Shown: piece by piece, positions 1-32,573 of the stretch | Position numbering within the stretch: the first letter of the stretch is position 1 | Layout: each line of letters begins with the position of its first letter | Assembly (NCBI GenBank): GCA_015222055.1 | Contig: JADFUR010000101.1 | Location: forward strand, 1 to 32,573 | DNA length: 32,573 bases | Reading direction: 5' to 3' | Source: Bacteroidota bacterium | GTDB taxonomy: Bacteria > Bacteroidota > Bacteroidia > Bacteroidales > B39-G9 | Position numbers and translations under genes: made by a program | Notes under the pieces: model-generated | What the model was told of the DNA's origin: nothing | The model's input: the letters and a program-made list of their open reading frames with translations, nothing else | Database searches by the model: none

Positions 1-50
1 GCTTAAAATATTAATAACTTGAATTAAATTTATTTGGTATTGTCATAGAA

Positions 51-304
51 TACCGCACGATTGCATCGTGTGGTATAAAAGCAAGTAACAAGACACCATG
101 ATTTGTAGAAAATTTATTACATTTGATAAATGAGCAGTGATTACAAATTTTATAATTCTAAGGAACTTATTTTATAAGTTTTGCAGTAGTAGAATGGATA
201 GATGTATTTATAAGAAAAGAGTATAAAGACATAATAATTAACAATTGACATTATTGTCAAAAATAAAAAATAAATTAAGAACCACACGATGCAATCGTGC
301 GGTA
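51..304. repeat. Inverted pair of hairpin repeats flanking 206 bp
   Basis: Positions 51-74 are the exact reverse complement of 281-304 (24 nt). Each arm is itself a near-perfect hairpin (ACCGCACGAT paired with ATCGTGTGGT, one G-T pair). The layout resembles a REP/BIME pair or a small MITE-like unit. The 206 bp between them is AT-rich and has no convincing ORF. This accounts for most of the gene-less first 358 bases. Confidence 0.75.
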
Positions 305-358
305 GCAGTGCTTTTGTGCAAATAAAACGAATTTTAAAAGTTAATTAGTTTTTAAATT

Positions 359-1099
359 ATGAATAAAAAAATAAGCAACATATGTGTAATGTTATTCTTA
401 CTATTATCATGCAATAATTACCAAAATACTGATAGTAATTTGGTAATAAGAAGTTCTTTAAAAAAACAGGCGTTGAAAAATGAAAATGGTATTGATACGT
501 TAATTAAAAATACAACAATACGTGGGGATTATTTTTATTTAACTTGCGATACACTATACGTAACCAATAAGAAAGGTGTAACTATATTGCAGTACTATTT
601 GCCAAATCATATTCAGAATAAAAAAGGAATTAAAATTGATATAAACATTCTTAGTATAGAGGAATCAATTCATGATAACTATATATATGTAAGTATGTAT
701 GCAGGTGATGTCTTACCTTATAAGGCTATACTAGTAGCCTTAAATCAAAAAAAAATAATTGTTGAAAATAAACGCTATCAATTCTATTTAGGATACTCTG
801 CAAATGGCTTGTATCATTTGTTTGAAGGAGGCTCTTCTGGTAGTGTGCGAGATATAGCTGTTTATAACTCAAGCAACGAGTTGCTAAAAGAAACGTTCTA
901 TTATACGACCATTTCAGACACAAATCAACTTAAATGGTTGGGTAATGAATTCTATTATTATTCCGATATAGATGAAAGATTTTCTAATAAGAGAAGTGCA
1001 TGGTCACCCAAAACATGTTTAATTAATGTTCAAAAATACTTGTGGAAGGAAAATAAGACCTTTCCATTAAATGAATTTACACAAGCATTCATGGAATAA
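359..1099 (+). CDS. Hypothetical lipoprotein (246 aa)
   Basis: I do not recognise the family. The N-terminus is a lipoprotein signal: a short basic start, the hydrophobic run VMLFLLLS and a Cys at residue 18 as lipidation site, followed by polar residues (NNYQN). The rest is a soluble, beta-rich sequence with many Tyr and Asn residues and an SSGS stretch near residue 160. No catalytic motif is visible. It probably sits at the periplasmic or outer face of an envelope membrane. The ATG is the first in frame and precedes the signal directly. No neighbour lies close enough to form an operon: 326 bp separate it from the next gene. The inverted hairpin pair lies just upstream. Confidence 0.7.
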   Translation: MNKKISNICVMLFLLLSCNNYQNTDSNLVIRSSLKKQALKNENGIDTLIKNTTIRGDYFYLTCDTLYVTNKKGVTILQYYLPNHIQNKKGIKIDINILSIEESIHDNYIYVSMYAGDVLPYKAILVALNQKKIIVENKRYQFYLGYSANGLYHLFEGGSSGSVRDIAVYNSSNELLKETFYYTTISDTNQLKWLGNEFYYYSDIDERFSNKRSAWSPKTCLINVQKYLWKENKTFPLNEFTQAFME

Positions 1100-1425
1100 C
1101 TGCCACCAACACGTAATATAAAAAATTGGACAGAAAATGTTGACTATGAGCTAATTAATAATAAATAAATTCAAAGATTGGAGTTTAAAAAAGCCCAAAA
1201 TTTCATATTTTTATCGTCAGAATGTCTAAAAACTACTTTAGGTTAGTAGTTTTGTTAATATTTAAAAATTACAAAACGCTAAGATACAGGAATTTATAAA
1301 TTAGGCGGTTGTATTAAACGTGTAAAAAGAATTGGTTTTTAGACAGACTGCTGTTAGCGTTAATTTAAAGAAAGACCAAGCAAGAGTAGTATTAGTATAT
1401 AAAAAACGACTAAAGAATTAAACAA
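1100..1425. other. Gene-less stretch with attC-like 3' half-site
   Basis: No ORF is credible here. Near the 3' end, GTTAGCG at 1353-1359, preceded by CTGCT, resembles the 3' (R') end of an integron attC or cassette start. It matches CGCTAAT at 2157-2163 after the next gene. No complementary L'' arm is seen at the 5' end of the stretch, so it is at best a half-site. Confidence 0.3.
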
Positions 1426-2148
1426 ATGAATATCTGCAAAAAATGCAAAAATGAAATACAAAGCGATTATTGCCCCTATTGCGGACATCCACAAAAAATT
1501 GAAAGGATTAATGGTCGTTATATTATTTCTGAAATAGGAAGTGTATTAAATTTTCAAAAAGGGATTTTCCACACGATAAAGGAATTACTTATAAGGCCAG
1601 GACAAAATATTAGACAATTTATTTCTGAGGACAGAAGTCGACTTGTAAAGCCAATCATGTTTATATTAATTTGCTCATTGACCTATACAATATTTGAGCA
1701 GATTTTTGAATTTAAGGATGAGTATATTGATTTCCACGTTGAGTTTAATGATTCAGATTCAGTAATGAATTTTATATTTCAATGGATAAATCAAAATTAT
1801 GGTTATTCAAATATTTTAATGTCAGTTTTTGTGGCTATATGGATTAAAATATTCTACCGAAAATATGACTATAACTTTTATGAGATTCTTATTCTGTTGC
1901 TTTTCGTTAGCGGAATGGAAATGCTAATGTTCTCATTCTTAGGTGTACTGGAGAGTTTAACAAAAATACCAGTTTTAAGTTTTGGAACTTACATTGTTTT
2001 AATTTATGCTTTCTGGGCAACCGCTCAATTTTTTGGCAAAAGAAAAATGCTGAATTATCTTAAAGCTCCTATTTCCTATTTTTTAGGATCGATTACTTTT
2101 TTCCTTGTAGCTATAGGGATTGGTCTTCTAATAGACTTGATTAAATAA
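1426..2148 (+). CDS. DUF3667-like zinc-ribbon membrane protein
   Basis: The N-terminus is a zinc ribbon: CKKC at residues 4-7 and CPYCG at 16-20. A conserved-looking block follows (FHTIKELLIRPGQNIRQFI, then RSRLVKP), typical of the Bacteroidota family annotated DUF3667. Hydrophobic helices follow at about residues 82-95, 125-145, 150-175, 185-200 and 215-238, so it is a polytopic inner-membrane protein with a cytosolic zinc ribbon. Its function is unknown. The gene stands alone between a GTTAGCG box (1353) and a structured inverted repeat with CGCTAAT (2157), so it may be a mobile-cassette passenger. That part is inference. Confidence 0.7.
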   Translation: MNICKKCKNEIQSDYCPYCGHPQKIERINGRYIISEIGSVLNFQKGIFHTIKELLIRPGQNIRQFISEDRSRLVKPIMFILICSLTYTIFEQIFEFKDEYIDFHVEFNDSDSVMNFIFQWINQNYGYSNILMSVFVAIWIKIFYRKYDYNFYEILILLLFVSGMEMLMFSFLGVLESLTKIPVLSFGTYIVLIYAFWATAQFFGKRKMLNYLKAPISYFLGSITFFLVAIGIGLLIDLIK

Positions 2149-2155
2149 AAAATTA

Positions 2156-2243
2156 CCGCTAATACCTAAGAATATAAAAGACCTGTAGAGCAAGTTCTGC
2201 TACAGCTTTTATATTCGACCTTCAGCAAAAGCAAACTTAGCGG
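2156..2243 (+). repeat. Long bipartite hairpin after the DUF3667 gene (attC-like or terminator-like)
   Basis: The outer arms are CCGCTAA (2156-2162) and TTAGCGG (2237-2243). The inner arms are GAATATAAAAG (2170-2180) and CTTTTATATTC (2206-2216), continuing as CTGTAG/CTACAG toward the loop. There is no T-tract, so an intrinsic terminator is unlikely. The outer CGCTAA/TTAGCG boxes match the GTTAGCG upstream of the gene, as expected for a cassette end. However, the R' box has C instead of G and the spacer lengths are unequal. Confidence 0.5.
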
Positions 2244-2310
2244 ATTGTTTATTAATCTGTTCTTTTCATTTTGTAATCCGAAAGAAATATGGCTTTATAA
2301 TTTATTACTT

Positions 2311-2400
2311 TATAATATTCAATTTCTGTTTTTTAACACTTTCGAAAAATCGCATAACTGTTTTTTTTTTTATAATTTTATTTTTTAATTAATTTATTGA
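2311..2400 (+). promoter_or_regulatory. Promoter module copy A (truncated)
   Basis: This is the first of six related promoter modules. Shared parts are TTTTTTAACA, a block like ATCGCATAACTG, a T-run and a TATAATTTTA box where other copies have TAAATTTAC. It lacks the downstream palindrome and attI-like core found in copies B, C and F. It precedes the T9SS cargo gene at 2482. Confidence 0.55.
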
Positions 2401-2481
2401 TAGCAATACCAACCAATACTGATAAAACAGAATAAAAGCAATAAATTAATATGAGTATTAACCAGTAAAAAAGGAGTACAA

Positions 2482-2973
2482 ATGAAGTGTAAAAAGTTAT
2501 GTGCCGTATTTGTGTTAGCCCTTGGTTTTTTAGGATTACAAGCACAAGAAGTAATATCTGCCTCAGGTGGTAATGCTTCGGGCAATGGAGGTAAGGTTAG
2601 CTATACAGTTGGCCAGGTGGTTTACACCACCAACACAGGAACTTCTGGTTCTGTGTCACAAGGAGTGCAACAGGCTTACGAGATTTCGGTGGTTTCAGGT
2701 ATTGAACAAGCCCAAGATATCAATTTAATATGCTCGACTTATCCAAATCCGACTACCAATTTTCTTACTTTGAATGTGGATGCTGAGCGTAGCCGAAGCA
2801 TCCAATCAATGTCGTATCAGTTGTTTGACATAAACGGAAAATTTTTAGAAAGCAAAATACTGACAAGCAACAAAACTACTATTACAATGGAGAATCGGGT
2901 TGCTTCCATTTATTTTTTGAAAGTTTTGGATAATAACAAAGAATTAAAAACATTTAAAGTCATTAAGAACTAA
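2482..2973 (+). CDS. Small T9SS-sorted surface protein
   Basis: The protein has 163 aa and a Sec signal peptide (about residues 1-21, ending LQAQ). Next comes the Bacteroidota motif SGGNASGNGG.VSYTVGQVVYTTNTG..GSVSQGVQQAYEIS, frequent at the N-terminus of T9SS cargo. The last 75 residues are a type A sorting domain: YPNPTTNFLTLNV, then YQLFDINGK, then TFKVIKN. Cargo of this kind is secreted across the outer membrane and usually anchored after removal of the sorting domain. A good AGGAG ribosome-binding site lies at 2472-2476. It is followed 5 nt later by the FISUMP gene, so the two are probably co-transcribed from promoter copy A. A REP-like palindrome (2778-2803) is embedded in frame in the sorting-domain coding region. 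Confidence 0.85.
   Translation: MKCKKLCAVFVLALGFLGLQAQEVISASGGNASGNGGKVSYTVGQVVYTTNTGTSGSVSQGVQQAYEISVVSGIEQAQDINLICSTYPNPTTNFLTLNVDAERSRSIQSMSYQLFDINGKFLESKILTSNKTTITMENRVASIYFLKVLDNNKELKTFKVIKN
2778..2803. repeat. REP-like palindrome inserted inside a coding sequence
   Basis: GGATGCT (2778-2784) and AGCATCC (2797-2803) flank GAGCGTAGCCGA. The TGAGCGTAGCCGAAGC core looks like a dispersed repeat. It adds the residues AERSRSI to the T9SS sorting domain without breaking the reading frame. Confidence 0.6.
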
Positions 2974-2978
2974 ATACT

Positions 2979-4469
2979 ATGAGAAAATTATACACAATTT
3001 TAATAGCACTCTTATTAACAACAACACTTTTGGCACAAAGTCCCGAAAAAATGAGTTATCAAGCAGTAATCCGCAACAGTAGCGATGCCTTAGTTACCAA
3101 CACGCAAGTAGCTATGCAAATAAGCATTTTGCAAGCTTCTGCAATAGGTACAGCTGTTTATGTAGAAACTCAAACCCCAACAACAAATGTCAACGGACTG
3201 ATAACAATTGAAATTGGAACAGGAACAACAACAGATGATTTTTCTACAATTGACTGGGCAAACGGATCTTATTTTATTAAAACAGAAACCGACCCTGCCG
3301 GCGGAACAAATTACACAATAACCGGAACCAGCCAGTTATTGAGTGTACCTTATGCTTTGCATGCAAAAACAGCAGAAAGTGTTACAGGTATAATTAGCGA
3401 AACTGACCCTGTTTATACAGCAAGTCAAGCGGTAAATATTATAGCAAGCGACATTACCAATTTAGGTAATTTATCAGGCACTAATACAGGTGATCAGGAT
3501 ATTTTAGGTATAGCAACCAATGCAAGCTCAATCTCAACAATTCATACTCAACAAACAGCACAAGATGTAGCTATAGCATTAAATACAGCCAAAACAGGTA
3601 TAACAATTGAACAGTCGGATGCTATAATTGCCAATACGGGCAAAGACACCACAGGCATTTACCATGCTAATAGAGTAGCTCTTAATTTGGTTTCAGGCAT
3701 CAACACAGGTGACGAAGATTTAGCGCCTTATGCAACTAAAGATATGGAGAACACTAAAATAATCAATCTTGCTAACCCAACAGCCGACCATGATGCTGCA
3801 ACAAAAGCTTATGTTGATGCCTTACATCTGCAAATAAGAATATTGGAAGATAATCTTATTGATGCGGGAATGTATGTGTTAAAAGATATAGAAGGCAATG
3901 CATATGATGTTGTAAAAATTGCCGATCAAGTGTGGATGGCCGAAAATCTGAAAACCACTAAATATAATGATGGCACAGATATACCTTTGGTAGAGGATGG
4001 TGCAGAATGGAGTAATTTAACATCTCCTGCTTATTGCTGGTACAATAATGATGAAGCATCATTTAAAAATCCTTACGGAGTATTGTATAATTGGTATACG
4101 GTAGAAACAGGCAATTTATGTCCGACTGATTGGCACGTGCCTACCGATGTCGAGTGGTCTATTTTAATAGATTTTTTAGGCGGAGAAAGTGTAGCAGGAG
4201 GCAAAATTAAAGAAATTGGCACAGCACATTGGAATACACCAAATGAAGGTGCAACCAACGAAATCGGATTTACAGCTCTTCCGGGTGGCTTCCGAGAATT
4301 TTCTTTTGGGCAATTCAAAAGTATTGGCTACTTAGGTACCTTGTGGAGTGCTACTGAGAGCTCATCTGGTAATGCTTGGATGTTGAGTGTGGACTATATT
4401 CGTATCAATACAACCAGATACGGCTACGATAATAAGAGAGGTCTTTCTGTCCGTTGCGTAAGGGATTAA
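2979..4469 (+). CDS. Secreted FISUMP-domain protein (496 aa)
   Basis: A signal peptide (about residues 1-19, ending LLAQ) precedes a beta-rich domain with SPEKMSYQAVIRN and SVPYALHAKTAE, found in many secreted Bacteroidota proteins with tail-fibre-like middles. The middle (about 140-280) is low-complexity Ala/Thr/Asn sequence, possibly fibrous. The C-terminal part (about 300-496) matches the Fibrobacter succinogenes major paralogous domain: DQVWMAENLKTTKYNDG, then YGVLYNWYTV, then CPTDWHVPTDVEW, then GLSVRCVRD. No T9SS sorting domain is present. The biochemical role of FISUMP proteins is unknown; adhesion or surface display is a guess. It is probably the second gene of a two-gene operon, closed by the terminator at 4553. 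Confidence 0.85.
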   Translation: MRKLYTILIALLLTTTLLAQSPEKMSYQAVIRNSSDALVTNTQVAMQISILQASAIGTAVYVETQTPTTNVNGLITIEIGTGTTTDDFSTIDWANGSYFIKTETDPAGGTNYTITGTSQLLSVPYALHAKTAESVTGIISETDPVYTASQAVNIIASDITNLGNLSGTNTGDQDILGIATNASSISTIHTQQTAQDVAIALNTAKTGITIEQSDAIIANTGKDTTGIYHANRVALNLVSGINTGDEDLAPYATKDMENTKIINLANPTADHDAATKAYVDALHLQIRILEDNLIDAGMYVLKDIEGNAYDVVKIADQVWMAENLKTTKYNDGTDIPLVEDGAEWSNLTSPAYCWYNNDEASFKNPYGVLYNWYTVETGNLCPTDWHVPTDVEWSILIDFLGGESVAGGKIKEIGTAHWNTPNEGATNEIGFTALPGGFREFSFGQFKSIGYLGTLWSATESSSGNAWMLSVDYIRINTTRYGYDNKRGLSVRCVRD

Positions 4470-4552
4470 GATAATTTGATTATTTGGGGTATGGGGCGAA
4501 AATACAACGGAAATTTTTGAAAAAATTAGTTACACAATTATTTTTCTCAGCT

Positions 4553-4582
4553 AGTCGTAGTCTCAGACTACGACTTTTTTTA
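4553..4582 (+). terminator. Intrinsic terminator
   Basis: AGTCGTAGTCT (4553-4563) and AGACTACGACT (4565-4575) form an almost perfect stem with a minimal centre, followed by seven Ts. It ends the transcription unit starting at 2482. Confidence 0.85.
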
Positions 4583-4702
4583 TAAAAAAAACAGAATGTA
4601 AAAAATAATTTTTCCTACAGCTTTTTAAACGACTGTAAACTTTTTTTAAATTATTGTAATCACTATTTGTTGACATGAAATATTGAATATTTTTATTACA
4701 TT

Positions 4703-4854
4703 ATAATATTCAATTCCTGTTTTTTAACATTTATAAAAAAACGTACAATGGTTATTTTTTTATAAATTTACTTTTTTATTAATAGTTATTTAAAATTTCA
4801 AAAGCCCATATAGTAAAATAAGACACACTAGTGTTTTTTATTTAATTGTTGTGC
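4703..4854 (+). promoter_or_regulatory. Promoter/attI-like module copy B
   Basis: Features in order: ATATTCAATT.CTG, TTTTTTAACATTT, a CGTACAATG block, a -7 box TAAATTTAC (4763-4771), an A-rich leader, the half-degenerate palindrome AAGACACACTAGTGTTTTTT (4820-4839), and a GTTGTGC box (4848-4854) where integron cassettes would begin. It drives the fucosidase gene. Together with the terminator at 4553 it accounts for the 468-bp gap after 4469. Confidence 0.6.
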
Positions 4855-4937
4855 CGAATGCAAGTAGATACAGGGGTTATTTATAAAGATAGACAATTTT
4901 TACTAATTTGATTGTTCAACATTATTAATTTAAAGAA

Positions 4938-6311
4938 ATGAAAAAATATTTTTTGCTTTGTATAACTTGTTTTGTTATTTGTAGTTCTAATGCTCAGAAC
5001 TTTCCAAACAAAACATATCAAACCAATTATGAAAACATTATGGAACGCACCGAATGGTGGCAGCAAGCACGTTTCGGGATGTTCATACATTTTGGAGCAT
5101 ATGCAGTGCCCGCAAGTGGCGAGTGGTATAAGTCAAATAAAAAAATGACTACAGAGGAATATCAGAAATATGTAGATGCTTTTAACCCTTATTTATATGA
5201 TGCAAAAGAGTGGGCAAAATTAGCCAAGGAAGCAGGTATGAAATACGCTGTGCTCACCGCCAAGCACCATGACGGTTATTGCCTGTTCGATAGTAAATTA
5301 ACCGATTATAAAATTACGACCAATATGCCCGGGCGTGACTTGGTTAGAGAGTATGTTGATGCTTTTCGTGCTGAAGGTTTAAAAGTTGGCTTGTATTACT
5401 CAGTTATCGACTGGCATCATGAGGATTATCCGAATGTTGGTAACCACCCTCAAAGAGAAGATGAGGAATATAAAAAATTAAAATTCGATTGGGATAATTA
5501 TTTGAAATACATGCACGGCCAGATTGAAGAACTTGTCACAAACTATGGCAAAATAGACATCATGTGGTTCGATTATTCATTTGGAGAATATAAAGGGGAA
5601 AAATGGAAAGCTCGCGAATTAATTGAAATGGTTCGTAAAAATCAGCCTGATATTATATTGAATAACAGGCTCGCAGGAGATGGAGGTAGTAGTATTTTTG
5701 ATGCAGAATACCCACTTGGCGATTTCAATACACCTGAACAACAACTACCCGAAGCACCTTTAAAAGACGAATACGGTAATCTTATTCCTTGGGAAACCTG
5801 CCTGACCCTTAACAATTCATGGGGCTATAATGCCAACGATAACGATTGGAAAAGTGCAGAGCTTGTTGTTCATTCTTTGGTGAATTGTGTGAGTAAAGGT
5901 GGCAATCTCCTTCTTAATGTTGGTCCTAACGCCAAAGGACTTATTCCTGAACCTTCGGTCAAAATTTTGAAAGAAGTTGGCAAATGGATGTGTAAAAATG
6001 GAGAAAGTATTTATGATTGCGGAATTGCAGAATTGCCCAAAGCAGATTTTGGACTTTATACGCAAAACGATAATATGTTGTATGCCCATTGGATGTATCC
6101 TAAAGTTGGAGGAATAAACATAAAGGGATATGCAGAAAAAACGGAACAAGTGATTATGTTATTTGATGGATCAGTAGCACCCACATTTACTTCATGGTGG
6201 GGTAATAGTGATAAGAACAATTTTTTCATTAATGTAAAGCCTTGTGCTCAGTGTGCATATCCATTGCCCGATGAAATAAATACGGTTTTTAGGTTGAAAC
6301 TAAAGAAATAA
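4938..6311 (+). CDS. Alpha-L-fucosidase, glycoside hydrolase family 29
   Basis: This enzyme hydrolyses terminal alpha-L-fucose from glycans by a retaining mechanism. A signal peptide (residues 1-20, ending SSNAQ) is followed by the GH29 barrel: RFGMFIHFGAYAVPASGEWY, then WAKLAKEAGMKYAVLTAKHHDGY, then GLKVGLYYSVIDWH. The nucleophile is probably Asp212 in IDIMWFDYSFG. WGYN and GGNLLLNVGPN are further family signatures. At 457 aa it covers the catalytic domain and a short C-terminal beta domain. No T9SS tail or lipobox is seen, so it is probably periplasmic. It is a single-gene unit behind promoter copy B. No complete attC follows; a possible half-site lies at 6372. Confidence 0.95.
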   Translation: MKKYFLLCITCFVICSSNAQNFPNKTYQTNYENIMERTEWWQQARFGMFIHFGAYAVPASGEWYKSNKKMTTEEYQKYVDAFNPYLYDAKEWAKLAKEAGMKYAVLTAKHHDGYCLFDSKLTDYKITTNMPGRDLVREYVDAFRAEGLKVGLYYSVIDWHHEDYPNVGNHPQREDEEYKKLKFDWDNYLKYMHGQIEELVTNYGKIDIMWFDYSFGEYKGEKWKARELIEMVRKNQPDIILNNRLAGDGGSSIFDAEYPLGDFNTPEQQLPEAPLKDEYGNLIPWETCLTLNNSWGYNANDNDWKSAELVVHSLVNCVSKGGNLLLNVGPNAKGLIPEPSVKILKEVGKWMCKNGESIYDCGIAELPKADFGLYTQNDNMLYAHWMYPKVGGINIKGYAEKTEQVIMLFDGSVAPTFTSWWGNSDKNNFFINVKPCAQCAYPLPDEINTVFRLKLKK

Positions 6312-6758
6312 TAAAATTTTATTGAAAATCAAAGAAGAGCAATTATTTATATGGACTAAAAATGCACGATGGTACAACGAATAACAGGCTTATTTAACGC
6401 AAAACATGCAGCGATTAATTTTGATTTTAAAGTTTATTTTTTTTGCTAAATATATATAAAATGAAAGCTTTTATACATCAAAAAGACAATTGACCTGAAT
6501 TTACTTGGAACAGTAATGATTTTTTGGGCTTTTTAAGTGAAGCAAGAAATTTACAGGGCAGAATTATTGGAAAAATGGCAATATTAGGTTTCAATTTATT
6601 GATATGAAATATTTAATTTTTTAGACCTATCCGAAAAGTCAAAACCCGCGTCATTGCAAGTCCTGAAGCATCGGGAGAAGCAATCCATATATTTAATATC
6701 CTGTCACTCTAAATTGTTCCTTTTTGACAATAACACACTCACATTTTTAGTAGTGCCT
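6312..6758. other. Gene-less stretch with repeat fragments and a possible attC half-site
   Basis: GTACAAC at 6372-6378 followed by GAATAACAGGC resembles an attC 5' half (R''-L''), and it nearly matches the complement of the GTTGTGC box at 4848. No 3' half was found. At 6649-6686 lies a copy of the dispersed motif CGTCATTGCAAG...GAAGCAATCC, which recurs at 32276-32308. No ORF is credible. Confidence 0.35.
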
Positions 6759-6905
6759 TCAATTTGTGTTTTTTAACATTTAATAAGAATCGCATAACTG
6801 TTATTTTTTTTATAAGTTTACTTTTTTATTAATAGTTGTTTAAAATTACAAAAGCACATATAAGGAAAATAAGACACACTGGTGTGTCTTATTTAGGTGT
6901 TAGGC
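6759..6905 (+). promoter_or_regulatory. Promoter/attI-like module copy C (most complete)
   Basis: It contains TTTTTTAACATTT, the ATCGCATAACTG block, a -7 box TAAGTTTAC (6813-6821), an A-rich leader, a perfect palindrome AAGACACACTGGTGTGTCTT (6871-6890), then ATTTAGGT and a perfect GTTRRRY core GTTAGGC (6899-6905). That core is the exact reverse complement of GCCTAAC at 9027-9033, the R'' box of the attC that closes this cassette. Confidence 0.7.
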
Positions 6906-6909
6906 TTAA

Positions 6910-7791
6910 TTGCTGGAGACCACGGAGAATTCAATAACTATAAAAGTGAAAAACCTATTAAATAAACCATACGACCTATTAGAAAATATCAAATTCAGAT
7001 ACATATATGTTTTTGGTGGTATCAGTTTTGCATTATTGTTCCTTTGGGTTTTTGAACCTTTTGGACTATATAATCTTGGTTCTCATTTGAAAATTATTAC
7101 AATAAGTTTACATATTGGTTGTGGATTGTTTTTATTAATTACGCAATTCTTCTTATTGCAACCTTTGATAATAAAAAAATATACTGTTGCTATAACAATT
7201 ATATGGATTGCATTATCATTTTTTATTTTAGGCTTTTCTGGATTTATTATAAATGCTTATCTTTTTAATAGTGGAGTTTTCTACTTTGGTCATTTTTTTT
7301 TATTTCAAGGAATAATTTTATCAATAGGAATAATCTTAATTTCATTGACAGTTTTAATTCACTATAATTATCTTTTAAGAAAAAGATTAACAGTCTCTAA
7401 TCATATAAATAAGCAGATTAAAGAAAAAGCAATAGAAAAATTTGAAAACAAAATAATTGTTTTAGAATCAGAAACCAGGAAAGACTATCTTGAACTTTTT
7501 TTAGACAATCTGTTATATATTACTTCAGCAGATAACTATGTTGATATTTACTATATGGAAAATCAAACTTTGAACCATAAACTTATAAGAAATTCCTTAA
7601 CTAAAATTTGTAATAAGTATTCAGATTTACCTGAGATATTCAGGTGTCATAAAAGTTATATTGTAAATAAAAGAAAAATTGAGTCAATAAGTGGTAATAC
7701 TGCAGGGTATAAAATTAAACTCAGCAATTATAAAGAATACATTCCAGTATCTCGTGAATTAAATAGCTCTATTAAGACATTAACGTCATAG
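6910..7791 (+). CDS. Membrane-bound LytTR-family transcriptional regulator
   Basis: The N-terminal half has four predicted membrane helices (about residues 31-50, 60-80, 92-115 and 125-150). A linker with basic and Glu-rich residues leads to a LytTR DNA-binding domain (about 190-290): LLYITSADNYVDIYY, then IRNSLTKI, then FRCHKSYIVNKRKIESI, then YKEYIPVSREL. There is no receiver domain, so it probably senses a membrane or lipophilic signal directly. The open start is TTG at 6910, only 5 nt after the cassette core box; GTG at 6946 is an alternative. The gene shares a cassette-like unit with the following Ntn-hydrolase, and phased CCATTT repeats between them are a candidate binding site. Confidence 0.85.
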   Translation: MLETTENSITIKVKNLLNKPYDLLENIKFRYIYVFGGISFALLFLWVFEPFGLYNLGSHLKIITISLHIGCGLFLLITQFFLLQPLIIKKYTVAITIIWIALSFFILGFSGFIINAYLFNSGVFYFGHFFLFQGIILSIGIILISLTVLIHYNYLLRKRLTVSNHINKQIKEKAIEKFENKIIVLESETRKDYLELFLDNLLYITSADNYVDIYYMENQTLNHKLIRNSLTKICNKYSDLPEIFRCHKSYIVNKRKIESISGNTAGYKIKLSNYKEYIPVSRELNSSIKTLTS

Positions 7792-7799
7792 ATTTTTTT

Positions 7800-7867
7800 C
7801 CATTTATACCATTTCCTTTCCATTCAACCCATTTGTTTGTACAACAAATAATTCATTTATATTCTTG
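7800..7867 (+). promoter_or_regulatory. Phased direct repeats and promoter of the Ntn-hydrolase gene
   Basis: Four direct repeats CCATTT/C start at 7800, 7809, 7820 and 7829, so alternate copies are 20 bp apart, on the same face of the helix. Immediately downstream are TTTG (7836-7839) and TATATTCTTG (7858-7867), with 18 nt between, a fair Bacteroidota promoter. The position suggests a LytTR-type operator. Confidence 0.5.
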
Positions 7868-7896
7868 CAATAGCTTTTAACTTAAAACATTTAAAA

Positions 7897-9018
7897 ATGA
7901 AAACAAGAATCATATTTATTGGATACTTTGTATTTGTACTTTTAATTAGTTCATTGAAAACGTATTCATGTACAACATTTTGCTTGGCAGACAACAATCA
8001 AGTTGTTTATGGTCGTAATTTTGACTTTGAAATAAGTAGCGGTTTTATAGTCAACAACAGAAAAAACTTGATGAAATATGCTCTATTATCAACAGAAGAA
8101 AATATTTTACAATGGACATCAAGGTATGGAAGTATAACGTTTAATCAGGTTGGAATGGAATTTCCATATGGTGGAATGAATGAAAAAGGTCTTGTGATAG
8201 CTCAAATGTATCTTTCCCGAACAAGATATCCTAATATGGATAACAGAAAAGCAATATCGTGTTTACAGTGGATACAATATCAGTTAGATGTTTCAGCAAC
8301 AGTTAATGATGTTCTAAAGAGTGATTCTACAATTCGAATTTCGAATGAAATTCCTGTAGGAATTCATTTTCTCGTTAGCGATAAATCTGGAAAATCAGTA
8401 ACTATTGAATTTATCAATGGAAAAATGGTTTATCGCTTTGATAATAATCTTCCAATTCCATTATTATCCAATAACACTTATGATGAATCGTTTGATTATT
8501 TAAAGCAATTTGATGGTTTTGGTGGCAAAGAAACAATTAAATGGACCAATATAAACGATTTTGAATGGACTGATAATAATACACTTAATACAAATAAACT
8601 TTTTGCAACTGCTGCAAAAAATATGATTAAGAAAAATGATTCAATCACGCTTATTGATAAAGCTTTTGGAGTATTAGAATCCGTTACAATAAAAAATCAC
8701 ACTCAATGGAGTATTGTTTTTGATATAACAAATATGAAAATTTATTTCAAAAATAATCAGCATTGTGAAATAGTCTCTCTGGATTTTAGAAATTTTATTT
8801 TTAATTCAAACGCTGATGTGAAAATGTTAGATATTCAGTCGGCAAAAGCTGATAAAATTAACGAACAATTCATGTTGTATTCGACAGACAGAAATAGAGA
8901 ATATACACTAAAGGCAACAATTCCATTGATAGAATCAGGGTTTATTCCAGAGATACCATTAGAAGCCATAGAGATACAAGTACAATATCCAGAAACCTTT
9001 CAAGTAGTTACCCAATAA
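7897..9018 (+). CDS. Secreted linear amide C-N hydrolase (choloylglycine hydrolase-like Ntn family)
   Basis: The signal peptide (residues 1-24) would be cut just before Cys25, exposing the N-terminal nucleophile: CTTFCLADNNQVVYGRNFDF is the start of the mature Ntn-hydrolase fold, with the family Arg and Asp in GRNFDF. GGMNEKGLVIAQMYL and the later Asn in LSNNTYDES fit the family. Known substrates include conjugated bile acids, penicillin V and N-acyl amides; the substrate cannot be read from sequence. It is probably periplasmic. It lies 105 bp after the LytTR gene with its own promoter-like site and is followed within 10 nt by attC1, so regulator and enzyme appear to travel together. Confidence 0.85.
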   Translation: MKTRIIFIGYFVFVLLISSLKTYSCTTFCLADNNQVVYGRNFDFEISSGFIVNNRKNLMKYALLSTEENILQWTSRYGSITFNQVGMEFPYGGMNEKGLVIAQMYLSRTRYPNMDNRKAISCLQWIQYQLDVSATVNDVLKSDSTIRISNEIPVGIHFLVSDKSGKSVTIEFINGKMVYRFDNNLPIPLLSNNTYDESFDYLKQFDGFGGKETIKWTNINDFEWTDNNTLNTNKLFATAAKNMIKKNDSITLIDKAFGVLESVTIKNHTQWSIVFDITNMKIYFKNNQHCEIVSLDFRNFIFNSNADVKMLDIQSAKADKINEQFMLYSTDRNREYTLKATIPLIESGFIPEIPLEAIEIQVQYPETFQVVTQ

Positions 9019-9026
9019 GCAACAAA

Positions 9027-9160
9027 GCCTAACATTGGGTCATAAAACATGCGGGTTATAGCGGTTTTCTAACATTTTTTGTTATCTTTAACATTCGGTA
9101 ACGGGGGATACTTAAACACGGCAAAATCCCGCACAGTTTCATACCCAAAAACCGTTCAAT
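9027..9160 (+). other. attC-like recombination site 1
   Basis: R'' is GCCTAAC (9027-9033). L'' is 9037-9055 (GGGTCATAAAACATGCGGG). L' is 9128-9146 (CCCGCACAGTTTCATACCC). R' is GTTCAAT (9154-9160). L'' and L' pair over most of their length with a few unpaired bases, as attC extrahelical bases would require. R'' is the exact complement of GTTAGGC at 6899. R' departs from GTTRRRY at one position. The length of 134 bp is within the attC range. Confidence 0.65.
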
Positions 9161-9254
9161 TTCCATAATTTTTTTAAACCCACAGTTTGGGCTTATCACA
9201 CAAAAAATATATCTGGTTTTAATTTATTAATGAAAGGTATTTAATGAGTTTGTT
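9161..9254. other. Short AT-rich spacer between attC1 and promoter copy D
   Basis: No gene is present. A small inverted repeat ACCCACAGTTTGGG lies around 9177-9191. With attC1 and copy D it fills the 467-bp gap after 9018. Confidence 0.4.
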
Positions 9255-9410
9255 GATATTTAACATATTATATATTATTTCACTTATAATAAAAATTGCA
9301 CTTCTGTTTTTTTTTTCATAAATTTACTTACGAATTAGCTTGTGATATAAGTTAAACAAATACATATATAGGATATAAGACACAGTGGTGGGTCTTATTG
9401 AGAGATTCGT
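9255..9410 (+). promoter_or_regulatory. Promoter module copy D
   Basis: It contains a TTGCACTTCTG block (TTG at 9296-9298), a -7 box TAAATTTAC (9319-9327, 20 nt after TTG), the leader ACATATATAGGATATAAGA, and the imperfect palindrome AAGACACAGTGGTGGGTCTT (9377-9396). ATTCGTA stands where copies C and F have the GTTRRRY box, so the recombination core appears lost. It drives the T9SS gene at 9486. Confidence 0.6.
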
Positions 9411-9485
9411 AATAATACCGTACTAAAAAAAGTCTATAAAAAGAATTATTATATATAAAATGAAGGTCTAATTAGAATCTGAGAT

Positions 9486-11291
9486 ATGTATAAAGTGCGA
9501 TTATTAATTGTTTTATTATTTATTCAGACTTGGATAATTTATAAAGGAAATGCTCAACCACTTTCCGCAACTTCTTCAACGGGAAGTGCCTCAACAACAA
9601 GCATTACATTTTCAACTGTAACAGGAGCTTCTGTTAATGTTGATGTTACGTCTATAAATTATCTTCTCTTGGTTTCAACATTTGAATTAGAAATGACGTC
9701 TGCTGGTAATGACAATCGGCAAGCAAGTATAAGGATAGCTGATAATGCAGATCCCGATAATATAAATAGTGGAGTATTTGTCAGGGGTTTATCTGCATCT
9801 AAAAGTACTGATTTTGGTATTGGATCAATTGTCTATATTTTCGATGTGTCGGCATTTTCAGGTAACAGAACATATAATTTAGAACACTCTTTTAGTACTT
9901 CCGCAAGAACATTATCAACAAGTGGCACTATAGTGGCAGTTTCTTTAACTGACGGGACTACTGATTTATATAACTCTGTGAAGCAGTTAGTTTCTCCTGT
10001 AACAATGACAGACACATGGGCTGGTATTACAGGAATGGAAACCGATGTAATTACAACAACTGCTGTTGGAGGGTTTTATGTAGCTGCATCTATTGAAAGT
10101 CTAACTACAAGTTTCAAAACTGCTTCAGTGGCTGAGTGGAAATTGCAATATAAAAAAGGGGTGGGAGGTACATGGACAGACCTTTCTAACACAGTAGGGA
10201 GAAGTATGTTTAATACAGTGGACAAGGGATTGATAAGTCTTGTTGGTTTTTTACCAGATGCAACAACTACTGGCGATTATTATTTTCGAATTTCTCATAT
10301 GAGGACATCCGCAACCAGTACTATACAAACAACTCAGGCAAATATTGTAGCCGTAGCTCTTGCTACAAGTGAAGGTAAATACCCTGTGTTTTCGAAAAAA
10401 GCTACTGGAGTTACAACAACAAGCGGAACATTGGTAGATGCAACAACGGCTTCAATTACTCCGGATATTAACACCGATGTTTTTATTCATGCTCAGTACG
10501 GAATGAGAGGGAGTGCTGAAATCAATTCCTCTATTTATGATTTGTTTGTCGATAATTCTATTTTTAATGGCTCTGATCAGCAACGATACATTAGCAGTTC
10601 TTCAGATATTGGATCTGGTGCATCAGTAGGTTTAGCACAAGGTGTATCCTCAGGAACTACTTATGCTGTGAGTTTGAGGCATGCTTCTGACGGAACAAGC
10701 ACAATAACAACAAATGATATTTCATTAACAGGATTTGGATTGAACATAAATAGTGGTCCTCTACCCATAGAGTTGTTAACTTTCGAAGTTGGAACAGAAG
10801 AATCTGGGGTTTATTTAATTTGGCAAACAGCTAGTGAAAATAATAATGATTTTTTTACTGTAGAACGCTCAGTAAATGGAATAGAGTGGGAAGAAATACA
10901 AAAAAAACAGGGTGCTGGCAAATCGAATATGATTTTAACTTACACAGCATTTGACGATAACCCTTATCAAGGATTATCATATTACCGATTAAAACAAACA
11001 GATTTTGATAGTCAATATTCTTTATCAAAAATAAAAACGGTTTTTTTTGATAAATCAACAAACGAACAAATTAAAATATTCCCAAACCCTTCTAAAAATA
11101 GAGTAACCATTAGTGCTAGCGAAGAAGAATTAGAGCATATTCTTATTTTTAATTCTCTTGGGCAAAATGTTACAGACTTTATTAAAATAATTACTAAAGA
11201 GCGCAAAGCTCTAATTATTGACCTATCCAATTTACCTAATGGTTGCTATATCTTAAAAACGAAAACAACCTCCAGCATTTTTTATAAGTAA
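9486..11291 (+). CDS. T9SS-secreted surface protein (601 aa)
   Basis: A signal peptide (residues 1-24, ending GNAQ) leads into a Ser/Thr-rich beta domain (about 25-420) with two similar halves. About residues 425-520 form a fibronectin-like module common in this phylum: PLPIELLTFEV, then WQTASENNNDFFTVERSVNG, then YYRLKQTDFDSQYSLS. The last 70 residues are a type A sorting domain: IKIFPNPSKNRVTIS, then HILIFNSLGQNV, then LSNLPNGCYILKT. No enzymatic motif is seen; an adhesin or structural surface role is plausible. The gene stands alone between promoter copies D and E, with no attC after it. Confidence 0.85.
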   Translation: MYKVRLLIVLLFIQTWIIYKGNAQPLSATSSTGSASTTSITFSTVTGASVNVDVTSINYLLLVSTFELEMTSAGNDNRQASIRIADNADPDNINSGVFVRGLSASKSTDFGIGSIVYIFDVSAFSGNRTYNLEHSFSTSARTLSTSGTIVAVSLTDGTTDLYNSVKQLVSPVTMTDTWAGITGMETDVITTTAVGGFYVAASIESLTTSFKTASVAEWKLQYKKGVGGTWTDLSNTVGRSMFNTVDKGLISLVGFLPDATTTGDYYFRISHMRTSATSTIQTTQANIVAVALATSEGKYPVFSKKATGVTTTSGTLVDATTASITPDINTDVFIHAQYGMRGSAEINSSIYDLFVDNSIFNGSDQQRYISSSSDIGSGASVGLAQGVSSGTTYAVSLRHASDGTSTITTNDISLTGFGLNINSGPLPIELLTFEVGTEESGVYLIWQTASENNNDFFTVERSVNGIEWEEIQKKQGAGKSNMILTYTAFDDNPYQGLSYYRLKQTDFDSQYSLSKIKTVFFDKSTNEQIKIFPNPSKNRVTISASEEELEHILIFNSLGQNVTDFIKIITKERKALIIDLSNLPNGCYILKTKTTSSIFYK

Positions 11292-11308
11292 AGGCAGGTA
11301 AGTACCAT

Positions 11309-11427
11309 ATAATATTCAATTTCTGCTTTTAACATTTATGAAAAATTGCACAACTGTTTATTTTTTTATTAAATTTACTTTTTAATTATTTTAAACAAAC
11401 ACATATAAAGGAAATAAGACACAGTGC
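11309..11427 (+). promoter_or_regulatory. Promoter module copy E (truncated palindrome)
   Basis: It starts with ATAATATTCAATTTCTG as in copy B. It has TTG (11346-11348), the block GCACAACTG, a -7 box TAAATTTAC (11370-11378), and the leader AAACACATATAAAGGAAAT. It breaks off inside the palindrome after AAGACACAGTG (11416-11426). No GTTRRRY box follows. It drives the RDD fusion gene. Confidence 0.6.
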
Positions 11428-11452
11428 TATTCCCCTTTTTTAATATAAAATA

Positions 11453-13687
11453 ATGACATTTAAAACCCATCTTATTTCGATTTGTAGCTTTTTAATAGAT
11501 TTTTCAATTATTTATTTATTTGTAAGAGCATTAAAACTAATTACATCATCTCTTGGATTTAATAACGAAGTTTTGATATATTTATGTGTTTGCTTACTTT
11601 ATTCAATATTTTCGGCTACTAATAAAGGAAAATCAGTTGGTCGAGAATTTATGCAAATCCAAATAGCTAATAAAAACATAGAATACTCAAAAATCAAAAT
11701 ATTTACTCATGATTTTTTTTATCAATGGGGAATATTTTTCATTTTACCAATGAGTGTATTTCAATATTTTATTCCTATCAATATTTTAATATTATTAGTA
11801 ATATTTTTAGTGATAAACACTTTATCGTGGTTAATTTTTAGAATAAATATTGTAGAGTTATTTTCAAATACTAAAATAAGAAAAAAAACTAATTTCCATG
11901 ATAAAAATAAAATAACATTTGTTTTGTTTTTATCATGGATAATTGATTTAACAATAGTCTTTTCAATAACATTATTAGTAGAATTTTTTTTATTTCAGTG
12001 GATATTTATAAAATATATTTTTATTTTTTTAATAGTTTCCTGTTTATACTATTTAGCTTCGTATATTATTGCAAATAAAACGTTTGGGAAATTCTTTTTT
12101 GGGATATCAATTAGTTTAAAGAGTAAAAAAACAATGCCATTAGAAGCAGTTTTAAAAAGAGAATTGCTTTTTAAGTTTGGTCTTAGTTTCTTAATTCCTT
12201 TGTTGTTAATGATTGCTCTTGGTTGGAACGATGTAAATATGTTAATGATTTTTATCACTATTTTTAACATTATAATTGCAATTGTTTATTACTCATGCAA
12301 AAAAGAATTATGGTGGAATAAATTTGCAAATACAAAATACACTCGTAAAAATTTATCAAAAAAAAATGTGCTAATAAAGTATGCTGTTTTATTGTTTTTC
12401 TTGGGATTTGTATATGTGAATATACTTGTAAACAACAATTATGAAAATAATACGACACAAAATTTTTTAGGGTTCAATTTTCCTTTTAAAAAAAATGGAT
12501 ATCCGAATAATACAAATGTGAAAACTTATATTGATTTTTTATCAATTAATAAATTGCAAAATCCAAAAAATTATATTTTGAGTTTATTTGAAAAAAATGA
12601 TATCGTTATTTTATGTGAATCCAACCATCTTGAGGATACTCAGTGGGATCTGATATATAGTGTTGTAAGGGATTCTCTTTTCATTAATAAAATTGGCAAT
12701 GTTTTTACAGAGTATGGTAATACCAAAAATCAATCAAAAGTTACTACTTTTTTGAGAACTAATTACCAAAACGATACAATGCTTCAAAAAAGTGCAGCTA
12801 CCTTAATGAATTATCATGGCGGTAATTTTTACAGGTTTATTACTAAACTCAACAAACTGAATACTTCTTTATCTGATAGTTTGAAAATTAATTTATTTTT
12901 TACAGATATTATGCCATGGAGTTACTTGATATATGATAAGCCTCCAATTGAACAATTATTAATAAGGGATAGCTTGATGGCTTCTGTTGTAGTTGACTGG
13001 TATAAAAAAACAAAAAAGAAGTGTTTAATCATTACTAATTATAGGCATGCTTTTGCTGTTAATAAAAAAGCTATAGAGCGAAAACGGTTTTTTTCGAATT
13101 GCTCTATTTGGCAAGAGTTTTTTTTCGAAAATGAAGCACAATATATTTATAATAATTTTCCTGATAAAACATCTAATGTTATGATTTATGGTGATGCAAA
13201 TAATTTTTTAAATTTAGCAATACCTATTCAAAATGGAAAATGGAGAACAGCATTTAAAAGTTCTTCGAGACCTGTGGGTTTTAATTTTGATGAAAGTCCT
13301 TTTGGAGAAGATTCTTTCGACTTTTACCCAACGAAAGCGAGAAATATGAACCTAAAATACAAAGATGTTTTTACCGGATTTGTGTTTTATAGGGCTAAAG
13401 AAAAAAATCGTTTCAGTTCGCAATTGTATAGTAAATATGCCGCTCAAAAAGAATATAATGAAATTATTAATCATAAAAATATTGACACAATCTTATTAAA
13501 AGAAAGAATTGAAAAGTATAAAGATTTTTATTTAGATGAAAATAATATTCTATTGGATATCTATTTGAATTGGTATTATTATATTGATATTATATTGTTT
13601 ATTATTTTTACATTTTTCATTTTATTGATTTTGATATTTGATCTTTTATTTTTAAATCAAAATACAGAGATGCCAAGAATTGGTTGA
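11453..13687 (+). CDS. Double RDD membrane domain fused to a Tiki/EreA/ChaN-like domain
   Basis: The protein has 744 aa. Residues about 1-130 and 150-290 are two RDD-like membrane domains, each with an Asp-bearing first helix (IDFSIIYLF; IDLTIVFSI) and a GK.xGR/GKFFFGI motif after the second helix. A single helix (about 307-325) leads to a soluble domain (about 360-690) with DIVILCESNHLEDTQWD at 382, VFTEYGN near 417 and IITNYRHAF near 525. This acidic/His pattern resembles the erythromycin-esterase/ChaN/TraB (Tiki) superfamily, but I cannot assign a catalytic activity. A C-terminal helix (about 708-732) ends the chain. The very low GC content and single-gene unit behind copy E suggest an accessory gene. 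RDD proteins are often ion transporters or carriers, so the combination is unusual. Confidence 0.6.
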   Translation: MTFKTHLISICSFLIDFSIIYLFVRALKLITSSLGFNNEVLIYLCVCLLYSIFSATNKGKSVGREFMQIQIANKNIEYSKIKIFTHDFFYQWGIFFILPMSVFQYFIPINILILLVIFLVINTLSWLIFRINIVELFSNTKIRKKTNFHDKNKITFVLFLSWIIDLTIVFSITLLVEFFLFQWIFIKYIFIFLIVSCLYYLASYIIANKTFGKFFFGISISLKSKKTMPLEAVLKRELLFKFGLSFLIPLLLMIALGWNDVNMLMIFITIFNIIIAIVYYSCKKELWWNKFANTKYTRKNLSKKNVLIKYAVLLFFLGFVYVNILVNNNYENNTTQNFLGFNFPFKKNGYPNNTNVKTYIDFLSINKLQNPKNYILSLFEKNDIVILCESNHLEDTQWDLIYSVVRDSLFINKIGNVFTEYGNTKNQSKVTTFLRTNYQNDTMLQKSAATLMNYHGGNFYRFITKLNKLNTSLSDSLKINLFFTDIMPWSYLIYDKPPIEQLLIRDSLMASVVVDWYKKTKKKCLIITNYRHAFAVNKKAIERKRFFSNCSIWQEFFFENEAQYIYNNFPDKTSNVMIYGDANNFLNLAIPIQNGKWRTAFKSSSRPVGFNFDESPFGEDSFDFYPTKARNMNLKYKDVFTGFVFYRAKEKNRFSSQLYSKYAAQKEYNEIINHKNIDTILLKERIEKYKDFYLDENNILLDIYLNWYYYIDIILFIIFTFFILLILIFDLLFLNQNTEMPRIG

Positions 13688-13701
13688 ATGCTATAATAAA
13701 T

Positions 13702-13768
13702 AAATTTAAAATTTGAAAGTATTATTAAAACCGAAAAAAGTTCAATTAGTAATAATTACTAATTAAAT
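13702..13768. repeat. Dispersed hairpin repeat, copy 1
   Basis: It shares AGTATTATTAAAA(C/T)CGAAAAAAGTTCAA with 22270-22340. Its hairpin is ATTAGTAAT/ATTACTAAT; copy 2 has ATAGGAAT/ATTCCTAT at the same place, so the stem is kept although the bases differ. It lies just after the RDD fusion gene and could end its transcript. Confidence 0.6.
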
Positions 13769-13770
13769 TA

Positions 13771-13831
13771 TTAGCTATCTGTTTTTTTATGTGTTATGTA
13801 TCAAATTAGCAGAACTGTGCAACGGCTATTA
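13771..13831. repeat. Dispersed repeat (AGCTATC family), copy 1
   Basis: It shares AGCTATC.GTTTTTT.ATGTGTT and AACGGCTATTA with 18850-18911. The function is unknown. It lies between the RDD gene and the thiamine operon promoter. Confidence 0.55.
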
Positions 13832-13932
13832 AACAACTTTTTTGCCTATTGTTTTTAAATCTTTTGAAAATATTAAAAATTTACTTTTCGATAAAATTTT
13901 ATTATTAACTATATTTCAACCATATTTTTATT

Positions 13933-13940
13933 TACTTTTG
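13933..13940 (+). promoter_or_regulatory. Promoter -7 box of the thiamine operon
   Basis: TACTTTTG matches the Bacteroidota TAnnTTTG -7 consensus and lies 8 nt before the first paired base of the TPP aptamer, so transcription would start at about the aptamer's 5' end. No good -33 TTTG is seen. Confidence 0.65.
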
Positions 13941-13947
13941 CAGAGAT

Positions 13948-14032
13948 AACTATTAGGGGTGCCTTAAAGTTTTATAGGCTGAGATAACACCCTTGAACCT
14001 GAAATGTTTAATTACATCGTAGGGAAATGGTT
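13948..14032 (+). promoter_or_regulatory. TPP riboswitch aptamer (THI element)
   Basis: It carries the conserved thi-box core: GGGGTGCC (from 13956), GGCTGAGA, ACCCTTGAACCTGA and GTAGGGAA (to 14026). Helix P1 is AACTATT (13948-13954) with AATGGTT (14026-14032). It binds thiamine pyrophosphate and controls the thiamine operon downstream. Confidence 0.95.
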
Positions 14033-14061
14033 TTGATATTAAAATATTATTATTTTCATAT

Positions 14062-14095
14062 AAGCCATTTCGTTTTATACGAGGTGGCTTTTTTT
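14062..14095 (+). terminator. Riboswitch-controlled terminator (expression platform)
   Basis: AAGCCATTTCG (14062-14072) pairs with CGAGGTGGCTT (14080-14090), followed by a T-run. GAAATGG (14024-14030), which overlaps the 3' strand of P1, is complementary to CCATTTC (14065-14071) in the terminator's left arm. Without TPP these can pair as an antiterminator. With TPP, P1 forms and frees the terminator. Confidence 0.9.
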
Positions 14096-14107
14096 AATTT
14101 AAATTTA

Positions 14108-14815
14108 ATGAGTAAAAAAAATAGTTTTGATAAGTATGCGGGTAAATATGATTCGTGGTTTTTCGATAACACTAATTTATTGACATCGGAAGTAAATTTA
14201 GTAGCACATTTTTTAAAGGATGCCGGAAAAGTATTTTCTGTTGGTTGTGGTAGTGGTTTGTTTGAATCAATATTAGAAAGAGATTTTAATATTGAGATTA
14301 AAACAGGACTTGAACCCTCGGATGGTATGGCAGAAATTGCCCGTAAGAGAGGAATGACTGTTGACGTAACTACTGCTGAAAATGCAGATTTTGGAATTGA
14401 TGTACATGATACTGTTCTTTTTAATGGTACTCCTAGTTATATTACAGATTTAGAAAGTGTGGTTCAAAAGGCTTATGCATCAATAAAAAAAGGTGGAAAA
14501 ATTGTTATGATTGATGTGCCTAAAGAAAGCTCTTATGCAACAATGTATAATTTAGCAAAGGCTTTAGATACTTGGGAACATCCTTTATTAGAAGGAGTGC
14601 ATCCAAGAGATCCTTATCCAATAGAATTTGTAAGAGTAGCGAATTGGCGAACAACAGATGAAAAAATTAAACTCTTAGAAAAAGTGGGATTTAAAGATTT
14701 TGAATTTGCTCAAACGTTAACAAAACATCCAAAATATTCAAATGATATGATAGAACAACCTATTAAAGGTTACGATAGTGGTGATTATGTAGCAATTTGT
14801 GCCATTAAAAATTAA
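14108..14815 (+). CDS. Class I SAM-dependent methyltransferase in the thiamine operon
   Basis: The protein has 235 aa and a Rossmann-fold SAM site: VFSVGCGSGLFE (about residues 38-49) is motif I, GLEPSDGM motif II, VLFNGTPSYI motif IV. It resembles small-molecule methyltransferases; the substrate is unknown. The frame is open from an ATG at 14027, but that codon is in the riboswitch and before the terminator, so the start at 14108 (MSKKNSFDKYAG) is chosen. It is the first gene under the TPP riboswitch, 5 nt before thiM, so it should act in thiamine or thiazole/pyrimidine salvage, possibly on a damaged precursor. The role is inferred from position only. Confidence 0.8.
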   Translation: MSKKNSFDKYAGKYDSWFFDNTNLLTSEVNLVAHFLKDAGKVFSVGCGSGLFESILERDFNIEIKTGLEPSDGMAEIARKRGMTVDVTTAENADFGIDVHDTVLFNGTPSYITDLESVVQKAYASIKKGGKIVMIDVPKESSYATMYNLAKALDTWEHPLLEGVHPRDPYPIEFVRVANWRTTDEKIKLLEKVGFKDFEFAQTLTKHPKYSNDMIEQPIKGYDSGDYVAICAIKN

Positions 14816-14820
14816 ATAAA

Positions 14821-15624
14821 GTGATAGAAACAAATCAAATAACTGAAGCATTACAAAAGGTGCGCGAGAAATCACCTTTAGTTCATAATATAACTAATTA
14901 TGTAGCAATGAATAATACTGCCAATGCTCTTCTTTCAATAGGTGCTTCGCCAGTAATGGCACATGCAACCAACGAAGTAGAAGACATGGTAGGTATAGCA
15001 TCATCGCTGGTAATAAATATGGGAACTTTAAGCGAGAAATGGGTTGAAGCTATGATTTTGGCAGGAAAAAAAGCTACAGAAAAAGCTATCCCTGTAATCT
15101 TTGATCCTGTTGGTGTTGGTGCAACGCCATATCGAACTCAAGTAGCACAACAAATAATCGAAAAATGCAAACCTACTGTAATACGAGGAAATGCATCTGA
15201 AATAATGGCACTGTGTAATTCTAATTTAAAAACAAAAGGTGTTGACAGCACATTATCGTCCAATGCAGCTCTTAATTCTGCTAAATTATTGGCAAAATCA
15301 ACAAATGCTATTGTGGTAGTTAGTGGCGAAACCGATTACATAACTGATGGGAAACGAGTAACTAGCATTAATAACGGAAATACTATAATGGCGAAAGTTA
15401 CCGGAATGGGATGTACAGCTACTGCCATTACAGGAGCCTTTGCCGGAGCAGAGAAAGATTTATTTATTGCAGCAGTAAGTGCAATGGCAATAATGGGCAT
15501 TGCTGGCGAAATGGCTAGTGAAGTGTCTAAAGGACCAGGATCTATGCAAATGAATTTTATCGACCAGCTTTATAAAATTTCAAATATTGATATAGAACAA
15601 AGATTAAAAATAAAATATGAATAA
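14821..15624 (+). CDS. thiM: Hydroxyethylthiazole kinase
   Basis: It phosphorylates the thiamine salvage precursor 4-methyl-5-(2-hydroxyethyl)thiazole using ATP. The family signature VHNITNYVAMNNTANALLS followed by IGASPVMAHA.NEVEDM sits at about residues 21-58. Near the C-terminal third, VTGMGCTATAITGAFAG carries the conserved Cys198 of the active site. At 267 aa it is full length. The start is GTG, 5 nt after the methyltransferase stop; its last codons overlap the thiE start by 8 nt. It is regulated by the upstream TPP riboswitch. Confidence 0.96.
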   Translation: MIETNQITEALQKVREKSPLVHNITNYVAMNNTANALLSIGASPVMAHATNEVEDMVGIASSLVINMGTLSEKWVEAMILAGKKATEKAIPVIFDPVGVGATPYRTQVAQQIIEKCKPTVIRGNASEIMALCNSNLKTKGVDSTLSSNAALNSAKLLAKSTNAIVVVSGETDYITDGKRVTSINNGNTIMAKVTGMGCTATAITGAFAGAEKDLFIAAVSAMAIMGIAGEMASEVSKGPGSMQMNFIDQLYKISNIDIEQRLKIKYE

Positions 15625-16249
15625 ATTCGATTTAAGCTTATATCCTGTAACTGATCAAGGTCTTTCTAAAGGTCGGTCGCATGAGTATATTGTAGAGGAA
15701 GCTGTAAAAGGCGGTGTTACCATTGTTCAATTGAGGGAGAAAAATACTTCTTCGCGTGAGTTTTACGAATTGGCAAAATCACTTATGTCGCTTCTAAAAC
15801 CTTTGAATATACCGTTGATTATAAACGATAGATTAGACATTGCCCTTGCTGTTAATGCAGATGGTTTACATATAGGGCAAAGTGATTTGCCTTATTCAAT
15901 TGCTCGAAAATTATTGGGTAAAGATAAAATAATTGGTCTGTCGGTAGAAACAATTGAGCAGGCACGTGAGGCGAATAATCTGGATGTAGATTACATTGGT
16001 TTATCTCCCGTGTTTTCAACAAACACAAAACTTGATATAAATACACCTCTTGAATTGTCAGGGATTAAAGAAATTGCTAGCTTTACAAAACATAAAACTG
16101 TTGCTATTGGAGGTATTAATAGTTTAAATGCAGAAAGTGCTATTGCTAGTGGAGCTGATGGAATTGCAGTTATTTCAGCTATTGTATCACAAGAAAATCC
16201 ACAAGAAGCAGCATTTAATCTTAAAACAATTATTGATAAAGCAAGATAA
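15617..16249 (+). CDS. thiE: Thiamine-phosphate synthase
   Basis: It joins hydroxymethylpyrimidine diphosphate and thiazole phosphate to make thiamine phosphate. The TIM-barrel motifs are in order: IVQLREKNTSSREF (about 34-47), IINDRLDIALAVNADGLHIGQSDLP (about 67-91), IGLSVET, DYIGLSPVFSTNTK and VAIGGINS. Its 210 aa are normal for the family. It overlaps thiM and is followed after 5 nt by thiL, so it is translationally coupled in the operon. Confidence 0.96.
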   Translation: MNKFDLSLYPVTDQGLSKGRSHEYIVEEAVKGGVTIVQLREKNTSSREFYELAKSLMSLLKPLNIPLIINDRLDIALAVNADGLHIGQSDLPYSIARKLLGKDKIIGLSVETIEQAREANNLDVDYIGLSPVFSTNTKLDINTPLELSGIKEIASFTKHKTVAIGGINSLNAESAIASGADGIAVISAIVSQENPQEAAFNLKTIIDKAR

Positions 16250-16254
16250 TTATT

Positions 16255-17262
16255 ATGGATTTAAAAGATATTGGTGAGTTCGGATTTATAAAACGCTTTG
16301 CAAATAAGTTCGATAGTTTTATTAAAGAAGAAGAATTAGGAATTGGCGATGACTGTGCGGTAATGCCTATAAATGAAACAGATAACTTTGTTGTAACAAC
16401 CGATTTGTTAAATGAAGATATTCATTTTATAAAAGATAAAATTTCTCCCGAAGAATTAGGACATAAGTCTTTAGCCGTTAACTTAAGCGATATAGCAGCT
16501 ATGGGTGCAGAACCTAAATTTTCATTTCTATCTATTGGCATTCCTAGTCATGTTTCTGTGGAGTATTTAGACGCTTTTATGACAGGCTTTTATGCTCTAT
16601 CGGAAAAATATAAAGTGCCATTAATGGGAGGCGACACCACAAAATCGGCTGATAAACTGACTATTAATGTAGCAGTTATAGGTCAGTGTAAAAAGACAGA
16701 AATGCATTTGCGGTCCATGGCCAAAGAAGGTGATTTAATATGTGTTACTGGTTTTCTTGGAGATTCTGCAGCTGGACTGAATGTAATTCTTAATGATTTA
16801 GAACTAAGTCCTGAAAATAAGTATTTGGTACAAAAACATCATGTTCCTGAGCCAAGAATAAATGAAGGTATGTGGTTGGCAAAACAAAAATCAGTACATG
16901 CAATGATGGATATTTCTGACGGTATTTCATCTGATTTGATGCATATTTTAGATGCGTCAGCTAAATCTGCTCATGTGCATACCGAGAAATTGCCAATAAG
17001 TAATTCCTTGCGTAATGCTGCTATAAAAAATAATTGGGATCCCGTAGAATTGGCTTCTGCAGGTGGTGAGGATTATGAATTGCTTTTTACCGTTGATGCT
17101 AAAAATTTCGACAGCTTACAAAAAGAGTATAAAACTCATTTTTCAGAAGAGATCTTTATTATTGGCGAAATAAAACAAGGCCAGGCAGAAATAAGCTGGT
17201 TTAATAATGGAAAAAATATAATAATTAATAAAAATGGTTTTAATCATTTTGCAAAGAGTTAA
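16255..17262 (+). CDS. thiL: Thiamine-monophosphate kinase
   Basis: It converts thiamine monophosphate to the cofactor thiamine pyrophosphate with ATP. Recognised by GIGDDCAVM (about residues 29-37, metal and nucleotide binding), DLLNEDIHF, LAVNLSDIAAMGAEP, GGDTTKS, MMDISDGISSDL and SAGGEDYELLF. It is full length at 335 aa. The gap to thiD is 2 nt. As the final step, its product TPP is the ligand of the operon's riboswitch. Confidence 0.95.
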   Translation: MDLKDIGEFGFIKRFANKFDSFIKEEELGIGDDCAVMPINETDNFVVTTDLLNEDIHFIKDKISPEELGHKSLAVNLSDIAAMGAEPKFSFLSIGIPSHVSVEYLDAFMTGFYALSEKYKVPLMGGDTTKSADKLTINVAVIGQCKKTEMHLRSMAKEGDLICVTGFLGDSAAGLNVILNDLELSPENKYLVQKHHVPEPRINEGMWLAKQKSVHAMMDISDGISSDLMHILDASAKSAHVHTEKLPISNSLRNAAIKNNWDPVELASAGGEDYELLFTVDAKNFDSLQKEYKTHFSEEIFIIGEIKQGQAEISWFNNGKNIIINKNGFNHFAKS

Positions 17263-17264
17263 AA

Positions 17265-18077
17265 ATGAAAAAGTATAACAGAGTGATGACAATCGCAGGT
17301 AGCGATTCCGGCGGTGGAGCAGGTATTCAGGCAGACATAAAAACGATTTCGGCTTGTGGTTGTTTTGCCACATCGGCTATTACTGCCATTACTGCACAAA
17401 ATACTGTTGGAGTAACCGATATTCATCCTATTCCGATTAGTAACTTAAAAAAACAGATTGAAGCTGTACTCGAAGATATTGGAACAGACAGTGTGAAAAT
17501 TGGTATGTTGCATAATTCAGAAACGATTATAGCTGTTAGGGATATGCTTAAGAAGTTCAAAATCACAAATATTGTTCTCGATCCGGTTATGGTTTCTACC
17601 TCAGGTAATAATTTATTACAAACCGATGCTATTAATACTCTTAAAGATGAATTAATACCATATGCGAGGGTAATAACTCCCAATATTCCTGAAGCCGAGA
17701 TTTTACTGGGAGAAAAAATTATAAGTCAGAAGGATTTACCAGAATATGCCCGAAATTTGGCAAGTAAATACAAAGTATCGGTATTATTAAAAGCAGGACA
17801 TTTAGTCGATAATGATTTGATTGACGTATTTTTTAACCTTGAAACAAATGAAACACTTGAACTGAAATCTAAACGCATAATAACTAAAAATACGCACGGA
17901 ACAGGTTGTACACTTTCGTCAGCATTGGCTGCATTTTTAGCTCAAGGGTTCGATCTTAACGATGCGGTGCAAAAGGCTAAAAATTATATAAACAATGCTA
18001 TTATTGCCGGGGTAGATTATTATGTTGGCAAAGGACATGGCCCGGTGAATCATTTTTATAAATATTGGAACGAATGA
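17265..18077 (+). CDS. thiD: Hydroxymethylpyrimidine / phosphomethylpyrimidine kinase
   Basis: It phosphorylates HMP and HMP-P to HMP-PP for ThiE. Motifs: MTIAGSDSGGGAGIQADIKT at the N-terminus, VKIGMLHN, LDPVMVSTSGN, and NTHGTGCTLSSALAAFLAQG with the catalytic-site Cys215. Its 270 aa are typical of the stand-alone kinase. Its stop overlaps the tenA start as ATGA, showing translational coupling. Confidence 0.96.
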   Translation: MKKYNRVMTIAGSDSGGGAGIQADIKTISACGCFATSAITAITAQNTVGVTDIHPIPISNLKKQIEAVLEDIGTDSVKIGMLHNSETIIAVRDMLKKFKITNIVLDPVMVSTSGNNLLQTDAINTLKDELIPYARVITPNIPEAEILLGEKIISQKDLPEYARNLASKYKVSVLLKAGHLVDNDLIDVFFNLETNETLELKSKRIITKNTHGTGCTLSSALAAFLAQGFDLNDAVQKAKNYINNAIIAGVDYYVGKGHGPVNHFYKYWNE

Positions 18078-18721
18078 AACCTCAAGGAGAATTTACAAGC
18101 TATTTATGGGAATCCATACAAACTATTTATAGCGATTTAATAAAGCATCCTTTTGTAAATCAATTGGCAAAAGGAACGCTTCCGCAGAAGCATTTTGCTC
18201 ATTACTTGTCGCAAGATATTTTGTATATTAGTGATGACTCAAAGGCATTTGAAAATTTATCTAAAAAAGCAACCGAGCCTGTAGAACAAGAATTTTTTAT
18301 GTCTATGGCTATTGATGCGATTGCTATTGAACAAAATCTCCATAATTATTTTTTGAAAAGCTTTAATGTGTTAGAAGCAACAATAAAATCTCCAGCCATT
18401 GAAGAATATAGTCGTTTTTTGATTGAGCATTCTGAAAAATCAACCTACCGTATTGCAGCCGCTGCTTTACTACCCTGTTTTTGGGTTTATAATAGCTTAG
18501 GAAAATATATTATTGCTAATGCTGTAGAGAATAATGCATATCAAAAATGGATTGACACATATAAAGGTGGTGAATATGAAGATTATACAAAATTTTTTAT
18601 TCAAATAGTGGAGCGTATAGCTACTACAGCCAATGAAAACGAAAAGAACCAAATGCAGAAAGCTTTTGCTCAGGCAACTATGTTTGAACTAAACTTTTTT
18701 GAAGAATCTATTTCAAAATAG
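18074..18721 (+). CDS. tenA: Thiaminase II / aminopyrimidine aminohydrolase
   Basis: TenA hydrolyses aminomethyl- or formylaminopyrimidine (thiamine breakdown products) to HMP, feeding salvage. The 215-aa all-helical protein shows YLSQDILYI near residue 55 and AAALLPCFWVYNSLG, whose Cys135 is the catalytic nucleophile. FELNFFEES near the C-terminus supplies the conserved Glu. The frame is open from TTG at 18065, but ATG at 18074, overlapping the thiD stop, is the better start. It is the last gene of the operon. No thiC, thiG, thiH or thiS is here, so this locus is salvage plus final assembly. Confidence 0.93.
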   Translation: MKPQGEFTSYLWESIQTIYSDLIKHPFVNQLAKGTLPQKHFAHYLSQDILYISDDSKAFENLSKKATEPVEQEFFMSMAIDAIAIEQNLHNYFLKSFNVLEATIKSPAIEEYSRFLIEHSEKSTYRIAAAALLPCFWVYNSLGKYIIANAVENNAYQKWIDTYKGGEYEDYTKFFIQIVERIATTANENEKNQMQKAFAQATMFELNFFEESISK

Positions 18722-18797
18722 TATATAAAATTACCAAGAAACCAAGTCCTGCTTTTTTAAACAGTAATAAACATTACTCGTCGTTAATTCGCAACTA

Positions 18798-18819
18798 GCG
18801 CAAGCGTCATCGCTTGTGC
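18798..18819. repeat. REP-like hairpin (CAAGCG family)
   Basis: GCGCAAGCG-TCAT-CGCTTGTGC forms a strong stem-loop 77 nt after tenA. The same core recurs at 22431, 26680, 26730 and 28551. It could also protect or end the operon transcript. Confidence 0.75.
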
Positions 18820-18849
18820 CTTTAAGCCGTGGAACGGATATGTCTAATT

Positions 18850-18911
18850 TCAGCTATCAGTTTTTTCATGTGTTCCATATTAAATTAACCGAACCGAGAA
18901 ACGGCTATTAT
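18850..18911. repeat. Dispersed repeat (AGCTATC family), copy 2
   Basis: It matches 13771-13831 in the AGCTATC, TTTTTT.ATGTGTT and AACGGCTATTA parts. With the REP hairpin and promoter copy F it fills the 387-bp gap before 19109. Confidence 0.55.
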
Positions 18912-18929
18912 ATCCATATTTTGATAAAA

Positions 18930-19059
18930 CTATGTTCTTTAACACTTTCTAAAAATAGCACAACTGTTTATTTTTTTATAAATTTACTTTTTAATTAACT
19001 TAAACTAACACATATAGAGGATATAAGATTCACTAGTGTGTCTTATTGAGGTGTTGTGT
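18930..19059 (+). promoter_or_regulatory. Promoter/attI-like module copy F
   Basis: It contains TTCTTTAACACTTT, the block TAGCACAACTG, a -7 box TAAATTTAC (18979-18987), the leader CACATATAGAGGATATAAG, and a palindrome AAGATTCACTAGTGTGTCTT (19025-19044). ATTGAGGT and the core GTTGTGT (19053-19059) follow. The core, extended to GTTGTGTG, is the exact complement of CACACAAC at 20592-20599, the R'' end of attC2. Confidence 0.7.
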
Positions 19060-19108
19060 GTCATAAATCTAATACCCTGCAAAATAATAAATTAAAAAAA
19101 TAGAAAAA

Positions 19109-20581
19109 ATGAAAAAAATAAAAATCGGATTAATCTTGATTATGGCAACTATTTTTTTTAATAGTTACGCTCAATTAAATAATTTTAATTTATCAGATTA
19201 CAAATTACCTGATTTGGAAAGAAGATCTTTAGAAACGAACTTTAATTTGTCGGGACAAAATGATTACTATAAAATAAATCCTTATGGACAAGACAAGACT
19301 GGGGAAAATAGTTACTATGGTAATATTTATATTAACTATAAGCATTACCTAAATAGTGCCAAATTGCAACAAGAGACAAATCTTGGTTTAAATTTTTCAT
19401 CTAACTTTTATAATAGAAAAGAGGACAAAGAATTGGTTAGTAAAAGCAGTAACATAAATCCCCAAATTTATTTACAAAGAAATAATCGAAAATATTTCAA
19501 CACAAATTATTTCTTTGAGACAGATGTATTTTTAAATTACCAGTATGGTAGAAATTATACATATTCAAAATACAGCGATGGTTCCGAGAATAAAGAAAAC
19601 TTACAAACGCATAGAATGTTGGCTTATATACCATTGAAAATTGGTCTTGGCCGAGTAGAACCAGTTCAAGATGCAAGACAAGCAATCTATATATTAGATG
19701 AACTATATAAAGCAAATAGAATTTCATCAGTCAAGTCTGACGAAAAAATTATTGAGTTTGCTGAGTTTATTTCTAAACTAAAAAACAAAAGATTCTTTGA
19801 TTCTCGATTGAAAAAAATAGCTGAAATAGAAGCAATAGATTCTTTTCTTGTTGCAAAAAATTATTTAAAGAAATCCGATGCAAGGTATTTTACAACAATT
19901 GAAGATTTTTGGGACTATGGAAATAGTCCAATGAGAAATAGTGGTACAAGATTCTCATTTGCAATTTTACCAGGGTATTATATCTATAACAATAATTTGG
20001 AAGATAAAATATATTCTAGTTCTTACAAATATAATATAAATGCTTTATTATTTGATGGTGGTATAGAAATCAAACACGAAAAACCTCTTAATTTATATTG
20101 GCAAAATTCAATTAATTTAAATGCTTATGCAGGATTAATTGAAGGTAACTTAAATAATAAAACAAATTCAATTGAGAAAGATATTAGAATTCCTAATATC
20201 CAATTAGGTTTCAATCAATCTATAGGATTTTACCCAAATACCCGAACAGATATAAGCTTTAGATACTCATTTCAATATGTACAGCTTTTTGACAAGGCTG
20301 ATGTGCAAAATGAAATTATTGGTGCAGGTGGCAAAGGTGCAAAAGCTGAGACAGATTTATTAATTAATTATTATATATCACCAAAATTTAGATTAAATAT
20401 TACTTCTTCTTTTTATTATATCTGGCAAGATTCAGAAATGACAATTAACTATGATAATACTGTCGGGAGTAGTTGTATGTTATATAATTATACGTCTAAT
20501 ACAAATGGATATGTTGATTACATAAAAAGAAATAGTCTTGCCAATAATTTTAGAATTAGTTTGATTTATAGCGTATTTTAG
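19109..20581 (+). CDS. Putative outer-membrane beta-barrel protein (490 aa)
   Basis: I do not recognise the family. A signal peptide (residues 1-21, ending NSYAQ) is followed by alternating polar/aromatic strands (INYKHYLNSAKL, LGLNFSSNFY, FLNYQYGRNYTY, INLNAYAGL, IQLGFNQSIGFYP, DISFRYSFQYV, RLNITSSFYYIW), as in an outer-membrane barrel. A charged, helical central insert (about 190-270) carries EFAEFISKLKNKRFFDSRLKK and may form a periplasmic or extracellular lobe. The chain ends IYSVF, a Phe-terminated barrel signal. It is the first gene behind promoter copy F and is closed by attC2, so it fits a cassette passenger. Confidence 0.65.
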   Translation: MKKIKIGLILIMATIFFNSYAQLNNFNLSDYKLPDLERRSLETNFNLSGQNDYYKINPYGQDKTGENSYYGNIYINYKHYLNSAKLQQETNLGLNFSSNFYNRKEDKELVSKSSNINPQIYLQRNNRKYFNTNYFFETDVFLNYQYGRNYTYSKYSDGSENKENLQTHRMLAYIPLKIGLGRVEPVQDARQAIYILDELYKANRISSVKSDEKIIEFAEFISKLKNKRFFDSRLKKIAEIEAIDSFLVAKNYLKKSDARYFTTIEDFWDYGNSPMRNSGTRFSFAILPGYYIYNNNLEDKIYSSSYKYNINALLFDGGIEIKHEKPLNLYWQNSINLNAYAGLIEGNLNNKTNSIEKDIRIPNIQLGFNQSIGFYPNTRTDISFRYSFQYVQLFDKADVQNEIIGAGGKGAKAETDLLINYYISPKFRLNITSSFYYIWQDSEMTINYDNTVGSSCMLYNYTSNTNGYVDYIKRNSLANNFRISLIYSVF

Positions 20582-20592
20582 CACTTTACGCC

Positions 20593-20720
20593 ACACAACA
20601 AGCAATATAGCAAAAAGCGGTAAAGCACTAATTTGAGGCGAATTAGCTCGTTCAAAATTCATTTTAGTTTGATAGAAAGTCGTTTGCAATCCGCTTCATG
20701 CCATATTGCAAACGTTGAAC
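20593..20720 (+). other. attC-like recombination site 2 (strongest)
   Basis: R'' is ACACAAC (20593-20599). L'' is GCAATATAGCAAAAAGCGG (20602-20620). L' is CCGCTTCATGCCATATTGC (20691-20709), pairing with L'' at 16 of 19 positions. R' is GTTGAAC (20714-20720), a perfect GTTRRRY. R'' matches the core box at 19053 exactly by complement. The length of 128 bp and the few mismatched stem positions fit an attC. Confidence 0.75.
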
Positions 20721-20757
20721 ACAAGTAATCGAGAGTATTAATTAACGTTTTTAGGAC

Positions 20758-21399
20758 ATGAAAAGAATTACTTTTTTAATCGTTTTTTGTTTTTTAGGAA
20801 TAGCTATTATTAAAGCTCAAGAAAATCAGTTGCAAATAATTGCTGGACTTAAACTGAATAATATTTATAAGCCACCAAGTGAGGGTAATCGTTTTTTAAT
20901 GGGATACTCAATTGGATTGTCATATAATAAATATCTAAACAAACAGATGTTTTTATCATCAGGATTATTCCTAGACGAAAAAGGTAGCGGAACAGAAATT
21001 GATATTTACACAGAGACAATGGATTTTAAAGTAAGACTTTTTTATCTGGATTTACCCATTAAATATAACTATTTGATTACTATCGGTAACCAAAAATTAT
21101 TGATTGGATTGGGGCCATATATTGGTTGTGGACTTTGGGGTAAGATATCAACTGAATTCATGGGCCAAATTGATACATATAACATCAAATGGGGCAATAA
21201 TGGAGGAGATTATGATGGAACACCTAATTATAAAAGGCTTGACTTTGGATTTGCAGGAAGTGTTTCTTATCAGGTGAAAAGGATTTCTCTTGGATTGAAT
21301 TACCAAATTGGTGTTGTTGATATGGTTCCAGAAGGATTAGGTGGTGGAGAACGAAATAATACATTTGGATTTTGTTTAGGATATTTAATTTTGGAATAA
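20758..21399 (+). CDS. Outer-membrane beta-barrel protein (213 aa)
   Basis: A signal peptide (residues 1-21, ending IIKAQ) precedes an eight-strand-type barrel: QLQIIAGLKLNNIY, FLMGYSIGLSYNKYL, MFLSSGLFLDEKG, VRLFYLDLPIKYNY, KLLIGLGPYIGCGLWG, RLDFGFAGSVSYQV, ISLGLNYQIGV. It resembles the PorT/OmpA-like 'outer membrane protein beta-barrel domain' group. No catalytic motif is visible. It begins 38 nt after the R' box of attC2 and ends 11 nt before R'' of attC3, so it fills a compact 0.8-kb cassette-like unit. Confidence 0.75.
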   Translation: MKRITFLIVFCFLGIAIIKAQENQLQIIAGLKLNNIYKPPSEGNRFLMGYSIGLSYNKYLNKQMFLSSGLFLDEKGSGTEIDIYTETMDFKVRLFYLDLPIKYNYLITIGNQKLLIGLGPYIGCGLWGKISTEFMGQIDTYNIKWGNNGGDYDGTPNYKRLDFGFAGSVSYQVKRISLGLNYQIGVVDMVPEGLGGGERNNTFGFCLGYLILE

Positions 21400-21410
21400 A
21401 CAATACCAAT

Positions 21411-21541
21411 GCTTAACACGTAACAAATTCAAGCTGGGGTAAGTTGCTTTTTGAAAGCAAACAGTTATATTTAAGTTTGTAACGGTTGGATAGGTTTATG
21501 GCTACGTAATACCAGCCAGTATTTATAACCCAACGTCAATC
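21411..21541 (+). other. attC-like recombination site 3
   Basis: R'' is GCTTAAC (21411-21417). L'' is TAACAAATTCAAGCTGG (21421-21437). L' is CCAGCCAGTATTTATAA (21512-21528), pairing at 12 of 17 positions. R' is GTCAATC (21535-21541), one change from GTTRRRY. The overall length of 131 bp matches the other two. It is weaker than attC2 but in the expected place. Confidence 0.55.
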
Positions 21542-21574
21542 ACAATCATTAACCATAAATATTAAAAATTATCT

Positions 21575-22183
21575 ATGAAACAAAAACAAATCAAAATATT
21601 TGGACTCATTTTAATTATTATGTTTTCAATAAGAACTTTTGGCTTTTCTCAGATAGATTCTGTCAAATATCCAGTTTTAGACCTTGAAATAGAAAGTGGA
21701 ATCTTTTTTAATCAAAATAAAGCATTTGTTGATAAATATAAATCAAAATCGAATTTTAATTGGTCTCTTGGGATAACAATTGGTAGCTCAACAATGAAAG
21801 TATTACAATGGATTAAGTATTCTCAATATCAATTAAATATAGACAGTTTAACAGGGTATAACACTACTATTCCGTTAAAGGCAAAAAGAAAACAGCTGTC
21901 GGTTGGGCTTGTGAACCCATTTAAAATATCTTCAAATGATTTCGTGCAAATTAAATATGGAATTTCATATAATTTTTTAAGTGAATCATCAACAGACTTT
22001 GATTCTGATGTTATTGGATTTTTATTCTCTGCTGGATATATGAGACAAATTACAAAAGAATTTAAGTATCACTTAGATGTTGGATATGAATATTCAAAAT
22101 CTAATTTAGGCGTTTTGTATAGAGATTGGAGTGGATTTTATATAAATATAGGTGCTAGTTTTAATATGTTTCCTAGACTTTAA
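21575..22183 (+). CDS. Putative outer-membrane beta-barrel protein (202 aa)
   Basis: The N-terminus is a Sec signal (hydrophobic residues about 8-24, then FSQIDS). Barrel-like strands follow: VLDLEIESGIFFNQ, NWSLGITIGSSTM, KQLSVGLVNPFKI, FVQIKYGISYNFL, VIGFLFSAGYMRQI, KYHLDVGYEYS, GFYINIGASFNMF. The family is unknown. It lies 34 nt after attC3, so it would be the third passenger of the array behind promoter copy F. No attC closes it; a bipartite hairpin (22189-22232) follows instead. Confidence 0.65.
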   Translation: MKQKQIKIFGLILIIMFSIRTFGFSQIDSVKYPVLDLEIESGIFFNQNKAFVDKYKSKSNFNWSLGITIGSSTMKVLQWIKYSQYQLNIDSLTGYNTTIPLKAKRKQLSVGLVNPFKISSNDFVQIKYGISYNFLSESSTDFDSDVIGFLFSAGYMRQITKEFKYHLDVGYEYSKSNLGVLYRDWSGFYINIGASFNMFPRL

Positions 22184-22188
22184 AAAGC

Positions 22189-22232
22189 TTAGTGGCTAAT
22201 ACTCAATATAAAAAATGAGTATAAAACACTAA
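22189..22232. repeat. Bipartite hairpin after the last cassette-like gene
   Basis: TTAGTG (22189-22194) pairs with CACTAA (22227-22232), and ATACTCA (22199-22205) with TGAGTAT (22216-22222). A symmetrical 4/4 internal loop separates them. There is no T-tract. It may be a degenerate attC or an mRNA 3' stabiliser. Confidence 0.5.
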
Positions 22233-22269
22233 TTATGAAAAAATTAGCAATCAATAAACGATATGATAA

Positions 22270-22364
22270 ATTAAAAATTTGGAATTAGGAAGTATTATTA
22301 AAATCGAAAAAAGTTCAAATAGGAATAATTCCTATTTCGTAATTTTCAATTCCTAATTAAATTT
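22270..22364. repeat. Dispersed hairpin repeat, copy 2
   Basis: It matches 13702-13768 but with the stem ATAGGAAT/ATTCCTAT. Outer arms AATTAGGAA/TTCCTAATT add a second stem. With the neighbouring hairpin and the REP at 22431 it fills the 333-bp gap after 22183. Confidence 0.6.
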
Positions 22365-22430
22365 CGTATTTGTAATCCAAAAGCAAGCAAAAAAACAATC
22401 AATAATTTAATTTCGGGAATCCACAGACTG

Positions 22431-22452
22431 TTGCAAACGTCATCGCTTGTGC
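22431..22452. repeat. REP-like hairpin, degenerate copy
   Basis: TTGCAAACGTCATCGCTTGTGC is the CAAGCG-TCAT-CGCTTG repeat with one arm changed (AAACG for AAGCG). Confidence 0.5.
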
Positions 22453-22461
22453 TGTGTTAAC

Positions 22462-22494
22462 AAAAAAAAGGTAAAGAAATAACTCCTTTACCTT
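22462..22494 (-). terminator. Intrinsic terminator of rpmH
   Basis: Read on the minus strand: AAGGTAAAG, a 9-nt loop, CTTTACCTT, then a run of Ts. It lies 23 nt after the rpmH stop. Confidence 0.9.
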
Positions 22495-22516
22495 ACTTTT
22501 TTAAAGTATAAACAAA

Positions 22517-22675
22517 TTAAATTTTGTGTCTTTTTTCGTCAGAGACAGAAAGTTTTTTTCTACCTTTTGCTCTTCTTGCTGCTATTACTCTACGACCTGC
22601 TACACTAGCCATTCTTTCAAAAAAGCCGTGTTTATTAGTTCTTTTTCTTTTTGATGGTTGGAATGTTCTTTTCAT
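22517..22675 (-). CDS. rpmH: Ribosomal protein bL34
   Basis: The 52-residue protein begins [18 protein letters not shown], continues with [20 protein letters not shown] and ends [14 protein letters not shown]. This is the full bL34 signature, a structural protein of the large ribosomal subunit. It is very basic, as expected. It reads right to left, starts at the CAT at 22673-22675 and is closed by a strong terminator. The usual rpmH neighbours (rnpA, dnaA) are absent, as is common in Bacteroidota. It is a firm core-genome anchor at the edge of the accessory block. Confidence 0.97.
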
Positions 22676-22815
22676 CTTTATTAGAATTATTTTTAATAGT
22701 CAAAAAAATATATACCAATGAAAATCTTATATTCTCATTGAAATTTTAGTTAATTTCGGAATGCAAAATTAATCTTTTTTTTATTTATTACAAGAAATAG
22801 GTAAATGTTTTTCAT

Positions 22816-23574
22816 TTATTTCTTATTAATAATACTTGAATTTGCCTGAGCCGTTGGAAGTATTAACATATCGGCAATATTCATGTGTTTTGGACATTTA
22901 ACTGCAAATAAAATACTTTCTGCAATATCTTCTGCCTGCAAAGGTATAAAATTTTGGTAAGCAGCATCAGATTTTTCATTATTTCCTTTAAAACGCACTT
23001 TTGAGAATTCTGTTTCTACCATTCCCGGTGATATTGATGTTACTTTTATGCCAAAATCGTTTAAGTCTATTCTCATGGCTTTTGTTATTGCATCAACAGC
23101 ATGTTTTGTGGCACAATAGATATTTCCATTTGGGTAAACTTCTTTCCCTGCAATTGAACAAAGATTTACAATATGACCGTAGCCTTGAGCAATCATAATT
23201 GGCATAATTTTTCTTGATATGTATAATAATCCTTTAACATTGGTGTCAATCATTGTTTCCCAATCGTCAACATCACCCGAGTAAATAGGATTTAATCCAA
23301 GAGCTAAGCCTGCATTATTAATTAAAATATCAATTTTTTTCCAGTTTTCAGGCAAACTGTCAATGTTCTTTTCTACTTCATCTTTATTTCTGATATCAAA
23401 ATTTAGTGATATAACATTAGCCTTTGTCCTTTCTTTAATTAGATTTTTTAAATCATTAAGTAAATTTTTTCTTCGTCCGGTAATAATTACATCATAATTA
23501 TTTTTAGCCAGTTTTAAGGCTGTTGCTTTGCCTATTCCCGCTGTTGCTCCGGTTATTAATGCTATTTTATTCAT
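22816..23574 (-). CDS. Short-chain dehydrogenase/reductase (YdfG-like)
   Basis: This is a classical SDR of 252 aa. TGATAGIGKA (residues 8-17) binds the nicotinamide cofactor, with GRRKN after strand 2 suggesting NADP preference. NNAG lies near residue 87. The catalytic set is Ser in NLCSIAG, and Tyr and Lys in YCATK. ISPGMVETEFSKVRFKG fits the YdfG/3-hydroxy-acid dehydrogenase subgroup, which oxidises L-allo-threonine, serine or similar 3-hydroxy acids. The true substrate is uncertain. It follows the membrane protein gene on the same strand after 55 nt that hold a heptanucleotide repeat. Confidence 0.9.
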   Translation of the reverse strand: MNKIALITGATAGIGKATALKLAKNNYDVIITGRRKNLLNDLKNLIKERTKANVISLNFDIRNKDEVEKNIDSLPENWKKIDILINNAGLALGLNPIYSGDVDDWETMIDTNVKGLLYISRKIMPIMIAQGYGHIVNLCSIAGKEVYPNGNIYCATKHAVDAITKAMRIDLNDFGIKVTSISPGMVETEFSKVRFKGNNEKSDAAYQNFIPLQAEDIAESILFAVKCPKHMNIADMLILPTAQANSSIINKK

Positions 23575-23599
23575 AATATGATAGTTAAAAGTTTGTAAA

Positions 23600-23662
23600 G
23601 TCTCCTGTCTCCTGTCTACTGCCTACTGTCTACTGTCTACTGTCTACTGCCTCCCGCCTCCT
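23600..23662. repeat. Heptanucleotide tandem repeat (9 units)
   Basis: Nine contiguous 7-nt units of GTCTACT and close variants (GTCTCCT, GCCTACT, GCCTCCC) run without interruption. The array covers the last codons and stop of the membrane protein gene (minus strand) and most of the intergenic space before the SDR gene. Confidence 0.85.
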
Positions 23663-24958
23663 CAAAATCCTCTTCCAAAACAATCTCATTTTTTCTACAT
23701 CAATAATAAACAAAAATATAATAAACAGAAAAGGTAAGGCCGGCGTTTTATATCTTACCAAAGCTCCCAAAACTGGAGTTGTCAGTCCTGTTAATGTGAA
23801 TAATATTAATACGTATGATATGCAGAAAAATAACAGTTTATTTTTAAGTTCTTTTTTATTAAAAAATGCAATGCTAAGAATCATTAATAAAAAAATTATG
23901 AGATTTTCAAAGGCAGCTAATAAAACAATTGGTGAATGAATTTCGAAAATACTCGGACGGAAAAATGTGTTAAACAAAGCGTTTGGCGTATTTTTAGTAA
24001 TACTAAAAATATTTGGCTCTAAAATTGGAATTTGTATTTTACTCCCTACATTGTGAGAGCTGTCAACCATGCTTATAAAATCGTGCTGTTTTTTGCTCAA
24101 TATTTGAGTAAAATCATATTTGCTAACTAATTGAGTGTTAAACGCAAGCAATAAAAAAGCAAAATGTACAATAATAAATTTGGCAAATAGATTTTTATTA
24201 TTCGTTGTTTTTACCCAAAGCAAGAAAATCAATCCGGGTATTGCAGCTATAAGAACATAAAATTTCGATATCAGTAATAAAAATATTGAGCCAATAAAAA
24301 CTATAAAGTATTTTATTTTTAATTTTTTATCAAGCAATTTCATGAATGAATAAAGCATTAAGCCAAACGCAAATATTAACAATCCTTCTTTTAGTATGCC
24401 CGATGACCATAATATTACTGATGGCACAAAATAAATAGCAATGATGAATCCAATTTTTTTGTTTTTGAAAAACTGATAAAATAATTTGAAAATTGCAGTT
24501 AATCCGGTAAACGAAAAGAAACACATAAAAACCGTATGAACGCTTATGTAGCCAAACGAGAAAAGTCTGACTATTGCGTTGAACCTAATTACGGTTCTGT
24601 TATCGTTATATAAATCGTAGTTGAAATTTTTAATCCAGAAACAGGCAGAATCGTAATATTTCATTAAATGAGGCGAATTTGCATCAATACCGCTTATCAT
24701 TCTTAAATAATCGATAGGATTATTGTAAATAGCACTAAAAATTATGTTTCCATCGTCAAAATATTTGAAAATATCAGCATTCGAACGTGTGTGATAATAG
24801 TATTTGTAGATTAATATTAAAAAAATTCCTGCGAGAATTTTTAAAATAAAGATAGCAGACAAAGTTTTTTTTGAGATGCCATCAATATTAAAAAAATTAA
24901 TTTTATAAATTAATAAAACAAAAATTGCCGTATATAATATAGTTAGAATTATCCCCAT
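23630..24958 (-). CDS. Polytopic membrane protein, possibly GT-C-type glycosyltransferase
   Basis: The protein has 442 aa with about ten membrane helices spread along its length (first at residues 3-20, last near 405-422). A polar loop after helix 2 holds YYYHTRSNADIFKYFDDG, with acidic residues in the position often used by polytopic glycosyltransferases. A second long loop (about 285-330) is polar. I do not recognise a named family; a role in envelope polysaccharide or lipid glycosylation is plausible only by topology. The last ten residues (RRREAVDSRQ) are encoded by the heptanucleotide repeat, so the native C-terminus may have been altered by it. It is divergent from ubiE/menG. Confidence 0.6.
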   Translation of the reverse strand: MGIILTILYTAIFVLLIYKINFFNIDGISKKTLSAIFILKILAGIFLILIYKYYYHTRSNADIFKYFDDGNIIFSAIYNNPIDYLRMISGIDANSPHLMKYYDSACFWIKNFNYDLYNDNRTVIRFNAIVRLFSFGYISVHTVFMCFFSFTGLTAIFKLFYQFFKNKKIGFIIAIYFVPSVILWSSGILKEGLLIFAFGLMLYSFMKLLDKKLKIKYFIVFIGSIFLLLISKFYVLIAAIPGLIFLLWVKTTNNKNLFAKFIIVHFAFLLLAFNTQLVSKYDFTQILSKKQHDFISMVDSSHNVGSKIQIPILEPNIFSITKNTPNALFNTFFRPSIFEIHSPIVLLAAFENLIIFLLMILSIAFFNKKELKNKLLFFCISYVLILFTLTGLTTPVLGALVRYKTPALPFLFIIFLFIIDVEKMRLFWKRILRRREAVDSRQ

Positions 24959-25065
24959 TTTTTGATTTTAGAAATCAAAGATAAGAAATTGATTAAATTA
25001 TTTGTTTAAGTATGTAAAAATTTAATGTAAATGTTATTTTTGTATTCTTATGTAAAATTTACAAA

Positions 25066-25800
25066 GTGATTAAGCCATATAAAAATTTATCAACGTCAAA
25101 AAAGGAACAAGTAGCCTTAATGTTCAATAATATTGCCAAAAGCTATGATTTTTTAAATCATTTTTTGTCCTTAAATATTGATAAGTATTGGCGAAGAAAA
25201 ACAATAAAAATTCTCAAACAAAGTATAAAAAATAGTAACGATTCCGTTATTTTAGATATTGCTACCGGTACCGGCGATTTAGCAATTGAGGCATCAAAAA
25301 TAAATCCTAAAAAGATTATAGGTGTCGACATATCAACAAAAATGCTTGAGATTGGACAAGAAAAGATTAAGCAAAAAGGACTAAGTAATTTAATTGAATT
25401 AAAAAAAGGCGATGCTGAAAATTTAACATTTGAAAATAATTTTTTTGATGCTATAATAGTTGCCTTTGGTGTTCGTAATTTTGAAAATCTCTCTAAGGGA
25501 TTAAGCAATATGTATAGGGTGTTAAAACCAAATGGATGTGTGATTATTCTTGAATTTTCAAAACCTAAATTGTTTTTAATAAAAAATATTTATAATTTTT
25601 ATTTCTTAAAAATTTTGCCGTTTTTTGGAAATATGTTCTCAAAGGATAAATTTGCTTATAACTATTTACCTAATTCTGTTCTAAATTTCCCTGAAGCTAA
25701 TGATTTTATTAATGAATTAAATGCACTTGGTTTTGTTAATACAAAATATAAAAAATTAACATTTGGAATTGCTACAATATATTGGGGTTTTAAGAAATAA
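25066..25800 (+). CDS. ubiE: Demethylmenaquinone / ubiquinone C-methyltransferase
   Basis: This SAM-dependent enzyme makes the last methylation of menaquinone (MenG/UbiE). Motifs: MFNNIAKSYDFLNHFLSLNID (about residues 18-38), VILDIATGTGDLA (SAM motif I), GVDISTKMLEIGQEK, and DAIIVAFGVRNFENL followed by RVLKPNG. Its 244 aa are typical. The start is GTG at 25066; the ATG further in would cut the conserved N-terminal helix. A TATTTTTG-like -7 box lies about 25 nt upstream. The porT gene follows after 80 bp, a neighbourhood conserved in Bacteroidota. Confidence 0.95.
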   Translation: MIKPYKNLSTSKKEQVALMFNNIAKSYDFLNHFLSLNIDKYWRRKTIKILKQSIKNSNDSVILDIATGTGDLAIEASKINPKKIIGVDISTKMLEIGQEKIKQKGLSNLIELKKGDAENLTFENNFFDAIIVAFGVRNFENLSKGLSNMYRVLKPNGCVIILEFSKPKLFLIKNIYNFYFLKILPFFGNMFSKDKFAYNYLPNSVLNFPEANDFINELNALGFVNTKYKKLTFGIATIYWGFKK

Positions 25801-25880
25801 ATAATTTTATTATATTTGATGATAGATTAATTATAATAATTTAAGAAAAATAAAGTTATAATAAAATAAACTATAGTAAT

Positions 25881-26651
25881 TTGAAAAGATTAATAATAAT
25901 AATTTTTTGTTTACTGACGATTAATGTTGTAGCACAAAAAAATAAGGTGCTTAATAAACCTAAATATGATAATTATTTGTATCATTTTGGCTTTGCAATA
26001 GGTTTTAATACCATGGATTTTACAATTCACAAAGCAGGAAATTTTTTGAACGCTAATGCAAAATCATATATTGATAAAAATTTAGAGTATCCTGATAATC
26101 AAAAATATTCAATACATTCAATAGAAAATATTAGACGCCCCGGATTTAATATTAATGTTGTTACTAATCTTAGAATTAATGAAGATTGGGATTTGAGATT
26201 TACTCCCGGACTTTGTTTCGGACAAAGAGATTTAGATTATTTAGTTATCCGTATAGATACAGTTGCTTTGCCTAATGAAACATATACTTATCACCATATG
26301 ATGAGTTTAGAATCGACTTTTTTGCAATTCCCTGTTTATTTAAAATATAGAGCGAAACGTATTAATAACTATAGACCTTATATTATTGGAGGAATGAATT
26401 ATAGTTATGATTTGGCTATTAAAATTAAAAGTGATAATGATGATGACCAAAAAATAGCTTTAAATCATAGTGATTTTTATCTCGAAATGGGTTTTGGTAT
26501 AGATTATTATCTTACTTTTTTTAAATTATCTTCAGAAATTAAATTTTCAATGGGTGTGAATGATGTATTAAAGCACGATAAATCAGGTTATACAAAATCT
26601 ATTGACAAGATTAACTCTAAAATTATTTCTCTGATTTTTTATTTTGAATAA
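25881..26651 (+). CDS. porT: Type IX secretion system protein PorT
   Basis: PorT is an outer-membrane barrel protein needed for T9SS secretion. A signal peptide (residues 1-18, ending NVVAQ) precedes strands typical of PorT: YHFGFAIGFNTMDFTIH, GFNINVVTNLRINEDWDLRFTPGLCFGQRD, STFLQFPVYLKYRAKRINNYRPYIIGGMNYSYDL, FYLEMGFGIDYYL. Family members adjoin ubiE, as here. The start is TTG at 25881 (no ATG fits the signal peptide). The T9SS cargo genes at 2482 and 9486 would depend on this system. Confidence 0.9.
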   Translation: MKRLIIIIFCLLTINVVAQKNKVLNKPKYDNYLYHFGFAIGFNTMDFTIHKAGNFLNANAKSYIDKNLEYPDNQKYSIHSIENIRRPGFNINVVTNLRINEDWDLRFTPGLCFGQRDLDYLVIRIDTVALPNETYTYHHMMSLESTFLQFPVYLKYRAKRINNYRPYIIGGMNYSYDLAIKIKSDNDDDQKIALNHSDFYLEMGFGIDYYLTFFKLSSEIKFSMGVNDVLKHDKSGYTKSIDKINSKIISLIFYFE

Positions 26652-26671
26652 TTTTTCAATTTTGATTACAC

Positions 26672-26748
26672 AACTAGTGCAAGCGTCCTCGCTTGTGTTT
26701 TTATAAAATGAATAAGTAAACAAAGGTATAAGCGAAGACGCTTGCACC
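26672..26748. repeat. Inverted pair of REP-like hairpins
   Basis: CAAGCGTCCTCGCTTG (26680-26695) is followed by AAGCGAAGACGCTT (26730-26743) in opposite orientation, a BIME-like arrangement after porT. Confidence 0.75.
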
Positions 26749-26751
26749 GTT

Positions 26752-26820
26752 TGCGGAATTAAGAGAAGTTTTTGAAAAGTATAGCTTCTTAATTAATGTT
26801 TTTTTATTAATTTTGACGAT
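26752..26820 (+). repeat. Upstream repeat with hairpin, copy 1 (before the COG2509 gene)
   Basis: It shares TGCGGAATT.AGAGAAGTTTT followed by AAAAGTATAGCTTCTTAA with 29736-29810. GAGAAG/CTTCTT can form a stem. TAATTTTG at 26808-26815 fits a -7 box, so it may be a promoter module for the gene at 26938. Confidence 0.6.
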
Positions 26821-26937
26821 TAAATATATTTATAATAATTTGATTTTTAGCTAGCTCCGCTTTGTAGAATAATAATTTGTATTAATCGAACTCAGCTCAA
26901 TAAACTTTCAACTTTACAAACCTTATTAATTATTAAA

Positions 26938-28491
26938 ATGCAAAAGACAATAAACATAATATTAAGCTTGGAACAAGCCTCTAAAGAGGAATTTTACAAG
27001 CCCTTTGTCGCTGAAAAATTAGAAATTGAACCAAGCGAAATTACTTTAATCAGAGTGATTAATCGTTCAATAGATGCACGCTCGCGAGATGTTAAAATTA
27101 ATTTAAGATTGTTTGTTGTTATTAACGAGCCTGCTCCAAAAGAAGAAGAGATTGTTTTTAAATATCAAGATGTAAGCAATAAAACCGAGATTATAATTAT
27201 TGGTGCCGGACCTGCAGGTTTGTTTGCTGCTTTGCGTTTAATTGAACTTGGATATAAACCGATTATAATTGAAAGAGGGAAGCAAGTAGCCGAGCGAAAA
27301 AAAGATATTGCATTACTTTATAAAGAACAGGATGTTAATCCCGATTCGAATTATTGCTTTGGAGAGGGTGGAGCTGGAACATTCTCTGACGGAAAACTTT
27401 TTACTCGTTCAAAAAAAAGAGGTAACTCGCAAAAAATTTTAGAGGTTTTAAAGTTTCATGGTGCTAACGAAAATATTTTAATCGATTCTCATCCGCATGT
27501 TGGTACAGATAAACTTCCTGATATTATTGAAAACATTAGGGAAACTATTATTAATGCCGGAGGAGAAGTGCATTTTAACTCAAGAGTAACTGATTTCATT
27601 ATTGAAGATGATCAAATTAAAGGAGTAGAGATTAATACAGACTTAAAAATTACAGCAAAAGCGGTAATACTTGCTACAGGACATTCTGCACGAGATATTT
27701 ATGAGTTACTGCACAAAAAAGATATTCTACTTCAGGCAAAACCTTTTGCAATGGGAGTTAGAATTGAACATCCTCAAAGTTTGATTGATTCAATTCAATA
27801 TCACAGCAAAAAGAGAAGTGAATATTTGCCTGCTGCCACATATAATTTAGTTAGGCAGATTAACAATCGTGGAGTTTATTCATTTTGTATGTGTCCTGGG
27901 GGTTTTGTCGTTCCGGCTTCTACATCTCCCAACGAGATGGTTGTTAATGGAATGTCGCCCTCAGCACGTAATTCAAAGTTTGCCAATTCTGCTATGGTTG
28001 TCGAAATTCGCCTCGATGATTTAAAAGAATATCAAGAATATGGAGAACTTGCAGGTTTAAAATTCCAACAACATGTTGAAAATTTAGCTTTTCTTAATGG
28101 TGGTCATAAGTTGATTGCTCCGGCTCAGCGTATGGATGATTTTGTTAATAAAAAAGTTTCTGCTTCATTACCCGAAACATCATATATCCCTGGTATTGTA
28201 TCGTCACCATTACATTTTTGGTTGCCCGAAAATATTAGCAAAAATTTGCAACAAGGATTTAAGCAATTTGGTAAGCGTATGAGAAATTTTTTAACCAACG
28301 AAGCTGTTATCATTGGAGTTGAATCAAGAACATCATCTCCGGTTCGTATTCCTCGAGATAAAGAAACATTGCAACATCCACAAATCAAAGGATTGTATCC
28401 TTGCGGTGAAGGTGCAGGATATGCAGGTGGTATTGTTTCGTCTGCTGTTGATGGAGAAAACTGTGCCGAAAAAATAGCACTTGTGTTTTAA
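26938..28491 (+). CDS. FAD-dependent dehydrogenase (COG2509 family)
   Basis: The protein has 517 aa. An N-terminal domain of about 80 residues (QKTINIILSLEQ, RSIDARSRDVKINLRLFV) precedes the FAD site IIIIGAGPAGLFAALRLIE (about residues 84-102). CFGEGGAGTFSDGKLFTR (about 139-156), VILATGHSARDI, FCMCPGGFVVPA and the C-terminal LYPCGEGAGYAGGIVSSAVDG (near 485-505) define this uncharacterised oxidoreductase family. The substrate is unknown. It is cytosolic, full length, and stands alone behind the repeat-bearing upstream region. It converges with the methyltransferase gene at 28609. Confidence 0.9.
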   Translation: MQKTINIILSLEQASKEEFYKPFVAEKLEIEPSEITLIRVINRSIDARSRDVKINLRLFVVINEPAPKEEEIVFKYQDVSNKTEIIIIGAGPAGLFAALRLIELGYKPIIIERGKQVAERKKDIALLYKEQDVNPDSNYCFGEGGAGTFSDGKLFTRSKKRGNSQKILEVLKFHGANENILIDSHPHVGTDKLPDIIENIRETIINAGGEVHFNSRVTDFIIEDDQIKGVEINTDLKITAKAVILATGHSARDIYELLHKKDILLQAKPFAMGVRIEHPQSLIDSIQYHSKKRSEYLPAATYNLVRQINNRGVYSFCMCPGGFVVPASTSPNEMVVNGMSPSARNSKFANSAMVVEIRLDDLKEYQEYGELAGLKFQQHVENLAFLNGGHKLIAPAQRMDDFVNKKVSASLPETSYIPGIVSSPLHFWLPENISKNLQQGFKQFGKRMRNFLTNEAVIIGVESRTSSPVRIPRDKETLQHPQIKGLYPCGEGAGYAGGIVSSAVDGENCAEKIALVF

Positions 28492-28531
28492 GCTGAGTTT
28501 TTTAGAATTATTAGTAAGCTGATTTTGATTA

Positions 28532-28579
28532 TTAATCACAACTAGCACAAGTGTCCTCGCTTGTGCTAGTTGTGATTAA
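28532..28579. repeat. Perfect 20-bp-arm palindrome between convergent genes
   Basis: TTAATCACAACTAGCACAAG (28532-28551) and its exact reverse complement (28560-28579) enclose an 8-nt loop TGTCCTCG. The inner part is the REP core CAAG(C/T)GTCCTCGCTTG. It lies between convergent genes and could act as a bidirectional terminator or mRNA end protector. A partial REP follows at 28588-28603. Confidence 0.85.
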
Positions 28580-28608
28580 GTAAACAAAGGTACAAGCGAA
28601 GACAAACT

Positions 28609-29391
28609 TTAAACCTTAAACTTTAAACTCCAAACTTTCCCCCGTCTAAACTCATAACAAACAATTGCCGTAGCTGTCGATACATTTAACGATTCTGATG
28701 TTTTGCTATTAGAAGGATAGTTAGGTATAAATAATTTTTCATTAACAAAACGCTCAATATTTTTTGATATTCCCTGAGATTCATTACCCATTATTATTAA
28801 TCCCTTATCGCTTAATTTTGTTTCATTCATGTTTTTTCCATTTAGGAAAGTACCATAAATTTTAAAATCGTCGGCAAAATTTGAGTTTGACAGATATTTT
28901 TCAATGTCAACATAATGAACTTTAACCCTTGCAATTGCACCCATGGTTGCTTGCACAACTTTTGGATTATATACATCGGCACTGTTTTGCGAACAAATAA
29001 TATTTTTTATTCCAAACCAGTCGGCTGTTCTTATTATTGTTCCCAGATTTCCAGGGTCTTGTAAATCATCAAGTACAATTGATAGTTCGTTTTCAATTTC
29101 GTTCTTGTCAATTTTATAGTTAGGCATCTTTACAATTGCAAGTGCATTGTTGGGAGTTTTTAACGAACTAATTTTTTTAAGTTCATTCTCATTAACTATT
29201 TCCGTTGATAAATTATTTTTGATAATATTCTCTTCCCAATGTTTAGTAAAAAAAATTTTATCAATCTCTAATTCAGACTTTATAATCTCTTTAACTATTT
29301 TATCTCCTTCTACAATAAATAATTTATTAATATTGCGATTTTTCTTTTTTTGTAGAGAGTTTATAAATTTTATAGTATTTTTACTTAACAT
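28609..29391 (-). CDS. TrmH/SpoU-family RNA 2'-O-methyltransferase
   Basis: It methylates the ribose 2'-OH of rRNA or tRNA with SAM. The N-terminal substrate-binding domain (about residues 1-95) starts FINSLQKKKNRNINKLFIVEG, as in RlmB/TsnR relatives. The SPOUT domain has motif 1 LQDPGNLGTIIRTADWFGI (about 111-129), motif 2 IMGNESQGIS and motif 3 LNVSTATAIVCYEF with the conserved Asn in the knot. Its 260 aa are standard. The exact RNA target cannot be told. A TACTTTTGT box on the minus strand near 29420-29430 is its likely -7 element. Proximity to an Omp85 gene is common in Bacteroidota. Confidence 0.92.
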   Translation of the reverse strand: MLSKNTIKFINSLQKKKNRNINKLFIVEGDKIVKEIIKSELEIDKIFFTKHWEENIIKNNLSTEIVNENELKKISSLKTPNNALAIVKMPNYKIDKNEIENELSIVLDDLQDPGNLGTIIRTADWFGIKNIICSQNSADVYNPKVVQATMGAIARVKVHYVDIEKYLSNSNFADDFKIYGTFLNGKNMNETKLSDKGLIIMGNESQGISKNIERFVNEKLFIPNYPSNSKTSESLNVSTATAIVCYEFRRGKVWSLKFKV

Positions 29392-29419
29392 ATTTTTTTA
29401 TTAAAAATTCTAAAATATC

Positions 29420-29430
29420 AACAAAAGTAC
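29420..29430 (-). promoter_or_regulatory. Promoter -7 box of the TrmH-like gene
   Basis: Read on the minus strand, TACTTTTG matches the Bacteroidota TAnnTTTG consensus, about 35 nt before the start codon. Confidence 0.55.
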
Positions 29431-29653
29431 AATTTTTTATTTTTGTAAAGTAAAAAATATTAAAATCTGTTAAGTATATTTGTGGAAAATAAAATTCACA
29501 TAATACAATGTTAAACAATATTATAAAGTTATATTATTAAAGATTATAATTTAACATAATATGTTAACCTGAGTTCGATTATTAATCGACTAAAAATAGG
29601 TTGATTATGTATTTTTTAATTAACAATTTCCTGAAAGGAAAAAATATGATTAG

Positions 29654-29673
29654 CCCACGATTTTAATCGTGGG
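29654..29673. repeat. REP-like hairpin CCCACGAT
   Basis: CCCACGAT-TTTA-ATCGTGGG is a perfect stem-loop. A further pair, CCGCAGGG (29692-29699) with CCCTGCGG (29733-29740), follows. Together with the repeat at 29736 these are the only structures in the 475-bp gene-less stretch before 29880. Confidence 0.75.
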
Positions 29674-29735
29674 TATTGATAATGAACATAACCGCAGGGA
29701 GCAGTCTGTTAATTAGAATGTAAATTTTATTCCCC

Positions 29736-29810
29736 TGCGGAATTTAGAGAAGTTTTCAAAAAGTATAGCTTCTTAAATTATTGTTTTTCATTATTAATAT
29801 TTTTTGATAG
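29736..29810 (+). repeat. Upstream repeat with hairpin, copy 2 (before the Omp85 gene)
   Basis: It matches 26752-26820: TGCGGAATTTAGAGAAGTTT, then AAAAAGTATAGCTTCTTAA, then TTGTTTTTCATTA. Both copies lie 60-190 nt before a start codon on the same strand. Confidence 0.6.
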
Positions 29811-29835
29811 ACTTTGATTTGCAATTAATAACTAA

Positions 29836-29882
29836 ATGACGGCGAAGCCAAATGACGAGAAACAAATGACGAGAAGCAAATG
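29836..29882 (+). promoter_or_regulatory. 14-bp tandem repeat creating overlapping mini-ORFs at a start codon
   Basis: AAATGACGAGAAAC and AAATGACGAGAAGC (29850-29877) repeat directly into the gene's AAATGAC start. ATGs occur at 29836, 29852, 29866 and 29880. The mini-ORFs from 29836 and 29866 end in a TGA that overlaps the gene's ATG as ATGA; the one from 29852 ends over the 29866 ATG. Confidence 0.6.
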
Positions 29883-32261
29883 ACAAATCATAATAAGCAC
29901 AATATAATTACACAAAGTATATATCTACGAATAGTAATAATTTCCCTATTTTTATTAATTCCCGCCTTGTTTTCCTGTCGCTCCACAAAGTATGTTCCCG
30001 AAAAGCAATATTTGCTAAAGAAAGTTAAAATTAAATGTGATAATAAAGATATTAATAAAGAAGAACTACGTGATTACTTAAAACAAGAACCAAATAGAAA
30101 ATTAATAGGATTATTTAATTTTCATCTTGCTGTTTATAATCTTTCAAATACCGGAAAAGAAACGAAATTAAAAAAATGGCTTAAAAAGGTAGTAGGAGAA
30201 GAACCTGTTATTTTAGACGATTATTTAGTGGGCAAAACAAAAAATCAGTTCAACCAATATCTCAAAAATAAGGCTTATTATAATGCAATAATTAAAGATT
30301 CAATATCATATAAAAAGAAAAAAGCCGTTGTGCATTATGATATTAAAACAAATCAGCCTTTTATTATAAACAAGTTGAATTATAGTATTAAGGATTTTGC
30401 ACTAGATTCAATAATATTAAGCGATACGGCAAACTCATTATTAAAAAAAGATGTATTATTTGACGTTGATATACTTCAAAATGAAAGAAAAAGAATCACT
30501 CACAAGTTAAACGATGAAGGGTTTTTTACTTTCTCAAAAGATTATATTAATTATATTGTTGATAGTTCATCAAACCACAATAAACTAAATGTTGAGGTAG
30601 AAGTTAGTAAGAATATTAGAAAAATATCAGAAAAATTTGTCGTTAAAGAAAGTCATAATAAGTATAAAATTAACAACATATATATTTTTTCCGACTTTGA
30701 TCCGGGGAGAGCTCTTAAAGAAGGCGATGTTTATTACAAAAGTTTAGATACTACTTATTATAATGGGGTTTATTTTATTTATCATAAAAAATTGAAAATA
30801 AAACCAAGTGTAATTATACAGTCAAACTTAATTCATAAAGACGATTATTATAATTTAACTGATGTTGAAAAAACTTATAAATATTTATTTTCATTAAATA
30901 TATTTCGAATAATTAATATTTCTTATAAAGAGATTGGAGCCGATGAAAATAATCAACAATTATTAAATTGTTATATCCAGTTAACACCACATACAACTCA
31001 GTCGTATTCAGTTGAGCTCGAAGGCACAAATACTTCGGGTAATGTTGGTGCTGCAGGTAATATAAATTATAAACATAATAATTTAATGAAAGGTGCTGAG
31101 ATTTTTGATTTAAAATTTAAAGGAGCTTTGCAGTTTCAACAATCTGTTGTTGAAAGCCAAACAAACCAATTAATGTTTAACACAGTTGAGTTCGGTACCG
31201 AAGCAAAAATTGATATCCCCAAATTTTTACTTCCTTTTAAATCAGAAAAATTTTACATGAAATATTATCCAAAAACATTACTCTCTTTATCATATAATTA
31301 TCAAAAAAGACCTGACTACACTCGTACAATTGCAAATTTTGGATTTGGATATTATTGGAAATCATCAAAATTTATAAAGCAGGTTGTAAAACCAATAGAA
31401 ATTAATTTTGTAAAAATTCCATATATCACAACTGAGTTCGATAGGTTAATAACTGGCACTTATCTCGAAAATAGTTACAAAAATTTTTTTATAACTGAAG
31501 CAAACTATAGTTTTATTTACAATACACAAAGTTTGAAAAAACATCGTGATTTTGTATTCTTTAGAGCAAATCTTGAATCATCAGGAAATTTTCTTTATGG
31601 CATCTATGATTTATTTTCAGAACCCAAAAATATTGAAGGTAGTTATGAACTATTAGGCTTGCGATTTTCTCAATTTGTTAGAGCCGATTTTGATTTTCGA
31701 TATTATAATGTTTTAAATAAAAATAACACCTTTGTTTATCGTGCTTATGCCGGATTAGGTTTGCCTTATGGTAACTCTGAAGTATTACCTTTTATTAAAC
31801 AGTTTTATTCGGGTGGAGCAAACGGTATTAGAGCATGGCAGGTGCGTTCGCTCGGTCCGGGTAGTTATGAAGTGCCGCCTCTTGTTATTGGTGGCGATAC
31901 AATTGGGGCGTATCCAAATCAGTCGGCTGATTTTAAGCTAGAAGCAAATTTTGAATATCGTTTCGACTTATTTTGGATATTACAAGGTGCTTTTTTTGTC
32001 GATGCAGGGAACATTTGGTCTGTAAACCAAAATGATAATCGTGAAGGAGCTTTGTTTAAATTCAACAAATTTTATAAAGACATAGCCATTGGAACAGGTC
32101 TGGGGCTGCGATTTGATTTCTCATTTTTCCTTTTACGTTTCGACCTTGGTATTAAAGCCCGCGACCCTATCGAGCCACTCAATAATGGTTGGATACTTGG
32201 CCATCGAAAAATAAAATACGACGACTGGACTTTTAATATTGCTATTGGATTTCCGTTCTGA
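29880..32261 (+). CDS. tamL: Omp85-family outer-membrane lipoprotein (TamL-like)
   Basis: The 793-aa protein belongs to the BamA/TamA insertase superfamily. The N-terminus is a lipoprotein signal with Cys33 in ALFSCRSTKYV, a hallmark of the Bacteroidota TamL branch. Residues about 40-370 hold POTRA-like repeats, and about 380-793 a 16-strand barrel. SGGANGIRAWQVRSLGPGSY is the conserved L6 motif (VRGF equivalent). The end WTFNIAIGFPF gives a Phe-terminated beta signal. TamL with TamB is thought to help outer-membrane protein or lipid traffic; no tamB is inside the window. The gene is divergent from the TrmH-like gene. The symbol is an inference from the lipobox and architecture. Confidence 0.8.
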   Translation: MTNHNKHNIITQSIYLRIVIISLFLLIPALFSCRSTKYVPEKQYLLKKVKIKCDNKDINKEELRDYLKQEPNRKLIGLFNFHLAVYNLSNTGKETKLKKWLKKVVGEEPVILDDYLVGKTKNQFNQYLKNKAYYNAIIKDSISYKKKKAVVHYDIKTNQPFIINKLNYSIKDFALDSIILSDTANSLLKKDVLFDVDILQNERKRITHKLNDEGFFTFSKDYINYIVDSSSNHNKLNVEVEVSKNIRKISEKFVVKESHNKYKINNIYIFSDFDPGRALKEGDVYYKSLDTTYYNGVYFIYHKKLKIKPSVIIQSNLIHKDDYYNLTDVEKTYKYLFSLNIFRIINISYKEIGADENNQQLLNCYIQLTPHTTQSYSVELEGTNTSGNVGAAGNINYKHNNLMKGAEIFDLKFKGALQFQQSVVESQTNQLMFNTVEFGTEAKIDIPKFLLPFKSEKFYMKYYPKTLLSLSYNYQKRPDYTRTIANFGFGYYWKSSKFIKQVVKPIEINFVKIPYITTEFDRLITGTYLENSYKNFFITEANYSFIYNTQSLKKHRDFVFFRANLESSGNFLYGIYDLFSEPKNIEGSYELLGLRFSQFVRADFDFRYYNVLNKNNTFVYRAYAGLGLPYGNSEVLPFIKQFYSGGANGIRAWQVRSLGPGSYEVPPLVIGGDTIGAYPNQSADFKLEANFEYRFDLFWILQGAFFVDAGNIWSVNQNDNREGALFKFNKFYKDIAIGTGLGLRFDFSFFLLRFDLGIKARDPIEPLNNGWILGHRKIKYDDWTFNIAIGFPF

Positions 32262-32573
32262 TTTATTAGCTTACTCGTCATTGCGAGGGCGAAGACCGAA
32301 GTAATCCCATAAAATTAAATTTTTGACCTTCCAGCGTCGGATTAATTAGGATTAAACCCGCAAGTTTTTTTTTATTAATAGAAAAGAAGCTAAGCGGAAA
32401 TAATTTGAAGCAAACCATGAGGTTTCTTACAAAACGAAAATAGAACACAGATGACACAGATTATACAGATAGCCGCAGATCAAATTTATTTAAATTAAAA
32501 TCCAATTACTTTGCTAAGCAAAAATAAAATTGTCCTTTTGTTTGTAAATGGATATTTTACCGAAGGGAAAAAA
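32262..32573. other. Gene-less tail with dispersed-repeat fragments
   Basis: At 32276-32308 lies CGTCATTGCGAGGGCGAAGA followed by CCGAAGTAATCC, a copy of the motif at 6649-6686. At 32455-32480 lies ACACAGATGACACAGATT followed by a similar ACAGAT unit, a short direct repeat. No ORF is credible. Confidence 0.55.

Follow-up and report, generated by a model that had tools for sequence, protein, structure and literature searches.

How do the genes for a membrane LytTR regulator and a secreted hydrolase come to lie together between a GTTAGGC box and a folded attC, what would move them, and does the one control the other? The locus lies in a window of 32,573 nucleotides, the whole stretch of Bacteroidota DNA analysed here, and its features are collected in Table 1. 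Our reading, which we hold to be likely as a whole, joins a cassette of an integron-like system with an XerA-type recombinase to a membrane LytTR protein that probably switches on the secreted hydrolase. The system as proposed would have three parts: a tyrosine recombinase of XerA type; on the 3′ side of the gene for it, an attI-like site made up of an inverted repeat, a few nucleotides and GTT; and cassettes, each closed by a folded attC.

Judged by its sequence, the unit at 6899–9154 is a gene cassette of such a system, with GTTAGGC, the LytTR gene, the hydrolase gene and the attC (9027–9160) in this order, and we infer a crossover point G|TT at its boundary. The preliminary description had already proposed a cassette-like unit of two genes running from GTTAGGC to its attC, and this is borne out both by the score of the attC (Table 1) and by its R″ box GCCTAAC, which is complementary to the cassette start at 7/7 positions. 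GTTAGGC by itself is not evidence, since its count of 4 in the window (1.56 expected) is reached or exceeded in 8 of 100 shuffles; counts of GTTRRRY were dropped, being not above chance (57 against 70 expected). R′ and R″ are complementary at 7/7 positions in 18 of 19 cassettes, taken from eight arrays or single cassettes, compared to 14 of 342 mismatched pairs, and an identical cassette start of at least 82 nt is found behind the recombinase's own site (C26) and behind two differing attCs (C59, C31). In Oceanihabitans sediminis four cassettes stand in a row as a tandem array, with their four attCs on one strand; two of the four hold two overlapping ORFs, one of these pairs being ParD/ParE. 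The view that a two-gene cassette is unusual, a cassette being one promoterless gene, is weakened by these two-ORF cassettes and by the window genome, in which many cassettes have a separate leader copy in front of them.

Table 1. Features of the window, with positions counted from its first letter
Feature	Position	Strand	Basis
Decayed attC behind ORF 359–1099	1104..1222	+	36.7 bits, E 3.5e-6 (outside training set)
Leader copy with palindrome 4817–4842, before fucosidase gene	4720..4844	+	86% to 6769–6898
Leader repeat (130 nt), related to sequence 3′ of recombinase gene, ends at cassette boundary	6769..6898	+	genome matches
attI-like site: palindrome whose 12-bp arms match perfectly, with GTT following after 5 nt	6868..6893	.	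own-genome copies
R′ core box GTTAGGC, cassette 5′ end	6899..6905	+	7/7 complementary to R″ at 9027
LytTR regulator, hydrophobic N-terminal half, 281 aa	6946..7791	+	Pfam LytTR; start by G057 homology
Candidate operator for LytTR: direct repeat of 18 nt in two copies, period 20	7797..7834	+	15/18 identical; 1/500 shuffles as good
Candidate hydrolase promoter TTTG-N20-TATTCTTG	7836..7867	+	motif match only
Secreted Ntn hydrolase of the linear amide C-N (choloylglycine) type; signal-like segment, then Cys25	7897..9018	+	Pfam CBAH, PDB, N-terminus
attC of window cassette (R″ GCCTAAC ... GTT)	9027..9160	+	model R1, 92.4 bits (site used in training); covariation
Next leader copy, palindrome 9374–9399, ATT replacing GTT	9275..9402	+	72% identical to 6769–6896
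Leader copy opening second cassette array, GTT at 19053	18935..19052	+	genome match to leader
attC, first cassette of second array	20593..20720	+	88.8 bits (in training set); R′/R″ 7/7
attC, second cassette of second array	21411..21541	+	43.2 bits, E 1.5e-7 (outside training set); R′/R″ 5/7

The folding of the attCs, with their AAC/GTT R boxes, is seen best in an alignment of 17 of 27 candidate sites, where 13 of 14 stem pairs show compensatory changes, 86.9% of the alignment cells are paired (57.9% shuffled), and the covariation of 0.694 compares to 0.190 in shuffles, none of the 500 being as high, and to at most 0.165 in slid controls. The sites were chosen by an AAC–GTT length of 117–125 and visible arms, which left out L057, L064 (two), L079, L095, L130, L132, L148, L151 and L168; this selection favours paired arms, and the slid controls guard against it. 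G-U pairs are rare in the stems, in keeping with hairpins formed by DNA. Single-strand folding energy was set aside as proof and covariation used instead, as the z scores were weak (−3.04 to +0.31 for nine sites, −1.31 for the window site). The window attC is matched at seven other places in the same genome (E≤0.01), where the shortest match covers 28 nt, and the attC model finds matches in 66 of 99 related genomes.

The first gene of the cassette lies in a frame that is open from TTG 6910 (6910–7791) and matches Pfam LytTR (PF04397) with 54 bits (cut-off 22.6). Hydropathy places hydrophobic segments in the stretch from residue 17 to residue 145, so that domain and predicted membrane part together fit a membrane LytTR regulator. 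TTG 6910 had been put forward as the start, though GTG 6946 is more likely, because the LytTR homologue in genome G057 begins close to the point where it aligns with residue 13 of the window protein. The second ORF matches CBAH (PF02275) with 60 bits (cut-off 20.4) and choloylglycine hydrolases in the PDB (best E 7e-17), and its signal-like segment is followed by Cys25, the candidate N-terminal nucleophile as read from the sequence; the earlier call of a secreted Ntn amide hydrolase agrees with these predictions. It shares with the choloylglycine/penicillin V acylase family the Pfam family and the Cys following a signal-like segment, but it differs in scoring 42.8 bits with the bile salt hydrolase equivalog NF038245, for which the cut-off is 350.

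A LytTR neighbour was detected at 2 of 17 other hydrolase loci tested. The pair is adjacent in two further genomes, G057 (52% identity to the window for LytTR, 63% for the hydrolase) and G087 (31% and 33%), and thus in three families in all. In G057 an attC ending GTTAGCAACAATGC lies upstream of the pair, separated from it by an insertion sequence of two ORFs. The G087 pair has no attC (E≤0.01) within the 3.8 kb seen, and in G029 the hydrolase alone forms a one-gene cassette, which together argue against a fixed two-gene unit. In all three intergenic regions of the pair the best direct repeat has a period of exactly 20, with 1, 44 and 4 of 500 shuffles reaching its value; the two regions outside the window are those of L061, where the repeat is weak (44), and of L033. 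The proposal that the hydrolase has its own promoter is matched by a promoter-like element in the window (Table 1), a motif match in sequence only, and by TTTG-N20-TAATATTG with the same geometry at L061. The TTTG-N20 motifs were read with the Bacteroidota promoter consensus. Two Bacteroides promoter examples are given in the portion of the source available (PMC6193735).

Regulation of the hydrolase by LytTR is plausible, and the earlier suggestion of a regulator beside its probable target gains support from the recurrence of the pair and of the 20-bp repeats. The membrane LytTR protein would probably bind the two repeats, spaced 20 bp, that precede the promoter of the hydrolase gene. On a signal from the membrane or the cell surface it would probably switch on the secreted enzyme, which may cleave an N-acyl amide, its candidate substrate class, outside the cytoplasm. 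A somewhat unlikely alternative is that LytTR controls other genes or only itself and that the hydrolase is neighbouring cargo, as the one-gene cassette of G029 and the 15 of 17 tested loci with no LytTR neighbour detected would allow; against this, three families retain the pair, and each of them has 20-bp direct repeats ahead of the hydrolase gene. The predicted control of the hydrolase resembles the membrane LytTR or LRS-like operons of Bacteroides, as far as the accessible part of their description goes (PMC6193735), in the transmembrane segments of the LytTR protein and in having direct repeats ahead of a promoter of Bacteroides type. It differs in that the neighbour is an Ntn hydrolase, in a repeat period of 20 rather than the 22 of those examples, and in that the cassette holds two genes only, with no separate membrane inhibitor protein as in the LytTR regulatory system (LRS).

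As for what would move the cassette, the window's own genome encodes a recombinase of 379 aa, and one attI-like site lies directly 3′ of its gene. The protein scores 227.8 bits with the XerA-type model NF040815 (cut-off 220) compared to 197.6 with the canonical IntI model TIGR02249 (cut-off 265), and it is without the IntI-specific insertion of about 43 residues, which is absent in 14/14 aligned recombinases. Its R-to-H spacing, counted by hand, is 89 aa, compared to 91 in XerA (4a8e) and 132 in IntI4. The description attached to NF040815 reads “site-specific tyrosine recombinase/integron integrase”. By position and pattern, an attI-like site beside the recombinase recurs: an inverted repeat and GTT are found 3′ of the gene at 24 of 35 homologue loci (6.25 in shuffles), and at 9 of those 24 an exact R″ of 9 nt follows further downstream (1.5% on average when permuted). 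An unconstrained search for GTT and R″ was noisy (18/35 against 22% permuted) and gave way to this hairpin rule, and cassette starts chosen by eye (13/15) were not used as a test.

It is quite unlikely that these are ordinary cassettes of a canonical integron with its IntI missing from the assembly (CALIN). The assembly consists of 118 contigs, of which several stop shortly after a platform copy, and two related genomes (G012, G088) do carry a canonical IntI; yet the window's own genome, 98.56% complete, has none over the cut-off, those two are the only such cases among 99 relatives compared to attCs in 66, and in named genomes the XerA-type gene is followed by an attI-like site and cassettes. 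That the 379-aa recombinase is a bystander, the cassettes being moved by host XerC/XerD, we consider very unlikely. XerC/D-like genes are present (C41, C12), and of the 60 genomes that lack a close recombinase 31 still have attCs; however, the attI-like pattern follows the recombinase gene well above shuffled levels, and on C113 four platform copies have remnants of this gene ahead of them. attCs are found in 35 of 39 genomes with a close recombinase compared to the 31 of 60 without (p=7e-5), and at least ten in 20/39 compared to 7/60 (p=2.3e-5), in hand counts that ignore kinship; the exceptions are those 31 and the four of 39 that have a recombinase and no attC. A family of MITEs or transposons that looks like cassettes by chance, which the many dispersed palindromic repeats might suggest, is scarcely credible, being already contradicted by the covarying attC stems, the R′/R″ complementarity and the identical cassette starts behind different upstream sites.

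The preferred reading remains that of an integron-like system with an XerA-type recombinase. The boundaries, the covarying folds, the R′/R″ complementarity and the cassette start shared between an attI-like site and two attCs are established at the level of sequence, and the recombinase would, by analogy with IntI, open the G|TT bond and join a folded single-stranded attC to attI.

The 130-nt palindrome-bearing leader, which ends where the cassette begins, was absent from the preliminary description. It has 62 matches in its own genome at E≤0.01 (counting itself and reverse matches of the palindrome), and the palindrome occurs at 41 places with up to 3 mismatches, compared to none for the reversed control; of 43 sites inspected, 38 have GTT exactly 5 nt past it. 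The stretch that follows the recombinase gene on its 3′ side (palindrome, GTT and mostly a promoter-like box) is dispersed in dozens of copies. The TANNTTTG box, a possible sign of a Pc promoter for the array, is found in 28 of 40 related copies (6.5 shuffled) and is absent from the window's own leader. When 39 of the 43 sites were compared over up to 150 nt past GTT, leaving out those without GTT or with short flanks, 157 of 538 pairwise matches ended exactly at GTT, 346 ended within −2 to +6 nt, and 109 extended more than 6 nt beyond (L103, L105 and L113, of doubtful orientation, were left out of these and the box counts). R″ within 2 mismatches follows 13 of 34 platform copies in G000 (10% by permutation), so many cassettes have decayed, are truncated where a contig stops, or do not fit this description. 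In the window genome this platform end would have been copied to dozens of places, and the LytTR gene therefore sits behind a leader of its own.

The system resembles integrons (IntI, attI, attC, Pc and cassettes) in the attI-like site beside the recombinase gene, in attC hairpins with R boxes, bulges and R′/R″ complementarity, in same-strand arrays with cassettes common to different sites, and in the ParD/ParE cargo of one Oceanihabitans cassette, a kind known from Vibrio integrons. It differs in its XerA-type recombinase without the IntI-specific insertion, in the attI-like site lying 3′ of the recombinase gene, and in the multiplied platform end of G000. The reverse orientation is shared with spirochaete (Treponema) integrons, as “typical” Spirochaetota IntIs generally have it, though in the part of that report available theirs are counted as IntIs (PMC9668308) and the additional domain is missing here. 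The promoter-like units dispersed among the cassettes recall the promoter-bearing gene-less cassettes of Vibrio superintegrons, which, in the available text (PMC11014356), free expression from dependence on a single Pc; the units here differ in that they bear an attI-like site and, at some places, the remnant of a recombinase.

Earlier work lists integrons in Bacteroidota, according to the excerpts available (PMC8618304, PMC2426708), and a large survey, as excerpted, gives for Bacteroidetes at first only In0 and then one complete integron, in Salinibacter ruber (PMC9024848). A search of the open-access literature yielded no report of an XerA-type cassette system. By its sequence, a sensor-regulator with its probable target hydrolase in one mobile cassette would be a new example of a cassette, and a platform without the IntI domain a new form of integron. 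More tentatively, a parallel integron lineage may be widespread in Bacteroidota and work without the IntI-specific domain; in the window's lineage the platform end (promoter and attI-like site, with or without a recombinase remnant) may move as a gene-less unit with GTT at either end, giving each cassette a private promoter and scattering capture sites.

One study, in the part available (PMC8138268), calls the IntI insertion essential to the working of integrons and its conservation within its subgroup incomplete, and the present system, if real, would offer a direct test of whether it is needed for recombining folded single-stranded sites. If this recombinase family moves cassettes, cassette gene capture would be common in Bacteroidota, and would have been missed because searches require the IntI domain. 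The window cassette carries a regulator with its likely target, and a regulated trait may therefore move as one piece.

The unit at 6899-9154, which the preliminary description had taken for a cassette, is one. Its attC is repeated elsewhere in the source genome (G000, 3.75 Mb in 118 contigs, the window being contig C72), where most matches retain the terminal AAC and GTT or something close to them, and the unit starts at the GTT behind a leader palindrome. Both the LytTR gene and the gene for a CBAH-family hydrolase lie inside it. For the LytTR gene the TTG start first proposed gives way to the likelier GTG at 6946, because the LytTR homologue of genome G057 aligns from window residue 13. The window also holds another cassette array, which has two attCs, and a further leader copy that precedes an alpha-L-fucosidase gene, behind which the attC model detected no site at E<=5.

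Location of features discussed in the text (positions without prefix are those of the window; L-numbers are fetched stretches)
Feature	Location	Remark
Leader repeat, 130 nt	6769-6898	terminates in palindrome, then 5 nt, then GTT
attC of window cassette	9027-9160	seven further matches in own genome
New attC	21411-21541	covariance model, E 1.5e-7
New attC	1104-1222	covariance model, E 3.5e-6
Further leader copy with alpha-L-fucosidase gene	4720-6311
Second cassette array	19053-21541
Recombinase gene	G000:C26:40749-41888
N-terminal stretch of recombinase	L073 4750-5049	residues 1-100
GTTAGCGGTCAGG cassette start	G000:C26:41964-; C59 end; C31 end	L073, L093/L096, L110
Insertion sequence in G057	L061 about 1680-2970	HTH_Tnp_1 + rve ORFs
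One-gene hydrolase cassette in G029	L032 1450-2697
Integron integrases over curated cut-off	G012:C50:52308-53159; G088:C95:2689-3195
Oceanihabitans sediminis cassettes with overlapping ORF pairs	L129 6487-7006; L129 7684-8402

At the N-terminus of the hydrolase, Cys25 comes after a hydrophobic segment, and the enzyme's matches among solved structures are choloylglycine and bile salt hydrolases; against the bile-salt-hydrolase model it scores far under the cut-off. With the source genome counted, 20 of 99 relatives have a match to it at E<=0.001; across the phylum, at E<=1e-30, the number is 10 of 395 genomes, again with the source genome. In genome G029 the family occurs as a one-gene cassette (start GTTGTGTGCT, R'' AGCCCACAAC) between two attCs of 29.2 and 78.3 bits, and at the other hydrolase loci scanned (L031, L033, L215-L223) the attC model found no match at E<=0.01. 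A LytTR gene adjoins the hydrolase gene at 2 of the 17 fetched loci tested, in G057 and G087. In G057 an attC (72.7 bits, truncated by the contig end and terminating in GTTAGCAACAATGC) lies upstream, an insertion sequence whose ORFs encode HTH and rve transposase proteins sits between the cassette start and the LytTR gene, and the downstream end of the pair falls beyond the contig.

For Bacteroides, membrane LytTR proteins are already known, as are direct repeats upstream of promoters (PMC6193735), and the examples described there have a period of 22; the best direct repeat before the hydrolase gene has a period of 20 in the window, G057 and G087 alike, and in the window and G057 it is directly followed by TTTG-N20-(TATTCTTG or TAATATTG). 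The suggestion that the two genes are regulator and target is strengthened by the pairs in G057 and G087 and by these repeats, and remains putative as to regulation; the LytTR protein is likely the regulator and the hydrolase its target.

Seventeen attC sites, from 27 candidates, align as one long stem with bulges, in which both partners have changed in 13 of 14 pairs. Paired cells make up 86.9% (57.9% when shuffled), and the covariation score of 0.694 compares with 0.190 in shuffles, none of 500 being equally high; slid versions of the alignment reach at most 0.165. With filters off, the covariance model recovers both window sites that had served for training and adds two new sites there. Its training sites came from at least four of the 99 genomes (G000, G007, G029 and G090), and it finds attCs in at least 66 of the 99 (source genome counted), such counts being lower bounds because at most 34 candidates were scored per genome. 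Canonical IntI exceeds its cut-off in only two, G012 and G088; the latter has 15 attC matches, and no XerA-type recombinase was found there at E<=1e-45.

In the source genome one such palindrome lies directly 3' of a gene for a 379-aa tyrosine recombinase, on a contig (C26) that ends about 80 nt inside the cassette behind this site. That cassette start, GTTAGCGGTCAGG, also stands behind two different, unrelated attCs on C59 and C31, with identity over at least 82 nt among the three places. Another cassette start, GTTATGTGCAATGG, is found three times, each behind a leader copy at the end of a contig (C4, C81 and C110). Eight more places carry C-terminal remnants of the recombinase gene; on C113, four of these remnants immediately precede platform copies. 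The protein scores 227.8 bits with the XerA model, over the cut-off of 220, and stays under the cut-off of the integron-integrase model (197.6 against 265). Its alignment with IntI4 falls into two pieces, the IntI-specific insertion is present in none of 14 aligned family members, and its catalytic Arg-His spacing, counted by hand, is 89 aa, near that of XerA 4a8e (91) and short of that of IntI4 (132). For the predicted model (pLDDT 81.8, pTM 0.52) XerA is the best match and IntI4 the next, at TM-scores near 0.4-0.5, which lends weak support to the likeness to XerA. This model has about 100 additional N-terminal residues of alpha/beta structure, a stretch also present in most aligned homologues.

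Homologues at E<=1e-45 occur in 39 of the 99 relatives (source genome counted), and attCs in 35 of these 39 against 31 of the 60 others (p=7e-5, counted by hand). Named genomes contribute 30 homologue loci, all in Bacteroidota. For 35 loci the 3' sequence extends 700 nt or more; an inverted repeat of 8 nt or longer with GTT within 16 nt follows in 24 of them (6.25 in shuffles), or in 10 with a loop of at most 8 (1.4 in shuffles); an exact 9-nt R'' lies downstream in 9 of the 24 (1.5% by permutation). In Oceanihabitans sediminis four attCs come after the recombinase, and each of four consecutive cassettes has a start complementary to its own R'' at 7/7 positions. Two cassettes there carry overlapping ORF pairs, ParD/ParE-like and SnoaL-like with TfoX-N-like. 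Complementarity of 7/7 between R' and R'' holds in 18 of 19 cassettes against 14 of 342 mismatched pairs, the 19 representing 8 arrays or single cassettes (two in the window) chosen since attCs had already been found there.

The platform end is multiplied in the source genome. Palindromes with at most 3 mismatches number 41 (reversed control 0), and GTT stands exactly 5 nt past the palindrome in 38 of 43 sites with at most 5 mismatches in the fetched stretches, orientation being picked partly by GTT and each site thus having two chances. Of 538 pairwise matches among 39 flanked copies, 346 have their end between -2 and +6 nt of GTT, 157 exactly there; 83 stop earlier and 109 extend further. 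The complement of the cassette start lies downstream in 6 of 34 copies with at most 1 mismatch (0.7% by permutation) and in 13 with at most 2 (10%). A TANNTTTG box, most commonly 34 nt before the palindrome, occurs in 28 of 40 platform copies (6.5 in shuffles), which are mutually related rather than independent cases, and is absent from the window-type leaders. The pattern ATAAGACACAN{2,6}TGTGTCTT has 18 matches in the source genome, one in each of two genomes of the same genus (88% and 66% complete) and none in four others. Blocks beginning like (G)TTGARCNAAACCAAAG are found at 11 places in the fetched stretches, one behind a model-found attC (L079) and one behind an attC identified by eye (C113), and 4 of the 11 have a palindrome within the next 1.5 kb; this suggests that platform ends may move as units without genes. 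From this analysis, the platform that hosts the window cassette resembles an integron whose recombinase is of another kind.
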